Shown piece by piece: positions 1 to 64,000 of a stretch of 64,000 nt of DNA. Within the stretch, counting starts at the first letter, position 1. Every line of letters starts with the position of its first letter. The DNA comes from Haloplanus ruber (GTDB lineage Archaea > Halobacteriota > Halobacteria > Halobacteriales > Haloferacaceae). The DNA lies in NCBI RefSeq assembly GCF_024494725.1, contig NZ_JANHDK010000003.1, positions 1 to 64,000 of the forward strand. Reading direction: 5' to 3'. The notes below the pieces were generated by a model, which saw only the letters and a list, made by a program, of their open reading frames with translations, had not been told where the DNA came from and searched no databases. Made by a program: the position numbers and the translations under genes.

Positions 1-160
1 ACCACGGGGTAAGAGCTGAACGCATCTAAGCTCGAAACCCACCTGGAAAAGAGGTACCACCGAGGACACTCGTAGAAGACGAGTTAGATAGACTCGGGGT
101 GTACGCGTCAAGGCAACGAGACGTTCAGCCCGCGAGCACTAACAGTCCAAGCCACATTCA
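1..160 (+). rRNA. rrl: 23S ribosomal RNA, 3' end (partial)
   Basis: The first 160 bases match from memory the conserved last part of haloarchaeal 23S rRNA, including the stretch around cgaaacccac, the gactcggggtgt segment and the closing gcactaacag...ccaagcca. The 5' part lies outside the window. The exact 3' end is estimated from the known haloarchaeal end and may be off by a few bases. It is followed by 5S rRNA and tRNA-Cys, the standard haloarchaeal operon order. Confidence 0.93.
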
Positions 161-241
161 TTGGAGTCCGCGCTGTGACCCGATTTGACTGTCGGGTCCA
201 GGCGCTAACTGGATCGCACGTACACACGGTTGAGAGACCCT

Positions 242-284
242 CACCGACACTGGTATGGCGACGGTTCGAATCCGTCGGTCGGCA
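242..284 (+). other. tRNA-like processing element (t-element) directly before 5S rRNA
   Basis: In the 23S-5S spacer there is a perfect T-arm (stem 260-264 with 272-276, loop ttcgaat 265-271) and a five-pair acceptor-like stem (ccgac 244-248 with gtcgg 278-282) ending exactly one or two bases before mature 5S. There is no D arm or anticodon arm. In Haloferax volcanii the 5S leader folds into a comparable mini-tRNA that tRNase Z cleaves to make the 5S 5' end, so the same role is inferred here. Confidence 0.75.
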
Positions 285-406
285 TGAAGGCGGCCAGAGC
301 GGCAGGGAGACACCCGTACCCATCCCGAACACGGACGTTAAGCCTGCCTGCGTATCGGGCAGTACTGGAGTGGGCGACCCTCTGGGAGTGCCGATTCGCC
401 GCCTCA
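285..406 (+). rRNA. rrf: 5S ribosomal RNA
   Basis: About 122 nt with the hallmark segments acccgtacccatcccgaaca and agtactggagtgggcgacc, and with terminal helix I formed by ggcggc near the 5' end and gccgcc near the 3' end. It sits about 125 bases after 23S rRNA. Ends are set by the helix I pairing and are good to a base or two. Confidence 0.95.
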
Positions 407-427
407 CCATTCATACTTCATCAACCT

Positions 428-460
428 TGGCGAGCGACAGTGCTGTCGCTCGCCACTTTT
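428..460 (+). terminator. Hairpin terminator after 5S rRNA
   Basis: A nearly perfect 13-bp inverted repeat (428-440 with 443-455, two- to four-base loop) is followed by a short T run at 457-460. It separates 5S rRNA from tRNA-Cys, which has its own promoter-like box, so it probably ends the main rRNA transcript. It could also act as a processing hairpin. Confidence 0.65.
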
Positions 461-488
461 CATACACACTACCGGACAGCGACCGCTA

Positions 489-498
489 GGCTTAAGCG
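489..498 (+). promoter_or_regulatory. TATA-like box of tRNA-Cys
   Basis: The sequence ggcttaagcg is centred about 29 bases before the mature tRNA-Cys start, the usual archaeal TATA distance. Together with the terminator just upstream, it suggests tRNA-Cys can be transcribed apart from the rRNA operon. Confidence 0.5.
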
Positions 499-522
499 CC
501 GGACACCGGTACTATCGACTGC

Positions 523-598
523 GCCAAGGTGGCAGAGTCCGGCCTAACGCAGCGGCCTGCAGAGCCGCCCATCGCCGGTTCAAATCCGGCCCTTGGCT
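523..598 (+). tRNA. tRNA-Cys (anticodon GCA)
   Basis: Full cloverleaf: acceptor gccaagg 523-529 pairs with ccttggc 591-597, anticodon stem gcggc/gccgc encloses loop ctgcaga with anticodon GCA, and the T-arm is gccgg-ttcaaat-ccggc. CCA is not encoded. A tRNA-Cys downstream of 5S is the usual haloarchaeal rRNA operon arrangement. Confidence 0.97.
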
Positions 599-629
599 TT
601 CTTACGCTGAGCAACTCGACAGCGCGGCC

Positions 630-944
630 TCAGCCCTGGTTCTCGGACAGGGCGTGCTCGATGCCCCGCTTGATTGCCTCGTCCTCGTCGGCGTCGTCGA
701 CGGCAGCCTCGTAGCCTGCGGTAAAGGAGTCCATCACGTCCTTCGCCAGCTCGCGACCATCGGCTTCGGAGGGTTGCACGTTGTCGACGGCGGCCGAGTC
801 GTCGCGTTCCTCGTCGACGATCCACACCTCGAAGTTTCCGTCCTGATCCGGCGTCGGCTGGAACTTCACCTCGACCTCGACGGTTCGGTTCTCGTACTCC
901 CGCCGCCCGGTTTTCAGCCACCCGTCGGGTACTGCTCGACTCAT
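630..944 (-). CDS. Conserved haloarchaeal hypothetical protein
   Basis: A 104-residue acidic protein with no membrane segment and no cysteine motif. The sequence alternates short predicted beta strands (residues 19-43) with a long acidic helix-rich half (60-100). I do not recognise a named family. The start is supported by a TATA-like box (acgcttatcc on the minus strand) about 27 bases upstream, which predicts a leaderless mRNA. It stands alone between tRNA-Cys and the ABC transporter gene. Confidence 0.7.
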   Translation of the reverse strand: MSRAVPDGWLKTGRREYENRTVEVEVKFQPTPDQDGNFEVWIVDEERDDSAAVDNVQPSEADGRELAKDVMDSFTAGYEAAVDDADEDEAIKRGIEHALSENQG

Positions 945-1003
945 AACCGCTACTGGGACCGTAATCGGGATAAGCGTATCCGTGCCGTGCCCCTGACGGA
1001 TCG

Positions 1004-2896
1004 TCAGTCGTCGGCGGGCGTTCGGCTCTCGGACTGTGCGTGCCAGAGTGCGGCGTAGTCGCCTTCGTCGGCCAGAAGATTCGCGTGCGTTCCCGATTCG
1101 ACGATTTCGCCGTCCTCGAGGACGACGATGCGGTCGGCATCGCTGATCGTCGAGAGGCGGTGAGCGATGACGAAGGCGGTGCGGTCCTCGACGAGACGGT
1201 CGAGGCTCTCCTGGATGCGTTCCTCGGTTTCGGTGTCGACGTCGCTGGTCGCCTCGTCGAAGACGATGATCGCGGGGTCGTTGACGAGGGCGCGGGCGAT
1301 GGCGAGGCGTTGGCGCTGGCCGCCGGAGAGTTTGATGCCGCGTTCCCCGACGAGCGTGTCGTAGCCGTTGGGGAGGTCGCTGACGAAGTCGTGGGCTTCG
1401 GCGGCTTTCGCCGCCTCGATCACCCGGCTGCGGGCGGCATCGTCGGCATCCCGCTCGGCGGCCAGCGCCGTCTGGTCCCCGTAGGCGATGTTCTCGGCGA
1501 CGGTGCCAGAGAAGAGATAGGGGTTCTGTTCGACGACCGCAATCTCCTCGCGCAGGGCGTCGAGGTCGTACTCTCGAACGTCGACGCTGTCGACCCGGAC
1601 GGCTCCAGCGTCGACGTCGTGAAACCGCGGCAGAAGCTTCACCAGCGTCGACTTCCCTGCGCCGGTGGTTCCCGCCAACCCGACGGTGGCACCGGCGGGC
1701 ACATCCAACGAGACGTTTCGAAGCACCGGCTCTCGGTCGCCGTAGCCGAAGGTCACGTCGTCGAAGGTCACGTCGCCGTCCACGTCGTCCGGGCGGTAGG
1801 GATCGGGCGGCGAGGTAACCGTCGGTTCCCGTCCGAGGAGGCCGAACACCCGTTCCGCGCTCGATTTCGCGAGCTGATATTTGTTCGCGGACTTTCCGAC
1901 GCGGCGCATGGGCGAGTAGAGCCGTCGAAGGTACAGAAAGAAGAGGGCGAAGCTCCCGGCGGTGAGCGCCCCCTCGGCGCCGTTGATGTTGTCGAGACCA
2001 CCGACGTAGAGCACGAGGACGAACACGACGCCGGTGAGGAGGCGGAGACCGGCGAAGAAGGCCCGTCTGATCCGCAGGGCGCCGATCTTCTCGTCGTGAT
2101 AGTCCTGGCTTCGCTCGGCGACCCGGTCGCGCTCGAAGCCGTAGCGGTTGAACGTCTTGATCACCGCCGCGCCGCCGAGGTTGTTCTCCAGGCGGGTGTT
2201 GAGTCGGGCGACCGACTCCCGAATGGACTTGTAGCGTGGCTCGATCCAGGTGAGGAACCGACCGCTCGCGAGGCCGATAACGGGGACGGGCGCGAGTGCG
2301 ATGGCAGCGAGTTTCGGTGAGTAGTGCCAGAGGACGACTGCGATGCCGCCGACGGTGGCCACAACACGGATCACCTGCCGGAACTCGGTGTTGAGGAACT
2401 TCTCCAGTCGGTTGACGTCGCTGTTGAGCACCGACATCATCGCGCCGGTCTGGTGGTCGACGAAGAAGTCCATCGAGAGGCGCTGGAGGTGGTCGTAGGT
2501 GTCGTTCCGGAGGTCACGCTGGATCTTCTGGGCCGAGGACTGGAGGAGATAGCGGGAGGCAAAGCGGGTGCCCGACCGAACGAGGTACGCGAGCGCCGCG
2601 ATGAGCACCAGTCGTTCCAGGAGCGCGACCCGGGCCGCCCGGCCGACGATGGGTTCGGCCGGGAGCAGCCCGACCGAGGCGAGCAGTCCCGGGTCGGCGG
2701 GACCGTTGATAACTCGGTCGATGGCGGTGGCGACGAGTATCGGCGGGACGAGGCGGGCAAAACGGGTACAGAAGGAGGCGAGGACGCCGAGGGTGAGACG
2801 CGGCCAGTAGGGGCGGGCGTAGGCTAGCAGGCTCACCATCGGGTGTCCGTCGAGCGTCTCGCTGACGTCCTCGAATCCCCCGTGTTCGTCGGCCAT
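1004..2896 (-). CDS. ABC-type exporter, fused membrane and ATPase domains
   Basis: A 630-residue half-transporter of the MsbA/multidrug type that would work as a homodimer in the cell membrane. The N-terminal 330 residues hold the six-helix exporter domain; the C-terminal nucleotide-binding domain shows Walker A GTTGAGKST, Q-loop VVEQNP, signature LSGGQ and Walker B IIVFDEATSD. The substrate cannot be told: lipids, drugs or peptides are possible. A TATA-like box at 2919-2928, overlapping the stop of the upstream kinase gene, predicts its own leaderless transcript, although it follows the kinase gene by only 24 bases and could also be cotranscribed. Confidence 0.93.
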   Translation of the reverse strand: MADEHGGFEDVSETLDGHPMVSLLAYARPYWPRLTLGVLASFCTRFARLVPPILVATAIDRVINGPADPGLLASVGLLPAEPIVGRAARVALLERLVLIAALAYLVRSGTRFASRYLLQSSAQKIQRDLRNDTYDHLQRLSMDFFVDHQTGAMMSVLNSDVNRLEKFLNTEFRQVIRVVATVGGIAVVLWHYSPKLAAIALAPVPVIGLASGRFLTWIEPRYKSIRESVARLNTRLENNLGGAAVIKTFNRYGFERDRVAERSQDYHDEKIGALRIRRAFFAGLRLLTGVVFVLVLYVGGLDNINGAEGALTAGSFALFFLYLRRLYSPMRRVGKSANKYQLAKSSAERVFGLLGREPTVTSPPDPYRPDDVDGDVTFDDVTFGYGDREPVLRNVSLDVPAGATVGLAGTTGAGKSTLVKLLPRFHDVDAGAVRVDSVDVREYDLDALREEIAVVEQNPYLFSGTVAENIAYGDQTALAAERDADDAARSRVIEAAKAAEAHDFVSDLPNGYDTLVGERGIKLSGGQRQRLAIARALVNDPAIIVFDEATSDVDTETEERIQESLDRLVEDRTAFVIAHRLSTISDADRIVVLEDGEIVESGTHANLLADEGDYAALWHAQSESRTPADD

Positions 2897-2920
2897 CGAC
2901 GCGCGATACTCGACGAACGG

Positions 2921-4384
2921 TCAAGTACTGTGGGATTCCGGGTCGGCCCGCCGCAGTTCCACACAGAAAACGGCGCCTTCGGGATCGTTGTCCTCGACCC
3001 AGACTGCTCCGCCGTACGTCTCGGCGAGGTTGTCGACGAGATAGAGACCGAGACCGCTTCCAGGACTGCCGAGTCCCTTCTCGCCGCGGCCGAAGATGGC
3101 CGGCTTTCGCGCGTCGGGAACCCCGGGACCGTTGTCGGCGATTCGGACGACGACCGTCGCGTCGCTCACTTCGGTGTCGACCTCGATTTCGATGGCTGGC
3201 TTGTCGTTGTGAAAGACGGCGTTGTCGAGGAGGTTGCCGAAGACCGACGAGAGAATCGAGGTGGCCCACACGTCCACTGTCGGCAGGTCGTCGTCGCCGC
3301 GGATCGTGAGCGACTGTGACCGATAGTCGAAGTTCGAGCGCACACGGTCGACCTCTGTCCGGAGCACCGGCGCCAGGCAGACCGCTTCGAGTTCCGGATC
3401 GGTCGTCCCTAGGATGTCGATGAGATTCCCCACCGACTCGGTAAGTTCCTTGGTGTGAGTGGCGGCGGTCATGATCCGCTCGAAGGCGTCCTCGTCCTCC
3501 GGGCCGATCCGCTCGGCGAGTTCGCCGCCCCACCCTAGCGCGACCGACATGTCGTTGCGGATGTCGTGGCGGACGATCTGGTTGAGGAGTGCGAGCCGAT
3601 CCCGCTCGGTTGCGAGGTCGCGTTCCGCCTGTTTGCGGTTGGTCACGTCTTGTTGGAACCCGACGTAGTGTGTGAGCTCGCCGTCCTCGTCGTGCAGGGG
3701 CGCGATGGTGACTTGATTCCAGAACTCCTCGCCGCTCGGCCGGTAGTTGCGTACCTCGACGGTAACGGGTTCTCCGTTGTCGACCGCGCGGCGCATTCGA
3801 GCGACCGGCTCCGGATCGGTGTCGGGACCCTGCAGAAACCGGCAGTTCCGCCCGAGCACCTCCTCGACGGGATAGCCCGTGATGCGCTCGAAGGCGTCGT
3901 TGGCGTAGACCACCGGCATGTCCGGTTGCTCCGGGTCCGCGATGGTGATTCCGATGGGCGCCTCGTCCATCGCTCGCTGTTTGAGGCTGGCATCGACGTC
4001 CGCCCCGTTCTGTCGGCCGCGCGCTCGGTCGGTGTGAGCGAGGACCGCGTACCGGTCACCGTCGCGGAGCACCGCGGCGAGGTGGATGCGCAGTCCCCGG
4101 CCGTCGTCGTCGGCTCGGTACGCGAGAGTGCGCTCGTCGTCGTCGCCGTCGAGAAGCGACCGCAGGTGCGCCGCGACCGCCGACACCTGTTCGTTCTCCG
4201 AGCGGGTGAGCGCGCCGAGATACGACTGTTCCTCGGACACAGACGCGGGGACAAGCGGGTGGTCGTGGTCCGTGGCGAACGCACGCCACGCGGCGTTGGT
4301 CTCGACGATTCGCCCCGTCTCGTCGAGTACCGCGACCCGGTCGGGGAGGGCATCGAGCACCTCGCGCATCAGTCCCGGTGCCAT
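2921..4384 (-). CDS. LOV-domain sensor histidine kinase (blue-light receptor type)
   Basis: A soluble 487-residue kinase: a weak PAS domain (about 10-120), a second PAS domain of LOV type (about 140-250), then HisKA and HATPase_c. The LOV part has the canonical flavin-binding sequence GRNCRFLQG with the photoactive cysteine at residue 181, plus the flavin-contacting Asn213, Asn223 and Gln244. The phospho-acceptor His273 lies in VRHDIRND; the ATPase has N box NLLDNA, DNGPG and GSGLGL. No transmembrane helix is visible. In this family blue light makes a flavin-cysteine adduct that changes kinase activity; light response here is inferred. No response regulator is adjacent. Confidence 0.92.
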   Translation of the reverse strand: MAPGLMREVLDALPDRVAVLDETGRIVETNAAWRAFATDHDHPLVPASVSEEQSYLGALTRSENEQVSAVAAHLRSLLDGDDDERTLAYRADDDGRGLRIHLAAVLRDGDRYAVLAHTDRARGRQNGADVDASLKQRAMDEAPIGITIADPEQPDMPVVYANDAFERITGYPVEEVLGRNCRFLQGPDTDPEPVARMRRAVDNGEPVTVEVRNYRPSGEEFWNQVTIAPLHDEDGELTHYVGFQQDVTNRKQAERDLATERDRLALLNQIVRHDIRNDMSVALGWGGELAERIGPEDEDAFERIMTAATHTKELTESVGNLIDILGTTDPELEAVCLAPVLRTEVDRVRSNFDYRSQSLTIRGDDDLPTVDVWATSILSSVFGNLLDNAVFHNDKPAIEIEVDTEVSDATVVVRIADNGPGVPDARKPAIFGRGEKGLGSPGSGLGLYLVDNLAETYGGAVWVEDNDPEGAVFCVELRRADPESHST

Positions 4385-4724
4385 GCTATCGCCGTCACGT
4401 TCCGCTCTCTGTGGCCACAGTATTAGAACTGTTCGCTCCCGGCGGGCAGCCCCATCGCGGTGCAGTCTGCGAATCTTTCCGCCGGTCGACGAGCGACAGT
4501 CGATGCGATCAATCGCTCACCGGAGGGCGCCCGTGACCGGGACAGCCGTCTCGTGCGGAGCGGCAGTACGCGAATCGCACCGACGCGACCTTCGGGACGC
4601 CCAACGATCCCAACTGATGGCGGCTGTCGGTCCGGAACCTCTCGACCCCCGTCGGTCACGGTCGGATGCGGGCGGCCTTGCCCCGAGCGCACGCGTTTTC
4701 CCGTGTCGTCCCGTCGGTCGGAGT
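4385..4724 (+). other. Intergenic region between kinase and alcohol dehydrogenase genes
   Basis: A 340-base stretch between divergent genes. It contains the likely kinase promoter (minus-strand TATA-like ttctaatact near 4418-4428) and, near 4691-4700, a weak T-rich box that could serve the dehydrogenase. Reading frames here lack the haloarchaeal acidic composition, and I see no RNA gene or repeat. Confidence 0.5.
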
Positions 4725-5741
4725 ATGACAGACACGATGCGAGCGGCTGTCGTTCCCGAAGCGGGCGCCGACTTCGAAGTGGTCGAACGGGAGGTGCCGG
4801 AACCGGCACCAACCGAGGTACGCATCGACGTCGACGCCTGTGGCGTCTGTCACAGCGATGCCTTCGTCGTCGAGGGGGGCTTCCCCGGCGTGAGCTACCC
4901 CCGGGTTCCGGGTCACGAGGTGGTCGGTCAGGTCGACGCCGTCGGCGAGGACGTGACCGCTTGGGACGAGGGTGACCGCGTCGGCGCCGGATGGCACGGC
5001 GGCCACTGTTTCACCTGCGATCCCTGTCGTCGCGGCGACTTCCTCCAGTGTGAGAACGCCGAAATCACGGGGCTGACCTTCGACGGCGGCTACGCCGAGT
5101 ACACAACCGTCCCTGCCGAGGCGCTGGCGGCCGTTCCCGGCGATCTGTCGGCCGTCGACGCTGCGCCCCTCCTGTGTGCCGGTGTCACCACGTACAACGC
5201 GCTCCGAAACAGCGATGCACGTCCCGGTGACACCGTCGCGGTCGTCGGCGTCGGCGGCCTCGGTCACCTCGGTGTCCAGTATGCCCACGCCGCCGGCTTC
5301 GAGACCGTCGCCATCTCCCGAAGCCCCGAGAAACGCGAGTTGGCGCTCGACCTTGGCGCGGATCACTTCGTGAACGCGACCGAGCGCGACCCCGCCGAGG
5401 CGCTTCAGGAACTCGGCGGCGCCCGAGTCGTCCTCTCGACGGCCCCCTCCGCGGACGCCATCGAATCGGTCCTCGGCGGCATCGGCATCGACGGCGACGT
5501 CGTGATCGTCGGTATCCCCGGCGAACCGGTGCCAACGGACGTCCAGCATCTGGTCGCCACCTGTGGCTCCGTCTCCGGATGGGGTTCCGGACACGCCCGC
5601 GACTCCCAGGACACCCTCGAGTTCAGCTCTCTTCGTGAGATCACGCCAGTCGCCGAAACCTTCGATCTCGACGATGTCGGCGAGGCCTACGACCAGATGA
5701 TGGAAAACGAGGCTCGCTTCCGCGCCGTGCTCGATCTCTAG
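4725..5741 (+). CDS. Zinc-dependent alcohol dehydrogenase (MDR superfamily)
   Basis: A 338-residue medium-chain dehydrogenase. Catalytic zinc ligands are seen in CGVCHSD, the GHE motif and LLCAG; structural zinc ligands follow the C-x2-C-x2-C-x7-C pattern in CFTCDPC...C. The Rossmann motif is GVGGLGHLG. The second strand ends in SRSPEK rather than an acidic residue, which in related enzymes goes with NADP(H) preference. Substrate unknown; oxidation of primary alcohols or reduction of aldehydes is the family role. An upstream in-frame extension to 4086 runs through the kinase gene and was rejected; the ATG at 4725 gives the normal family N-terminus. Confidence 0.92.
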   Translation: MTDTMRAAVVPEAGADFEVVEREVPEPAPTEVRIDVDACGVCHSDAFVVEGGFPGVSYPRVPGHEVVGQVDAVGEDVTAWDEGDRVGAGWHGGHCFTCDPCRRGDFLQCENAEITGLTFDGGYAEYTTVPAEALAAVPGDLSAVDAAPLLCAGVTTYNALRNSDARPGDTVAVVGVGGLGHLGVQYAHAAGFETVAISRSPEKRELALDLGADHFVNATERDPAEALQELGGARVVLSTAPSADAIESVLGGIGIDGDVVIVGIPGEPVPTDVQHLVATCGSVSGWGSGHARDSQDTLEFSSLREITPVAETFDLDDVGEAYDQMMENEARFRAVLDL

Positions 5742-5774
5742 TCCGGGCGCTATCACTCCGGATAATCGACCACC

Positions 5775-5782
5775 AGATATAT
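5775..5782 (+). promoter_or_regulatory. TATA-like box fixing a leaderless start at 5803
   Basis: The sequence gatatatt is centred 25 bases before the ATG at 5803. This favours that start over a second in-frame ATG at 5824 for the transducer gene. Confidence 0.5.
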
Positions 5783-5802
5783 TCGCTCATACGTTCGTCT
5801 CG

Positions 5803-7281
5803 ATGCTAGCCACGGCGAGATCCATGAGCACACCCAAACAACCTAACCGACACGCGGCTGCGTTTCCCCTCTCGTTCGACGCGATCATCGGCCGGATCGG
5901 CGCACCCATCTTCATTCTCGACGCCGACCACGATGTCGTTCTCTGGAATCGGGGGATGGTGGAGTTAACCGGGAGCACTGAAGCCGACGCCCGGGCAGCG
6001 GACACGGTCGGGGAGGCGTGGTACCAGGACGGCCGGCGGGCCAAGACCCTCGCGGACAAGGTCCTCGAATCGCCCCGCGACGCCCATCGGGAGTTCGACG
6101 TCGAGCGGATCGACGACGGCGATCACCCCGAGTATCAGGACCGGAGTACGTTCACCGACACGCGCGGCGACACCCGGCATATCACGTTCAGCGCGTCGCC
6201 GCTGTACGACGACGACGAACTCGTGGGTGTGGTCGAACTCGTGACAGACCGTACCGAAGAGGTCCGCCGCCGGCAGCGTATCGAGGATCTGGTCGCGGAG
6301 GTCACCTCGGCCATGCACGCGATTCAGGACGGCGACCTGGGTGCTCGCGCCGAGTTCACCGCCGACGAGTACATCGACGAGGAACTGCTGACGGTCGTCG
6401 ACTCGCTAAACGAGATGGGGGCGACCCTAGACGGACTCGTCGCGGACGTGGACGAACAGACACAGGAACTCCGAGCGATCACCCAGGAGGTTGCCGACAG
6501 CGCTACGCGGATGGAGGGGATCGCCGAGGAGCAGGCCGACCGCACCGAGGAGGTCGCCAGCGAGGTGTCGAACCTCAGCGCCACCGTCGAGGAAGTCGCC
6601 TCGACAGCCGACTCCGTCGCCGACACCAGCCGGCAGGCACGGGATCACGCCGAATCGGGGCGCGAGGTCAGCCAGGAGGTCCGCGACGTGATGTCGTCGG
6701 TCCGGACGTCGAGTCGGGAAGTCCGAACCGACGTCGACGAACTCAGCGGCACCGTCGACGAAATCGACGCGGTGATCGACGTGATCAACGACATCGCGGA
6801 CCAGACGAACTTGCTGGCGCTCAACGCCAACATCGAGGCGGCCCGTGCCGATCACGACAGCGACGGATTTGCGGTCGTCGCCAACGAGATCAAGTCACTC
6901 GCTCAGGAGGCCCAAGCCCAGGCAGGGGAGATCGAGTCGATGATCGTCGAGGTCCAGCGACGGACCGAGGGGACCGTCGAGAGTCTCGAAACGACCGAGG
7001 GAGAGATCGACGACGGGGTCGCCGAGGTCGAGGCGAGCATGGCGAAACTCGACGAAATCGTCGAGGCGGTCGGCGAGGCCGTCGCGGGGATTCAGGAGGT
7101 GTCGACGGCCACCGACGAACAGGCCGCCAGCGCCGAGGAGATTGCCGCCATGGTCGACGAGGCCCGCGACCGCGCCGACGAGGTCGCGGAGGAGGTCACA
7201 GAGGTGGCTCGCGCCGCCGAGCGCCAGACCGAGAAGGTCACCGAGATCGAACGCAGCGTCGGACAGTTGCGCACCGAGTAG
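5803..7281 (+). CDS. Soluble methyl-accepting transducer with PAS domain
   Basis: A 492-residue transducer without membrane segments, so it probably senses a cytoplasmic signal. An N-terminal PAS domain (about 20-150) is followed by a HAMP-like stretch (165-220) and a long coiled-coil signalling domain. The hairpin tip carries the near-invariant DQTNLLALNANIEAAR segment that contacts CheA/CheW. The Gln/Glu-rich helices contain likely methylation sites. Haloarchaea have several soluble Htr proteins of this design; the ligand or redox input is not evident. No che genes are nearby. Confidence 0.92.
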   Translation: MLATARSMSTPKQPNRHAAAFPLSFDAIIGRIGAPIFILDADHDVVLWNRGMVELTGSTEADARAADTVGEAWYQDGRRAKTLADKVLESPRDAHREFDVERIDDGDHPEYQDRSTFTDTRGDTRHITFSASPLYDDDELVGVVELVTDRTEEVRRRQRIEDLVAEVTSAMHAIQDGDLGARAEFTADEYIDEELLTVVDSLNEMGATLDGLVADVDEQTQELRAITQEVADSATRMEGIAEEQADRTEEVASEVSNLSATVEEVASTADSVADTSRQARDHAESGREVSQEVRDVMSSVRTSSREVRTDVDELSGTVDEIDAVIDVINDIADQTNLLALNANIEAARADHDSDGFAVVANEIKSLAQEAQAQAGEIESMIVEVQRRTEGTVESLETTEGEIDDGVAEVEASMAKLDEIVEAVGEAVAGIQEVSTATDEQAASAEEIAAMVDEARDRADEVAEEVTEVARAAERQTEKVTEIERSVGQLRTE

Positions 7282-7357
7282 CCCTCGGGCGATTGGCGAC
7301 AACATCCGCCGTCACCAAAACGCCGTAGTGGTCGCCGCCTCTATCTTCCTGGCGACC

Positions 7358-7555
7358 ATGGACCGACGCGCAACCCTCGGCATGTCGTTCGCGGAACTGG
7401 TCATGGCACGGGTCGGCCAAGGAATCGGCGTGCTCTGTCTCGTCTTCCTGTTGCCGATCCTGCCCTTCCTCACCGTCGGTGCCCTCGTTTCGTCGCTCGT
7501 TCGACCCGACCCCGACCATCCCGAACCCTCCTACCGTCCGGACTGGGCGGAGTGA
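7358..7555 (+). CDS. Small membrane protein
   Basis: A 65-residue protein with one long or two short hydrophobic segments (about residues 18-46) and a charged, proline-rich tail ending in PSYRPDWAE. The ATG at 7358 is chosen because upstream codons lie inside the transducer gene; an in-frame ATG at 7382 is an alternative. It starts 76 bases after the transducer gene. No family recognised. Confidence 0.6.
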   Translation: MDRRATLGMSFAELVMARVGQGIGVLCLVFLLPILPFLTVGALVSSLVRPDPDHPEPSYRPDWAE

Positions 7556-7642
7556 GGGCGTGACCCGTTCTGGGTGGCGGCGGCTGTTCGGGGGTTGGAA
7601 CGGCGCTCGATGGTCGAGAATCGCTTCGAACTCGGCGAGCCG

Positions 7643-9013
7643 TCAGTGGTCGTGATCGTGGTCGGCGTGTCCGCCGTCGCCCGCGACCAACGTGTCGGCG
7701 TCGCCGTCGATCATGTCCATGTTCTTGAGGTTGTCCCGCTCCTCGAAGTCCTCGACCGCGTCGAGGATGTCCGCCTGGGTGAGTGTCGTCCGCTCTTCGG
7801 TGAGTGCCTCTAGCACCGCCTCCCGGAGGACCATCCGGAGGTCGCTCCCGGTGAGGCCCTCGGTGCGGTCTGCGACCGCGGCCGGATCGAACTCGGCGAT
7901 GTCCATTCGGCGCGTGATCACGTCGAGGATGTCGGCCCGCATCCCGCTGTCGGGTTTGGGGAAGTTGACAATCTCGTCGAACCGACGCCAGGCGGCGGCG
8001 TCGAGTTGATCGGGGTGGTTGGTCGCACCGATCAGGAGCACCTCGTCGCGGATGAGGCTGATGTCGTCGATGCTCTTGAGCAGCGTGTTCACCGCGCGTT
8101 TGAGCGCCGCGTGTTCGTCCGACCGGCGGGTCTTGGCGACCGAGTCGAACTCGTCGATAAAGAGGATACACGGGGAGAGTCGTTTGGCGACCTCGAAGGT
8201 CTTTTCGACGTTCTTGGCCGTCTCGCCGAGGTACTGGCTGGTGATCATCGACAGCTTCACCTCGACGAAGGGAAGCCCGAGTTCGTGTGCGAGCGCCCGC
8301 GAGGCGGTCGTTTTCCCCGTCCCCGGCGGCCCGACAAAGAGGAGTTTTCCGATCTCGCGGAGTCCGATCTCGGCCAAGTACTCCCGGTGTTCGATGGCCT
8401 TGACGATCTTCTGAATCTCGCCTTCCTGATCCCCGGTGAGCACGAGGTCGTCGAGTGTCATCTCGATTTCCTCGGGGGCGCGGACCTGGACGAGATCCAG
8501 CATCTCGCCGTCCTCGTCCTCGTCGAAGTAGGCCTCCAGCAGGCTGTCGATCCACACCCGGTCGGCGTGGATCGGCCGGGTCTGCTCGCGCGCCTCCGCG
8601 AGTGTCACGTCGACGTCGTCCCGGTCGGCGACGACCGACGCGACCGTCGGGTTGGTCGCAATGCGGTCGCGGTCGGCGCGCTCGACCAGCCAGTCGATTG
8701 CCATATCGGCCTGCGTGAGCGAGATACGTCCGGAGAAGTTCTCCTGTTCGGTGAACAGCAGGTCCGAGACGGCGTCCCAGGGGTGTTCGACCCCCGTTGC
8801 CTGTCTCGCGGTCGTCTCCGTGACGACCAGCGGCCGCTCGATGCCGCCGGTCGGCGTCCGGTCGTCCGCCGCGTCGTCGTCGTCCCCGTCCTCGTCGGTC
8901 CAGAACACGCGACGGTATCGCGGCGGCAGGTCGTTCTCGTCCAGGCTCCGGTCGTCCGTGTAGACGTGAGCCGTTAGGAGAAACTCTACGACTTCGAGAG
9001 CCGGGTCGGTCAT
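7643..9013 (-). CDS. AAA-family ATPase, Cdc48/proteasome-ATPase-like, with His-rich tail
   Basis: A 456-residue protein. The N-terminal 200 residues are acidic and of unknown fold; the AAA module follows with Walker A GPPGTGKTT, Walker B ILFIDEFD, sensor 1 GATNHP and an arginine-finger-like WRRFDE. It resembles FtsH/proteasomal ATPases but lacks a coiled coil or protease domain, so it may remodel or unfold protein partners. The C-terminus is a short His/Asp tail (HADHDHDH). The ATG at 9013 is preferred to 9073 because the extra 20 residues are basic and unlike the rest. Confidence 0.85.
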   Translation of the reverse strand: MTDPALEVVEFLLTAHVYTDDRSLDENDLPPRYRRVFWTDEDGDDDDAADDRTPTGGIERPLVVTETTARQATGVEHPWDAVSDLLFTEQENFSGRISLTQADMAIDWLVERADRDRIATNPTVASVVADRDDVDVTLAEAREQTRPIHADRVWIDSLLEAYFDEDEDGEMLDLVQVRAPEEIEMTLDDLVLTGDQEGEIQKIVKAIEHREYLAEIGLREIGKLLFVGPPGTGKTTASRALAHELGLPFVEVKLSMITSQYLGETAKNVEKTFEVAKRLSPCILFIDEFDSVAKTRRSDEHAALKRAVNTLLKSIDDISLIRDEVLLIGATNHPDQLDAAAWRRFDEIVNFPKPDSGMRADILDVITRRMDIAEFDPAAVADRTEGLTGSDLRMVLREAVLEALTEERTTLTQADILDAVEDFEERDNLKNMDMIDGDADTLVAGDGGHADHDHDH

Positions 9014-9099
9014 CCCTATCCCGTTCTCGTGGGAGCCGTTTAAGCGCGTCGGATCGGGCGACGGCACCGACACGGTGTGTCAGGCCGTCTGTGGGCGTC

Positions 9100-10965
9100 C
9101 TACTTATCGGGGTGGACGAAGGCCAACGCCTCGGCGATAGCGTCGTCGTCCCCGATCAGGGTGATCTGGTCGCCCCGTTTGAGCTGGCAGTCGCCGTCGG
9201 GAACGATGCTTTTTCCGTCGCGGGTGATCAGCGCGATCAGACACCGGGCGGGAAGCTGTGGGCCGATCTCCGAGATAGTCTTGCCGACGAGGTCGTCGGC
9301 GGTGACCTCGATCTCCTGAACCTCGCCTTCGTGTCCGATCTCACTCGTCCAGTTGACGAGCGACGGGCGCTCGATGTAGTCGTCGAAGGCCATCGCCGTC
9401 GCCTCGGTCGCGGAGATGGCTCGCACCCCGAGATCCTCGAACGCGTCGACGTTGTCGGGGTTGTTTACGCGCGCCAGGATGGTGCCGGGCGAGAACTTCG
9501 AGTCGGCCAACTGGGCGACCAGCAGGTTCACGTCGTCGTCGCCGGTGGTTGCGGCGACGATTTTGGCGTTCTCGGCGCCGGCCGACCGCAACACCTCGGT
9601 GTCGGTTCCGTCACCGTGGTGGACGGTCAACCCGTCGTTGCGGGCTTGCTCTACGTTGTTCACGTCCTGTTCGATCAGGACGACGTTCTCTCCACGGTCT
9701 TCGAGGCGCCGAGCGAGGGTTCGACCCACGTTTCCGGCGCCGATGATGATTACACGCATTGGTATCACGTCGAGAAATTCGGCGATCTGTCTGGCGAATC
9801 CGGCCTCTAGCGCGACCGTGAGGAAGATGACGAGAAAGACGGTGCCGACGAGGACATTCGCCTCGGCGACCATCCCTTGGGCCCGGAACTCGACGGCAAA
9901 GAGCGTCGCGACCGAGGCGGGGATGATCCCCCGTGGCCCCACGAAGCTCATGAAGAGGCGCTCTCCGCGGGTGAAGCGGTCGCCGGCGGTGCTGATGAAC
10001 ACGAGTAGCGGCCGGATGATTACCGCGACGAGAGCGGCCACGAGCAGGCCGCCCACACCCAGCGCAAGCAGATACTCGACCTGGAGCAACGCCGCGAGCG
10101 TAATGAAGACAAAGGAGAGGACGATCAGCGTCACGTCGCCTTTGAAATCCGTGATCTCGTCCTCGTAGGGCACGTCCGTGTTGCCGAGCAGAATACCCGC
10201 GGTGGCGACGGCGGCGATGCCGGCCTCGGTCGCGACGACTTCGGCGGCCCCGTACGCGACTAGCGCCCCCCCGAGTACGAGCAGTCGGGCGTTCTGTGGC
10301 GCGTTCCCAGGTGAAAGGTTGACATACCGGAGCGCGTAGAAGACGACGGCCGCGACGGCGAGGCCGACGGCGATGCCGCTCCCGAGTCGCTGTGTGAACA
10401 GCACGAGCAGTTCACCCGGCGCGCGGACGTCTTGGATGATCGCCTCGAAGATGACGACCGCGAGAATCGCCGCCGTCACGTCGTTGACGATCCCCTCGGT
10501 CTCGAGGGCGGTCCCGACGCGGTTTCGCACCGGCACCACCTCCAAAATAGGGGCGATGACGGTCGGACCGGTGGCGACCAGCAACGCGCCGATCAGCGCC
10601 GCGACCATCCACCCCGTGCCGAGGGCGTAGTGGACGACGACGGTGGTTCCGATCAGCGCGATGGCCGCGCCGAGTGTCACCAGTTTGAACGTCGCAGCCG
10701 GGGCTTCGCGCAGGCGGCCGACCCGCAGGTGGAAGGCGCCTTCGAAGACGATGATCGCCACCGAGAGGCCGACGATGGCCGAGAGTGCGTTTCCGAAGGA
10801 GTCGGGACCGACGACGCCGAGTACCTCGGGACCGAGGATGACACCCGACGCCAGGAGGAAGACGACGCTCGGAACCCGGAAGCGGTCGGAGAGTATCTGT
10901 GCGACGACTCCGACCCCGATGAGTGCGGCGACTAGCGTGATGAGGTTCCCGCCACCGGCGGCCAT
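9100..10965 (-). CDS. Cation/proton antiporter with TrkA-type (RCK) regulatory domains
   Basis: A 621-residue membrane protein of the CPA1/NhaP type. About 390 residues form a 12-13 helix exchanger domain; after it comes an RCK_N domain with the nucleotide motif IIGAGNVGR (around residue 400) and an RCK_C domain (about 540-615). It should exchange Na+ or K+ for H+ across the cell membrane, gated by NAD(H) or another nucleotide bound at the RCK domain. This is a sensible trait for a salt-in halophile. Ion preference cannot be read from the sequence. Confidence 0.92.
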   Translation of the reverse strand: MAAGGGNLITLVAALIGVGVVAQILSDRFRVPSVVFLLASGVILGPEVLGVVGPDSFGNALSAIVGLSVAIIVFEGAFHLRVGRLREAPAATFKLVTLGAAIALIGTTVVVHYALGTGWMVAALIGALLVATGPTVIAPILEVVPVRNRVGTALETEGIVNDVTAAILAVVIFEAIIQDVRAPGELLVLFTQRLGSGIAVGLAVAAVVFYALRYVNLSPGNAPQNARLLVLGGALVAYGAAEVVATEAGIAAVATAGILLGNTDVPYEDEITDFKGDVTLIVLSFVFITLAALLQVEYLLALGVGGLLVAALVAVIIRPLLVFISTAGDRFTRGERLFMSFVGPRGIIPASVATLFAVEFRAQGMVAEANVLVGTVFLVIFLTVALEAGFARQIAEFLDVIPMRVIIIGAGNVGRTLARRLEDRGENVVLIEQDVNNVEQARNDGLTVHHGDGTDTEVLRSAGAENAKIVAATTGDDDVNLLVAQLADSKFSPGTILARVNNPDNVDAFEDLGVRAISATEATAMAFDDYIERPSLVNWTSEIGHEGEVQEIEVTADDLVGKTISEIGPQLPARCLIALITRDGKSIVPDGDCQLKRGDQITLIGDDDAIAEALAFVHPDK

Positions 10966-11090
10966 TCAGTGCACCTCCATGTACGTCCGTGATCGAAGAG
11001 CGACACCGATAAAACCCGACGTTTCGCCCCGGCGATACCGGGGCAAAATACGACAGATGGAAATTGATCGCCGGGAGGGTGGACGATCAA

Positions 11091-11990
11091 TCACTCTTCG
11101 GCCGTGTCGAGGTAGCCGAGGACGCCTCGGACGTTGAGTCGGTGCTCCGCGCGTGTCTTGCGTCGCCCCCACGGTTCGATTGGGTCCGCCGTCTCGGCGA
11201 AGTGTTCGATCACGGCCTCGTCCGTGTCGAGCTCGGCCCGTTTCTCGCGCACCTGTTCGACCCACGAGGACAGGACGTCGGCGTACTCGTCCATCAGATC
11301 CGGGCTGAAGGTGGCGTCGCCGAAGTGGCCGAAACAGATCGTCTCGGGGTTTCGCTCGGCGATGGTCGCCGCGTCGTCGAGACAGGTCTCCAGGTCGAAG
11401 TTGACCGGCGGCGAGGTGGGGTGGAGTTCGTCGGCGCCTCGCGGTCGGATGCCGGCGGCGTCGCCCGAAAAGAGGACGTCGTCGGCCCGGTCGTGGAGGA
11501 CGACCTGGTGGGGGGCGTGTCCGGGAGCGTGGACCACGTCGATAATCCGGTCGCCCAGATCGATCGTGTCGCCGTCGGACAGCGACTCGATTCGCTCCTC
11601 GGGGACCGGCTTCGGGTCGACGTAGTACTGCCACTGGTCGCCGACGGCGGCTTTCGTCCCCGCGACCAGCCGTGAGGGGTCGATCAGGTGCGGCACGCCG
11701 ATTTCGTGGGCCAACACGGTCGCTCCGGGGTAGGCGTCGAGCAGGTGGCCCGCCCCGCCTGCGTGGTCCAAGTGAACGTGTGTCGTCACCACGTATTCGA
11801 GGTCGTCGATCCCGCGTTCGTCGAGCGCGTCGATCACCAGGTCGACGTTCGTGCCGAGTCCGGGGTCGACGACCGCCGGGCGCTCGGCGTCGATCAGGTA
11901 GACCGACCCGTAGCCGGGGACGTCGTAGGCGCCGACGTCGACGTAGTGGATGTCGGTACGAGGGACCGTCGCGAGGTCGCCGATGGCCAT
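11091..11990 (-). CDS. Metallo-beta-lactamase-fold hydrolase
   Basis: A 299-residue protein with the dinuclear metal motif THVHLDHAGG (H-x-H-x-D-H), later metal ligands in HAPGHAPH and SGDAAG, and a C-terminal helical domain (about 210-299) as in glyoxalase II-like and lactonase-like members. Substrate unknown. The ATG at 11990 gives a normal beginning; the 15 extra upstream residues are basic and were left out. It is divergent from serS. Confidence 0.88.
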   Translation of the reverse strand: MAIGDLATVPRTDIHYVDVGAYDVPGYGSVYLIDAERPAVVDPGLGTNVDLVIDALDERGIDDLEYVVTTHVHLDHAGGAGHLLDAYPGATVLAHEIGVPHLIDPSRLVAGTKAAVGDQWQYYVDPKPVPEERIESLSDGDTIDLGDRIIDVVHAPGHAPHQVVLHDRADDVLFSGDAAGIRPRGADELHPTSPPVNFDLETCLDDAATIAERNPETICFGHFGDATFSPDLMDEYADVLSSWVEQVREKRAELDTDEAVIEHFAETADPIEPWGRRKTRAEHRLNVRGVLGYLDTAEE

Positions 11991-12067
11991 GGACGAACCC
12001 CGACGGCGGTGGTGAAAAGCGTTCGGTCCCGACACGGTTTTGTCTCGGCCCCGAGAAGTGCGTCCAA

Positions 12068-13453
12068 ATGCTCAGCAGGCAGTATCTCCGGGAGAACCCG
12101 GACGTGGTGCGACGGACCCTCGCGGACCGGGGGATGGCCGACGACGTCGATCTGGACCGACTCCTGGAGATCGACGAGGAGTGGCGGTCGCTCAAAAGCG
12201 AGGGCGACGACCTGCGACACGAGCGCAACGAGGTGAGCGACCGCATCGGTCGCCTGAAGGCCGAGGGCAAAGACGACGAGGCCCAGGCGGCTATCGAGCG
12301 CTCCCAGGAGCTCAAAGAGCGCCTCGCGGAGGTTGAGGCCCGGACCGACGAACTCGAAGCCGATCTGGAGGCGGGGCTGATGGAACTCCCGAACGTTCCG
12401 CACGACGACGTGCCCGTCGGTGCGGACGAGAGCGACAACGTCGAGACGCGCCGTCACGGCTTCGACGACTCCCGCGACCTGCCCGACACGATTGTCCCTC
12501 ACTACGACCTCGGGGCGGACCTGGACATCATCGACGAGGCCCGCGGCGCCAAGACGACCGGCGCCGGCTTCTACTTCCTGAAAGGCGACGGCGCCCGCCT
12601 CGAACACGCCCTCATCCAGTTCATGCTCGATGTCCACCGCGAACAGGGGTACGTCGATCTCTTCCCCCCTGTCCCGGTGAAATCGGCGTCGATGGAGGGG
12701 ACCGGCCAACTGCCGAAGTTCGCGGAGGACGCCTACCGCGTCGGCGGCGCCGAGACCGACGACTACGACGACGACGACCTCTGGCTCTGTCCCACCGCGG
12801 AGGTCCCCGTCACCAACATGTACGCCGACGACATTCTCCTCAGCGACGACCTCCCGCTCAAACACCAGGCGTACACGCCCAACTTCCGGCGCGAGGCGGG
12901 TGAACACGGCACCGAAACCCGTGGTATCGTCCGCGTCCACCAGTTCAACAAGGTGGAACTCGTCAACTTCGTCGACCCCGCCGAGAGCTACGACCGCCTG
13001 GACGGGTTGGTCGACGAGGCCGAGGAGGTCCTTCGGCGCCTCGGCCTCCCGTACCGGGTTCTGACGCTCTGTACCGGCGACCTGACCTTCGCCTCCGCGA
13101 AGACCTACGACATCGAGGTGTGGGCGCCGGGCACCGACGCCGACGACGGCCCGGATCGCGGCGGCCGCTGGCTCGAAGTCTCTAGCGCCTCGAACTTCGA
13201 GGACTTCCAGGCTCGGCGGGCCGGTCTGCGGTACCGCCCCGAACGCCACGAATCGGCGACGTATCTCCACACGCTCAACGCCTCCGGGACGGCCGTGGGC
13301 CGTGTGATGGTCGCCATCCTCGAATACTACCAGAACGACGACGGGACGGTCACCGTCCCCGAGGCGCTCCGGCCCTACATGGGCGATCAGGCGGTCATCG
13401 AGGGTCACGAGAAGGTCGGCGAGAGCGCCGTCGGCGCCGGCGAGCGGGAGTGA
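12068..13453 (+). CDS. serS: Seryl-tRNA synthetase
   Basis: A 461-residue class II synthetase that charges tRNA-Ser. The N-terminal 110 residues form the long antiparallel coiled coil that grips the tRNA variable arm; the catalytic core shows motif 2 (FRREAG...GTETRGIVRVHQF) and motif 3 (GTAVGRVMVAILE). It is the common, bacterial-like SerRS rather than the rare methanogen type. An in-frame upstream extension to 11672 is antisense to the hydrolase gene and was rejected. Confidence 0.97.
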   Translation: MLSRQYLRENPDVVRRTLADRGMADDVDLDRLLEIDEEWRSLKSEGDDLRHERNEVSDRIGRLKAEGKDDEAQAAIERSQELKERLAEVEARTDELEADLEAGLMELPNVPHDDVPVGADESDNVETRRHGFDDSRDLPDTIVPHYDLGADLDIIDEARGAKTTGAGFYFLKGDGARLEHALIQFMLDVHREQGYVDLFPPVPVKSASMEGTGQLPKFAEDAYRVGGAETDDYDDDDLWLCPTAEVPVTNMYADDILLSDDLPLKHQAYTPNFRREAGEHGTETRGIVRVHQFNKVELVNFVDPAESYDRLDGLVDEAEEVLRRLGLPYRVLTLCTGDLTFASAKTYDIEVWAPGTDADDGPDRGGRWLEVSSASNFEDFQARRAGLRYRPERHESATYLHTLNASGTAVGRVMVAILEYYQNDDGTVTVPEALRPYMGDQAVIEGHEKVGESAVGAGERE

Positions 13454-13513
13454 GACGGTCCCGAACGCGGTAAGGGGCTCATACTTATCGAGTCGGTGCG
13501 CGATGGGACTGAC

Positions 13514-13810
13514 ATGGCAGAGCTTCCAACCGACGACACGGACCACGACGACGCCGTCACCGACGACTTCTTTACACGGGAGTACGGCGTGAGCGCCGCC
13601 CACGCGGGGGAGTTTCTCGTCGAACTGGGTGAACAACTCCAGTCCGGCGACGGCGACGTGACGATCTCCGGTGACGACTGGGAGATCCCCTTCACCTACG
13701 GGGAACCGGTCGAACTCGAAATCGAGTTCGTCGGCGGCGCCGACGCGGAACTGGAGATCGAGGTCGAACTGTCGGCCGCCCGCGACGGTGAGATGCCGTC
13801 GCTCGGCTGA
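13514..13810 (+). CDS. Amphi-Trp domain protein
   Basis: A 98-residue acidic protein. The segment from about residue 25 (GEFLVELGEQLQSG) to the paired strands ELEIEF and ELEIEVEL matches the amphi-Trp domain, a small domain of unknown function common in haloarchaea. A TATA-like box (atacttatc at 13481) lies about 28 bases before the ATG at 13514, which is why this start is preferred over the ORF start at 13496. Confidence 0.8.
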   Translation: MAELPTDDTDHDDAVTDDFFTREYGVSAAHAGEFLVELGEQLQSGDGDVTISGDDWEIPFTYGEPVELEIEFVGGADAELEIEVELSAARDGEMPSLG

Positions 13811-13829
13811 CCGGGCGCCATCGCCGCCG

Positions 13830-14198
13830 TCAGTCGGTGTAGGTCGTCAACGACTCGATCACCCCGTCGACGCGGTGGACGTCGACGAAGCCGAACAGGT
13901 CTTGGCCGTCGGTCGACCGGAGGCGCCCCCGGGCGAACGCCGTCGCGGGAGCGTCGTCGGTTGACACGCACAGGGTCGTCAGCACGTGTTCGGTGTCGGT
14001 GCGTGGGCGCTCCTCGCGCATGAACCGCACGAACTGCTCCCGGCCGTCGAGGGTTTGGTCCGGGCGGCGGTGGACGAACGAGGGGCCGAGAAGGCGTTCG
14101 AGGCGGTCGTACGCGCCCTCGTCGATGGCAGCGTAGAACGACCGCACGGTCCGTTCGACGGCGGCGCTCGACCCGTCTCCGCCCGCATCCACGTCCAT
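13830..14198 (-). CDS. NTF2-like / SnoaL-like protein
   Basis: A 122-residue protein with the helix then curved-sheet pattern of NTF2-like folds: [21 protein letters not shown], a conserved region [10 protein letters not shown] and an end in [10 protein letters not shown]. Such proteins bind small ligands or act as isomerases or dehydratases; no activity can be assigned. It converges with the amphi-Trp gene, 19 bases apart. Confidence 0.7.
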
Positions 14199-14278
14199 AC
14201 TCCGTCGATGCGTGCCGACAGGCAAAACCGTTCGGTCCCGAACGCGGCGCTTTTGCCGGTCGCCCGTCTGGGTCCGCC

Positions 14279-14767
14279 GTGGACCTACACGTCCGCTACG
14301 AGGGCGACGACGACCCCGAGAAGTGTACGGCCCGGAAGCTCGCGCGATTTGACCTGGTCGATCTGCACCGCTCGGATCGGGCGACGCCCTACGGCGTGGT
14401 GCTCAATCCGCACGCGGAGCGTGCGCTCTCGCCCGCCGACGCGAATGGGACGCTGGTCGCGCTCGACTGCTCGTGGGAGTCGGCCGGCGAGGCGCGTTTT
14501 TCGATCCCGGGCACACACCGTGCGCTCCCCTACCTCGTCGCCGCCAACCCCGTCAACTTCGGCAAGCCGTTCCGACTGACGACGGTGGAGGCCCTCGCCG
14601 CGGGGCTGGTCATCCTCGGGGACCGCCCCCATGCCGAGCGCCTCCTCGCGAAGTTCACGTGGGGAGAGACGTTCCTCGAACTCAACGCCGAACCCCTGCG
14701 GCGGTACGCCGACTGCGCGGACTCCGAGGCGGTCGTCGCGGTCCAGGCAGAGTATCTGGACCGGTAG
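14279..14767 (+). CDS. tsr3: Tsr3-like 16S rRNA aminocarboxypropyltransferase (DUF367)
   Basis: A 162-residue protein with the DUF367/Tsr3 signature, for example [33 protein letters not shown] and [15 protein letters not shown]. Tsr3 uses S-adenosylmethionine to add an aminocarboxypropyl group to a hypermodified base of small-subunit rRNA in eukaryotes and archaea. The GTG at 14279 is used as start because it begins exactly at the conserved N-terminus. Confidence 0.88.
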
Positions 14768-14818
14768 CGGCGACGACCGTCGCGTGGATTGATATGCGCC
14801 GGCCGGCAAAACGAGCGT

Positions 14819-15283
14819 ATGCGCCCCCGACGATTGGTCCCCGTCGCGCTCGCGGCCGCTGGTGTGGTGGCTATCGTGATCGGCGTCCAGCAGGAACTGG
14901 TCCACGTCGCCTCGGGGTACGAAGGCAGGGTCGTGACCGGCTGGGGTGGCAAACTCAACCACGAGGAGCGACTGCTCGCCCGACTCGGCGCTGTCGGCGT
15001 CGCCGGTGCCGTCGCCGCCCTCCGGTGGCGACGGCTCGCCGTCGTGCCCGTCGCGACGGGTAGTGTCGTCCTGTGTTACGCGCTCCGGGCCGTCCTGTAC
15101 TACGCCTTCGATCCGGGCCTCTACACGACCGTTCCAGTGTACGGCGGGACGACGCGACTGGTCCTCGGCGCCGAACCGGCGTTGCTCGCCGTCGGCGGCA
15201 CCCTCCTTGTCGTCGCCGGCGTCGTCCGCGGGCGGGCGACGACGGAGCGCGTGGCCGAGGGAACGCCGCTCACGCCGACGTAG
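14819..15283 (+). CDS. Four-helix membrane protein, hypothetical
   Basis: A 154-residue protein with four hydrophobic segments (about 5-22, 55-75, 80-100, 122-142) and a basic N-terminus that would stay inside. No catalytic motif is seen. It follows tsr3 by 51 bases and may be in the same transcript. The ATG at 14819 was chosen because the ten extra residues upstream are not hydrophobic and look noncoding. Confidence 0.65.
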   Translation: MRPRRLVPVALAAAGVVAIVIGVQQELVHVASGYEGRVVTGWGGKLNHEERLLARLGAVGVAGAVAALRWRRLAVVPVATGSVVLCYALRAVLYYAFDPGLYTTVPVYGGTTRLVLGAEPALLAVGGTLLVVAGVVRGRATTERVAEGTPLTPT

Positions 15284-15331
15284 CCGTCGCGAACGGACGA
15301 CCTTTTATCCGCCCGTGTCGAAGCGCCGACA

Positions 15332-16342
15332 ATGATTTTCGAAGGCCTGCCGACCACGCCCCGGTCGGAGGAGCTCATCGACAAGGCGTTCTCGCGGGCG
15401 GCCCGCTCCGGGCGTGCGAAGTCGGGCCTAGAGGCCCAGCAGTCGATGTTACAGACGGCAGGGAACATCCTCTCAGACAATCTGGAGAACGTAGTGACCG
15501 AGTGGCCCGATTTCGGCATCGTCGATCCCTTCTATCGGGAACTCGCGGACGCGGTGTTGCGACGAGAGATCGATCAACGAATCGCCGAGGACGGCACGGA
15601 ACAGTGGGGGCTAGACGCCCTCCGGGCCAGCCTCTCCGAGGTGACGTGGGCGAGCCGCCAGGTCGAGACGATCCAGCGGGAGTACAACTCGAAGCTTCGG
15701 AAGACCGACCCCGAGACGGCGCGCAAACACCGCAAACAGGCGTTCGCGCGGATGGCCGACGTGGTCGAGGAGGTCGAATCGGACCTCCTGCGGGTTGGCG
15801 AGGCGCGCAACGCGCTCCGTGACCTGCCGGATATCCGGCCCGACGAACCGACCATCGTCGTCGCTGGCTACCCCAACGTCGGCAAGTCGTCGTTCGTAAA
15901 CGAGGTCACCCGCGCCGACAACGAAATCGCGCGCTATCCGTTCACCACCCGAGGGATCCAGATCGGACACTTCGAGCGTGATCACATCCGCTATCAGATT
16001 ATCGACACCCCGGGGTTGCTCGACCGCCCCGCCGACGAGCGCAACGACATCGAGAACCAGGCCGTGAGCGCGCTGTCCCACCTCGCCGACGCCGTCGTGT
16101 TCGTCGTCGACGCCAGCGGGTCGTGTGGCTACCCCCTCGACGCACAACTCGCCCTCCGAGATGCGGTCCTCGACCGCTTCGACGCGCCCGTCCTCACCGT
16201 CTGCAACAAGAGCGACCGCTCGCGCGACGTGGAGGCCGACGCCTACATGAGCGTCACCGAGGACGAGAACGTCGACGCAGTCCTCGATCTGGCCGTCGAA
16301 ACCGTCGACTGGGAACCCGACCTCCCCTCCCGTTCGGGGTAG
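15332..16342 (+). CDS. NOG1-family GTPase
   Basis: A 336-residue Obg/NOG1-type GTPase. The N-terminal 160 residues are the helical NOG1 domain; then come G1 GYPNVGKSSF (near residue 175), a G3 DTPG and G4 NKSD. NOG1 proteins bind the large ribosomal subunit during assembly. A TATA-like box (cttttatcc, 15302) exactly 27 bases before the ATG predicts a leaderless mRNA. The 3' end is overlapped by the convergent DUF389 gene. Confidence 0.93.
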   Translation: MIFEGLPTTPRSEELIDKAFSRAARSGRAKSGLEAQQSMLQTAGNILSDNLENVVTEWPDFGIVDPFYRELADAVLRREIDQRIAEDGTEQWGLDALRASLSEVTWASRQVETIQREYNSKLRKTDPETARKHRKQAFARMADVVEEVESDLLRVGEARNALRDLPDIRPDEPTIVVAGYPNVGKSSFVNEVTRADNEIARYPFTTRGIQIGHFERDHIRYQIIDTPGLLDRPADERNDIENQAVSALSHLADAVVFVVDASGSCGYPLDAQLALRDAVLDRFDAPVLTVCNKSDRSRDVEADAYMSVTEDENVDAVLDLAVETVDWEPDLPSRSG

Positions 16343-17811
16343 TTCAGAGCTACGTCCGCCACGGCGTGCCGACGGTGGCGGGCACCGTCACCGGCCCGAT
16401 CAGCCTCGGCACCCTCGGCGTCCGCGAATCGATCCGCCGGCACGGGATCGAACGCTGTCCCGACGGTGACGCGGTCGACGCCCGTCACCGAGCGGTCCGC
16501 GGCGGTCGCACGCTCGACGACGACAGAGCGCACCTCGATGGCGACGGGGCGGTCGGGTCGGAAGGGTGTGTCGCTGATCGTGTTGATCCGCTCGGCGAGG
16601 CGGCCTGCCAACGCCGGTGTCTCGCTCCCCGGCGGGTGGCCCACGACGACGGTCACCCGCTCCGGTCGGGTGAACGGAAACGTCTCCTCGTAGCTGATCG
16701 TGATCGAGATGCGTTCGAGGGCCGCGTGCTCGTCGAGGACGTCGTCGACGACGACCCGCGTCTCCTCTTCGAAGGTGGATGTCCGGTAACTGCTGTACGT
16801 AACGCCCGCGAGCAGGGTCGAGAGGACGAGCAACACGGCCCCGAGGGCGGCGATGCGTTTCAGCGTCGCGACCCGCGCCTCCTCGTAGCGGAGCCATCCC
16901 TTCGGGCGGTAGCCCATCGCCCACAGCACCGCGAGCGCCGCGAAGTTGACCGACAGGAAGTTGACGAGGACGAGAACAACGGCGCCGGTGACGGTGCGGG
17001 GCGACCCCCACGCGAGGCCGATACCGACGACGGCGGTGGGTGGGACGAGCGCCGCGGCGATCATGACGCCGACGAGAGCGGTCGAGACGCCGGTCGAGAG
17101 GGAGAGCGCGCCCGCCGCCCCCGCCCCGAGCGCGATGACCAGCGAGAGGACGTCCGGAACGAGTCGCTCGCGCACCTCGCCGATGGCAAAGATATCGGCC
17201 GTCTCCAGCGGCACGATGTGGGTCGTTCGCAACAGGATCGCGAACGCCGCAGCGGCGAGGACGGCCAGGACGCCCCCGGCGACCTGCTGTTTCACCCCTC
17301 GGCGGAGGAGTTCGTGGTCGTCGACGACCGATCCCGTACTCGTCGCCATCGCGGGGCCGATCAGGGGCGCGATCACCATCGATCCGACGACGACCGCCGG
17401 GGAGTCGAGCAACAGGCCGGCGGTGGCGACGACCGAACTCACGACGGTCATAATCGCGAACGTGCGCCAGTTGGGCGCCAGCGACCGGGCTCGCGCCGCG
17501 AGCTCTTCCCGGGCGATCCGGTCGCCGTTTTCGTCGTCGGCCTCGTAGCGGTCGACGAGGTCGTCGAAGCGGCGCGATATCACCGTCTCAGCGTTCAAAA
17601 CCACAGTGTAGGCCTCCCGATCTAGCCCTGCCTCGTGGAGGCGTTCGAGGACGGGTTCGACCGCCGCCTGCGGGAGCGGGAAGGTGATCGACGCGGTGTA
17701 CTCGCGGTTACTCGTCTCGTCGGCGACGACGTAGTCGATGCCTTCGTCGTCGAGGGTCCGCAAGACCGCGTCGCGTTTCCCCGGCGGCACCATGACCTGG
17801 ACGAGTCGCAC
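16243..17811 (-). CDS. DUF389 / TIGR00341-family membrane protein
   Basis: A 522-residue protein. Residues 1-90 form a small ACT-like domain (RLVQVMVPPGKRDAVLRTLDDEGIDY region), residues 130-345 the multi-helix DUF389 membrane domain with the glycine-rich LIGPAMA and GVSTALVGVMIAAALVPP stretches, followed by a soluble domain. The last 80 or so residues after VVVERA are not like the family and run 100 bases into the 3' end of the convergent NOG1 gene, so the natural stop may have been lost. Function in the family is unknown. The start is GTG. Confidence 0.82.
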   Translation of the reverse strand: MRLVQVMVPPGKRDAVLRTLDDEGIDYVVADETSNREYTASITFPLPQAAVEPVLERLHEAGLDREAYTVVLNAETVISRRFDDLVDRYEADDENGDRIAREELAARARSLAPNWRTFAIMTVVSSVVATAGLLLDSPAVVVGSMVIAPLIGPAMATSTGSVVDDHELLRRGVKQQVAGGVLAVLAAAAFAILLRTTHIVPLETADIFAIGEVRERLVPDVLSLVIALGAGAAGALSLSTGVSTALVGVMIAAALVPPTAVVGIGLAWGSPRTVTGAVVLVLVNFLSVNFAALAVLWAMGYRPKGWLRYEEARVATLKRIAALGAVLLVLSTLLAGVTYSSYRTSTFEEETRVVVDDVLDEHAALERISITISYEETFPFTRPERVTVVVGHPPGSETPALAGRLAERINTISDTPFRPDRPVAIEVRSVVVERATAADRSVTGVDRVTVGTAFDPVPADRFADAEGAEADRAGDGARHRRHAVADVALNYPEREGRSGSQSTVSTARSRTASTFSSSVTLM

Positions 17812-17855
17812 GCCGACACGTCCGTCCCCCGGGGAGATATAGCCTGTCGTCGCCG

Positions 17856-18836
17856 TCAGTCCGCGGTCGCGGCGTCGGCGTTCGCCGCCCGATCCTCGCG
17901 CCAGGTGAAGTAACTCGCCAGCGCGGGACCGGTGACGTTGTGCCAGACGCTGAACAGGGCGGGAATCAGGGCCGCGGCCGGCGAGAACAGTGACGTGGCG
18001 AGCGCCACCGCCAGCCCACTGTTCTGGAGACCGACCTCGAAGGCGCAGGTGCGCACGCGGTCCTCGGACATGCCGGCGGCGCGACCGACGCCGAACCCGG
18101 CGCCGAGACCGATTCCGTTGTGGGCGACCACCGCGAGGACGACCAGTGCCCCGGCAGTGCGGATGTTCTCGACGTTGGCACCGACGACACCCGCGACGAT
18201 GGCGACGATGGCGGCGACGCTGATGACGGGGAACACGTCGACGCCCACCTCGGCCGCCCGTGGTGCCTTCCGGTCGAGGACATAGCGGATCGCGAACCCG
18301 AGGACGACCGGGATGATGACGATCTGGACGATGCTCGTGAACATCTCGATGAACGTCACGTCGACGCTCTCACCGAGAATAAAGAGCGTCCACGCGGGCA
18401 TCACGATTGGCGCGGCGAGGGTCGTCAGCGTCGTGATCGCCACCGAGAGGGCAACGTCACCCCGGCCGAGGTAGGTCATCACGTTCGAGGCGGTCCCGCC
18501 CGGTGCTGCGCCGACCAGAACGAGGCCGAGGCCGATGGCGTCGGGCAGATCGAGGACGAGATACAGGGCGTAGGCCGCAAGCGGCATCACCAGCCACTGT
18601 GTCACGGCACCGATTCCCACGTCGACGGGACGGGCAACCAATCGCTCGAAGTCGGCGGGCTGGAGGGTCAGCCCCATGCCCAGCATGATCAGGCCGAGCA
18701 AGGGCGTGACGTAGCTGAGCACGGGAACGAACGGGTCCGGGTTCGTGAGCGCCGCGCCCGACGCGAGCACGACCCAGACGACGAAGTATTTGCTTGCGAG
18801 ACGGCTGATGTGTGAGAGTCTGTCAGTGAAGCTCAC
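17856..18836 (-). CDS. BASS-family (bile acid:sodium symporter-like) transporter
   Basis: A 326-residue membrane protein with about nine to ten helices and the family features PLLGLIMLGMGLTL near the start, LVGAAPGGTASNVMTYLGRGD in the middle and EVGLQNSGLAVALA near the end. Members import organic anions such as pyruvate, pantoate or sulfonates with sodium; the substrate here is unknown. Start codon GTG at 18836. Confidence 0.88.
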   Translation of the reverse strand: MSFTDRLSHISRLASKYFVVWVVLASGAALTNPDPFVPVLSYVTPLLGLIMLGMGLTLQPADFERLVARPVDVGIGAVTQWLVMPLAAYALYLVLDLPDAIGLGLVLVGAAPGGTASNVMTYLGRGDVALSVAITTLTTLAAPIVMPAWTLFILGESVDVTFIEMFTSIVQIVIIPVVLGFAIRYVLDRKAPRAAEVGVDVFPVISVAAIVAIVAGVVGANVENIRTAGALVVLAVVAHNGIGLGAGFGVGRAAGMSEDRVRTCAFEVGLQNSGLAVALATSLFSPAAALIPALFSVWHNVTGPALASYFTWREDRAANADAATAD

Positions 18837-18932
18837 GGGAACAACGTCGATGCAGTGTCCCGGATAGCTCTGACTATTTCCTCGTGCGGGCGTCGAGCGT
18901 CCGGTGGCTGTCGTGTCACCCGCCTCGCCGGA

Positions 18933-19637
18933 TCATGCCCCCCGCAGTCGCTCCAACAGCGGTATCTCCGCGACCCGCTCGGCCGGGAGCGCGTCCCAGT
19001 CGATCCCGGTCGGCTTCGCGCCCGCCGCCGTTCGGACCGTCCGCGACGGCGTGACGACGCCGTCCATCGGCACGTCGTGGGCGGCGGTCGGCAGGTCGTC
19101 CGCGAGTACCTGTCGTTCGTGGACGGTCGTGACCGTCGTCGTGTCCGGTCCCACGCAACCGAACTCCCGGAGGACGGCGAACTCCAGGTCGCTGTACCCT
19201 TCGCCCTTGCCGATCCGCGTCCCCGCCTCGTTCACCGCGACGCTTCCGCTGACGATCAGGTCGATGGCCTCCATCTCGTCGGGACCGACCGGCGTGCCGT
19301 ACTCCTCGATACCGCCGACGGTGGTCGCGGCGTCGTAGTCGTCGACGTTCTCGGGGTCCAGCCGCCGGAACGCCCGCTCGTCGCGTAACCGGGGGACGGC
19401 CACGTAACACACCTTCCCGTCACGGAGCGCCGCCCGTCGCACCGGCAACTGCGGGGCGTCGGGGTTCGCCTTGATAACCGCCGTCGCCGCCCACTCGTCG
19501 GTCGCCGCCAACCGCTCGGCGGCGTCGGCGGCATCCGCGAAGTTGGGGATGCGACCGTGGGGCGGGAACGGGAACCGGGCCACACCGCTTTCCTCCAAGT
19601 CGTCCCAGATGCGCGCTCTGATCCGATCCTTGTCCAT
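18933..19637 (-). CDS. 5-formyltetrahydrofolate cyclo-ligase-like protein
   Basis: A 234-residue protein resembling the 5-FCL/MTHFSD family: the conserved glycine-rich IGKGEGYSDLEFA segment and the later TTTVTTVHERQVL region. Bacterial enzymes convert 5-formyl-THF with ATP. In haloarchaea, which use folate or modified pterins, the true substrate is unclear. It is divergent from engB. Confidence 0.82.
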   Translation of the reverse strand: MDKDRIRARIWDDLEESGVARFPFPPHGRIPNFADAADAAERLAATDEWAATAVIKANPDAPQLPVRRAALRDGKVCYVAVPRLRDERAFRRLDPENVDDYDAATTVGGIEEYGTPVGPDEMEAIDLIVSGSVAVNEAGTRIGKGEGYSDLEFAVLREFGCVGPDTTTVTTVHERQVLADDLPTAAHDVPMDGVVTPSRTVRTAAGAKPTGIDWDALPAERVAEIPLLERLRGA

Positions 19638-19728
19638 GGTCGGTCACAGCGCTGGACGCCCATACGTCGCTCGGGGTGGCGCCGCGCCGACACGCCGACT
19701 TTAACCGCCCGAGCGTCCAAGCGAAGAT

Positions 19729-20343
19729 ATGTTCGAGGACCGCCCGGACCGCGACGAGGTCGTCCTCGTCGGCCGGTCGAACGTCGGCAAGTCGACGCTG
19801 ATGCGCGAGTTGACCGGGCACGACGTCTCTACGGGCCGCAAGCCGGGCGTGACACGCCAGCCCAACCACTTCGACTGGGCGCCCGAGGGGTTCATGTTCA
19901 CCGACCTCCCGGGATTTGGCTTCATGTCCGGCGTCCCGGAGGAACACCGGGAACAAATCAAGACGGACGTGGTGCGGTATATCGAGGACAACGCCGACGA
20001 CATCCTGGCCGGCGTCCTCGTCGTTGACGGCAAGAGCGTCGTCGACATCATCGACCGCCACAGCGGCGAGGGCGAGGTACCCCACGACGTGGAACTCTTT
20101 CACTTCCTCCGGGACGTGGGGGTGCCGACCGTCGTCGCCGTCAACAAGATGGACAAGGTCGACGACCGAGACGAACGGCTGGACGACCTCTGTGACCGCC
20201 TCGGCATCCTCCCGCCGTGGCAACAGTGGCGCGAGACGGTCGCTCCGATCTGTGCGAAACGCGGCGACATCGACCCGCTGGCCGACGCCCTCGAAACCCA
20301 CTTTCACGAGGCGAAACGCGACGACCTGCTGAAATTTTTGTAG
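19729..20343 (+). CDS. engB: GTP-binding protein EngB (YihA/YsxC)
   Basis: A 204-residue TRAFAC GTPase with G1 [11 protein letters not shown]3 DLPGFGF and G4 NKMD. Family members take part in large-subunit ribosome assembly. A TATA-like box (actttaacc, 19698) lies about 27 bases before the ATG, predicting a leaderless mRNA. It ends three bases from the end of the convergent monooxygenase gene. Confidence 0.94.
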
Positions 20344-20346
20344 GTC

Positions 20347-21495
20347 TCACCCGCCGAGACCGAGGCGGTCGTCGCCCATCCGCTTACCGCGTTCGACGAG
20401 GCGGCTCCCCGCGTCGGTCCGGTCTCGCCCCCACGCCGCGAGTGCGGCGGTAAGCGTGTCGTGATCGTCGAGCGCCGACGCCAGTTCGACCGCGTCCTCG
20501 GCCGCCTTCGCGGTTCCGGCGGCGGTGTGCGGGCGGGCGACGAACGCCGCGTCGCCGAGCAGGCACGCTCGGTCGACGACCATCGACGGGGTCGTCAGAT
20601 CGTAGATGGCCTGTACGAACGGCTCGTCGGTCGCCGCCACCACCGCCGCGAACGTCGGCGGGAGAGCCGTCGACGCCCGGTCGCGCTGCCGGCGCTCGAC
20701 GGGGGCACGGAGCTTGCCTGGCGGAACGCCGAACCGCTGTTCGGTCCCGCTCGCGTCCGTGAAGAGTTGCCCACGGTCCCGTCCCGCGAGCGTGTCGTAC
20801 CAGACCCAGTTGAGGCGGCGGTCTCCGGGGTCGATCCCGCCGTCGGGACCGGGGATGAAGTACGCCAGGATCAGCGACCCCGTCCCCTGATAGAAGGTGA
20901 ACCGGTCGTCGAAGGCGTCGGCGACGTCCGCGGACAGGTCACTCTCAGGCACGACCCCCCGCCAAGCGACGTAGTCGGCGAATTCGGGCGACACGTCGGG
21001 AAACAGTTGCTCGCGGGTCGACGACCGGCCACCCTCGGCGGCGACGAGGAGGTCCGCCGACCGCTCGCTCCCGTCCGCGAACGTCGCCGCGGCCGTCGCC
21101 GGCGTCACGTCGGTCACCCGCCTCCCGGTGTGATAGCGGTCGTCGGGGAAGGCGTCCCGTAGCGCGCGGTAGACGGCGTCCCACGAGGTGAACGTCATCG
21201 AGTCGGAGGTCGCCGTCCGAACGTCGCCGTCGGCGGTGAGAAACCGTCGCTCGCTCGTCGTCGTGGTAACGTGTTGGGGTGTGACGGCGGTGTGACGGGA
21301 GAGAAACGACCGGACGGACCGCTGGGCGACGATGCCGCCACCGCGGCTCCGGAGTTCGCCGGCTGACTGCTCGAAGACGGCGACGTCGTGGCCCGCCCGG
21401 TCGAGCGCGACGCCGGTGAACAGCCCACCCATCGATCCGCCCGACACGGTGACCGTACACTCCTCCGCCGAACAGGCCGCGTCGTCGTGGGGCAC
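20347..21495 (-). CDS. FAD-dependent monooxygenase
   Basis: A 382-residue flavoprotein hydroxylase: N-terminal FAD-binding motif SGGSMGGLFTGVAL, a middle DLLVAAEGGRS segment (DG-type motif), and C-terminal GDAAFVARPHTAAGTAKAAEDA, where the GD-x6-P motif binds FAD. It resembles 2,6-dihydroxypyridine 3-monooxygenase-like enzymes, but the substrate is unknown. N-terminal residues include a short Cys-containing extension before the FAD motif. GTG start at 21495. Confidence 0.87.
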   Translation of the reverse strand: MPHDDAACSAEECTVTVSGGSMGGLFTGVALDRAGHDVAVFEQSAGELRSRGGGIVAQRSVRSFLSRHTAVTPQHVTTTTSERRFLTADGDVRTATSDSMTFTSWDAVYRALRDAFPDDRYHTGRRVTDVTPATAAATFADGSERSADLLVAAEGGRSSTREQLFPDVSPEFADYVAWRGVVPESDLSADVADAFDDRFTFYQGTGSLILAYFIPGPDGGIDPGDRRLNWVWYDTLAGRDRGQLFTDASGTEQRFGVPPGKLRAPVERRQRDRASTALPPTFAAVVAATDEPFVQAIYDLTTPSMVVDRACLLGDAAFVARPHTAAGTAKAAEDAVELASALDDHDTLTAALAAWGRDRTDAGSRLVERGKRMGDDRLGLGG

Positions 21496-21557
21496 GCTTT
21501 CGACTCGGTGCCCGCGGACCGAAAGGGCGTCGCCTCCAGTCGCCCGTCGCCGCCGGG

Positions 21558-22484
21558 CTACACGACCTGGTTAGTCAGCGACTCGCCCGCCGCCAGCCGG
21601 CGCAGGTTCTCGCGGACAATCGTCGCCACGCGCTCGTAATACTCGTCGTTCATGCCTGCGGCGTGTGGCGTGACGATCACGTCCTCGCGGTCCCAGAGCG
21701 GTGAGTCCGCCGGGAGCGGTTCGGTCTCGAAGACGTCGAGACCGGCGCCGGCGATGGCCCCCGATTCGAGGGCGTCGACGAGTGCCGCCTGATCGACGAC
21801 CGGGCCGCGGGCGACGTTGATCAGATACGCGTCCTCGCGCATGGCGGCCAGTTCGGTCGCCGAGATCATGCCCTCGGTGTCGGGGTTCAGCGGGACCGCG
21901 AGCACGACGAAGCCGGCGTTGGCGACGGCCTCGTGGAGGTCCTCGGGCGGGCGAACCCGGTCGACGCCGTCGACGGGCGTCGGTGTCCGCTTGACGCCGG
22001 TCACGTCCATCCCGAGCGCCGACGCGCGGGTGGCGATCCCTCGGCCGAGCGTCCCGAGACCGACCACGCAGGCAGATTCCCGGCGCAGCGAGAAGGCATC
22101 GTCCCACGCGGGCTTGCGCCACTCGCCGCGCTCCTGATTCGACCGGTGGACGTGCAGGCGGCGAGCGAACGCGAGCATCATCCCCACCGCCGTCTCGCCG
22201 ACCACGTCGCCGTGGATGCCGGTACTGTTGGTGAGTGCGACCCCCCGGTCGGCTAGGTCGTCGAACGGGAAGCGGTCGACGCCCGCCTGAATCGAGTGGA
22301 TCCAATCGAGGCCGGCGTCGAGAAACTGTTCCTCGTAGGCGAAGGTCACGAGGGCGTCACACCCGGATGGGTCCCCGTCCACGACCCGGACGGACGGGTC
22401 GGCATCCGCGAGGGCGTCGCGGAACACCGATACAGGAAACACTTCACCGACCGATTCGTGGACGCCGAGCGTCGAAACGGACAT
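21558..22484 (-). CDS. D-2-hydroxyacid dehydrogenase
   Basis: A 308-residue NAD(P)-dependent dehydrogenase. It has the Rossmann motif GLGTLGRG, the arginine in NVARGPVVD, the glutamate in DVFETEPLP and the histidine in TPHAAG, the three catalytic residues of the family. It reduces 2-oxoacids or oxidises D-2-hydroxyacids; glyoxylate/hydroxypyruvate are possible substrates. The ATG at 22484 is preferred because a T-rich box (agcttttt on the minus strand) lies about 28 bases upstream. Confidence 0.9.
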   Translation of the reverse strand: MSVSTLGVHESVGEVFPVSVFRDALADADPSVRVVDGDPSGCDALVTFAYEEQFLDAGLDWIHSIQAGVDRFPFDDLADRGVALTNSTGIHGDVVGETAVGMMLAFARRLHVHRSNQERGEWRKPAWDDAFSLRRESACVVGLGTLGRGIATRASALGMDVTGVKRTPTPVDGVDRVRPPEDLHEAVANAGFVVLAVPLNPDTEGMISATELAAMREDAYLINVARGPVVDQAALVDALESGAIAGAGLDVFETEPLPADSPLWDREDVIVTPHAAGMNDEYYERVATIVRENLRRLAAGESLTNQVV

Positions 22485-22822
22485 ACTGGCGGCTACCGAA
22501 GCCGGCACAAAAAGCTTGGCTGCAACCGACGGTGGCTCAGGAAATGGGTGTCATCACACGGGGCTGAGTGGGGGTAACCGTCATCATCGCCACCGACCGG
22601 TCGTTGGGTCGGCGGTGTAAAGAATCCACGGCCTCGGAGCCGTCCGGCGCCGCCGCGTGCGGCGACCCGGCACGCCCCGGTCTCCCCATCGCCGGCTCCG
22701 CCCCGCGCCCACCACGCTTCATCGGGAGTAAATTCGGCTTAATGTGGGTTCAAACCGCCGAACATCCGGGTTCACGGCGTCGGGGGTTCAATACCCCCTG
22801 GCTACAGGCCCCAAGCGCAACG
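22485..22822 (+). other. Intergenic region with promoter elements and GGGTTCA repeats
   Basis: A 338-base stretch between divergent genes. It contains the leaderless promoter of the dehydrogenase near 22508-22518 and, towards the right, three ggGTTCA elements and a hairpin (gggggt/accccc, 22782-22798) ahead of the secreted protein gene. A 61-codon minus-strand frame (22537-22722) is present but shows no coding composition. Confidence 0.45.
22746..22790 (+). repeat. Three direct copies of GGGTTCA upstream of a secreted protein gene
   Basis: Copies at 22746-22752, 22768-22774 and 22784-22790, spaced 22 and 16 bases apart, 33-77 bases before the ATG at 22823. They could be an operator or part of a leader RNA: the third copy sits in the loop of a six-pair hairpin. 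A TATA-like ggcttaatg lies just upstream (22735-22743). Confidence 0.45.
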
Positions 22823-23242
22823 ATGACCCGAACAAAACTCGTCGCCGTCGTGTTCGCGGCGCTCGTGGTGACCGTCGGTACGGTCGCCGCGGCCCCCGGG
22901 AACGCGCCCGTCGACGTCGGTGCGGACGACCAGCACGACGACCAGGCCGCGGCCGACGACGCCGCGGCCGAAAACGAGTCGACGGATGGCGGCCCGCCCG
23001 CCGATCTGCCGTCCGACGACGCCGACGACGCGGCTCCCGACCCGGCTGCCCGCGGCCCGCCCGCTGACCTCCCCACGTCGGTGCCCGATCACGCCGCCGC
23101 GATCCACGACCTGATCGGCTCGTTCCTGCGCGGTGACCTCGACGGCTCGCTCGGCCCCGCGGTGAGCGACGCGACACCCGACGACGCGCCCGACGAATCG
23201 GCGGACGACCAGACCAACACCGCCGACGCGAGCGCGGCCTAG
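22823..23242 (+). CDS. Secreted acidic low-complexity protein
   Basis: A 139-residue protein with a signal peptide (TRTKLVAVVFAALVVTVGTVAAA, cleavage near residue 24) and an Asp/Ala-rich mature part. A near repeat GPPADLP occurs twice (around residues 54 and 79), joined by Asp-rich linkers; a short helical segment HAAAIHDLIGSFLRGDLDGSLG follows. Probably secreted or cell-surface; no function recognised. The start at 22823 is set by the signal peptide. Confidence 0.7.
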   Translation: MTRTKLVAVVFAALVVTVGTVAAAPGNAPVDVGADDQHDDQAAADDAAAENESTDGGPPADLPSDDADDAAPDPAARGPPADLPTSVPDHAAAIHDLIGSFLRGDLDGSLGPAVSDATPDDAPDESADDQTNTADASAA

Positions 23243-23360
23243 CGGACGCCGACCCAGTATCGAAGGCCGTCTGCTCACGCTCCTCGTACGCGCTGATCGG
23301 CGGTGTGGCCATCCACGCCGGCGCTCGGCGTCCCGGGCGCCCGACCTCCCGACCCGGCCC

Positions 23361-24584
23361 TCACTCCGCGTCCCACGCGGCGTTCGCCCGATGTTCGGCG
23401 GCGACCGACCGGACCGCGTCGCCGTCGAGGACGCCCCGCTCCGTGACGACGCCGGTCACCAGATCCGCTGGCGTCCGGTCGAAGACGGGGTTCGCGACCG
23501 ACACTGGCGCCGCCCCGTCGTAGATGTCGGCGGCGTCGCCCGTCTCGCCGTGGACCGTCTCGTCGGGGCGCACCTTGGCCGCGGCGGCGACGACGTACAC
23601 CGGTACGCCCTCACGGGCGGCCGCGAGCGCCAATCCCCGGGTGCCGACCTTGTTGACGACGCTGCCGTCGGCCAGCACCGCGTCGGCGCCGACGAGGACG
23701 GTGTCGGGGTCCCGCGTCGCCAGTTCCGACGGGAGCGCGGCGTCGGTCGTCAGCGTCACGTCGAGTCCCGCGTGGGCTAGCTCCGCGGCCACGTCCGCCC
23801 CCTCGCGGGCGGGCCGGGACTCGCCGATCAGGACCGCGGGCTGTGCCCGTTCGAGCGCCGCCCGGACCGTCCCGGACCGCGAGAGGGTTACCACCGACTC
23901 GCCACACAGATCGGCGGCCCGCGTGGCGGCCTCGCCGTCGGCTTGGCGGGCCGCGTCGGCCACCCGTTCGGTCGCCGCTCGGATCGACGCGGGCGTCCGC
24001 TCGGCCGCGCTCATCACCCGGTTCACGCGGTTCGCGACGGCGGCCATGCTCGGCCTGGCAGTCCGGAGGTCACGGGCGACGGCCGCGACGACGCCGTACT
24101 CGTCGGCGACGGCCGCCCGATCCCGGAGCACGTCGAGTGCCCGGAGCGAGAGCCACGCCGACCCGTGGACGGTGTCGGTCGCGACCGTTTCCACCGTCGG
24201 CGCGACGGCCTCGTAGGCCGCCCACAGCCCCGGCACCGTCTCGCGCTCGCGAATCGCCGGCGGCAACACCCACTCGTGGGTCGCAATCTCCTCGTTTGGC
24301 GTCACCTCGCGCGAGTCCACCTCGAACAGGAAGGGGTGGACGGTCCAGGTTCGGTCTCCGTCCCGAAGCTCGACGGGGTCGCCGGCGCGGACGAGTGTCG
24401 CGTCCGCTCGCCCTGTTTCCTCGCGAACCTCGCGCCGGGCGTCCCGTTCGGCGTCGCGCGGGTCGCCCTCGACGTAGCCCGAGACACCCGCCCACCGGCC
24501 GACGTAGGTGCCGACGGCGTCGCTCCGACGGCCAAGGAGGACGTCGCGTTCGTGGCGCAGGAAACAGGTGACGACGTGGGTCAT
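23361..24584 (-). CDS. Nudix hydrolase / eIF2B-like fusion protein
   Basis: A 407-residue protein. The N-terminal 130 residues form a Nudix domain with a slightly degenerate box ending REVREETG; the C-terminal part (about 160-407) is like the eIF2B alpha/beta/delta and ribose-1,5-bisphosphate isomerase family, with conserved RAALERAQPAVLIGESRP, LVGADAVLADGSVVNKVGT and VYVVAAAAK segments. The fusion suggests action on a nucleotide or a phosphorylated sugar, perhaps in AMP or NAD metabolism; this is inference. The ATG at 24584 is preferred to 24611. Confidence 0.85.
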   Translation of the reverse strand: MTHVVTCFLRHERDVLLGRRSDAVGTYVGRWAGVSGYVEGDPRDAERDARREVREETGRADATLVRAGDPVELRDGDRTWTVHPFLFEVDSREVTPNEEIATHEWVLPPAIRERETVPGLWAAYEAVAPTVETVATDTVHGSAWLSLRALDVLRDRAAVADEYGVVAAVARDLRTARPSMAAVANRVNRVMSAAERTPASIRAATERVADAARQADGEAATRAADLCGESVVTLSRSGTVRAALERAQPAVLIGESRPAREGADVAAELAHAGLDVTLTTDAALPSELATRDPDTVLVGADAVLADGSVVNKVGTRGLALAAAREGVPVYVVAAAAKVRPDETVHGETGDAADIYDGAAPVSVANPVFDRTPADLVTGVVTERGVLDGDAVRSVAAEHRANAAWDAE

Positions 24585-24667
24585 GCGATACCCTTGGGCT
24601 GCCCGCGGCACGGATCTTGCGGCGTCGGTGGGACAACGATTTGACCGTCGGCGCTCAACCCATCCCC

Positions 24668-25162
24668 ATGCGACTCGCGATCATCAGCGACACGCACATC
24701 CCCGACCGCGCGACGGGGATTCCGGACTGGGTCCGCGAACGCGTCGAGGCCGCGGACCACGTCGTTCACGCCGGGGACTTCGAGGCCCCGGCGGTCGTCG
24801 AAACAGTCCGCTCGCTCGCCGGCGGGAACCTCACCGCGGTCCGTGGCAACGTCGATCCGCCGGGCGTCGATCTCCCCACGGTGGCGACCGTCGAACTCGG
24901 TGGCGTCGCGTTCGTCGTCACCCACGGGACGGGCAACCGCGTCGGCTACGAGGACCGCGTCGCCGCGACGGTCCGAGAGCACGGGGGTGACGTTGGAATC
25001 GCCGGCCACACTCACGACCATCTCGACACCGAACACGACGGCGTCCGCCTCCTGAACCCCGGGTCGGCGACCGGCGCCGATCCGGCCACCGAGACGACAA
25101 TGCTCTCGGCGACTGTCGCCGACGGTGACCTCGACGTAACGCTACACCGCGGCGAGCGGTGA
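24668..25162 (+). CDS. Metallophosphoesterase (YfcE/MJ0936 type)
   Basis: A 164-residue calcineurin-like phosphodiesterase with all metal motifs: SDTH, HAGDFE, VRGNVD, THG and AGHTH. Family members hydrolyse phosphodiesters with Mn or Ni; natural substrates are mostly unknown. The ATG at 24668 starts directly at the first strand. Confidence 0.92.
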   Translation: MRLAIISDTHIPDRATGIPDWVRERVEAADHVVHAGDFEAPAVVETVRSLAGGNLTAVRGNVDPPGVDLPTVATVELGGVAFVVTHGTGNRVGYEDRVAATVREHGGDVGIAGHTHDHLDTEHDGVRLLNPGSATGADPATETTMLSATVADGDLDVTLHRGER

Positions 25163-25246
25163 GTGGAGGTGGGGGACGACCGCCCCGATACCGGTCGCTC
25201 TCGCCATTGGCGCGGCGCTTTTCACCCCGCCCGACCCAGACCAGCC

Positions 25247-26002
25247 ATGGATGTCTTCGCCGTGCCCGACATTCCGGAGGTGCGCCCGGGCGATTCGCTC
25301 GCGGCGCTGATCGACGAGCGGGTCGATCTTCGCCCGGACGACGTGGTCTGTGTCGCGAGCACCGTCGTCTCGAAGGCTGAGGACCGAATTGCCGACCTCG
25401 ACGCCTTCACCGCCGATGGGCGTGCCCGCGAACTCGCCGTCGGCCTCGAACGCGCCACGGGCGAAACGAAGGACCCGCGGTTCGCACAGGCGGTACTCGA
25501 AGAGAGCGCCGACCTCCTGATGGAGGCACCGTTCCTCCTGACCGAGACGAACTTCGGCCACGTGACCGTCAACGCGGGCATCGACCGCTCGAACGTGCCC
25601 GGCGGCGACCTCCTCCTCCTGCCGGCGGCCCCGACGGAGAGCGCCGCCCGGATCGAGGCGGGACTCGACGCCGACCGAGTGATCGTCACCGACACCTGCG
25701 GTCGCCCATTCCGCCACGGCCAGCGGGGCGTCGCCATCGGCTGGGCGGGGACGCCCGCCGCCCGCGACTGGCGGGGCGAGCGTGACCGCGAGGGGCGCGA
25801 ACTCGGCGTGACCGTTCAAGCGGTCGTCGACGAACTCGCCGCCGCCGCCAACCTCGTCGCCGGCGAGGGCGCGGGCGGCACCCCGGTCGTCGTCGTCCGC
25901 GACTTCGAGTTCGGCGACCACGCCGGGAGCGACGCGCTCTTTCGCGACATCGAGGGCGACTTCGTGCGCCAGGCGCTCCACGAGTGGTCATTCGCGGAGT
26001 AA
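25247..26002 (+). CDS. cofE: Coenzyme F420-0:L-glutamate ligase
   Basis: A 251-residue CofE protein, which adds glutamate to F420-0 with GTP. Conserved parts are CVASTVVSKAED, LTETNFGHVTVNAGIDRSNV, VIVTDTCGRPFRHGQRGVAIG and the ending GEGAGGTPVVVVRD. A T-rich box (gcttttc, 25218) 27 bases before the ATG at 25247 predicts a leaderless start. The next gene encodes an F420-dependent enzyme, a fitting partner. Confidence 0.94.
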   Translation: MDVFAVPDIPEVRPGDSLAALIDERVDLRPDDVVCVASTVVSKAEDRIADLDAFTADGRARELAVGLERATGETKDPRFAQAVLEESADLLMEAPFLLTETNFGHVTVNAGIDRSNVPGGDLLLLPAAPTESAARIEAGLDADRVIVTDTCGRPFRHGQRGVAIGWAGTPAARDWRGERDREGRELGVTVQAVVDELAAAANLVAGEGAGGTPVVVVRDFEFGDHAGSDALFRDIEGDFVRQALHEWSFAE

Positions 26003-26074
26003 CGGCGTCTTCGACACCGGCAGGTCCCGCGACTGACGAACGGTTTTTCCGCCTTCGCGCCAATCGGCGGACAG

Positions 26075-26125
26075 ATGCTCTCGACGCGTTCGCCACCGAC
26101 AACTGCGAGGTGCCGATACCGCTGA
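26075..26125 (+). other. Candidate 16-codon leader ORF before mer
   Basis: A T-rich box (gtttttc, 26043-26049) is centred 27-29 bases before an ATG at 26075 that opens a 16-codon frame. Its TGA overlaps the mer ATG in the sequence tgATG. If the transcript is leaderless, ribosomes would first translate this peptide and then restart at mer. Its residues (MLSTRSPPTTARCRYR) have no haloarchaeal coding character, so it would act by translation, not as a protein. Confidence 0.35.
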
Positions 26126-27120
26126 TGCTCGGGATCGAACTCACCCCCGAACACCCGATCGACCGACTGGTGGACCTCGGCACCGCCGCCGAACGCGCCG
26201 GCTACGACACCGTCTTCGTCGCCAGTCACTACAACAACCGCTCGCCGTTTGCCGCCCTGTCGCGACTGGCGACCGCGACCGACGACGTCCGACTCGGCCC
26301 CGGCGTCGTCAATCCGCTCGAACGCCACCCAGTCACCCTCGCGAGCGAGGTGGCGACCGTCGCGGAGGCGAGCGACGGCCGCGCCGTCTTCGGGATCGGT
26401 CCCGGTGATCCCTCGACGCTCGCCAACCTCGGGCTTGCCGACGACCGCGGCCTCCGCTCCGTGCTGGAGGCGTTCAAGATCGCGAACCGCCTCTGGGACG
26501 GCGAGCGTGTCACCCACGACGGCACCTTCACGGCCGACGACGCCGGTCTCAACTTCGACGTTCCCACCCCCATCCCCACCTACGTGGGTGGCGAGGGGCC
26601 ACACATGTGCAAGATGGCCGCCAAACACGCCGACGGCCTCCTGTTCAACGGCTCTCACCCCGCGGACCTGCGCTGGGCGCGCGCACAGGTCGCGGACGGC
26701 CTCGGCGACCGTCTCGACGGCCTCGGCGCGTTCGACCTCGCGGCCTACGCCAGCGTCAGCGTCGCCGCCGACGCCGACGCCGCCCGCGAGGCCGCTCGCC
26801 CGCCGGTCGCCTTCATCGCCGCCGGCGCCGCCCCGCCCGTCCTCGACCGTCACGACATCGATCACGACCGCGCCGACGATATCGGCGCGGCGCTCAGCGC
26901 CGGCGACTTCAAGACCGCCTTCGACCGCGTCTCGCCGGCGATGATCGACGCCTTCTGCATCGCCGGGACGGTCGAAACCGTCGCCGACCGGATGGCTGCC
27001 GTGCTCGAGCACGCCGACAGCCTCGTCGTCGGGTCGCCGCTCGGCCCAGATATCGACGACGCCATCGACCTCGCAGCCACGGCCCACGACCGGGCCACCG
27101 CCGAATCGGCGGACGACTGA
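26125..27120 (+). CDS. mer: F420-dependent methylene-tetrahydromethanopterin reductase-like (Mer)
   Basis: A 331-residue luciferase-like monooxygenase-superfamily protein with the Mer features GIELTPEHPIDRLVDL, FVASHYNNR, GPGVVNPLERHP, FGIGPGDPSTLANLG and PTPIPTYVGGEGPHMCKMAAKHADGLL (split here across 150-200). In methanogens Mer reduces methylene-H4MPT with F420H2; haloarchaea keep a homologue probably working with a folate-type C1 carrier. ATG at 26125 is used; a GTG at 26110 is possible. Confidence 0.9.
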   Translation: MLGIELTPEHPIDRLVDLGTAAERAGYDTVFVASHYNNRSPFAALSRLATATDDVRLGPGVVNPLERHPVTLASEVATVAEASDGRAVFGIGPGDPSTLANLGLADDRGLRSVLEAFKIANRLWDGERVTHDGTFTADDAGLNFDVPTPIPTYVGGEGPHMCKMAAKHADGLLFNGSHPADLRWARAQVADGLGDRLDGLGAFDLAAYASVSVAADADAAREAARPPVAFIAAGAAPPVLDRHDIDHDRADDIGAALSAGDFKTAFDRVSPAMIDAFCIAGTVETVADRMAAVLEHADSLVVGSPLGPDIDDAIDLAATAHDRATAESADD

Positions 27121-27126
27121 GGTCGA

Positions 27127-27336
27127 TCAGGGGGCCACCGCTTCGCGCACCCCGTCGGCCGCCGCCCCGAGGACGAGGACGGCGAAGAAGCCGGCCGCGA
27201 ACGTCGTCAACGCCGCTCCGGCGAGGAAGATCAGCAGTGTGATCGGTCCGTGTGCCGCCACCTCGGTCACGAAGATAACCACGAGTTCGACGATACTCCG
27301 CACCAACTGGACCACAAACTCGGTGACGGTCGGCAT
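27127..27336 (-). CDS. Small membrane protein, hypothetical
   Basis: A 69-residue protein with two hydrophobic segments (about 8-26 and 31-58, the second rich in Ala, Gly and Leu). Composition is clearly that of a membrane protein and the frame is well used. No family recognised. It converges with mer, six bases apart. Confidence 0.62.
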   Translation of the reverse strand: MPTVTEFVVQLVRSIVELVVIFVTEVAAHGPITLLIFLAGAALTTFAAGFFAVLVLGAAADGVREAVAP

Positions 27337-27419
27337 ACGCTCGGTAGGAACGGGGCGGACTTGGTGGTTCCGGGCCGACGGTCGTCACGGCTAAGCCCCT
27401 CGAAGCCCGGATAGCGTCC

Positions 27420-27647
27420 ATGGGCGACCGTTCACTCGACGAGTTCTCGACGCCGGCGGAGCGTGCGGAGGGACACGACGGGGACGACGCGGCCGATTCG
27501 CCCGCCTCCGACCCGACGCCGGCCACGCCGACGATGCGGTGGTCACCCGACGGCGCCGCCTGCGCGGCCTGCGGCGCGACCGCTTCCCGTCTGTGGCACG
27601 CCGGAGACGGCGACGCCTTCGTCTGTGCCGACTGCAAGGAGTGGTAA
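27420..27647 (+). CDS. Small zinc-ribbon protein
   Basis: A 75-residue acidic protein with a disordered N-terminal half and a C-terminal zinc ribbon: CAACGATASRLW then FVCADCKEW gives a C-x2-C...C-x2-C set. Common as a short haloarchaeal protein of unknown function, possibly nucleic-acid or protein binding. Confidence 0.72.
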   Translation: MGDRSLDEFSTPAERAEGHDGDDAADSPASDPTPATPTMRWSPDGAACAACGATASRLWHAGDGDAFVCADCKEW

Positions 27648-27660
27648 CGAGGCCGCGCCG

Positions 27661-29307
27661 TCACCCCCGCCGCGGGTGGCGCTCGAACCCACGGGCGAGA
27701 TGTGTCTTCTCGATGGCGAGGACGGTCGGCCGCCCGTGCGGGCAGGCGAAGGGTTGCTCGCAGGCACCGAGGCGGTCGACCAGTCCCGCCGCCTCCGCGT
27801 CGGTGAGGGCGTCGCCCGCCTTCAGCGACGGGTGACAGGCCAGATCCGCGAGGAGCGCGTCCCGGTCGTCCGGATTCTCGCCCGCCCGCAACGCCGCGAG
27901 GGTGTCACGGAGCGACTCGGGGTCGGCGACCCGCCCCACCGGTGCCGGGACGGCACGCACCCGGACGGTCCCGCCGCCGAAGGGGTCGACGTCGAAGCCG
28001 AGCGCCGCGAGTTCGTCGGCGTACCGCTCGACGGCCGCCGCCGCCTCGGGCGCGAGCGAGAGCGTCGCCGGCGGATCGAGGGGGGTCGATGGAATGCCCT
28101 CCGACCCCACCGCCGCCCGTAGGCGCTCGTAGTTGATCCGCTCGTGGGCGGCGTGCTGATCGACCACGAGCAGGTCGTCACCCGCCGCACAGAGCACGTA
28201 ACAGTCTCGAAACTGCCCGATTACCGCGGCCTCGTCGAGCGCCGAGGGCGCCGACTCGACCGGATCGAGCGCCGCTTCCAGGTCCATCGCCACGTCCGCC
28301 GACCGCCGCAGGTCGGCCGTCGAGAGCGCGTCGCTGACACCCTCCTCGACGGCGTCGGCAACGGCGTCGGCCCCCCTGATCGCCACCTGTGCTTTGGTCG
28401 GGTGGACGTTCGGATCGACCGCTCGTGCCGGCACCGACACCGACAGCGCCGCGACCGGGTAGCGGTCGCCCGGGAGGAGTGAGCCGTAGCCCCGCGTAAT
28501 CGCCCGGCGGAGGTCGGGCATCGCGACCGGGCGCCCGTTGACCGCAATGCGGACGTGGTCCGCCGACGCGCGGGTGATCGAGGGGTACGCCAGCAGGCCG
28601 CGGACCCCGACCGACGCCTCCTCGTCGCCGACCGGAACGCTCGCCGTGGCGGCGAGGGTCGTGCTCTCGCGGGCCACCTCCCGGTCGTAGACCGCCAGCG
28701 CGGCGTCCGCGAACGATCCCGATCCGGGGGTGGCGAAGGTCCGCCGGCCGTCGTGTTCGAGGGAGACGGCCACCTCGGGACGGAGGAGTGCGTACGCGGC
28801 GACGCGGTCGCTGATCCGCTCGAACTCCGTCGCTGGCGCGGCCATCGACGCCCGCCGCGCCGGCCGGTTGTGGAACAGGTCGGTCACCTCGACGGTTGTC
28901 CCCCGGCCCCGGCCCGTCGCCTCGACGGTCACGTCACCGTCGGCGACTTGGACCCGTGTCGCCCGCGACCCGCCGTCGTTCGTCGTCAGCGTCAGCGTCG
29001 CCACGTCGGCGATGCTGGCGAGTGCCTCGCCCCGAAACCCGAGCGTCTCGACCGCCCGCAGGTCGCCGTCCGGGAGTTTGCTCGTGGTGTGGCGCTCGAC
29101 GGCACGGGCGGCCTCGTCGGCGCTCATCCCCCGGCCGTCGTCGACGACGCGCACCCGTTCGGTGCCGCCCGCCGACACCTCGATTTCGATCCGCTCGGCG
29201 CCGGCGTCGAGGGCGTTCTCCAGCAACTCGACGACGACGCGGGCTGGCCGCGTCACCACCTCGCCGGCGGCGATACGGTCGACCGTCTCCCGGTCCAGTC
29301 GCCTCAT
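27661..29307 (-). CDS. mutL: DNA mismatch repair protein MutL with endonuclease site
   Basis: A 548-residue MutL. The N-terminal GHKL ATPase shows ELLENALDAGA, DDGRGM, RHTTSKL and GFRGEALASI. The C-terminal domain has the endonuclease motif DQHAAHERINYE and the accompanying ACHPS and CPHGRP motifs, so it should nick DNA itself, as expected where there is no MutH. It overlaps the mutS stop by four bases (ATGA) and is presumably translated from the same mRNA. Confidence 0.96.
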   Translation of the reverse strand: MRRLDRETVDRIAAGEVVTRPARVVVELLENALDAGAERIEIEVSAGGTERVRVVDDGRGMSADEAARAVERHTTSKLPDGDLRAVETLGFRGEALASIADVATLTLTTNDGGSRATRVQVADGDVTVEATGRGRGTTVEVTDLFHNRPARRASMAAPATEFERISDRVAAYALLRPEVAVSLEHDGRRTFATPGSGSFADAALAVYDREVARESTTLAATASVPVGDEEASVGVRGLLAYPSITRASADHVRIAVNGRPVAMPDLRRAITRGYGSLLPGDRYPVAALSVSVPARAVDPNVHPTKAQVAIRGADAVADAVEEGVSDALSTADLRRSADVAMDLEAALDPVESAPSALDEAAVIGQFRDCYVLCAAGDDLLVVDQHAAHERINYERLRAAVGSEGIPSTPLDPPATLSLAPEAAAAVERYADELAALGFDVDPFGGGTVRVRAVPAPVGRVADPESLRDTLAALRAGENPDDRDALLADLACHPSLKAGDALTDAEAAGLVDRLGACEQPFACPHGRPTVLAIEKTHLARGFERHPRRG

Positions 29308-31994
29308 GACTCCTCGATCCGGTCTTTCAGCTCCGCCAGCAGATTCAACGCTTCGATGGGCGTCGTCGTCGCGAGGTCGACCGCACGGAGGGTGGCCAGC
29401 GTCTCGCTCGTCACGCCCGCTGCTGCGTTGGCGTGTCGCTCGTCGGTCGCCGGGGCGTCGGCGTCGGCCGTTCCGTTCTCGGCACCGTTCGCGGCGTCGC
29501 CCGCCTCGACGGCGTCCGAGAGTGTCACTTGCGTTCCCGCGTCGTCCGCGTCGTCGACGAGCGCTCGCGCCCGCCCGACGACCGGGTCCGGAACGCCGGC
29601 CATCCGCGCCACCTCGACGCCGTACGACGACGAGGCCGGTCCCTCGGCAACCCGGTGGAGGAAGGTCACGTCGCCGCCGGGCGAGGCCTCCTCCTCACTT
29701 TTGCCACCACTACGTTCCGCGGCGAAGTGGAGGTTCCGGACGCGGTCGCGTTCCCCGGCCAGTTCGGTCAGGTCGTGGTAATGGGTGGCAAAGAGCGTCG
29801 TCGCCCCAACCTCGTCGTGGACGAACTCGACGGTGGCGCGGGCGATGGCGCGGCCGTCGGCGGTGCTCGTGCCACGGCCCACCTCGTCGAGCAGGATCAG
29901 CGACTCGTCCGTTGCCTCGTGGAGGATCTCCGTGAGTTCGGTCATCTCGCGCATGAACGTCGACTGCCCGCCCGCGATGTCGTCGCTCGCGCCGACGCGG
30001 GTGAACACGCGGTCGATCACCGGGAGGCGGGCGGCGTCGGCCGGGACGAACCCGCCCGCCTGTGCCAGCACGACGATCAGCGCCACCTGGCGCATATACG
30101 TCGACTTCCCGCTCATATTCGGTCCCGTGACGAGCGTCACGCTCCCCGGCGGCAGGGCGGCGTCGTTCGGGACGAACCGCTCTTGGGTCGCCTCGACGAC
30201 GGGGTGGCGCCCGGCCTGGATCTCGATTTCGCCGCCGGGTTCGCGGACGGCCGGGCGGACGTAGTCGCGCTCGACGGCGACCGTCGCCAGCGCCGCGAGC
30301 GCGTCGAGTTCCGCGAGCGCGTCCGCCAGGGCTTGGATTCGGCCGGTTTCGGCCGCGACTGACGACCGAACCTCGCGAAAGCGCTCGTACTCCAGTGCGT
30401 CGGCCCGCTCCGCGGCCCCGATGATCTCGTCTTCGCGTTCCTTGAGTTCCGGTGTGTAGAACCGCTCGGCGTTTTTGAGCGTCTGTCGGCGCCGGTAGTC
30501 GTCCGGCACCCTGTCCAGGTTGGGGTCGGTCACCTCGATGTAGTAGCCGTGGACCTGGTTGTGCCCGACCGATAGGGAGTCGATCCCCGTTCGCTCCCGT
30601 TCCTGGGCTTCGAGATCGGCGACCCACTCTCGCCCCTCGCGTTCGGTCGCCCGCAGGTCGTCGAGTTCGTCGTCGAACCCCTCGCGGATGACTCCGCCGT
30701 CGGTCACCTCGACCGGTGGGTCGGCGCGGATCGCTCGCTCGATCAGGTCGCGGACGTCGGTACGTGGGTCGATCCGCTCGCCGAGGGTCCGCAGACGCGC
30801 CGATTCGCACCCCTCGAGGGCGTCGACGACGGCCGGCACGGCGTCGAGAGTGGCCGCGAGCGACCGGAGGTCACGGGCGTCCGCGCGCTCTCGCGAGATC
30901 CGGCCAGCCAGGCGTTCGAGGTCGTACACCTCGCGGAGCGCCTCGCGGATCGTCTCTCGGGTCAGCGCCTCGGCGGCGAGTTCGCCGACTGCGTCGTGTC
31001 GCGCCGCGATCCGGTCGCGGTCGACCAGCGGCCGCCGAAGCCAGCCGTCGAGTTCCCGCCGGCCGAGCGCACACGCTGTCTCGTCGACGACCGAAAAGAG
31101 CGTCTCGCTCGCGCCGGCGCCACGGTTCTCGAACAGTTCGAGGCTTCGGATGGCCGTCGCGTCGAGAGCGAGGGCGTCACGCGGATCGTACCGTCGGACC
31201 CGGGTGACGTACTCCAGTGGTCCGTCGTCGCCCTGGGTCCACTCGGCGTAGGCGAGGGCCGCGCCGCAGGCCCGGCGCTCGGCGGTCGACTCGACTACCG
31301 CCGACGGGGTGGCGACGTACGCTTCCAGGCGCTCGGTCGCGGCGTCGTCGTCGAGTCGTGCGGCCTCGTGGTCGGTCACCATCGGGTCGACCGACAGCGC
31401 CTCCGGATCGACCGACGCGTCCGGGCCGACGAGTAACTCGGCGGGTGCGAGGCGGTCGAGTTCCGCTATCAGTCCGGGGTCGTCCGGCGGACTGGTGACC
31501 CGACACTCGCCGGTCGAGGCGTCGACGGCGGCGACGGCACGGGTCGACCCCTCCCGGGCCACCGCGGCGACGTAGTTGGTCGTGCCCGCTCCCAGGAGTT
31601 CGTCGTCGAGAACCGTCCCCGGGGTCACCACCTGCGTCACCGCGCGGTCGACGAGGCCCGTCGCCTCGGCGGGCGACTCCACCTGTTCCGCGATGGCGAC
31701 CCGGTAGCCGGCATCGAGCAGTCGCTCGACGTACGCCGCGGCGTCGTCGACGGGGATGCCCGCCATCGGGTAAGTGCCCGTGCTGTCCTCGCGCTGCGTG
31801 AGCGTGAGTTCACAGACCCGGGCCGTCTCCTCGGCGGCCTCGCAGTACGTCTGGTAGAAGTCACCGTTCTGGAAAAGGAGGAGGGCGTCCTCGTAGTCGG
31901 CACAGCACTCGAAATACTGCCGCAGCATCGGCGTCAACTCCGCCTCGGCGTCGACCATCCCGTCGGGGGGGCCGGTCACGGCGTCCGCGTCCAT
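29304..31994 (-). CDS. mutS: DNA mismatch recognition protein MutS with altered F-x-E motif
   Basis: An 896-residue MutS with all domains. The ATPase has Walker A GPNMSGKST, Walker B LILLDEVGRGTSTADG and the THYHDL motif. In mismatch-binding domain I the usual F-x-E is F46-Y47-Q48 (in QNGDFYQTYC), so the glutamate that contacts the mispaired base is replaced by glutamine. The region around it is otherwise typical (AGIPVDDAAAYVERLL). A haloarchaeal genome often has more than one MutS; this may be a paralogue. A strong TATA-like box precedes it. Confidence 0.95.
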   Translation of the reverse strand: MDADAVTGPPDGMVDAEAELTPMLRQYFECCADYEDALLLFQNGDFYQTYCEAAEETARVCELTLTQREDSTGTYPMAGIPVDDAAAYVERLLDAGYRVAIAEQVESPAEATGLVDRAVTQVVTPGTVLDDELLGAGTTNYVAAVAREGSTRAVAAVDASTGECRVTSPPDDPGLIAELDRLAPAELLVGPDASVDPEALSVDPMVTDHEAARLDDDAATERLEAYVATPSAVVESTAERRACGAALAYAEWTQGDDGPLEYVTRVRRYDPRDALALDATAIRSLELFENRGAGASETLFSVVDETACALGRRELDGWLRRPLVDRDRIAARHDAVGELAAEALTRETIREALREVYDLERLAGRISRERADARDLRSLAATLDAVPAVVDALEGCESARLRTLGERIDPRTDVRDLIERAIRADPPVEVTDGGVIREGFDDELDDLRATEREGREWVADLEAQERERTGIDSLSVGHNQVHGYYIEVTDPNLDRVPDDYRRRQTLKNAERFYTPELKEREDEIIGAAERADALEYERFREVRSSVAAETGRIQALADALAELDALAALATVAVERDYVRPAVREPGGEIEIQAGRHPVVEATQERFVPNDAALPPGSVTLVTGPNMSGKSTYMRQVALIVVLAQAGGFVPADAARLPVIDRVFTRVGASDDIAGGQSTFMREMTELTEILHEATDESLILLDEVGRGTSTADGRAIARATVEFVHDEVGATTLFATHYHDLTELAGERDRVRNLHFAAERSGGKSEEEASPGGDVTFLHRVAEGPASSSYGVEVARMAGVPDPVVGRARALVDDADDAGTQVTLSDAVEAGDAANGAENGTADADAPATDERHANAAAGVTSETLATLRAVDLATTTPIEALNLLAELKDRIEES

Positions 31995-32015
31995 ACCCCC
32001 AGTCCGGCGGCCGAG

Positions 32016-32026
32016 GGATAAAAACC
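32016..32026 (-). promoter_or_regulatory. TATA-like box of the mutS-mutL operon
   Basis: On the minus strand ggtttttatcc is centred 27 bases before the mutS ATG at 31994, predicting a leaderless mRNA for the mutS-mutL pair. Confidence 0.6.
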
Positions 32027-32032
32027 GTCAGG

Positions 32033-34261
32033 TTAGCCGAACAGCCGTTCGAGCAGGCCACGGTCGCGTTTGCGCTCGGCCAGCAGGACCGAGCACTCCA
32101 CGTCGTCGACCACGTCGATTGCGAGGGCGCCCCCGATCAGCCGTGAGAGGAGTCCGCGCTCCGTTGCGCCGATGACGAGCATCGTCGCGTCGGTGGTCGC
32201 CTCCTCGATGGCCGTCTCGACGTCGCCGGAGCGCACGACGAGTTCGGCGTCCTCAAGGTCGTTTTCGGCTGCCCACTCCGCCAGGAACGCCTCCCCTTCG
32301 GCAACGTCGTCGGCGACGTGTAACACCTGTACCTCGGCGTTTCGGGCGGTGCGGAGCAGCGTCGCCACCTCCGCGGCGAGTTCGGAGTCGGGGCCGCCGG
32401 CGGTCGGGACGACGATCCGTGAGGGGTCGAACCCGCGGTCTTTCATCACTAGTATGTCACAGGGCAGCGAGTGAACGAGTTCGTCCATCGTCCCCTCGAT
32501 CCGGCCGGGTGCGCCGTGGGCGCCGGGGTTCCATCCCATCACCACGAGGTCGGCGTCGTGGGTGCGCGCGGCGTCGAAGACTTCCTCGTAGGAGCGATGC
32601 GAGAGGATGGTGTGTGTCTCGATGTCGACGCCGAACGTCTCGGCGTCCTCGCGGGCGCGGTCGAGCAGATATTTCGACGTCTCGTCGATTTCGTCGGCTC
32701 GGCCCCTGGCCCGTTCCAGTGCCGTCTGGTCCGGCACCGTGATGATGTGGGTGGCGACGACGGTGCCGCCCCGCTGTTTGGCGACCGTGCTGGCGAGTTC
32801 GATCAGTTCGCGCTCGTGTTCCGGGTTCGCGAGCGGCACCATGACGCGGTACTCGCCGCCGTCGGGTTGGACGCTCGTGGCGGCGTCGACGGCGGCGTCG
32901 GGCATCCGCTCCGCGCGGTCGAGGACGTACTCCGAGAGCACGCCCTGCTTGGTGGCACGCGAGCGGGCGTAGGCGAAATACCAGACGACGGCGCCGGCGA
33001 CGAGGAGGGCGCTCAGCGCGATCACCAGCGGCGCGATAAAGACGATCAGCCCGAGCGCCGTGAGCGCCCCGAGGATCGGAACGACCGGGTAGAGCGGGAT
33101 CGTGTAATCCGGATCGTAGTCGGCCGGCTCCGCCTCCCGCATCACGATCAACGCGACGTTGAGGAGCGCGTAGATGACTAGGTGGAGGACACTGCCCATC
33201 GCCGCCAGCGTCTCGACGGTGCCGGCGGCGATGAACACGAGGATGAGGCCCCCGGTAACGGCGATGGAGCGATACGGCGTCGCGAAGCGCGGGTGAATCT
33301 CGTTGAGCGACTCGGTGACGATGCCGTCCCGGCCCATCGCGAAGTTGATGCGCGAGGACGCGAGAATCGAGGCGTTGGCGCTGGAGGCGGTGGCTAACAG
33401 TCCGCCGAGTAGCATGGCGATGGCGCCGGCGGGACCGAGGAGGAGTCGCGCCACCTCGACGACGGCGATCTGTTCGGTCGGCAGGGCGTCGATGAATCCC
33501 TGCTCGACCGCGGCGGCCATCGTCACCAGCACGAGTGCGTAGATGACAGTCACGAGGACGACGCTGCCGATGACCGCCCGCGGCAGGTTGACCCCCGGGT
33601 TCTTGATCTCCTCTGCGACGCTCGTGATCTGGACGAAGCCCAGATAGGAGACGAAGATGATTCCGGTCACGGCCATCGTGTCGCCGAAGCCGGCGGCTGG
33701 CGGCAGGTTCGCGGGATCGGCCCGGAGCGCGCCGTAGGCGGTGAAGACGGCGAGAATGGCCACGAGAACGATCACGATAATGTTCTGGAGACGCCCGGTC
33801 TCCTTTGCGCCCACGTAGTTGACGCCGACGAAAAAGGCCCCACCGGCGAGGGCAATGAGCTTCACCGGATCGAGACCGACCGGGCCGAGCCCGACCGTTC
33901 CCGTGATCCCGAATATCTGCTGGATATACTGCCCGAACCCGACCATGTAGAACGCGGAGGCGAAGGCGAGACCGAGCCAGTTGGCCCACCCCGCGACCGA
34001 CCCGAACAGCGGGCCGAGTGCGTGGTTAACGTAGTAGTACGCGCCTCCCGATTTCGGCATCGCCGTCCCGAGTTCGCTCGCGGAGAACGCCGTCAGGAGG
34101 GCGATACCGCCGCCGAGCACGAACGCGACGACCGCGAAGGAGCCGGCTTGGCTGATCGCGGTGCGGGGTAACACGAAGATGCCCGCCCCGATCATCGTCC
34201 CCACACCGATGGTCAGCGCCGCCAACGGACCTAGGTCCTTGGCAAGTTCCTCGTCGCTCAC
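32033..34261 (-). CDS. APC-family amino acid permease fused to UspA domains
   Basis: A 742-residue protein: 12 predicted helices of the APC amino acid transporter fold (IGAGIFVLP motif near the start, residues 1-430), then two cytoplasmic universal-stress (UspA) domains (about 470-610 and 610-740). The first has the GWNPGAHGAPGRIEGTMDELVHS stretch, with a partial ATP-binding G-x2-G-x9-G(S/T) pattern. It probably moves amino acids and is regulated by ATP or stress. GTG start overlaps the stop of the broken uspA gene upstream. Confidence 0.92.
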   Translation of the reverse strand: MSDEELAKDLGPLAALTIGVGTMIGAGIFVLPRTAISQAGSFAVVAFVLGGGIALLTAFSASELGTAMPKSGGAYYYVNHALGPLFGSVAGWANWLGLAFASAFYMVGFGQYIQQIFGITGTVGLGPVGLDPVKLIALAGGAFFVGVNYVGAKETGRLQNIIVIVLVAILAVFTAYGALRADPANLPPAAGFGDTMAVTGIIFVSYLGFVQITSVAEEIKNPGVNLPRAVIGSVVLVTVIYALVLVTMAAAVEQGFIDALPTEQIAVVEVARLLLGPAGAIAMLLGGLLATASSANASILASSRINFAMGRDGIVTESLNEIHPRFATPYRSIAVTGGLILVFIAAGTVETLAAMGSVLHLVIYALLNVALIVMREAEPADYDPDYTIPLYPVVPILGALTALGLIVFIAPLVIALSALLVAGAVVWYFAYARSRATKQGVLSEYVLDRAERMPDAAVDAATSVQPDGGEYRVMVPLANPEHERELIELASTVAKQRGGTVVATHIITVPDQTALERARGRADEIDETSKYLLDRAREDAETFGVDIETHTILSHRSYEEVFDAARTHDADLVVMGWNPGAHGAPGRIEGTMDELVHSLPCDILVMKDRGFDPSRIVVPTAGGPDSELAAEVATLLRTARNAEVQVLHVADDVAEGEAFLAEWAAENDLEDAELVVRSGDVETAIEEATTDATMLVIGATERGLLSRLIGGALAIDVVDDVECSVLLAERKRDRGLLERLFG

Positions 34262-34713
34262 CGGCTCTCCTCCCGGTCGTCGTCCTCGGCGCCCGGCAAC
34301 ACGATCACCGGCCGGTCGCTTCTCGCCACCAGGCTATCGCGCACGTTGCCGGTCAGCAGGTTGAGCCACCACGACCCGCCGCGCGGGCGGAAGACGATGG
34401 CGCTGGCGTCGGCGTCCCGGGCCGCGTCGACGATGGCTTCCGCCACGTCGGTGCCGTACAGAATATCGGTCTCTACGTCCAGGTCGTAGTCGGCCGGACA
34501 GCCACGGGCGGCCGCGAAGGCCGCCCCGGCAACCTCTTGACGCTGTTCGACGCTCGCCTTGTCGGGTGCGCCGCCCGCCTACTCGATGACGGGGACGACC
34601 AGCGGCCGACCACCCGTGGCGGCGATGCGCGGGAAGGCCACCCGGCAGGTCTCTCTCGCGTCGGCCTCCGTCGCCACCGGCACGACCGGTCAGGAGAGGA
34701 GCGCGTCGCTCAT
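34258..34713 (-). pseudogene. UspA-family gene broken by two in-frame stop codons
   Basis: One continuous frame of 152 codons from ATG 34713 to TGA 34258 reads like a UspA protein throughout (early VPVATEADARETCRVAFPRI, late IVFRPRGGSWW, NVRDSLVARSDRPVIVLPG). It is interrupted by TGA at codon 8 (34690-34692) and TAG at codon 45 (34579-34581). Both would be single C-to-T changes from CGA and CAG. No frameshift is needed. It overlaps the gene before it and the permease after it by four bases each, so it was a normal operon member until recently. A fragment from ATG 34446 (62 codons) stays open. Confidence 0.85.
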
Positions 34714-35120
34714 AGCTCCGTCACCCACGCGTGGTAGTCGTCGTCTAAGTCGTAGGTGACCTGGAGCGCCCGGTCGAGAAACTGGCCGAGGCGACTGGCG
34801 TCGGAGCGGGCGGTGACCCGCACGTTCGCGCCTTCAGCTTCCTCCGGCCGCTCGATTTGCTCGATGCGGAACTCCGGGAACTCGTCGAGTAACCCCTTCA
34901 GGCGGTCGAGTTCCGCGTCGGTGCAGTCGAGGTTGACAGTCTGCTCCGCGAACTGGACCCAGGGGACCGTCGTCCCCTCGTCGTCGTCGTCTCCCCCCGG
35001 TGTGTCAGCGGGGTCGACCTCGACGGTGAGAAACGGACTGCCGCGGTTCCGGTGAGCGAGCACCGCCTCCGCGAACAGCTTGCGTCGACCAGCTGCGTCG
35101 GCGGCGTCGAACCGTGTCAT
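34710..35120 (-). CDS. Haloarchaeal protein of unknown function, operon with permease
   Basis: A 136-residue protein: MTRFDAADAAGRRKLFAEAVLAHRN at the start, a beta-rich middle (PFLTVEVD, VPWVQFAEQTVNLDCTDAELDRL) and a C-terminal pair of conserved segments ending AWVTEL. The ATG at 35120 has a T-rich box (ctttttgc on the minus strand, 35143-35150) 27 bases upstream. It overlaps the broken uspA gene by four bases, so the three genes form one transcription unit. No function recognised. Confidence 0.75.
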   Translation of the reverse strand: MTRFDAADAAGRRKLFAEAVLAHRNRGSPFLTVEVDPADTPGGDDDDEGTTVPWVQFAEQTVNLDCTDAELDRLKGLLDEFPEFRIEQIERPEEAEGANVRVTARSDASRLGQFLDRALQVTYDLDDDYHAWVTEL

Positions 35121-35211
35121 GTCCACCTGTCGTACCCCAGCGGCAAAAAGAGGGTTGGGTTGTGGTGGCGTATCCGAACGCCTTTTGGCGTCGCGGCCTT
35201 CCTTCGTGACG

Positions 35212-37008
35212 ATGAACACGCTGCTGTGGGTGCTCGTCGGCGTTCTCGTCTACTCCCTCGTCGCCAAGGCGCTCCAGATCCGGGGCTATCTCCCCGACTC
35301 CGTCCGGCTTCAAGGCCCCATCGCGACGATTCACACCCAGCGCGGCCGCGCCCTCCTCACCCGTCTCGCCAGCCCTAAACGCTTCTGGCGTGCGTACAGC
35401 AACGTCGGCGTCGGTGTCGCCCTCGTCATCATGGCCGGGATGTTCGTCCTCCTGCTCTTTCAGGCGGTGACTATCCTCCGGAACCCGCCGGCGCCGTCGG
35501 CGGTCAACCAGCCTCAGAACTTCCTGGTCGTCCCCGGCGTCAACGACTTTCTCCCGCTCGCGGTGGCGCCGGAAATCGTCTTCGGCCTCCTCCTCGGCCT
35601 CGTCGTCCACGAGGGTGGCCACGGCCTCCTCTGTCGGGTCGAGGACATCGACATCGACTCGATGGGGGTCGTCCTCCTGGCGATTCTGCCGGTCGGAGCG
35701 TTCGTCGAACCCGACGAGGAGAGCCAGCGGACGGCCGACCGCGGCGACCGTACCCGGATGTTCGCGGCGGGCGTGACCAACAACTTCGTGCTGACGGCCG
35801 TCGCCTTCGCCCTCCTCTTTGGCCCCGTCATCGGCGCCGTCGGTGTCGCCCCGGGCGTCGCCGTCGACGGCGCCTACGAGGGGTCGCCCGCCGCGACGGC
35901 GGGAATCGGGAACGGCGACCGGATCACCGCCGTTGGCGGCACTCCTGTCCAGAACGACGGTGACTTGGACGCCGCCCTCCTCGCAGCCGAGAATCGCACC
36001 GTTACGGCCGAAATCGACGGCGGCGACCGGGCCGTCCAAGTCGAGCGCTCGCTCGTGATCGTCGGGAGCGTCTCGGGCAACCCCGCGAACCTCTCGGTCG
36101 AGAGTGGAAGCGATCCGATTCGGGTGACGGCCGTCAACGGCACGCCCGTCGACACCCGCGGGGAGTTCCGCGCGGCGACGGCCGACCGGGAAGTCGCTCG
36201 CATCGAGACGAGCGCCGGCGACGCCGTCGTGCCCGTCGGTGCCTACGTCACCCGCGCCGCGCCGAACGGCCCGCTGGCGAACGCCAGCGCACCGACCAAC
36301 GCCAGCCTGATCGTCACCGCAATCGACGGCCAGCGGATCACCTCCTCTGCCGACCTGGCGCGTGTTCTCGACGAGTACGAGGCGGGCGACCGGGTGCCCG
36401 TTCGTGCCTACGCCGACGGGTCGGTCGAGACCTACGACGTTCGCCTCGGCGAGAACCCCCGCGACGGCCGGGGCTTCCTCGGCGTCGACATCTTCCCCGG
36501 CACGAGCGGCCTCCTCGTCACCGACTTCGGCGTCAGAGACTACCCGGCCGGCACCTATCTCGAACTCCTCGGGGGCGACGGCGGGTCGGGGTCGGCCAAC
36601 CCCTTCCCCGGGCTGACCGACTCCCCCCTGAGTCTCGTCTACGTTGCGTTGGTCCTTCCGCTCGCCTCCTTCGTCCTCGGGATTCCGAACTTCCCGGGCT
36701 TTACGCCGTCGGTGACGAACTTCTACGTCGTCCAGGGGCCGCTCGCTCCGCTCGGTGACGGGGTGTTCATCTTCGCGAACGTCCTCTTTTGGGCCGCGTG
36801 GGTCAACCTCCAACTCGGTCTGTTCAACTGCATCCCCGGCTATCCCCTCGACGGCGGCCGCATCCTGCGGATGGTCGCGGAGGCGGTGGTGTCGCGACTC
36901 CCCGTCGGCGACCCTGAACGCCTCGTCCGCACCGTCACCACCGGCGTCGGCCTGACGATGCTCGCGTCACTGCTCCTGATGATCTTCGGGCCGCAGTTGC
37001 TGTCGTAG
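35212..37008 (+). CDS. Site-2 protease family protein with PDZ domains
   Basis: A 598-residue intramembrane metalloprotease. The zinc site is HEGGH (about residue 133) on one helix and NCIPGYPLDGGRIL (near 540) on another. Between them lie membrane helices and a large extracytoplasmic part with one clear PDZ (GIGNGDRITAVGGTPV) and one or two divergent PDZ-like units (about 215-490). Such proteases cut membrane-bound regulators or leftover signal peptides. The ATG at 35212 follows a T-rich box at 35181 by about 28 bases; upstream codons are noncoding. Confidence 0.92.
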   Translation: MNTLLWVLVGVLVYSLVAKALQIRGYLPDSVRLQGPIATIHTQRGRALLTRLASPKRFWRAYSNVGVGVALVIMAGMFVLLLFQAVTILRNPPAPSAVNQPQNFLVVPGVNDFLPLAVAPEIVFGLLLGLVVHEGGHGLLCRVEDIDIDSMGVVLLAILPVGAFVEPDEESQRTADRGDRTRMFAAGVTNNFVLTAVAFALLFGPVIGAVGVAPGVAVDGAYEGSPAATAGIGNGDRITAVGGTPVQNDGDLDAALLAAENRTVTAEIDGGDRAVQVERSLVIVGSVSGNPANLSVESGSDPIRVTAVNGTPVDTRGEFRAATADREVARIETSAGDAVVPVGAYVTRAAPNGPLANASAPTNASLIVTAIDGQRITSSADLARVLDEYEAGDRVPVRAYADGSVETYDVRLGENPRDGRGFLGVDIFPGTSGLLVTDFGVRDYPAGTYLELLGGDGGSGSANPFPGLTDSPLSLVYVALVLPLASFVLGIPNFPGFTPSVTNFYVVQGPLAPLGDGVFIFANVLFWAAWVNLQLGLFNCIPGYPLDGGRILRMVAEAVVSRLPVGDPERLVRTVTTGVGLTMLASLLLMIFGPQLLS

Positions 37009-37130
37009 GTGGGGCCGCGACGGGCGACGACTGACAGGGCCACCAGACCACCGTCGAAACGACCCCAGCGGACTCCCGGTTTCTGCGAAGACACGCAACG
37101 CCCATACCGCACCGGTTCCAACGAGCGACC

Positions 37131-38612
37131 ATGCGCGAGCCACCCCAGACGGACGAAGGCTGGTACGTACTGCACGACTTCCGTCGGATCGACTGGGCGG
37201 CGTGGCGTGACGCCCCACAGCGAGAGCAGGATCGGGCGGTCGACGAGGGGGTCGACTACCTCCAGACCCACGAGAACGTCGCGGACGACGAGGGCGCCTC
37301 CGCCGTCTTCTCGATGGTCGGCCACAAGGCCGACCTGCTGATCGTCCACATGCGGCCGACGCTGGACGACCTCTCGACGGCCGAACGGCGCTTCGACCGG
37401 ACGGCGCTCGGCGCCTTCACCGAGCAGTCCACCTCCTACGTCTCCGTCACCGAGGTGAGCGGCTACGTCTCCGACGCCTACTTCACCGAAGACGAGGAGG
37501 AGGTCGACACCGGGCTGAAGCGATATATCGAGGGAAAGCTCGAACCCGACATCCCCGCAGACCAGTACGTCAGCTTCTACCCGATGAGCCGGAAGCGCGG
37601 CGAGCAGGACAACTGGTACGACCTGCCCTTCGAGCGACGCCGCGAGATGATGCAGGAACACGGAGAGCACGGCCGTGAGTTCGGCGGGCGCGTCAAACAG
37701 ATCGTCGGGTCGTCGGTCGGCCTCGACGACTGGGAGTGGGGCGTGACCCTGTTCTCGGAGGACCCCACTGACCTGAAAGACATCGTCTACGAGATGCGCT
37801 ACGACGAGGCGAGCGCCCGCTACAGCGAGTTCGGCCCGTTCTACGTCGGTCGTCGGTTCCCACCGGCCGATCTGCCGGCGTTCCTCGAGGGGGAGTCGGT
37901 GCCGACGAGTGACGCGGACGCTCCCGCGCACGCCCACGGCGACGACGGCGACGACGCGCCGGTCCACCCCGACGACGCTGTCGACGACGACGGCGACGAC
38001 CACGGCGCCCACGACGCGGACGGCGACGAGGACGACATTCGCGGCGAACTCGCCGATCTGGATATCTACGCCGGCCAGCCCCACGGCGAGGACGTCTACG
38101 CGACGGTGCTCTACTCCGAAGCCGACGCCGACGACCTGTTCGAGGAGGTCGACGGCCTCCGGTCGAACTTCGACCACTACGACACGCACGTCAAGACCGC
38201 GGTGTACGATGCGCTCGAACGCGACCGGCGGGCGGTCGTGAGCATCTGGGACACCGCGAGCGCGGCCGACACGGCCGCCGGGTTCCTGTCGGAACTGCCC
38301 GATATCGTCAGTCGGGCCGGCGACGAGTCCGGCTTCGGGACTATGGGGATGTTCTATACGGTCAAGCCCGACCACCGGACGGACTTCGTCGAGAAGTTCG
38401 AGACGGTGGGTGGCCTGCTCGCCGACATGGATGGCCACGGCGAGACGGATCTGATGATCAACCTCGAAGACGAGAACGACATGTTCATCGCCAGCCAGTG
38501 GCGCTCGAAGGACGACGCCATGGCCTTCTTCCGCTCCGACGAGTTCGCCGACACCGTCTCGTGGGGGCGTGACGTGCTCGCCGACCGGCCGCGACACGTC
38601 TTCCTGGCCTGA
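37131..38612 (+). CDS. pitA: PitA-like chlorite dismutase family / ABM fusion, heme protein
   Basis: A 493-residue protein like PitA of Haloferax volcanii. Residues 1-250 are a chlorite-dismutase/HemQ domain, with the proximal-histidine region HGEHGREF and the GLDDWEWGVTLF and FGPFYVGRRF segments. After a His/Asp-rich linker (about 262-302) comes an antibiotic-biosynthesis-monooxygenase (ABM) ferredoxin-like domain (about 315-493). In haloarchaea the first domain is related to coproheme decarboxylase and the second to heme-handling proteins, so heme synthesis or processing is the likely role. Confidence 0.92.
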   Translation: MREPPQTDEGWYVLHDFRRIDWAAWRDAPQREQDRAVDEGVDYLQTHENVADDEGASAVFSMVGHKADLLIVHMRPTLDDLSTAERRFDRTALGAFTEQSTSYVSVTEVSGYVSDAYFTEDEEEVDTGLKRYIEGKLEPDIPADQYVSFYPMSRKRGEQDNWYDLPFERRREMMQEHGEHGREFGGRVKQIVGSSVGLDDWEWGVTLFSEDPTDLKDIVYEMRYDEASARYSEFGPFYVGRRFPPADLPAFLEGESVPTSDADAPAHAHGDDGDDAPVHPDDAVDDDGDDHGAHDADGDEDDIRGELADLDIYAGQPHGEDVYATVLYSEADADDLFEEVDGLRSNFDHYDTHVKTAVYDALERDRRAVVSIWDTASAADTAAGFLSELPDIVSRAGDESGFGTMGMFYTVKPDHRTDFVEKFETVGGLLADMDGHGETDLMINLEDENDMFIASQWRSKDDAMAFFRSDEFADTVSWGRDVLADRPRHVFLA

Positions 38613-38731
38613 TTCCGTCGGCCGTTCCCGCTTTCGCGCCGCTCAGCCACGTCTCCGGTCGCGGCCCATCGGTTCCAGCCTGACACGCACACCCGAACCC
38701 CTTTGAGTACCCCTGACTTACGACGCCTGCA

Positions 38732-39631
38732 ATGACGAAGCGCCACGTCGCGCTCCCCGTGGAGGCCGATGCCGGGGTCACGGAGTTCATCGACCACGTG
38801 GACGAGCGACTCGGCTCCGACGAGGACACCTGCAACGTCGTACAGGACGTGTTGATCGACCTCTTCGGGGACCGTGAGGCGTACGAGCGGTGGCAGGACG
38901 GCGGCGACGTGTCCCCCGCAGAACGTGTCCGCCTGCAGGGGTACGACCCCTGTAACGCCACACTCGAGAGCGAATACTACGCCGAGAAAGACGAGGATCG
39001 GTTTCAGGAGTCGAAATATCTCCAGTGGCTCTGGCGACAGTTCGACGCCACGCCGATGGCCGACAACGTGGAGTTCGCCCTCCGTTTCCGGTCGATGCTG
39101 GCTGATCACCTCTTCGCGGAGTGTGGCGACGACTGCCGATTTTTCAAGGGCATCACCTTCACGTACGGCCACAACATCTCCGTCGGCGACAACGTCGTCG
39201 TCCACGACGACGTCCACCTCGACGACCGTGGACGGCTGACAATCGGCGACCGCGTCTCCATCTCCGACGGCGTCCACGTCTACAGCCACGACCACGACGT
39301 CGTCGACCAGACCGAGGTCCGGAACTACCACACGACCATCGCGGACGACGCCCGCGTCACCTACGACGCCATGGTCAGTGCCGGCGCTCGGGTCGGCGAG
39401 AACGCCGTCGTCGGCGCCCGTGGGGTGGTCCAGGGCGACGTTCCCGATCACCACATCGCCGTCGGGATGCCGGCAAAGAGCGTCCGGGTCAAGCCGGGCT
39501 GGGACGACCGTGCGGACCCGCTCGAAGCCGGCGGCGAGAACCGACAGGAGTCCCGCCGTATCGAGTACGACCTCCCCGACGACCTCGACGTCTTCGACGA
39601 GTTCCAGCGGGAGCTCGACCCCTCGACGTAG
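38732..39631 (+). CDS. Left-handed beta-helix acyltransferase (maltose/galactoside acetyltransferase-like)
   Basis: A 299-residue protein with an N-terminal helical part (1-120) and hexapeptide repeats from about 135 (NISVGDNVVVHDDVHL, LTIGDRVSISDGVHVYSHDHD, ISA-type ARVGENAVVGARGVVQGDV). The histidines of SHDHD fit the catalytic position. It probably acetylates a sugar or similar acceptor. ATG at 38732 follows a T-rich box by about 28 bases. Confidence 0.83.
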   Translation: MTKRHVALPVEADAGVTEFIDHVDERLGSDEDTCNVVQDVLIDLFGDREAYERWQDGGDVSPAERVRLQGYDPCNATLESEYYAEKDEDRFQESKYLQWLWRQFDATPMADNVEFALRFRSMLADHLFAECGDDCRFFKGITFTYGHNISVGDNVVVHDDVHLDDRGRLTIGDRVSISDGVHVYSHDHDVVDQTEVRNYHTTIADDARVTYDAMVSAGARVGENAVVGARGVVQGDVPDHHIAVGMPAKSVRVKPGWDDRADPLEAGGENRQESRRIEYDLPDDLDVFDEFQRELDPST

Positions 39632-39661
39632 GCTTTTACGGATCGAGTCCTCAAAGCCGGT

Positions 39662-40780
39662 ATGAACCGACGACGCTATCTGGCGACCCTCGGCGCCGCG
39701 GCGGCGGTCGCTGGGTGTGCCGGCCGCCCGCGCTCTGACGGGACAGCCCAGACCGGAGCGGCCACCACCGCCGACGGCGACGACGGCACCGGTGACAGCG
39801 CTCCCGACGTCGCCGTCGAGACGCTCGCGACGGACCTCGAGGTGCCGTGGGGCGCCGCCTACCGTGAGGGTAACCTCTATCTCACCGAGCGGTCGGGCCG
39901 GATCGTCCGCCTCGCCGACGGCGAGGTGGAGCCGGTCGTCGCGGACGTTCCGGTGAAGGCCGTCGGCGAGGGTGGCTTGCTCGGGTTGGCCTTCCACCCC
40001 GACGAGCCGTACGCCTACACCCACCAGACCTACGACCCCGCGGACGGCGGAACGGCCAACCGGCTGGTGCGACACGACCTGACCGACGACTGGGCGGCCG
40101 ACCCCCTGATCGAGGGCGTTCCCGGCGCCCACATCCACGACGGCGGGCGGCTTCTCGTCCACGACGATGCGCTGTACATGACCTGTGGCGACGCCGCAAG
40201 CGAGGAGCGAGGTCAGAATCCCAACGTCCTCGCGGGGTCGGTCCTTCGGGTCACCCTCGATGGCGACCCCCACCCCGACAACCCGCTCGACTCCCCGATG
40301 TTCAGTTACGGCCACCGCAACCCGCAGGGCCTCGTCGTCCGCGACGGCGCGGTGTACAGCACCGAACACGGCCCGCGGGTCGGCGACGAAATCAACGTTC
40401 TGACCGCGGGCGGGAACTACGGCTGGCCCGAGGTGACGGGACCGAGCGACGACGACCGCTTCACCGACCCGGTCACGAGCTACTCCCCCACCATTGCCCC
40501 GGCCAGCGCCGCCGTCTACGACGGCCCTATCGAGGCCTGGCAAGGGGACTTCTTCTTCGGGACGCTCGCGGGCGAACACCTCCACCGCGTCCGGTTCGAC
40601 GGTGGTGGGACCGACCCCGGCGTCGCCGCCGAGGAGCGTCTGTTCTCGGGCGAGTTCGGGCGCATTCGGACGGTCTTTACCGGTCCGGACGGTCACCTCC
40701 ACGCCGTGACGAGCAACCGCGACGGCCGGGGTTCGCCCGCCGCGCCCGACGACCGCGTCCTCCGGTTCGTCCCCGCCTGA
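39662..40780 (+). CDS. PQQ-type sugar dehydrogenase-like lipoprotein (Tat export)
   Basis: A 372-residue protein beginning MNRRRYLATLGAAAAVAGC: twin arginines and a VAGC lipobox, so export by Tat and lipid attachment to Cys19 are expected. The body is a six-bladed propeller of the glucose/sorbosone dehydrogenase family (LGLAFHPDEPYAYTHQTYDP, MFSYGHRNPQGLVV, STEHGP, NYGWPEVTGPSDD). It should oxidise aldose sugars outside the cell with PQQ, if PQQ is available. A TATA-like box (gctttta, 39632) is 27 bases before the ATG. Confidence 0.9.
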   Translation: MNRRRYLATLGAAAAVAGCAGRPRSDGTAQTGAATTADGDDGTGDSAPDVAVETLATDLEVPWGAAYREGNLYLTERSGRIVRLADGEVEPVVADVPVKAVGEGGLLGLAFHPDEPYAYTHQTYDPADGGTANRLVRHDLTDDWAADPLIEGVPGAHIHDGGRLLVHDDALYMTCGDAASEERGQNPNVLAGSVLRVTLDGDPHPDNPLDSPMFSYGHRNPQGLVVRDGAVYSTEHGPRVGDEINVLTAGGNYGWPEVTGPSDDDRFTDPVTSYSPTIAPASAAVYDGPIEAWQGDFFFGTLAGEHLHRVRFDGGGTDPGVAAEERLFSGEFGRIRTVFTGPDGHLHAVTSNRDGRGSPAAPDDRVLRFVPA

Positions 40781-40828
40781 GATGCCCAACCGTACCTGCT
40801 CGCCGGCGACGGCCGAGACCCGCGGCTA

Positions 40829-41536
40829 ATGCCCCGCGCCGTCGCCATCAACGTCGGTGCCAACACCACGCTCCCGGGATTCCGGGGGCCGGTCCGCCCC
40901 GACCGCCGATTCGCGTACGTCCCCATCCCGGAGCGGGAGCCGACAGCCGAACCGGTGCCGACGTACGGCGACCTCGCTGTCCCGCTCGACGTCGACGTTT
41001 CGGCGGTCGCCGACCGTCAGGTTCACCTCGATCCGGAGTTCGTCGGGCACTACGGGTCGACCGCCTACACCTACGGCGACGAACACGGCGTGAAGGCCGG
41101 CCCACTCTCGACGCTCGAGTCCGGCGACTCGCTGTTTTTCTACGCAACGCTCACCCTGCGTGGCGACCCGGACGCGGCGCCGGACCTCCCCCCGGAGTGG
41201 GGCGCCTACCTGATCGGCGAGTTTCGGGTCGACCGCGCGGTGACCGGCGAGACGTACCGAACCCTCGACCCGGCCGAGCGCGAGCGGTTCGCGAGCAACG
41301 CCCACTGCAAGCGTACCGACTTCGACGCGAAGGTGCTCGTCGCCGGCGGTGCCGGCTCTCGCCTGTTCGACCACGCAGTGCCGCTGAGCGCGTCCGAGGG
41401 CGGCGCGACGGCTGGCCCGCTCGTGACCGACCTCTCGGCGGACTCGGGAAAGGGGCCGTGGTGGCGGCGTGTCCTCCGGTACGACGCCGACGCGACCGAG
41501 CGCCTGCGGGCCGCCGTCAACGACGCCCAGCCGTAG
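40829..41536 (+). CDS. Putative Nmad3-family protein (nucleotide-modification-associated domain)
   Basis: A 235-residue protein that begins with INVGANTTLPGFRGPV and continues with FAYVPIPE, a pattern I associate with the Nmad3 domain, found in predicted DNA base-modification systems and also alone in haloarchaea. The middle carries YGDEHGVKAGPL, SLFFYATLTL and YLIGEFRVDR; the last conserved part has a cysteine in SNAHCKR. No other modification genes are close. Assignment is from memory of the family, so moderate. Confidence 0.6.
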   Translation: MPRAVAINVGANTTLPGFRGPVRPDRRFAYVPIPEREPTAEPVPTYGDLAVPLDVDVSAVADRQVHLDPEFVGHYGSTAYTYGDEHGVKAGPLSTLESGDSLFFYATLTLRGDPDAAPDLPPEWGAYLIGEFRVDRAVTGETYRTLDPAERERFASNAHCKRTDFDAKVLVAGGAGSRLFDHAVPLSASEGGATAGPLVTDLSADSGKGPWWRRVLRYDADATERLRAAVNDAQP

Positions 41537-42643
41537 CTACCGACCGCGCAGGCGGTCGATCCGGTCGCCGAGGGCGACGGAGACCGACAGCGGGTTCGGG
41601 ATGCGCCGTCGCGTCGGCTCCATCTCGTGGACCGCCGCGTAGCGGTCGAGCGCGTCCGCGACGGAGTCGGCGCCCAGCCGCGCCGCGGCGTGGTCGTCGG
41701 CTGCCCGGAGCGCCCGCCGACAGCCCCAGAAGCCGCCGAGGAGGGCGAGGACCGCAATCCCGAGGAGTACCCACCGCGGCCCCCATCCAGCCACCGACGC
41801 GACGAGGGGGACCCCGGCCGCGACGACGCTCGCCGCTCGCAGAGGCTGAACCCGGGTCTCGATCTGTCCGGCCTGCATCGCCAGTAACGCCGCGGCCGTC
41901 TCGTCGTCGAAGCGGTCGAGGAACGTGCTCGTGACGAACAGCCGTCGGTAGCCGGGCGGCCCGCGGACGTGTGCCGTGGCCGTCTCTTCGTCGTCGGTGT
42001 CAAGAATCACCGTGTCCCGGACGTCGAGGCCCGCCTGCTCACGGAGGGTGTCGAGGCGGTCCCGGGTCTCGCCGGTCGGTGTCGTCGTCGAACGCACCGC
42101 GGCGACAATCCAGGGTGCCCCGCCGAACAGGCCCACGACGAACACGACGAGGACACCCACCAATCCGAGCGGCGACGCGACGCCGGTGACGTGCAGCGGT
42201 GCGATGGCGCCGGCGACGATGACGCTCAGACCGAGGACATAGCGGGCCATCCGGGCGAGCGCTCGCCCGGTCGACAGCTCGATGTCGCGAACCGCCCGAA
42301 TCCCGCGGATCGTCGGCGCGTACGCCGCCAGGCCCACGAGGCCCGCCCCGAGAAGTTCCGCGAAGTCGGCGAGGGCGGCCGCGGCGACGCCCTCGGTCCC
42401 GCCGAGGACCGCCGCCGCTACGGCGTCACCCAGACTCAGGAGTGCGAGGAGACCGTAGGCGAGCAGTGCGAACGGGAGTAAGACACCCACGTAGAGGAGC
42501 CGGTACTTGCCCACCGGGTTCGGGAGGCGGCGGGCGACGATACTGCCGACTGCGCCGACGCCGATCCCGAGAACGGCGAGGACGGCGAGGACGGCCAGCG
42601 GCGGTGCGAGTGAGGGCGCAGACTGGAGGGCGACGGCAGACAC
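41537..42643 (-). CDS. M48/HtpX-like membrane protein lacking the catalytic site
   Basis: A 368-residue protein with five or so hydrophobic helices (10-180) and a cytosolic part like HtpX proteases. After GYRRLFVTSTFLDRFDDETAAALLA, where active members have HExxH, this protein reads MQAGQ (residues 256-260): both histidines and the glutamate are missing. It is therefore a likely non-proteolytic homologue. The GTG at 42643 is the start because a minus-strand box (gatttttg) sits about 28 bases upstream; a longer frame runs into tRNA-Gly and was rejected. Confidence 0.8.
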   Translation of the reverse strand: MSAVALQSAPSLAPPLAVLAVLAVLGIGVGAVGSIVARRLPNPVGKYRLLYVGVLLPFALLAYGLLALLSLGDAVAAAVLGGTEGVAAAALADFAELLGAGLVGLAAYAPTIRGIRAVRDIELSTGRALARMARYVLGLSVIVAGAIAPLHVTGVASPLGLVGVLVVFVVGLFGGAPWIVAAVRSTTTPTGETRDRLDTLREQAGLDVRDTVILDTDDEETATAHVRGPPGYRRLFVTSTFLDRFDDETAAALLAMQAGQIETRVQPLRAASVVAAGVPLVASVAGWGPRWVLLGIAVLALLGGFWGCRRALRAADDHAAARLGADSVADALDRYAAVHEMEPTRRRIPNPLSVSVALGDRIDRLRGR

Positions 42644-42732
42644 GCGTGGTAGTGATCGACGGCAACACAAAAATCGTGGCGCCGCGGTTCCGAGCGTGTG
42701 ACCGTGGTGGCCTCGCAGGCGACCTGGAGTCA

Positions 42733-42803
42733 TGCGCCGTCCGGGAATTGAACCCGGGCTAGTGGCTTGGGAAGCCACTGTCCTACCACTGGACCAACGG
42801 CGC
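42733..42803 (-). tRNA. tRNA-Gly (anticodon CCC)
   Basis: On the minus strand the acceptor gcgccgt (42803-42797) pairs with acggcgc, the anticodon stem is gtggc/gccac with loop ttcccaa (anticodon CCC), and the T-arm is cccgg-gttcaattc-ccgg style. 71 nt, no encoded CCA; discriminator base A. It reads GGG codons, common in this GC-rich genome. Confidence 0.96.
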
Positions 42804-42894
42804 TTACGCACTGAACTCGTCACGCATCCCACTTCAACGTAGCGTTTCGCCGAACGAACGCTTTTGCCGCCACACGCCGTACGATGTGGTCGAT

Positions 42895-43164
42895 ATGACA
42901 GGCTCACAGTTGTTCGAGGTGTTCCTGACCGACGAGGCGAGCGACGACTTCGGCGACGGGTCGATCCGGGCGGAGTCGATTCAGTTCTACGACTCCGGTG
43001 TCTGGGTCGACCACGCCGACGGTCGGGAGTTTTTCCCGTACCGACGGGTGCTTCGGATCAGCGAGCGGCCCACGTCCGCGACGGACGATACCTCGGGCGA
43101 GCGTCGGGACGCCGCAGGGGGGTCCGCCGGCACCGTCGACGGGGCCGGCCTCGACGTGGAGTGA
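42895..43164 (+). CDS. Small conserved haloarchaeal protein
   Basis: An 89-residue acidic protein. A beta-rich N-terminal part (LFEVFLTDEASDDF, GSIRAESIQFYDSGVWVDHADG, REFFPYRRVLRI) of about 55 residues is followed by a disordered tail rich in Ser, Asp and Gly. It looks like a small barrel, but no function is known. GTG at 42886 is an alternative start; a T-rich box at 42861 fits either. Confidence 0.7.
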   Translation: MTGSQLFEVFLTDEASDDFGDGSIRAESIQFYDSGVWVDHADGREFFPYRRVLRISERPTSATDDTSGERRDAAGGSAGTVDGAGLDVE

Positions 43165-43264
43165 ACTGTCGATCTTGGCGTCTCAGTCCCGATAGCGCCA
43201 ACAGATGTCCATCGCTTCTGCGGCATGAGAGAGTATTTCAAACTGGGGACCGTACTAACGTGTG

Positions 43265-44122
43265 ATGAGCGAGCAATCCGTCATTCTGGAACCGTCGGCG
43301 CCGCTCGACCTCCGCCTCTCGGAGGCGGAACTGGCGGACGCCCGGGAACACATCGTATCGTTCGTCCGGCAGACGGTCGACCACGCCGGCGCAGACGGCG
43401 CGGTGCTCGGCCTCTCCGGTGGTATCGACAGCACGCTCACGGCGCACCTAGCGGTCGAGGCACTGGGCGCCGACGCCGTCCACGGACTCGTCATGCCCAG
43501 CGAGGTGAACGCCGCGGACAACATGAGCGACGCCGAACGAATCGCCCGTGACCTCGACATCGAGTACGACGTGATCGACATCGAGCCGATCTTCGACGCC
43601 TTCGTCTCGGCGTTTCCGGGGGAGACGGACGGGGATCGACTCGAAACCGACCCGCTCCGGACCGCCGCTGGCAACGTCCGGGTGCGGATCCGTGCCGTCC
43701 TCGACTACTTCGTCGCCAACGCCGAAAACCGGGTCGTCCTCGGCACGGGCAACCGGAGCGAGGCGCTCACCGGCTACTTCACCAAGTACGGCGACGGCGC
43801 CGTCGACTGTCACCCCATCGGCAACCTCTACAAACAGCAGGTGCGCCAACTTGCCGCCCACGTCGGCGTCGACGACGACCTCGTCACGAAGACGCCCTCG
43901 GCGGAGATGTGGCTGGGGCAGACAGACGAAGCGGAGATGGGACTGGACTACGACACGCTCGATGCCATCCTCGCGCTCCACGTCGATGGCCCGCTCTCGG
44001 AGGCCGCGACTGTCCGCGCCCTCGACGTGACCGCCGAGCAGATCGACCGCGTGGTCGACCTCTACGAGACCAGCGCCCACAAGCGCGCGATGCCGCCGTC
44101 GCCCGACCCACTCTACCTGTAA
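43265..44122 (+). CDS. nadE: NH3-dependent NAD+ synthetase
   Basis: A 285-residue NadE that turns deamido-NAD into NAD with ATP and ammonia. The PP-loop is GLSGGIDST; later conserved parts are GTGNRSEALTGYFTKYGDGAVD and TPSAEMWLGQTDEAEMGLDYD. No glutaminase domain is present, so ammonia is used directly. A GTG at 43262 immediately before the ATG could also start translation. Confidence 0.95.
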   Translation: MSEQSVILEPSAPLDLRLSEAELADAREHIVSFVRQTVDHAGADGAVLGLSGGIDSTLTAHLAVEALGADAVHGLVMPSEVNAADNMSDAERIARDLDIEYDVIDIEPIFDAFVSAFPGETDGDRLETDPLRTAAGNVRVRIRAVLDYFVANAENRVVLGTGNRSEALTGYFTKYGDGAVDCHPIGNLYKQQVRQLAAHVGVDDDLVTKTPSAEMWLGQTDEAEMGLDYDTLDAILALHVDGPLSEAATVRALDVTAEQIDRVVDLYETSAHKRAMPPSPDPLYL

Positions 44123-44255
44123 CCGCGCGCTCGGGCCACCCTCTACACGACACCCTACTGTCCCGGTCGGGGAGTGGGGCCTGTCACGACACTGTCCCCG
44201 TCCGTGGCCGGGCGTTTCCAAAGGCCTTTGACTTTCCCCCCGCAACCGTAATGCA

Positions 44256-44909
44256 ATGGACGATGCCGTGCGGGCCCGGCGTGCTGCCCGCGACGCGCTC
44301 GCCGATATCGAGCCCGAACGGCTCCGCGAGGCGATTCGTGACCGCCTGGCGGACGCCTCGATGGCCCCCAGCGTCCTGACGCTGGTGAGCGCTCGCGCCC
44401 TCGATGCCGCGGTCGATCCCGACGATACCGCAGAGCGCGCTGCCGGCGTCCAACTCATCTACGAAGGACTACGACTCACCCGGACGCTCACCCACACCGA
44501 ACCTTGGCTCGACGACGACGAGGCCGCCCGCCAGGCCGACCTCGATATCCTCGCTGCCGACGTCCTCGTCTCACGTGGCTTCTACTTGCTCGCGCGGACC
44601 GAAACCGCCGAGCGGGCCGTCGAGGTGGTCCGTGCGTTCGGGCGCGATCAGACCCGGCGGCGTGACCCCGACGCCGATCCGCCGGCGCTGGATCGCAACC
44701 TCGAAGCCGACGTCTTCGCCCTCGCCGTCGCCGCGGGGACCACCGCCGCCGGCGTCACCCCCGGCGCCGAACTCCTCGAATACGCCGCCGGTCTCGCCCG
44801 CGAATTCGACGGCGACCTTCCCCCGACCGACACGGCGCTCCCCGACGCGGTGGCCGACCGCGTCCTCGCACTCGCCGACGGCGATGCCGCCCCGCCGGCG
44901 GACCCGTAA
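44256..44909 (+). CDS. Haloarchaeal helical protein, unknown function
   Basis: A 217-residue Ala/Asp-rich protein that is predicted almost all helical. The pattern AAGVQLIYEGLRLTRTLTHTEPWLDDD...ADLDILAADVLVSRGFYLLA recalls the helical bundle of polyprenyl-synthase-like folds, but no DDxxD pair is intact, so a catalytic role is not claimed. It is 133 bases after nadE with its own T-rich box (ctttgacttt, 44225) about 27 bases before the ATG. Confidence 0.7.
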   Translation: MDDAVRARRAARDALADIEPERLREAIRDRLADASMAPSVLTLVSARALDAAVDPDDTAERAAGVQLIYEGLRLTRTLTHTEPWLDDDEAARQADLDILAADVLVSRGFYLLARTETAERAVEVVRAFGRDQTRRRDPDADPPALDRNLEADVFALAVAAGTTAAGVTPGAELLEYAAGLAREFDGDLPPTDTALPDAVADRVLALADGDAAPPADP

Positions 44910-44910
44910 A

Positions 44911-44928
44911 TCGAAACGCCTAAAAATT
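44911..44928 (+). promoter_or_regulatory. BRE and TATA box of tRNA-Thr
   Basis: The sequence tcgaaacgcctaaaaatt holds a BRE-like cgaaa (44912-44916) and a TATA-like box (44920-44927) centred about 29 bases before mature tRNA-Thr. This is one of the clearest promoters in the window. Confidence 0.65.
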
Positions 44929-44952
44929 GGTCCGGCCAACTGATGTACGCGT

Positions 44953-45024
44953 GCCTGGGTAGCTTAGCGGTAAAGCGCGTCCTTGGTAAGGACGAGACCC
45001 CGGATTCAAATTCCGGCCTAGGCT
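44953..45024 (+). tRNA. tRNA-Thr (anticodon GGT)
   Basis: Acceptor gcctggg (44953-44959) pairs with cctaggc (45017-45023, one G-T pair), the anticodon stem cgtcc/ggacg encloses ttggtaa with anticodon GGT, and the T-arm is ccgga-ttcaaat-tccgg. 72 nt, discriminator T, no CCA. The T-rich ctctttct right after may end transcription. Downstream DNA changes to a lower GC content. Confidence 0.96.
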
Positions 45025-45332
45025 CTTTCTGCTGTACACTGCTTGTACGTACACGTTTCCGGCTACGCTCGTCTGAACGAACCCCGATCAAGATTCACGT
45101 CTCTCGATAAACAGGGCATCCCCCGCCGTCTTTCGATTCGATAAACTGTCAGTACACACAAACTAACTCACAGACAGCGGCGGGATAGCTCCGAAAGCGA
45201 CCGGGGGTACATCTCCTCAAGTGACACACCCGATTTCGCTAATCAATGCTCACAGAGGGACGAAGGGTAGTACGGAATGCGATAGAACCCCCTCGATGTG
45301 GTGAGTAGCTTCGGTAAGTACAGAGCGCGAGT
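45025..45332 (+). other. AT-richer gene-free stretch after tRNA-Thr
   Basis: About 308 bases with visibly lower GC than the rest of the window and no usable reading frame. It contains an imperfect inverted repeat with ends atcccccgccgtct (near 45118) and cagacagcggcgggat (near 45173), about 70 bases apart. No copy of the tRNA 3' end was found downstream, so an integrated element cannot be shown. Confidence 0.5.
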
Positions 45333-45530
45333 CTATCGGGGGTCAAACGCGTAGTAGACGATTACCGTTGTAACTCCCATCATTACTGCGTGGACGGTGG
45401 TCAACCCCTGAAAAAACAGACTCCCAGCGAATACTCCGAAGAAGCTCGCAACACCAACTGCGATGGCGTATTTCAGTCGAGGGAGACCTTCGACCCACGC
45501 CTCCAAACGGTAGTATGATTGCAGCACCAT
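45333..45530 (-). CDS. Small membrane protein in the AT-richer island
   Basis: A 65-residue protein with two hydrophobic helices (about 18-38 and 42-60) and an aromatic-rich start (QSYYRLEAWVEGLPRL). Codon use is more AT-rich than that of neighbours. The ATG at 45530 is chosen because a TATA-like tttttatata on the minus strand (45560-45570) would start transcription a few bases before it; the longer frame from 45587 includes the TATA box itself. No family recognised; possibly acquired. Confidence 0.6.
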   Translation of the reverse strand: MVLQSYYRLEAWVEGLPRLKYAIAVGVASFFGVFAGSLFFQGLTTVHAVMMGVTTVIVYYAFDPR

Positions 45531-45941
45531 CTCCGCGATGTTCGTTAAATAGCAGTATATAAAAATCACACCTTGATACACTCGCACCTCCTACTTTCCA
45601 GCCGAGTCATCACTGTATCTCTGAAACGAATGTGGTACACCTCGCGCAATGAAGTGCGCCACACGTATGAACCACGTAACCCCCTTCACAGATACGATGC
45701 GACGGTCGGCAACGCTCGAATCCGAATGTTCGGATCACATCTGTCGTTTCCCGGTATCCACAGAGTTCATACCGACCGAATACAGCTCGTTCACGGTTCG
45801 CTTCTCCCGTTAACCCGATCCCTCGTGACCGGCCCCTTCGATGACCGACGCGTGGGCACGTTCGGAGCCATCCGACGGCCGCGCAGTCGCCCCGGACCGA
45901 ACTGGAACTACTACGTTCCTCCACGGCCTATCGGTCGTACG
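45531..45941 (+). other. Gene-free stretch between small membrane gene and cysE
   Basis: About 410 bases including the divergent promoter region near 45540-45572. The rest has lower GC than the window and frames (for example the 5' extension of cysE from 45573) with a basic, non-haloarchaeal composition. An imperfect inverted repeat (tgtggtac near 45629, gccacacg near 45657) is present. Nothing else is supported. Confidence 0.4.
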
Positions 45942-46814
45942 ATGGATTACGAATACTCCAGCAACGCCCACCGCGAACTCGTCGCGGCCTATCGAGCGGA
46001 CGAACCGCCGTTCCCGACGGACGACTCGCGGGTGTATCCACGCCGCGAGTTTCTGCGTGACGAGCCACTGCTTCTCAAGCAACTCCTCTTCCCGCGGTGT
46101 TGGAACGGGACGGCGCTGCTCGACGACCCCGACGAAACCCGAGGGCACCTGACCGCGCTCGGGACGTGTATGCGAAAAGGGATCGGCGCCTACTCGGGGC
46201 AGGACGGGGACGAACTAACCGAGACCGTCGACCGAACACTCGACCGATTGCCGACGATTCGGCGCGCCCTCAAGCAGGACGCCGAGGCCGCGTACAAGGG
46301 CGATCCCGCGGCGAAGAGCTACTGCGAGATCATCCGGTCGTATCCCGGCTTTCACGCCATCCTCACCCACCGCGTCGCACACGTACTCTACGAGGCCGAC
46401 CACCCGGAGTACGCGCGCGAACTCGCCGAATACTCCAAAACCGAGACCGGGATCGACATCCATCCCGGGGCGGAGATCGGCGAGTGTTTCTTCGTCGACC
46501 ACGGGACCGGCGTCGTCATCGGCGAGACTGCCACGGTCGGCGACTGGGTCCGGATCTACCAGAACGTGACGCTCGGCGCTCTCCACTTCGAGGAGAAGGA
46601 GGGTGCGGAACACATGCTGGCGAAGGATTACAAGCGCCACCCCGACATCGGCGATCACGTCGTCATCGGGGCCGGAAGTAACGTCCTCGGCCCGGTCGAG
46701 ATTGGCGACCACGTGAGTATCGGTGCGAACTCCTGGGTTACCGACGACATCCCGGACGATACGAGCGTCTTCGTCTCCGAACACCCCGAGCAAGAGCGGA
46801 AGCCGAACCACTAA
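45942..46814 (+). CDS. cysE: Serine O-acetyltransferase (EpsC/CysE type)
   Basis: A 290-residue protein with an N-terminal helical domain and a left-handed beta-helix carrying the SAT signature: GIDIHPGAEIGECFFVDHG, GVVIGETATVGDWVRIYQNV and TLGAL. The active-site histidines are those of YPGFHAI and VDHGTG. It makes O-acetylserine from serine and acetyl-CoA for cysteine synthesis. The ATG at 45942 is chosen because upstream codons are basic and lie in the AT-richer region. No cysteine synthase gene is next to it. Confidence 0.9.
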   Translation: MDYEYSSNAHRELVAAYRADEPPFPTDDSRVYPRREFLRDEPLLLKQLLFPRCWNGTALLDDPDETRGHLTALGTCMRKGIGAYSGQDGDELTETVDRTLDRLPTIRRALKQDAEAAYKGDPAAKSYCEIIRSYPGFHAILTHRVAHVLYEADHPEYARELAEYSKTETGIDIHPGAEIGECFFVDHGTGVVIGETATVGDWVRIYQNVTLGALHFEEKEGAEHMLAKDYKRHPDIGDHVVIGAGSNVLGPVEIGDHVSIGANSWVTDDIPDDTSVFVSEHPEQERKPNH

Positions 46815-46829
46815 TCGACGGTCGGTTGG

Positions 46830-47095
46830 GTCACACGGGCACAGAACGGGCGCAATCGCGGCCTCTGTGCCGGAGGCGGTACGGTCCGACGGACGCCGAT
46901 TGTGGGTTTCTCCGACGCCGAGCGTCGGCCACCCGGAACCTGATGCCCGGCCCCGTGAGCGTGTACGGACTCCGCCCCGGAAGCGGCCGAAGACGGCGCC
47001 GTGGGGGAACGGCGCCGAGCACCGAGGTGCCAGTGGGGTGTGCCGGGCGCGCGGGTGGGGAGGATGGGAACTGAAGCCGGTGGTGCGCGCCCGGT
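46830..47095 (-). ncRNA. Candidate structured noncoding RNA, about 260 nt
   Basis: No frame here has haloarchaeal coding composition, yet four perfect hairpins follow one another: 47094-47085 with 47052-47043 (10 pairs), 47017-47009 with 47002-46994 (9 pairs, six-base loop), 46928-46922 with 46918-46912 (7 pairs, three-base loop) and 46871-46864 with 46845-46838 (8 pairs). On the minus strand a TATA-like tatatttaag is centred 27 bases before 47095, exactly the base of the first stem. I could not match it to SRP RNA or RNase P RNA. The strand is inferred from the TATA box. Confidence 0.45.
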
Positions 47096-47116
47096 CCAAC
47101 AGTTGCTATCCCCCGA

Positions 47117-47126
47117 CTTAAATATA
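47117..47126 (-). promoter_or_regulatory. TATA-like box for the candidate RNA (works on either strand)
   Basis: The sequence cttaaatata (minus: tatatttaag) is the strongest AT box in this area. On the minus strand it would start transcription near 47095; on the plus strand near 47149, close to a GTG (47150) and an ATG (47155). Confidence 0.5.
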
Positions 47127-47295
47127 CGTCAGACGTTGACAGCGTCGTCGTGCGATGAGGGCCGTCGTTGGCGGCATCAGTACGGGGTGTGAACGCGCCA
47201 ACCGGCCCGCCTCGCTTTCGGCCGTGGCACGCGTTTCGACGGGTCCCCAACGGGTGGGGAGGAAGGCTTTTGCTCGCCGCGACGGAGGGTTCGGC

Positions 47296-47400
47296 GTGAC
47301 CTGGGACGACCTCTTCGGCCGCGCCGAACGATACGACCGGACCGAGGCGGACATACTCGACGCGCTCCGCCGGACGCGTGGTGACGATGCCGACGACTGA
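47296..47400 (+). CDS. 34-residue microprotein, leaderless GTG start
   Basis: Acidic, helical short protein (VTWDDLFGRAERYDRTEADILDALRRTRGDDADD, split here only as description) with typical haloarchaeal composition. A T-rich box (ggctttt, 47266-47271) lies 27 bases before the GTG at 47296. The frame is open further upstream to ATG 47155, which also has an AT box 30 bases before it, but those 47 residues are basic and unlike a haloarchaeal protein. Unknown function. Confidence 0.55.
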   Translation: MTWDDLFGRAERYDRTEADILDALRRTRGDDADD

Positions 47401-47451
47401 GGCGGAGCGGCCCCGTCTCCCCGCAGTCGTCGCCCCGAGGGGTGGCGACCG

Positions 47452-47937
47452 GTGACCGCCGACAGCCCACACGATCCGATGCCGACGCGGGTCGTCGCCG
47501 ACGCAGGCGTCCTCGCGGCGGACCTCCTCGTCGGCGACCCGTCGCGGGCGGCGCTGGACCGCGTCCGCGAACACTCGTGGATGACTCTCGTCGCCAGCGA
47601 GCCACTTCTCGACGACGCTGCGGCCGTCGTCGCCGACGTCGCGGACGACGCGCTGGCTCGCGACTGGCGCGCCCGCGCTCAGCGGGCCAGCGAACGCGTC
47701 GCCCATCCCGACGGTGACCACCCGGCGCTCGCGTCCGCCTACCGCGGCGGGGCGATGCACCTGCTCACCCTCGACGAGTCACTGCTGTCGGCGGCGGCCG
47801 GGGCGGCCGTCCGCGGCCGTGTCGAGACGAGCGTCAGGCACCCTCGGGCCTTTGCGACGCTGTTCGACGCCGCGAGCCTCCATCGGGAGGCCGTCGGCGG
47901 CGGGTATCCGGGGCCGGATCGGGACCCGCGGGGCTAG
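47452..47937 (+). CDS. PIN-like domain protein, haloarchaeal
   Basis: A 161-residue protein beginning TRVVADAGVLAADLLVGD, the acidic first strand of a PIN-type fold, and later LLTLDESLLSAAAG as in PIN domains. Not all PIN acidic residues can be placed, so RNase activity is uncertain. GTG start at 47452. Its TAG stop lies inside the palindrome ctag that also holds the stop of the convergent rdgB gene. Confidence 0.65.
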   Translation: MTADSPHDPMPTRVVADAGVLAADLLVGDPSRAALDRVREHSWMTLVASEPLLDDAAAVVADVADDALARDWRARAQRASERVAHPDGDHPALASAYRGGAMHLLTLDESLLSAAAGAAVRGRVETSVRHPRAFATLFDAASLHREAVGGGYPGPDRDPRG

Positions 47938-48563
47938 CGGCTCGGATACCACTCCGCGAACTTCTCCAGGGCGCGCCCGCGGTGGGACACCGCGTTCTTC
48001 TTCGCCGGTCCCATCTCCGCGAAGGTGGTTCCCTCGTGTTCGAACACGGGGTCGTAGCCGAACCCCCCGTCGCCGCGAGGATCGACCAGGCGCCCGCGCA
48101 CGGCGCCTTCGAAGAGTTTGACGGGAAGGTCGGCGTCACCCTCCGGGTCGTTCTCCGCGGCCGCGGCGGCCGCCCGGTCCCCGCGGTCGACGGGGTCGGG
48201 GCTGGCCGCGAAGTCGTCGCCGTCGCAGTAGGCGAGGACACAGCGGAAGGCGGCACGTCCAGGTCCCTCGGCGGCCTCGCGGGCGAGGCGACTCACCCGC
48301 TCGATCCCGAGTGTTTCCTCGGCGTACGCAGTGTAAGGCCCTGGAAAGCCGTCGAGGGCGTCGACAAACAAGCCGGCGTCGTCGACGACGACCGGTTCGC
48401 CGGCGTGGCGGTACGCCTCGCGCGCACCGCGGACGGCGATGGGTTCGAGGGTCGGCGCCTGAATCTCGGCGTAGTCGAAATCGAGTTGCGTGACCGCACC
48501 GTCGTCGAGATATTCGCGGACCTCGCGGACCTTGCCCGCGTTGGTCGTGACGTAGTTGAGCAC
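47934..48563 (-). CDS. rdgB: XTP/dITP diphosphatase (RdgB/HAM1 family)
   Basis: A 209-residue house-cleaning enzyme that hydrolyses noncanonical purine triphosphates. It has [12 protein letters not shown] at the start, [42 protein letters not shown] and [11 protein letters not shown]. The GTG at 48563 is the start: a minus-strand box (cctctttgc) is centred exactly 27 bases upstream, and the extra residues of the longer frame (from 48788) are basic and overlap the aIF2-gamma gene region. Confidence 0.93.
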
Positions 48564-48750
48564 AGCGGCGGTGGGGACGGTCGGGGCAAAGAGGCGTCGG
48601 TCCCGGACTGGCCTCCGCGTTCGGCCGTCTACGGACTGGTTGGTCCCCGAGACCCCGTCGCGGCGGCGTCCGACGCGGCCAGCGGCTCTCGCCCGGAGAA
48701 CAGCAACTTTATCACCCGCAGGGAGCGAAATTCCTCCAAGATTACTCTCA

Positions 48751-49983
48751 ATGGCGACGGAAACACACCAGCAACCGGAGGTGAACATCGGTCTCGTAGG
48801 CCACGTCGATCACGGGAAGACGACGTTGGTCCAGGCTCTCAGTGGGTCTTGGACGGACCAACACTCCGAGGAGATGAAACGCGGTATCTCCATCAGGCTC
48901 GGGTACGCGGACGCGACGTTCCGCAAGTGCCCGGAGGTCGAGGAACCGGAGGCGTTCACCGTCGAGGAGACCTGTCCCGACGGCTCGGAGAGCGAGGTGT
49001 TGCGGACGGTCTCGTTCGTGGACGCGCCCGGTCACGAGACGCTCATGGCGACCATGCTCTCGGGAGCCGCGCTCATGGACGGTGCGGTGCTGGTCGTGAG
49101 CGCAACCGAGGAGGTGCCCCAGGCTCAGACCGAGGAGCACCTGATGGCACTCGACATCATCGGCGTCGAGAACATCGTCATCGCACAGAACAAGATCGAC
49201 CTCGTCGACCGAGACCAGGCGGTCCGGAACCACGAACAGATCCAGGAGTTCGTCGCGGGCACCGTCGCCGAGGACGCTCCCATCGTCCCCGTCAGCGCCC
49301 AGCAGGAGGTCAACATGGATCTCCTCATCGACGCCGTCGAGCGAGAGATTCCGACGCCCGACCGCGAGGCGAGCGACGCCGCGCGGATGTTCGTCGCCCG
49401 GAGCTTCGACATCAACCGCCCGGGGACGACGTGGGCGGATCTCAAGGGTGGGGTCGTCGGCGGCAGTCTCGTCGACGGCTCTCTCGAAGCCGGTGAGGAG
49501 ATCGAACTCCGCCCCGGCCGAGAGGTCGAGGAGGGCGGCCAGACCGAGTGGCGACCCATCACGACTGAGGTGCGCTCGCTACAGGCGGGGAGCCAGTCGG
49601 TCGACGTCGCCACGCCCGGCGGCCTCCTTGGTGTCGGCACGGGGCTGGACCCGTCGCTGACGAAAGGCGACGCGCTGGCCGGGCAGGTCGCGGGCGAACC
49701 CGGGACGCTTCCCCCGACCCACGAGGCCTTCGAGATGGACGTGGAACTGCTCGACCGAGTCGTCGGCGAGGACGGCGACGAAATCGAGGAGATTTCGACG
49801 GGCGAACCGCTGATGCTCACCGTCGGCACCGCGACGACCGTCGGCGCGGTGACCAGCGCGCGCTCCGGTGAGTGTGAGGTATCGCTGAAACGCCCCGTCT
49901 GTGCGGAGTCGGGGTCGAAAATCGCCATCAATCGCCGCGTCGGCGCGCGCTGGCGGCTCATCGGCATCGGCACGCTCAAGTGA
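48751..49983 (+). CDS. eif2g: Translation initiation factor aIF2 subunit gamma
   Basis: A 410-residue GTPase that carries initiator Met-tRNA to the small ribosomal subunit. G1 [10 protein letters not shown], switch 2 DAPGHE and G4 NKID are present, then domains II and III. In place of the usual zinc knuckle with four cysteines only two remain ([20 protein letters not shown]), so zinc binding here is doubtful. A TATA-like aactttatcac near 48703-48713 suggests a short leader. First gene of a conserved translation/transcription cluster. Confidence 0.96.
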
Positions 49984-50366
49984 CAGGGCCTCGCGTCGCC
50001 ATGGACACCAGCGCGCTCATGATGCCTATCGAATGCGACGTGCGGGTGTTCGACGAACTCGACCGCCTGCTCGGCGATATCGCGTTCGTGACGCCGGCGA
50101 CGGTGATTGCGGAACTGGACCGGCTGTCAGCGGGCGCCGGCGAGGAGGCCACGGCCGCGAGCGTCGGTCGGGACCTGGCGGAGCGCTGTGACGTGGTAGA
50201 GACGGACGAATCGCACGCAGACGACGCCCTCGTCGAACTCGCCGGCCGCGGCGAGTGCGAGTACGTCGTGACGAACGACGGCCCACTCAGAGACCGCCTG
50301 CTCGAACGCGGAGTTCGGGTAATCGGTTTAAGGGGTCGGAACACACTGAACATAACACAACCTTAG
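49980..50366 (+). CDS. PIN-domain ribonuclease-like protein
   Basis: A 128-residue PIN protein with the acidic residues in [11 protein letters not shown], the glutamate in [16 protein letters not shown] and [16 protein letters not shown], the family pattern of four acids. A gene of this type between aIF2-gamma and rpo7 is widespread in archaea and related to Fcf1/Utp24-type nucleases of rRNA processing. It overlaps the aIF2-gamma gene by four bases (GTGA). Confidence 0.9.
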
Positions 50367-50367
50367 C

Positions 50368-50940
50368 ATGTACAAACGGGTACGACTCAAGGACACGGTC
50401 GAAGTGCCGCCGCGGCACCTCGCCGACGTGACGCCCGAGCGGGTCAAGCGCCTGCTCCAAGACAAACTCGAAGGTCGGATGGACGAGGAGGTGGGGAGCG
50501 TCGTGAGTGTCGTCGAGGTCCACGATATTGGCGACGGCGCGGTGCTGCCCAACCGCCCCGGAGTCTACTACGAGGCGGACTTCGATGCCATCACCTACGA
50601 TCCACAGATGCAGGAGGTCGTCGACGGCACCGTCGTCGAGGTCGTGGAGTTCGGCGCCTTCGTCGGGATCGGTCCCGTCGACGGGCTGCTCCACGTCTCA
50701 CAGATCTCCGACGAATATCTCGCCTACGATGGCGAGAACCAGCAGCTCGCCTCGACGGAGACGAACCGCACCCTCGCGGTCGGCGACGAAGTCCGGGTCC
50801 GGATCGTCACCAAGAGCGTCGACGAGCGCAACCCGCGGGACAGCAAGATCGGGTTGACTGCCAAACAGCCGGGACTGGGCAAGCACGGCTGGCTCGAAGA
50901 GGAGCGACAGCAACGCGAGGCACAGATGGAGGGTAACTGA
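50368..50940 (+). CDS. rpo7: RNA polymerase subunit Rpo7 (RpoE1, E')
   Basis: A 190-residue subunit with the N-terminal RNP-like domain (MYKRVRLKDTVEVPP) and the C-terminal S1 OB domain (VVDGTVVEVVEFGAFVGIGPVDGLLHVSQI). With Rpo4 it forms the RNA-binding stalk of archaeal RNA polymerase. It lies one base after the PIN gene and overlaps spt4 by one base. Confidence 0.96.
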   Translation: MYKRVRLKDTVEVPPRHLADVTPERVKRLLQDKLEGRMDEEVGSVVSVVEVHDIGDGAVLPNRPGVYYEADFDAITYDPQMQEVVDGTVVEVVEFGAFVGIGPVDGLLHVSQISDEYLAYDGENQQLASTETNRTLAVGDEVRVRIVTKSVDERNPRDSKIGLTAKQPGLGKHGWLEEERQQREAQMEGN

Positions 50941-51137
50941 TGGCCGAGGACCGCCTCGCCTGCCGTGAGTGTCACTTCATCAACGACCCCGACACGCAGA
51001 CCTGCGCGAGTTGCGGGTCGTCGAGTCTCACGGAGGACTGGGCGGGCTACGTCATCATCACCCACCCCGAGCGCTCCGAGGTCGCCGAGGAGATGAACGT
51101 CTCCGAACCCGGCGGGTACGCGCTGAAGGTCCGCTGA
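50940..51137 (+). CDS. spt4: Transcription elongation factor Spt4 (RpoE2, E'')
   Basis: A 65-residue zinc protein: CRECHFINDPDTQTCASCG gives the four cysteines. It pairs with Spt5 to keep RNA polymerase processive. Overlaps rpo7 by one base (TGATG), consistent with coupled translation. Confidence 0.95.
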   Translation: MAEDRLACRECHFINDPDTQTCASCGSSSLTEDWAGYVIITHPERSEVAEEMNVSEPGGYALKVR

Positions 51138-51139
51138 CC

Positions 51140-51661
51140 GTGCTCGAACTCCCCGACGATCTTCGGGACGCGTTCAAAGAGCCGCTGGGTCGGGTGTTCA
51201 CCGATCCTACGACCCTGCTCGCCGCCGACGACGCCGGCCGCCCGCTCGTGGCTATCGGCGACGTCGTCACCGCGCACCTCCTCGACGCCGGCCGTCAGCC
51301 GGACGTGGCGGTGATCGACGGCTACACCGAGCGCGAACCGGTCACGGACGACGTGGCCGCGGCCCTTCCCGAGCCGGACGTCACGGTGACGAACCCGCCG
51401 GCGACGCTCTCCCGAGAGCTACTCACGGCGCTCGTGACCGCCCTGGCGGACGGGCCGACCGTCGTCGGGGTCGACGGCGAGGAGGACCTGGCAACGTTGC
51501 CTGCGCTTCTCGCGGCCCCGCTCGGCGGCGCCGTCGTCTACGGCCAACCCGGCGAGGGGATGGTGCTCGTACCCGTCACCGACGAGTCGCGGGCGACCGC
51601 TCGCGACCTGCTCTCGCGGATGGCCGGCGACGTTGAGGGCGCACTCGATATCGTCGCGTAA
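51140..51661 (+). CDS. GTP-dependent dephospho-CoA kinase (DUF359)
   Basis: A 173-residue protein of the archaeal DPCK family that makes CoA from dephospho-CoA with GTP. Conserved parts: VAIGDVVTAHLLDAG, VIDGYTERE, TVTNPPATLSREL and VVGVDGEEDLATLPALLAAP, VYGQPGEGMVLVPV. GTG start at 51140, two bases after spt4; same operon. Confidence 0.92.
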   Translation: MLELPDDLRDAFKEPLGRVFTDPTTLLAADDAGRPLVAIGDVVTAHLLDAGRQPDVAVIDGYTEREPVTDDVAAALPEPDVTVTNPPATLSRELLTALVTALADGPTVVGVDGEEDLATLPALLAAPLGGAVVYGQPGEGMVLVPVTDESRATARDLLSRMAGDVEGALDIVA

Positions 51662-51733
51662 CGCCGCTCGGAGCGCTTCGGTCGCTTCGTAATGCTTTTG
51701 TCCGGTTCGAGACCACGTATGGGTAACTGAACG

Positions 51734-52054
51734 ATGGATATCGATATCATCGAGGAAGACGAGAACCCGATGTTGCACCGCACGGACGTGCGTTTCCGGA
51801 TCACCCACGAGGACGCGACTCCCTCCCGCCTCTCCGTTCGAGACAGTCTCGCGGCCAAGCTCAACAAGGACTCCGCCGAAGTCGTCGTCCACGAACTCGA
51901 CACGAAGTTCGGGATGCGCAAGACCATCGGCTACGCCAAGGTGTACGAGAGTCCGGACCACGCCCGCGACGTGGAACAGGAGCATATGCTCGACCGGAAC
52001 AAGATCAGCCCCGACGCTGAGGACGCCGAGGACGCCGAAGCCGAAGAGGCGTAA
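51734..52054 (+). CDS. rps24e: 30S ribosomal protein S24e
   Basis: A 106-residue protein with the S24e pattern (ENPMLHRTDVRFRITHEDATPSR, AAKLNKDSAEVVVHELDTKFGM) and an acidic C-terminal tail. A T-rich box (gcttttgtc, 51692-51700) gives it its own promoter. The small S27ae gene that usually follows S24e is absent: the Kae1-Bud32 gene starts 12 bases after the stop. Confidence 0.96.
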   Translation: MDIDIIEEDENPMLHRTDVRFRITHEDATPSRLSVRDSLAAKLNKDSAEVVVHELDTKFGMRKTIGYAKVYESPDHARDVEQEHMLDRNKISPDAEDAEDAEAEEA

Positions 52055-52066
52055 CGCCCCGAACTG

Positions 52067-53665
52067 ATGCGGATTCTCGGCATCGAGGGGACGGCGTGGG
52101 CCGCCAGCGCGGCGGTCTACCGGTTCGATCCGGACGCCCCCCTCGACGCCGACGCGGACCCATTCATCGAAACCGACGCCTACCAGCCCGAGAGCGGCGG
52201 CCTTCACCCACGCGAGGCCGCCGAACACATGGGCGAGGCCATCCCCGCCGTCATCGAGGCGGCGCTCGACGCCGCCGACGGCCCCATCGACGCCGTCGCC
52301 TTCTCTCGCGGCCCGGGACTCGGCCCCTGCCTGCGGATCGTCGGCACCGCCGCTCGCGCGCTCGCCGGCACCCTCGACGTGCCCCTGGTCGGCGTCAACC
52401 ACATGATCGCCCACCTCGAAATCGGTCGCCACGGCTCGGGGTTCGACTCGCCGGTCTGTCTGAACGCCAGCGGTGCCAACGCCCACCTGCTCGGCTACCA
52501 CGACGGCCGGTATCGCGTCCTCGGCGAGACGATGGACACCGGTGTGGGCAACGCTCTGGATAAGTTCACCCGTCACGTCGGGTGGTCACACCCCGGTGGT
52601 CCCAAGGTCGAGGCCGCCGCCGCCGACGGCGAGTACGTCGACCTCCCCTACGTGGTCAAGGGCATGGACTTCTCTTTCTCGGGGCTTATGAGCGCCGCCA
52701 AGGACGCTTACGACGAGGGGGCGCCCGTCGAGGACGTCTGTTTCTCTCTCCAGGAGACGACTTTCGCCATGCTGACCGAGGTGGCCGAACGCGCCCTGTC
52801 GCTGACGGGCGCGGACGAACTCGTCCTCGGGGGCGGCGTCGGGCAGAACGACCGCCTGCGGGAGATGCTGACGACGATGTGTGCCGACCGCGACGCCGCG
52901 TTCTACGCGCCCGAGCCACGCTTCCTCCGTGACAACGCCGGCATGATCGCGGTTCTCGGCGCGAAGATGTACGCCGCCGGCGAGACGGTCGCCATCGAGG
53001 ACTCGGCGGTCGACCCCAACTTCCGCCCCGACGCCGCGGCGGTGACCTGGCGTGACGACGAGTCGGTCGTTATCGACCCCGTCGAGCGACCGGAGCGTCA
53101 GGGCGCCGAGGCCGTCGTCACGGTCGGAGACGACCGCGTGACCAAGCGCCGCCTGCCCAAGGCCTACCGCCATCCGGCGCTCGACGAGCGACTTCGCCGA
53201 GAGCGAACGGTCGCGGAGGCTCGTCTGACGAGCGAGGCCCGACGCCACGGCGTCCCGACGCCTGTCGTCCGCGACGTGGACGTTCCCGCCGCGACGCTCA
53301 CACTCGACCGGGTGGGCGACCGCGACCTAGGGGCTGCGCTCACGCCTGCGCGGGCCCGGGCTGTCGGCGAACATCTCGCGACGCTCCACGACGCCGACAT
53401 CGTCCACGGTGATCCGACGGTGCGGAACGTTCGCCTCGGCGACGACCGGGTCTTCCTCATCGACTTCGGCCTCGGGTACCACAGCGGTCACGTCGAGGAC
53501 CACGCCATGGACTGTCACGTCTTCGAGGGGAGCGTGCGAGGCACGGCTGTGGAGACGGACGCTGACGCCGCGCTCACAGCCTTCGAATCGGGGTATGCGG
53601 CCCGCGGCCCCGAGGCCGTGCTCTCACGCCTCCGAGACGTGGAGGGGCGCGGCCGGTATCAGTAA
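52067..53665 (+). CDS. Kae1-Bud32 fusion: tRNA threonylcarbamoyladenosine synthase / kinase
   Basis: A 532-residue fusion. Kae1 (1-325) shows the iron-binding VNHMIAHLEIGR and the ATP site pieces FSRGPGLGPCLR and GGGVGQNDRLREML; it makes t6A37 in tRNA. Bud32 (about 340-532) is a small RIO-like kinase with HGDPTVRNVRL and IDFGLGYHS. Together with Pcc1 and Cgi121 they form the KEOPS complex. The fusion is common in Euryarchaeota. Confidence 0.96.
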   Translation: MRILGIEGTAWAASAAVYRFDPDAPLDADADPFIETDAYQPESGGLHPREAAEHMGEAIPAVIEAALDAADGPIDAVAFSRGPGLGPCLRIVGTAARALAGTLDVPLVGVNHMIAHLEIGRHGSGFDSPVCLNASGANAHLLGYHDGRYRVLGETMDTGVGNALDKFTRHVGWSHPGGPKVEAAAADGEYVDLPYVVKGMDFSFSGLMSAAKDAYDEGAPVEDVCFSLQETTFAMLTEVAERALSLTGADELVLGGGVGQNDRLREMLTTMCADRDAAFYAPEPRFLRDNAGMIAVLGAKMYAAGETVAIEDSAVDPNFRPDAAAVTWRDDESVVIDPVERPERQGAEAVVTVGDDRVTKRRLPKAYRHPALDERLRRERTVAEARLTSEARRHGVPTPVVRDVDVPAATLTLDRVGDRDLGAALTPARARAVGEHLATLHDADIVHGDPTVRNVRLGDDRVFLIDFGLGYHSGHVEDHAMDCHVFEGSVRGTAVETDADAALTAFESGYAARGPEAVLSRLRDVEGRGRYQ

Positions 53666-53887
53666 TTAGTCGGCGTGGATCGGTTGGCACCCCGTGACGC
53701 GCCGCTCGTCGACGAGTGACCGGCAGTCCGGACAGCGAACGCGTCGGTGGCCGGCGACTGTTCGAACGACCCAGTCGCCGTCGAGCGGATTCGTGTGTCC
53801 ACAGTCGGGGCAGAAAAGCGTCGCCTTGCGGCCGTTGTCCCCGTCGGGTGAGGGCCGCGAGGGCGTGGGGGCGGAGGTGTGTTCCAT
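53666..53887 (-). CDS. Small zinc-ribbon protein
   Basis: A 73-residue protein with one zinc ribbon: FCPDCGHTNPLDGDW then RVRCPDCRSLVDERRV, giving two C-x2-C pairs. The ATG at 53887 has a minus-strand AT box (gaattatcc, 53913-53921) 27 bases upstream. It converges with Kae1-Bud32; the stop codons are adjacent. Possibly a nucleic-acid-binding protein. Confidence 0.75.
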   Translation of the reverse strand: MEHTSAPTPSRPSPDGDNGRKATLFCPDCGHTNPLDGDWVVRTVAGHRRVRCPDCRSLVDERRVTGCQPIHAD

Positions 53888-54040
53888 CAACTGTTTGTTG
53901 GTGCTCGTCCCGGATAATTCTGGCGGCTCAGCGTCCAATACGGACGATCATGACTAATTTACCGTGTCGGATCGGTGTCGAGACGCGGCCGGTTCGTGCC
54001 GCCCGGACGGCCCGCCACGGGCCGGGGCACGCTCCGAGCC

Positions 54041-54054
54041 GAAACGATTTATCC
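54041..54054 (+). promoter_or_regulatory. BRE and TATA box for the 54076 gene
   Basis: gaaacgatttatcc contains a BRE-like gaaac and a TATA-like gatttatcc centred 27 bases before the ATG at 54076. It fixes that start over an upstream in-frame ATG at 53950. Confidence 0.6.
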
Positions 54055-54075
54055 CGGGGAGTCGTACCTCCTCCT

Positions 54076-54366
54076 ATGGCCGACAAACCGCAGTCCGGTT
54101 CGATCCTCGGCATCCCGTACAACTTCGAACGCCCGAGCCTCGGGCGCCTGCTCTCCGCCCACTGGAAGCCCGGCGAAGGGATGGTCGTCGAGAAGCCCTT
54201 CGGGATTGGCTACACGCTGAACCTGGCGAACTGGCGCTCCTGGCTGGTCGTCCTCGTCGCCGGTGTCCTGCTCTGGCAGGAGAACGACGGCGGCCTGCGT
54301 CCCGACACCGACACCGACGAGGATGCGGACGGGGACGACCCCGTCGAAGTCGTCGTCGACGACTGA
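54076..54366 (+). CDS. DUF5808-like small membrane-associated protein
   Basis: A 96-residue protein. The part PYNFERPSLGRLLSAHWKPG...VVEKPFGIGYTLNLANW is conserved in a haloarchaeal family I recall as DUF5808; then comes one membrane helix (WLVVLVAGVLLW) and an Asp-rich tail. No function known. It precedes the nuclease-like gene by 13 bases and is probably in the same operon. Confidence 0.75.
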   Translation: MADKPQSGSILGIPYNFERPSLGRLLSAHWKPGEGMVVEKPFGIGYTLNLANWRSWLVVLVAGVLLWQENDGGLRPDTDTDEDADGDDPVEVVVDD

Positions 54367-54379
54367 CTCGGCCGCCAGC

Positions 54380-55342
54380 GTGGACTCGGAGTACGCGTTC
54401 GAACTGACGCTGTGTGCACACCTCGAAGAGCGACGCGACTGGGTGCTCGGCCGTCAGCTCGGCGCCTCGGTTGCCGACCCCGGTGCCCGCGTCGTCGACG
54501 TCTGTGCGGTGGTGCCCGGCCCCGAGTTCGACCGCCGGGCCGCGATCACGCGAGAGACCATCCCGCCGCGGGCCGTCGAGAGCGACGTCGGACCGGGACG
54601 CGCGGTCGACCCGGTCGACGCCTTCGATTGCTCACCCGGCGTCGCCCGACGTACCACCGACCGCGCGGTCGAGGTCGGCTTCTTCGAGGCCGAGCGACGG
54701 GGGAGTCGCCGACACGTCCGGGCGACGGCCCGCTACCCCGACTGGATCGGCCGTCTGATCGGAATCGAGAACAAACCCGACCTCGGCCGGCCGGGCGACC
54801 TGGAGCGCCAACTGCGCCGGGATACCGCTCTCGGCCTCTTTGACGCCGTCGTCCTCGCCACCGAGAGCTACGTCACCGGCGCGCACCTGAACCGCATTCC
54901 CGACTCGGTGGGGGTGTGGCGGTTTTCAGGAGCCGACAGCGACCTGACGGTCGTTCGGGAGCCGACGCCGCTCGCCTCCGACGCTCCGGGGATCGAACCG
55001 CTTGCCGACCACCCGCTCCGGACGGACGTGGCCGTCGTCCCGGCCGCGGCGAAGGCCCGAAAGCGACGTGCCATCGCCGAGCGTGCGTACGGCAAGGGCT
55101 GGCGCCCGGACGCCTACCCTGGCTGTGCGTCGATGTGCCCCACCGACGAGGGGGCGCCCTACTGCGTGGAATTCGACCGAGTCGTCCACCCCGGGAGCGA
55201 CTGTGGCGAGGCGTGTCCTGCCTTCGAGGCCGCCGACCCGCCGACGGTGGACTGCGAGGCGTTGCGGGCCGAGCGGACGCCGTGGGTTGCCGACCCCGAT
55301 GGCGTCGCCCGGCGACAGACGGGGCTCGACCGATTTACCTGA
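54380..55342 (+). CDS. Likely PD-(D/E)XK nuclease with C-terminal cysteine cluster (DUF5787-like)
   Basis: A 320-residue protein. Residues Glu8 (first helix), Asp40 (RVVDVCAV), Glu130-x-Lys132 (GIENKPDL) and Gln144 (DLERQL) fit the order of PD-(D/E)XK nuclease motifs, with a roughly 80-residue insertion between Asp40 and Glu130. Near the end, five cysteines (YPGCASMC, PYCVEF, SDCGEAC) could hold a metal or Fe-S cluster, as in RecB/Cas4-type nucleases. The nuclease role is my inference; annotation elsewhere is as a DUF. GTG start at 54380. Confidence 0.65.
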   Translation: MDSEYAFELTLCAHLEERRDWVLGRQLGASVADPGARVVDVCAVVPGPEFDRRAAITRETIPPRAVESDVGPGRAVDPVDAFDCSPGVARRTTDRAVEVGFFEAERRGSRRHVRATARYPDWIGRLIGIENKPDLGRPGDLERQLRRDTALGLFDAVVLATESYVTGAHLNRIPDSVGVWRFSGADSDLTVVREPTPLASDAPGIEPLADHPLRTDVAVVPAAAKARKRRAIAERAYGKGWRPDAYPGCASMCPTDEGAPYCVEFDRVVHPGSDCGEACPAFEAADPPTVDCEALRAERTPWVADPDGVARRQTGLDRFT

Positions 55343-55371
55343 CTCGGCGTGACGGTCACGACGGCGAGCCG

Positions 55372-55548
55372 TCAGCGGTGGCGCACGAGTGCCGTCACCG
55401 CGGCGACGGCGAGTGCGAGGACGACCCCGGCCGCGGCCGCTCGGCGCGGGTCGGGGCCGCCGAGAAAGAGCGCGGAGACGGCGACCCAGACGAGCACCCC
55501 TGCCAGCCCGCTCGCGGCGCCGCGGCCGAGCGTCGTGACGACGGTCAT
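55372..55548 (-). CDS. Small two-helix membrane protein
   Basis: A 58-residue protein with two hydrophobic helices (11-28 and 36-54) and a basic end. The ATG at 55548 is preceded by a minus-strand AT box (ctttaactc, 55571-55579) 27 bases upstream. No family recognised. It follows the PhnP-like gene on the same strand. Confidence 0.62.
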   Translation of the reverse strand: MTVVTTLGRGAASGLAGVLVWVAVSALFLGGPDPRRAAAAGVVLALAVAAVTALVRHR

Positions 55549-55573
55549 GGCCGGGACTGCGTTCGGCCGGGAG

Positions 55574-56398
55574 TTAAAGGTCGTAGGTCTCGCCGTCGAC
55601 AGCCAACGGCTCCGCGAACGCCTCGTCGGCGGGGTAGAAGTGCGCGAGGTGGACCAGGCGTGTCTGGTCGGCGTCGAGTTCGGCCGCCAGATCGAGTGCG
55701 CCCTCACGGGTCATGTGTTTCGTCCCGAAAGTCCGAGGGACACCCGCTTCGTCGCGGTGTTTCCCGCCGTGCGGGTGGTACGCACAGGACGACGCCGGAA
55801 CGATGGCGTCGGCCAGGAGGAGGTCGGGATCGGCGAGGGCTGTCCGGGTGTCCGCCGGAATCCCGAAGCTCGTGTCGCCGGTGAGCGAACACTTCGCGCC
55901 CGTCTCTGGGTCTTCGATCACGACGCCATAACACAGGAGCGGCGGGTGATCGACGGGGAGAAAGCGCACGTCGAGGCCACAGACACGGAAGCGCTCGTGG
56001 GGGTCGTGGCCGTGGACGCGCACCCGGTCGAGGTAGTCGTACTTTCGGCGGACGGTGTCCGCGACGCTCTCCTCGGTCACCGGGTCGACGACGTCCGTCG
56101 CGTGGACCGGTAGTTCGTCGAACAGGCGGTAGGCGTTGCCGAGACCGTCGAGGTGATCGAAGTGGATATGGGTCACGAGGGCGGCGTCGGGAAGCGGGAC
56201 GTCCCGCGTGAGAAACTGATGCCGGAAGTCGGGGCTGAAATCGATCAGTAGCGATTCGCCGGTTCGGTCGTTCTCGACGTGGACCGAGAACCGCGAGCGC
56301 TCGATATCACGGTCTCGCGCTCGTTCGCAGGTGGCACAGTCACAGCCGACCGTCGGCGTGCCCGTCGTGTCGCCGGTTCCGAGTAGCGTCACCCGCAT
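55574..56398 (-). CDS. PhnP-like metallo-beta-lactamase-fold phosphodiesterase
   Basis: A 274-residue protein with the extra zinc-binding cysteines near the start (GCDCATC) typical of PhnP, the metal motif THIHFDHLDGL, a later GDTSF and the final HLAHFY. PhnP hydrolyses ribosyl cyclic phosphates in phosphonate breakdown, but no other phn genes are here, so the substrate may differ. Confidence 0.85.
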   Translation of the reverse strand: MRVTLLGTGDTTGTPTVGCDCATCERARDRDIERSRFSVHVENDRTGESLLIDFSPDFRHQFLTRDVPLPDAALVTHIHFDHLDGLGNAYRLFDELPVHATDVVDPVTEESVADTVRRKYDYLDRVRVHGHDPHERFRVCGLDVRFLPVDHPPLLCYGVVIEDPETGAKCSLTGDTSFGIPADTRTALADPDLLLADAIVPASSCAYHPHGGKHRDEAGVPRTFGTKHMTREGALDLAAELDADQTRLVHLAHFYPADEAFAEPLAVDGETYDL

Positions 56399-56451
56399 TC
56401 GGCCGGACGTTGCCCGCGAGCGACCTTATCGGCGTCGCTCGGCGGACGGGA

Positions 56452-56655
56452 TCAGCGACGGTGGCCGTGGCCGACGACCAGCGCTGCGGCGTTGAGAGCG
56501 AGGACGGCGCCAACGAGGACCAGATTCACCCCGAGCGCTAGCAGGAGGATAACGACGGGCGGGAGGCTCACGGCGGTCCAGAACGCGGCGGCGCGGACGG
56601 CGGTCCCGGCGCGGGTGGCGGCGGACCGCGCGCCGGCCGAACGGACGGAGGGCAT
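56452..56655 (-). CDS. Small membrane protein
   Basis: A 67-residue protein with a basic start (PSVRSAGARSAATRAG) and two hydrophobic segments (about 24-42 and 44-62), ending GHGHRR. A minus-strand T-rich box (ggcttttgc, 56682-56690) 27-30 bases upstream supports ATG 56655. No family recognised. Confidence 0.6.
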   Translation of the reverse strand: MPSVRSAGARSAATRAGTAVRAAAFWTAVSLPPVVILLLALGVNLVLVGAVLALNAAALVVGHGHRR

Positions 56656-56725
56656 CGGTAGCGGTACTCGGCACGGAAGAGGCAAAAGCCTGTGCAACGC
56701 TCAAATGATCGCTTGTGTGTCCGCG

Positions 56726-59179
56726 TCACGACCCGCCGTCGGCGACGGCGGCCGGCCCAGGATCGGGCGTCTCCGCGCCGCCGGTTCCTCCGGGGGTCGT
56801 CTCGCTCCGCTCACCGGCGTCGATATCGCCGAATCCGCGGGCCGAGTTCGCGACCACCAGCAGGCTGCTCGCCCCCATGGCGACGGCGGCGACGAGGGGG
56901 TCGAGCGCGCCGACCAGCGCCACCGGAACGGCGACGGCGTTGTACAGGAACGCCCACCCGAGGTTCTGCCGGAGCCGCCGTCGTGTCGCCGCGGTCAGGT
57001 CGAACACCTGCGGGACCGTCGCTAGGTCGTCAGTGGTGACGACGGCGTCGGCCGCGTCGGCGGCGAGGCGGGTCCCACCCTCCATCGAAATCCCGAGATC
57101 CGCGGCCGCAAGCGCCGGCGCGTCGTTGCTCCCGTCACCGACCATCACGGTCGTTCCGTCCCGGCCGAGGCGCTCGACCACGCTCGCTTTCGCCTCCGGA
57201 CGGACGTTCGCGAAGACGTCGTCGACGGCGGGATGCTCGCGGAAGCGCGCGGCCGCCGCCTCGCCGTCGCCGGTGAGGACGACCACCTGCTCGACTGTCT
57301 CGCCGACCGCCGCGACGACCGACTCCCACTCCGGCCGCGGACGGTCGCCGACGACGAGAACGCCCCGGACGTCACCGTCCCACCCGACGTACGCGGGGAT
57401 CTGTCCGGCATCGACCGCCCGCTCGTAGCGCTCGCGGTAGCGGTCGGGCACCGTCGCGTCCGCGAACAGCGCGGCGCGGCCGACGGTCACCCGGTCGCCC
57501 TCGATCACACCACCGACACCGCGACCGGGGTAGCGCTCGAACTCCTCGACCGGCGCGTCGACCGGGTCGACCGCCTCGCCGACCGCCTCGCTCATCGGAT
57601 GGTCGGCGAACGCCTCGACGGCTGCCGCGCGGGCGAGCGCCGTCTCGTCGCCGACGGCGTCGTGGAGGCGCATCTCCCCGGTCGTCAGCGTCCCCGTCTT
57701 GTCGAAGGCGATTACGTCCGCCTGGGTCGCCCGCTCGAAGACGTCGCCCTCGGCGATCACGACACCGCGGTCGAGCGCCTCGCGGACGCCCGCGGCGACA
57801 GCTAGCGGCGTCGCCAGCCCCAGCGCGCACGGACACGACACCACGAGCACTGCCAGGCCGGTCAGGAAGGCGTCGGTCGGCGCCGCACCGAGCGCGAGGT
57901 GGACGGCAAACGCCGCGGCGGCGAGGAGCAGGACAACCGGGACGAACACCGCAGCGAGGCGGTCTGCGAGGCGCTGGACGCCGGATCGCGAACTCCGGAC
58001 GCGCCAGAGGGTGGTCACCAGGCGGTCGAGCGTGCTCGACTCCGCGGCCTCGATCACGATTCCACCGTCGGTCACGAGGCCGCCGCCGATCACCTCCTCG
58101 CCCGCGCTCCGGCGCACGGGGACGGACTCGCCGGTGACGAGCGACTCGTCGACGGCGGCGGTTCCCTCGATCACCCGGCCGTCGACCGGCACCCGGTCGC
58201 CCGCGCCGACGAGCAGTTCGTCGCCGGGGTCGACCGCCGCGACCGGCACCGTCTCCTCGCCGTCGGCGGTACGGCGGCGCGCCTCGTCGACCCGGCTCTC
58301 CGTGAGTTCGGTCAGCCGCCCCGTCGCTCGCTCTTTCAGGCGCGTCTCGTAATAGCCGCCCAACGTGACCACGAGGACGACGACAGTCGTGATGTCGAAG
58401 TAGACCTCCGTCCCGCCGACCAGGAGCGTCGCGGTGCTGTAGACGTAGGCGGTGCCGGCCGCGAGCGCGACCAGTAGGTCCATGTTCGGCCGCCCGGCCC
58501 GCAGGCTGACGTACGCCCCCCGGAGGATCGGGTAGCCGGTGTAGCCGAGAACGATGCTCGTCATCACCCAGACGTTCCAGAGGAGGTAGTCGCCGGCGGC
58601 GCCCGTCACGTCGAACAGGAGTCGGTCGGGGGCGACGCCGAAATAGGCGGGGTACAGAAAGAGGACGTACCACGCCATCGTCATCATGCCGAAGAAGCCA
58701 CCAATGATCAGGCGGCCGACCGTCTCGGTGGTGTCGTCCTCGCCGTCCTCGTCGATGGCCCGGGCGCGGTAGCCCGCGCCGGAAAGGAGCGGCGGCAGGT
58801 CGTCCGTCGCGAGGCTGTCCGGATCGTAGGTCACCCGAACCAGGTTCGAGGGGTACGACGCCGCCGCCGCGACGACGCCTGGCTGATCCTCGGCGCGGGA
58901 TTCGAGAAACGCCTCGCAGGTCGCACAGTGCATCCCGTCGACGGCGACGAACGCAGTCTCCGTCTCCTCGTCCGCGTCGACTTCGGTCTCCGTGTCGTCG
59001 GTCGTCAGCGCCGCCCGCAGGTCGTCGGGGTCGGTCGCCGCGGCCGTCCGGTCGTCGTCCATCGCGGTTAGCTGTCGGGCCACCTCCAGACAGCCTCGAC
59101 AGCAGAAGGATCCTTCCACGTCCGCGTCGGTAACGGGCGGGTCGGGCGTCGGCAGGTCACAGAGCGTACAGGACGTCAT
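56726..59179 (-). CDS. Copper-translocating P1B-type ATPase, FixI/CcoI type
   Basis: An 817-residue pump. The N-terminus has the cysteine-rich domain of FixI/CcoI pumps (CTLCDLP ... GSFCCRGC), then an HMA domain with GMHCATC, eight helices with the metal site SCPCALGL, the phosphorylation site DKTGTLT, DHPMSEA and VGDGSNDAPALA. CcoI/FixI pumps export copper for insertion in heme-copper oxidases. Being back to back with a ba3-type oxidase operon supports this job. It overlaps the SafE-like gene by four bases. ATG 59179 chosen; the longer frame is antisense to that gene. Confidence 0.94.
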   Translation of the reverse strand: MTSCTLCDLPTPDPPVTDADVEGSFCCRGCLEVARQLTAMDDDRTAAATDPDDLRAALTTDDTETEVDADEETETAFVAVDGMHCATCEAFLESRAEDQPGVVAAAASYPSNLVRVTYDPDSLATDDLPPLLSGAGYRARAIDEDGEDDTTETVGRLIIGGFFGMMTMAWYVLFLYPAYFGVAPDRLLFDVTGAAGDYLLWNVWVMTSIVLGYTGYPILRGAYVSLRAGRPNMDLLVALAAGTAYVYSTATLLVGGTEVYFDITTVVVLVVTLGGYYETRLKERATGRLTELTESRVDEARRRTADGEETVPVAAVDPGDELLVGAGDRVPVDGRVIEGTAAVDESLVTGESVPVRRSAGEEVIGGGLVTDGGIVIEAAESSTLDRLVTTLWRVRSSRSGVQRLADRLAAVFVPVVLLLAAAAFAVHLALGAAPTDAFLTGLAVLVVSCPCALGLATPLAVAAGVREALDRGVVIAEGDVFERATQADVIAFDKTGTLTTGEMRLHDAVGDETALARAAAVEAFADHPMSEAVGEAVDPVDAPVEEFERYPGRGVGGVIEGDRVTVGRAALFADATVPDRYRERYERAVDAGQIPAYVGWDGDVRGVLVVGDRPRPEWESVVAAVGETVEQVVVLTGDGEAAAARFREHPAVDDVFANVRPEAKASVVERLGRDGTTVMVGDGSNDAPALAAADLGISMEGGTRLAADAADAVVTTDDLATVPQVFDLTAATRRRLRQNLGWAFLYNAVAVPVALVGALDPLVAAVAMGASSLLVVANSARGFGDIDAGERSETTPGGTGGAETPDPGPAAVADGGS

Positions 59180-60015
59180 CCGAGGGGTTGGTAGACCGGA
59201 ATCGGTGGATGCGGGAGGGTGATCCCAAAGAGCATCAGTCCGTGCGCCAGCGGCAAGTAGCCCAGGGCGACGAACGCGACACCGAGAGCGCGGTGGAGTC
59301 CTACCCGGTGCCCCGTATCGAGCGACTGAAAGACGGTGCCGTACGCGAGCAGCGTCGGCACGGTTCCGATCCCCAGTACGGCGAGCGACAGCGCCCCGCG
59401 GACGGGGGAGCCGACGGCGAAGGCATAGAGGTAGGCCGGATAGAGCAACGGACAGGGGAGGACCCCGTGGAGCGCACCGAGGGCGACGATCCGCGGGCCA
59501 CCCACCCACGCGTCGACGCGAGTCGTGACCGCGCCGTACACCCGCGAGAAGGCGTCGCCCACGAGGGGGATCGACACGCCGTGGCCGACAGAGCCACGAA
59601 ACAGGTAGCCCACTCCGGTGAAGACGATGAACCCGCCGGCGAGAATCCCCGTGACCGCGCGTACGTCAGTCGCGACGGTTGCGACGGCCGCGACGTCGAA
59701 GAGGGTTGCCCCAAGCGCCCCCATCAGCGCGCCGATGGCGGCGTAACTGAGGGTTCGCCCGGCGTTGAAGAGCAGATGTTGGCGCACGTCAATCGGGCGG
59801 ACACGCCCCGCCTCGGCGCCGAGGCGGTCGGCGTACAGCGTGACGAGCGGGCCACACATTCCGAGACAGTGGGCGCCGCCCAGGGCGCCGATGGCGAGAA
59901 ATACGAGGAGTCCCGGATCGCTCGCTGCGGCGGCGGCTGCGGTGCCAGCGGCGCTCCCCTCGGTCGCGGCGGCGGCGTTCGTGACGGCGGCCGCGATACC
60001 GACGAGCGGGTGCAT
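59176..60015 (-). CDS. SafE/UreH/DsbD-like membrane protein
   Basis: A 279-residue membrane protein with about six to seven helices and the family motifs GGAHCLGMCGPLV and HGVLPCPLLYPAYLYA. The paired Cys and Met/His in the membrane make it a good candidate for copper or thiol handling in oxidase assembly; homologues sit beside ccoI-type genes in bacteria. It is encoded between a small membrane protein and the copper ATPase in one operon. A GTG at 60018 directly before the ATG is possible. Confidence 0.88.
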   Translation of the reverse strand: MHPLVGIAAAVTNAAAATEGSAAGTAAAAAASDPGLLVFLAIGALGGAHCLGMCGPLVTLYADRLGAEAGRVRPIDVRQHLLFNAGRTLSYAAIGALMGALGATLFDVAAVATVATDVRAVTGILAGGFIVFTGVGYLFRGSVGHGVSIPLVGDAFSRVYGAVTTRVDAWVGGPRIVALGALHGVLPCPLLYPAYLYAFAVGSPVRGALSLAVLGIGTVPTLLAYGTVFQSLDTGHRVGLHRALGVAFVALGYLPLAHGLMLFGITLPHPPIPVYQPLG

Positions 60016-60018
60016 CAC

Positions 60019-60204
60019 CTACGAGGACGCGGCGGTGCCCTTGACCGTCGACTCGCTGGGAAGAAACATCACGTACACGCTCGCGGCGATGAGAACGACG
60101 TTGACGAGCGACACCGCCGCGATAGATTCGATCGACAGCGTGTACGCCGCGACCGGGAGCAACGCGAGCAGAGCGACGAGCGATGCAGTGCGAACGGAAG
60201 CCAT
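60019..60204 (-). CDS. Small two-helix membrane protein, candidate CbaE-like oxidase part
   Basis: A 61-residue protein with two hydrophobic helices (7-22 and 28-50). It is divergent from the oxidase operon and first in the operon with the copper pump. A minus-strand AT box (agttattagttc, 60224-60235) is 27 bases upstream of the ATG. In haloarchaea small membrane subunits such as CbaE accompany ba3 oxidase; identity is a guess from place and size. Confidence 0.55.
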   Translation of the reverse strand: MASVRTASLVALLALLPVAAYTLSIESIAAVSLVNVVLIAASVYVMFLPSESTVKGTAASS

Positions 60205-60223
60205 ACCGGCAATATCGCTCTGT

Positions 60224-60235
60224 AGAACTAATAAC
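60224..60235 (-). promoter_or_regulatory. TATA-like box of the copper pump operon
   Basis: Minus-strand agttattagttc centred 27 bases before ATG 60204. It lies 40 bases from the plus-strand TATA box of the oxidase operon, so the two operons share one 100-base regulatory space. Between them is ccgtt (60241-60245) with aacgg (60262-60266), a possible inverted-repeat operator. Confidence 0.5.
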
Positions 60236-60270
60236 TGCCGCCGTTATTCCAGCGTTCCGAAAACGGGATC

Positions 60271-60280
60271 TCAATTTATG
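60271..60280 (+). promoter_or_regulatory. TATA-like box of the ba3 oxidase operon
   Basis: tcaatttatg is centred about 29 bases before an ATG at 60306 and about 173 bases before the first recognised oxidase gene. Transcription starting at 60303-60306 would give a leaderless 48-codon frame or a 145-base leader. Confidence 0.5.
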
Positions 60281-60305
60281 TAATAGAAGGTCCCTGTTCG
60301 CAGGT

Positions 60306-60452
60306 ATGGTCGCATTCGACGGTGACGAACGGTTCGTCGGCCAGTGGTACGGGGGTGTACACGCGCGCCGGCAGGGATGGCGGAGGCCATCGCCCGGCCG
60401 GTCACGTCCAACGGACGTGGCGTGTGACGACCACAGGGGGGCACCGGCATGA
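60306..60452 (+). CDS. Candidate 48-codon leader ORF before the halocyanin-fusion gene
   Basis: ATG 60306 is where a leaderless transcript from the box at 60271 should begin. The 48-codon frame ends with TGA inside the ATG of the next gene (ATGA, 60449-60452), the arrangement for coupled translation. The first 18 codons use normal haloarchaeal codons; the rest (HARRQGWRRPSPGRSRPTD) is basic and atypical. It may control the next gene rather than make a useful protein. Confidence 0.35.
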   Translation: MVAFDGDERFVGQWYGGVHARRQGWRRPSPGRSRPTDVACDDHRGAPA

Positions 60453-61351
60453 CCGACGCGACGGATCGCCCCGCCCTGACACGGCGCACGGCGCTCCGAA
60501 CCGCCGCCGGGGCGGTGGCGGCGGGTCTCGGTGCCCGGACCGTCACCGCGCAAGGCGGCGTCGACTACGGTGGCTGGTTCGGGTCCGGCACGGGCGGCGA
60601 GACACAGAACTTCGACGGAACCGCCGACCACACCGGGCAGGATTCGGTGACGGTCGAGGTGGGCGCCGAGGGCAACGGTGGGCCTTACGCCTTCGGTCCC
60701 GCCGCCATCCGAGTCGATCCCGGGACGTCGGTGACCTTCGAGTGGGTGTCCGACACCCACAACGTGCTGATCGAGGAACAGCCGTCCGGCGCCGACTGGG
60801 GCGGTGTCGACAGCATCGAAAACACCGGGTACTCCCACGAACACACCTTCGAAACCGAGGGGGTCTACAAGTACTACTGCCAGCCACACCTCGCGCTCGG
60901 GATGAAAGGCGCCATCGTCGTCGGCGGCAGCGGTGGCGGCGGCGATGCTGGTGGCGGCGCCGGCGGTGGCGGTGAGACCGGTGGCGGCGAGGCTGGCGGT
61001 GGCGAGGCCGCCGGTGGCGGTAGCTCACCGGTCCTCTCTCTGGCCTTCCGCCTCGTCGGCGGCGCCGTCGCGGCGGCGCTCGCCGTCGTCCTTGGAATCA
61101 CCGGCTGGGTGTTCCTCAACTACGACGAGTTCACGACTACCGCCGACGCGGACACGGCCCCCTCACAGGCCGCGCGGACGTCTTCGGAATCGGTGTTCGA
61201 GGCCGGGGTTGTTCGCGAACTCGGGCACGACGAGTACGACCCGTACGGGACGGCGACGCTGATTGTCATCTACGTGGGGATCATCAGCCTGCTGTGGGTG
61301 TTCATGTACTTCGTCGAGTTCCTCGGTGGCGGACCGACGGTGATCGGCTAA
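60449..61351 (+). CDS. Halocyanin fused to a CbaD-like oxidase subunit
   Basis: A 300-residue protein: Tat signal (LTRRTALRTAAGAVAAG), a blue-copper halocyanin domain (about 40-155) with ligands in DTHNVLI, YYCQPH and GMKGAI, a Gly-rich linker (about 158-190), a membrane helix (about 205-225), a linker, and a second helix with YDPYGTATLIVIYVGIIS and WVFMYFVEFLGGGP. The last part looks like the small CbaD subunit of haloarchaeal ba3 oxidase. So the electron donor seems tied to the oxidase. Confidence 0.82.
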   Translation: MTDATDRPALTRRTALRTAAGAVAAGLGARTVTAQGGVDYGGWFGSGTGGETQNFDGTADHTGQDSVTVEVGAEGNGGPYAFGPAAIRVDPGTSVTFEWVSDTHNVLIEEQPSGADWGGVDSIENTGYSHEHTFETEGVYKYYCQPHLALGMKGAIVVGGSGGGGDAGGGAGGGGETGGGEAGGGEAAGGGSSPVLSLAFRLVGGAVAAALAVVLGITGWVFLNYDEFTTTADADTAPSQAARTSSESVFEAGVVRELGHDEYDPYGTATLIVIYVGIISLLWVFMYFVEFLGGGPTVIG

Positions 61352-61366
61352 CTGGAGGGATCACGC

Positions 61367-61873
61367 ATGGAAATTCATCGATACGAGAAACTCTGGACGG
61401 TGGCCGCGCTCCTGTTGATCGTCGGCCTCATCGCGACGGTAACTTACGGAGCGGTCGGCCCGGGCGTAACGATGGTCGACGACTCGGGCGGAACGGTCGA
61501 CGCTCAGTCGCTCGGCGACACCGAGTTTAGCGACCCTGGTGTGACACAGGTCGACAACAACGAGTACGAAGTCCACGTCGTCGCACGACAGTTCCTCTTC
61601 CAGCCTGGAACCGCCGAGCCGATCCGGGTGCCGGCCAACTCGGAGGTGACGTTCTACATCACCGCCGCGGACGTGGTTCACGGCTTCGAACTCGCGGGTA
61701 CCAACGTCAACACCATGGCGATCCCGGGACAGGTCGCCGAAGTGACCGTCAGATTTGACGAACCCGCGCAGTATGGGATCGTCTGTCACGAGTACTGTGG
61801 CGCCGGGCACCACACGATGGCGGGACAACTCGTCGTCGTGCCCGAAGACGAGTACGACACGGAGGGTAGCTAA
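61367..61873 (+). CDS. cbaB: ba3-type terminal oxidase subunit II (CuA)
   Basis: A 168-residue subunit with one N-terminal helix (about 10-30) and a cupredoxin domain outside. The CuA ligands are in VVHGFEL and CHEYCGAGHHTM (two Cys, His, Met). It receives electrons from halocyanin and passes them to subunit I. The stop is directly followed by the ATG of subunit I. Confidence 0.94.
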   Translation: MEIHRYEKLWTVAALLLIVGLIATVTYGAVGPGVTMVDDSGGTVDAQSLGDTEFSDPGVTQVDNNEYEVHVVARQFLFQPGTAEPIRVPANSEVTFYITAADVVHGFELAGTNVNTMAIPGQVAEVTVRFDEPAQYGIVCHEYCGAGHHTMAGQLVVVPEDEYDTEGS

Positions 61874-63553
61874 ATGGCATACGTCGACGACTTCCCGACC
61901 GACGCACGCATCGTTCGCTGGAACATGGCCGTCGCCTTCTTGGCACTCGGCGTCGGCGGCCTGTTCGGCATGGTACAGGCGCTTCACCGCACGGGGGTCT
62001 TCCGCGGGTTCGTGAGCTCCGCCGACTACTATACGGTGCTCACGGGCCACGGTGTCCTCCTCGCGCTCGTCTTTACGACCTTCGCCCTCGCCGGACTGTT
62101 CACGTGGGGCGTCACGCGGAGCCTCGACCGCTCGCTGCCCAGTCCGCGGTTCTCGATGGCCTGGTTCAGCCTGATGCTCGTCGGGGCGATTACGGCGGCC
62201 GTAACCATTCTTGGGGGACTGGTCCCCTCGATGCCGCTGAGCGCCGACGTGCTCTATACGTTCTACGCGCCCATGAAGGCCCACCCGCTGTTCTACATCG
62301 GTCTGACGCTGTTCATCGTCGGCTCGTGGCTCGCGGGCGTCGACTGGTTCCGCACCTACTGGCACTGGCGCGGCGACAACCCCGACGAGCGCATCCCCCT
62401 GCAGACGTTCATGGTGCTGACGACGATGCTGATGTGGTACATCTCCTCGGCCGGCGTGGCCGTGGAGGTGCTCTTTTTCCTCCTCCCGTGGTCGCTAGGC
62501 CTGATCGCCGAGGTTGACCCGCTGCTCACCCGGACGCTGTTCTGGTACTTCGGGCACCCGGTCGTCTACTTCTGGCTCATGCCGGCCTACTTCATCTGGT
62601 ACACCGTGTTGCCGAAGCTGTCCGGTGGGCGGCTGTTCAGCGACCCGCTCGCCCGCGTGGTGTTCGTCCTCTTCCTCTTGCTCTCGACGCCGGTTGGCTT
62701 CCACCACCAGTACGTCGACCCCGGAATCCCCGAGGGCTTTAAGTTCATTGCGATGACAAACACCATGTTCCTCCTCTTGCCGAGCCTCCTCACCGCGTTT
62801 ACCGTCGTCGCCAGCATCGAACACGGCGGCCGCCAGCGCGGCGGCGAGGGTCGGCTGGGGTGGCTGCGGACGCTCCCTTGGGACGAACCCGCCTTCGCCG
62901 GCTGTGTGCTTGCGGGGCTGATGTTCGCTGCCGGCGGCTTCTCGGGCATGATCAACGCCGGGATGAACATCAACTATCTCGTCCACAACACGCTGTGGGT
63001 GCCGGGGCACTTCCACCTCACCGTCGGCACCGCCTCCGCGCTCACGTTCATGGCCGCGGGCTACTGGCTGTTCCCGCAGATCACCGGGAACCGCCTGCGC
63101 TTCCGGACGCTCGCGACCATCCAGCCATACCTCTGGTTTATCGGCATGACGTTCATGTCGAACGCCATGCACCGCGCCGGTCTCGCGGGCATCCCCCGGC
63201 GTACCGCCGAACCCCAGTACGACAGCGTCACCTTCCAGGGCGTCGTCGGCGGCGTGAGCGAGATGCGCCTCCAAATCGCCCTCGGTGGCACTCTGCTGTT
63301 CGTCGCCCTTCTCCTGTTCCTGATCGTCGTCTTCGGAACGTGGCTGGGCGGCGACGGCACCGACTCTCTCCGGGTCAACAGCTCGATTCCGGCGCCGCTC
63401 TCCGGCCCGGAACACAGCCCGAAGATCCTCGACAACCTGAAGCTCTGGACGGCCGTCGCCATCGTCCTGATCGTGCTCGCCTACGGCCTGCCGTTGTCGG
63501 CACTGGTCGCCGACGGCCTGTTCGCACCGGGAAGCCCGCCGATTCCGGTGTGA
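61874..63553 (+). CDS. cbaA: ba3-type terminal oxidase subunit I
   Basis: A 559-residue heme-copper oxidase subunit with about 13 helices. Seen are the first heme ligand region TGHGVLLALVF, the CuB histidine with the cross-linked tyrosine in GHPVVYFWLMP, the HH pair in TPVGFHHQYVDP, and both histidines of VPGHFHLTVG. The HPVVYFW spacing is type B, so it reduces oxygen to water and pumps fewer protons. Works with the subunits encoded upstream. Confidence 0.95.
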   Translation: MAYVDDFPTDARIVRWNMAVAFLALGVGGLFGMVQALHRTGVFRGFVSSADYYTVLTGHGVLLALVFTTFALAGLFTWGVTRSLDRSLPSPRFSMAWFSLMLVGAITAAVTILGGLVPSMPLSADVLYTFYAPMKAHPLFYIGLTLFIVGSWLAGVDWFRTYWHWRGDNPDERIPLQTFMVLTTMLMWYISSAGVAVEVLFFLLPWSLGLIAEVDPLLTRTLFWYFGHPVVYFWLMPAYFIWYTVLPKLSGGRLFSDPLARVVFVLFLLLSTPVGFHHQYVDPGIPEGFKFIAMTNTMFLLLPSLLTAFTVVASIEHGGRQRGGEGRLGWLRTLPWDEPAFAGCVLAGLMFAAGGFSGMINAGMNINYLVHNTLWVPGHFHLTVGTASALTFMAAGYWLFPQITGNRLRFRTLATIQPYLWFIGMTFMSNAMHRAGLAGIPRRTAEPQYDSVTFQGVVGGVSEMRLQIALGGTLLFVALLLFLIVVFGTWLGGDGTDSLRVNSSIPAPLSGPEHSPKILDNLKLWTAVAIVLIVLAYGLPLSALVADGLFAPGSPPIPV

Positions 63554-63563
63554 ATTCTCAGTC

Positions 63564-64000
63564 GTGAGCGACGATAGCACCACGCCGGACGGCGGGCCTG
63601 ACGACAGGGGGCGTGATCCCGCCGACCCGCCGGACGGCTCGGACGGTGGGCTCTCGAAGCGCACCCTGATCCGCCTGCTCGTCGGATTCAGTATCGGCGT
63701 CCCGCTGCTCGTCGAGGGGGTCACGTTCTTCGGCCTCCTCAGCGACCAGTTCGGTGGCGGCGGTGACGACGGCGGAAGCGACGGCACGTCGACCGCTGCA
63801 GACGACGGCAACGCTGTCGGCGTCGGCGACGACATGCTCCCCGAGACCGACCGCTCGGAGACGCTCGCCAGCGCCATCCTCCGGGAGACCGGTGAGGACC
63901 GCTGGCCGCTCTCGCTGACCGTCGAGGTGACGAACACCGGGTCGACCGACTACGAGTTCCAGTTGCTCGATGTCCACCTGGCAGACGGACGGCGCGTCGA
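63564..64000 (+). CDS. Membrane-anchored protein downstream of cbaA (partial)
   Basis: GTG 63564 opens a frame that is still open at the window end (145 codons). A Pro/Asp-rich cytoplasmic start (1-36) is followed by one membrane helix (about 43-62), a Gly/Asp linker and the beginning of an outside domain (LTVEVTNTGSTDYEF, a beta-sandwich-like start). It follows cbaA by 10 bases, so it belongs to the oxidase operon; role in assembly is possible. Incomplete at the 3' end. Confidence 0.7.
   Translation, partial: MSDDSTTPDGGPDDRGRDPADPPDGSDGGLSKRTLIRLLVGFSIGVPLLVEGVTFFGLLSDQFGGGGDDGGSDGTSTAADDGNAVGVGDDMLPETDRSETLASAILRETGEDRWPLSLTVEVTNTGSTDYEFQLLDVHLADGRRV

Follow-up and report, generated by a model that had tools for sequence, protein, structure and literature searches.

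A conserved haloarchaeal noncoding RNA gene beside cysE in Haloplanus ruber, with a predicted CdrS-type promoter

A 64,000-nt stretch of the Haloplanus ruber genome (hereafter the window) contains, next to cysE, a segment for which an earlier note made from the sequence alone had proposed a candidate structured noncoding RNA, transcribed from the minus strand, starting with the first of four perfect hairpins and preceded by a TATA-like box 27 bases before the base of the first stem. The note suggested searching Rfam and related haloarchaea, and looking for covarying base pairs. Is this segment a gene, has the RNA been seen before, and what could it do?

An RNA gene conserved across Halobacteria

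All four hairpins are present, at positions 47043-47052/47085-47094 (10 bp), 46994-47002/47009-47017 (9 bp), 46912-46918/46922-46928 (7 bp), and 46838-46845/46864-46871 (8 bp). By folding alone, this series, described as unusual, is at the chance level for GC-rich DNA: the 277-nt minus strand has z = -0.97, and 33 of 200 shuffled sequences fold at least as well. Unusual thermodynamic stability of the whole stretch was rejected as support, given these comparable shuffles. The region 46500-47400 matches no Rfam family at gathering or permissive thresholds, the best permissive hit, and the only one in the region, being CRISPR-DR20 with E = 2.3. SRP RNA, RNase P RNA, tRNA, and other Rfam families were ruled out, as none of them matched at the gathering score. 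With an ordinary fold and no answer from Rfam, cross-genome comparison had to decide the case, and it is this comparison that sets the segment apart from chance.

The suggested search of related haloarchaea revealed counterparts across Halobacteria. Twenty-seven of 60 related genomes, including all 11 congeners, matched a 371-base query; beyond Haloplanus, the similarity is limited to a core of approximately 62 nt. In an alignment of 26 loci, the GTCTGAC, TTTA, GGGCGCG, and CCC blocks are invariant, and the sequence between the TATA box and the stem is variable. A covariance model combining promoter and stem detected the RNA as a single copy in 266 of 391 Halobacteria genomes, belonging to 64 of the 86 genera; no matches to the RNA were found in 163 genomes from other classes of the phylum. 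In a search of 145 genomes with a model of the RNA only, extra matches at E > 0.01 were treated as noise. A strict pattern scan of 84,980 species returned 108 contigs, every one of them haloarchaeal, from Haloferax, Halorussus, Haladaptatus, Natronomonas, Halovenus, Natrinema, and other genera. The RNA model had no match in one genus represented by many genomes (g14), where the RNA may have become invisible to the model through divergence. At one locus of this genus (L259), a degenerate promoter (GTCTGACGCGGGTATA) and a possible remnant of the RNA persist beside a DUF7384 gene. Such breadth is exceptional, because 22 of 27 tested sRNAs of H. volcanii are restricted to that species (PMC3956466). 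A single-copy RNA whose stem covaries and whose promoter is fixed, kept in most genera of the class, likely matters to the cell.

The extent of the gene was estimated from 12 Haloplanus genomes. The promoter box is kept, conservation dips between the TATA box and the start, is nearly total from 47092 to approximately 46988, and stops near 46940. The predicted RNA gene occupies positions 46940-47092 of the minus strand; its 5' start is well supported, and its 3' end is approximate, being placed at the limit of Haloplanus conservation. Because of this profile, the first two of the four hairpins are real parts of the RNA. Both the 7-bp and the 8-bp hairpin fall beyond the conserved part and, showing no conservation in these 12 genomes, were rejected as parts of the RNA.

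Terminal stem, C-rich loop, and second hairpin

The RNA opens with a terminal stem of 8-10 bp (47085-47094 with 47043-47052, minus strand). Its 5' arm, GGGCGCGC, lies at 47085-47092, with pairing extending to 47094, and its 3' arm, GCGCGCCC, at 47045-47052, with pairing extending to 47043. An initial set of close sequences had no variation in the stem and hence was uninformative on covariation. In 97 diverse RNAs, compensatory changes are evident: five of the eight pairs are doubly changed and 99.1% of cells are paired, a result equaled by none of 500 shuffles, and none of six slid controls approaches it. The G-C pair at position 1 is replaced by A-U or U-A, G-C pairs 3, 5, and 7 by A-U, and C-G pair 4 by U-A. 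For many loci, the 5' arm was preset to GGGCGCG in the pattern search, so those rows could not vary; the rows that covary were obtained with the model and by similarity searches.

The stem encloses a large C-rich loop of 32 nt in the window (47053-47084, minus strand), its length across loci ranging from 14 to 57 nt with a median of 31. Over 137 RNAs, the 18 nt at the 3' end of the loop are on average 60% C and 5% G. The loop core, CCCAUCCUCCCC (47057-47068, minus strand), is recognized by two frequent motifs, CCTCC, present in 102 of 140 RNAs, and CCATCC, present in 132 of 140, some of the loci having been retrieved by a pattern that itself includes CCCATCC. The exact sequence CCCAUCCUCCC is retained by most genera; in one family (L181-L186, L205) the exact sequence is not kept, and the loop is merely C-rich with UCC/ACC units. 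A natural variant is seen in one genus (L258), where the stem is kept as GGACGCGC/GCGCGTCC and the loop has no C-rich core.

Downstream of the terminal stem, a short hairpin, GGCACCUCGGUGC (47019-47031, minus strand), is conserved in Haloplanus. The second hairpin, CGGCGCCGU-UCCCCC-ACGGCGCCG (46994-47017, minus strand), is confined to Haloferacaceae and is common to Haloplanus, Haloferax, Halobellus, and Halogeometricum, with loops UCCCCC, CCCCC, or CCACCA. Among 17 sequences, four of its nine pairs are doubly changed, with 8 of 500 shuffles as good on that count, and 91.1% of cells are paired, with none of 500 shuffles as good. A distal element, ACACGCUCACGGGGCCGGGCAUC (46942-46964, minus strand), is largely conserved among Haloplanus.

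Could the transcript instead encode a tiny protein? Some haloarchaeal sRNAs are known to be translated (PMC12482152). However, only five of 137 core RNAs contain an ATG, and ten an ATG or GTG, and conservation tracks base pairs, not codons; we give this reading almost no weight. The covarying stem, the rarity of ATG, and the class-wide promoter described below support the original claim of a structured noncoding RNA that starts with the first stem, and it is virtually certain that a real conserved noncoding RNA gene lies on the minus strand beside cysE.

The promoter and the relation to HVO_1885s

The upstream logo over 138 loci reads GTCnnnCGnnCGTCTGACGnrnTTTA, i.e., two direct-repeat boxes 11 bp apart and a nearly invariant TTTA. 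No conservation signal was seen over the same loci further upstream of the boxes or between the TATA box and the stem. Conservation of the boxes without that of their flanks is expected of a promoter, and not of a coding element or a 3'-UTR element. In the window, the TATA-like box noted on the minus strand, TATATTTAAG, is present at 47126-47117, the assignment of this TATA region resting on TTTA conservation and spacing. The distance between this box and the first stem is likewise conserved among loci: TTTA precedes the stem by 26 nt in 124 of 140 loci and by 25 or 27 nt in the remainder.

The boxes recur elsewhere in haloarchaeal genomes. The box-plus-TATA pattern occurs one to eight times per genome in 37 of 40 genomes, and the reversed control gave three matches in total; this enrichment identifies a shared regulatory motif. 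The same 18-bp motif is found immediately upstream of ftsZ1, as GTCAGACGAGCGTCTGAC in Haloferax and GTCGGACGAATGTCTGAC in Halorussus. CdrS, a ribbon-helix-helix regulator, was mapped by ChIP-seq to 18 sites in H. volcanii, including those of ftsZ1 and of HVO_1885s (Liao 2021, PMC8406309). The latter, annotated as 'RNA with unknown function', has a CdrS site at -41 from its start and is down by log2 -2.2 (4.6-fold) on CRISPRi repression of cdrS-ftsZ2 (PMC8406309).

Several observations connect HVO_1885s with the RNA described here. The names of 's' RNAs follow the neighbouring gene, as in HVO_2391s (PMC6490895), and HVO_1886-1888 encode an ABC transporter (PMC3402447). In Hfx. prahovense, the gene order is PBP_like_2, BPD_transp_1, and ABC_tran (binding protein, permease, and ATPase), the RNA at 4736, and a convergent TrkA gene, so that in Haloferax the RNA lies where HVO_1885s is expected, beside the counterparts of HVO_1886-1888. 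The CdrS-type half-site of the window, GTCTGACG (47127-47134, minus strand), defined by the logo, the motif enrichment, and the ftsZ1 match, spans -42 to -35 relative to the predicted start, close to the reported distance of about 41 nt; the tenth base of the 18-bp motif falls at approximately -44, and its alignment with the published motif, which is given only as a figure, could be off by a few bases. The motif is also that of a ChIP-proven CdrS target, ftsZ1, in both Haloferax and Halorussus. Based on the matching transporter synteny, the naming rule, and the CdrS-type site, the window RNA is very probably the orthologue of HVO_1885s, both being stand-alone genes. The RNA is absent from Rfam, but it is not wholly undescribed, given this annotated orthologue in Hfx. 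volcanii (PMC8406309). HVO_1885s was published without a structure, a family assignment, or an account of its conservation, and it is not among the 27 sRNAs deleted in an earlier study (PMC3956466).

To judge by its promoter sequence, the RNA is likely to be under CdrS-type control in Haloplanus too. Against this step stands the loss of the upstream half-site: located 11 bp further upstream in most genera, it is degenerate in the Haloplanus of the window. Through CdrS, the regulator of ftsZ1 and ftsZ2, a noncoding RNA would become part of the circuit of archaeal cell division.

Other copies of the motif were noted. In Halorussus, some were also seen in the vicinity of a CetZ gene and of a proteasome-alpha-like gene accompanied by a 61-aa acidic ORF (L232 and L235 among the loci). 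In the genome of the window, a site GTCTGACGTAGCTTTA (G000:C1:1481835-1481850) occurs upstream of a gene for a small coiled-coil DUF7518 protein, which is followed by an smc-like frame, and the sequence of the site recurs in several Haloplanus genomes; the DUF7518 gene is predicted to be a target of CdrS-type control. A decrease of an smc homologue on cdrS repression has been reported. A further site in this genome, GTCTGACGGGGCTTTA (G000:C4:201955-201970), is upstream of an orc1/cdc6 replication gene.

Possible mode of action and genomic neighbourhood

The best overall explanation, by analogy with known RNAs, is an sRNA that is activated by CdrS and acts in trans, its C-rich loop pairing with G-rich regions at translation starts; we consider the chance that it is correct to be about even. 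In this scenario, CdrS at the promoter would activate the stand-alone RNA gene. The terminal stem would fix both ends of a displayed single-stranded CCCAUCC(U)CCC loop, which could pair in trans with short G-rich segments around translation starts, either a Shine-Dalgarno GGAGG or a G-flanked AUG. Indeed, CCUCC of the loop is complementary to GGAGG, and CCCAUCC can pair with a G-flanked AUG. Several messages would be translated less as a result of pairing, which would make growth or division functions follow CdrS. In Haloferacaceae, the second C-loop hairpin may add a second pairing site. For the antisense action of the loop on translation, taken by itself, the arguments are evenly balanced. 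A more far-reaching scenario, which we put forward tentatively and with considerable doubt, is that this class-wide archaeal RNA family is a core CdrS output that globally tunes translation initiation by masking G-rich/AUG start regions, linking division to protein synthesis.

The closest parallel is provided by the 6C RNA (B11) of Actinobacteria, whose C-rich loops pair with G-tracts in 5' UTRs, as backed by compensatory mutation (PMC10470900). Both RNAs have hairpins with C-rich loops, one such hairpin being found in most haloarchaea and two in Haloferacaceae. However, they differ in phylum, stems, length, and promoter, and B11 carries its long C runs in two loops. Membership in the Rfam 6C family was rejected, as its covariance model gave no match; the haloarchaeal RNA is an analogue of 6C, not a member. 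Alphaproteobacterial CCUCC-motif RNAs of the cuckoo/CcsR group expose an anti-Shine-Dalgarno-like CCUCC in a loop. The haloarchaeal RNA shares this motif, but the hosts, gene context, and architecture are unrelated, and CCUCC is not universal in it.

A search for the 13-nt complement of the Haloplanus loop in 12 Haloplanus genomes found, besides the RNA gene itself, no recurring site at an evident conserved position, and a single conserved mRNA target of this kind was rejected for Haloplanus. Pairing of the loop with 16S rRNA was no better than that of shuffled loops, and this partner was rejected as well.

A serious rival to mRNA pairing is a protein partner: the C-rich loop may recognize or titrate a single-strand RNA-binding protein, or the RNA may be part of a ribonucleoprotein. 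We regard this as possible rather than probable. The sequence of the terminal stem hardly varies, although its pairs are free to covary, and Haloplanus has no conserved extended complement of the loop. The lack of CCUCC in 38 of 140 RNAs counts against pairing, and the family in which only C-rich UCC/ACC units are kept would also fit protein binding. On the other hand, there is no known protein partner, loops that are rich in C and poor in G are usual among RNAs that act by pairing, and most genera keep the exact CCCAUCCUCCC.

Two further explanations concern the locus itself rather than an RNA acting in trans. The RNA is oriented towards the 3' end of its neighbour, and could be a cis-acting antisense or 3'-end regulator of this convergent gene, which encodes TrkA in many genera, Haloferax included. 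This is improbable, since the neighbour changes (cysE in the window) while the RNA stays, and the conserved part stops near 46940, well before the cysE stop at 46814. Slightly less probable still is a regulatory DNA element or transcription start platform, through which CdrS would regulate the divergent gene, the short RNA being a by-product. In Haloplanus, there is such a gene behind the shared intergenic region (window 47296). However, the neighbour behind the promoter varies among genera, being an ABC transporter in Haloferax, upstream conservation is limited to the CdrS boxes, and conservation continues 3' of the start, with compensatory stem changes and a conserved loop core.

The divergent gene in the window (47296-47397, plus strand) starts with GTG and encodes a 34-aa microprotein, MTWDDLFGRAERYDRTEADIL..., which is present in other Haloplanus too and has no Pfam match. 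It is located just upstream of a gene for a DUF7384 protein (47452-47937, plus strand; E 1.9e-70), whose Haloferax orthologue also shows a weak match to the PIN domain.
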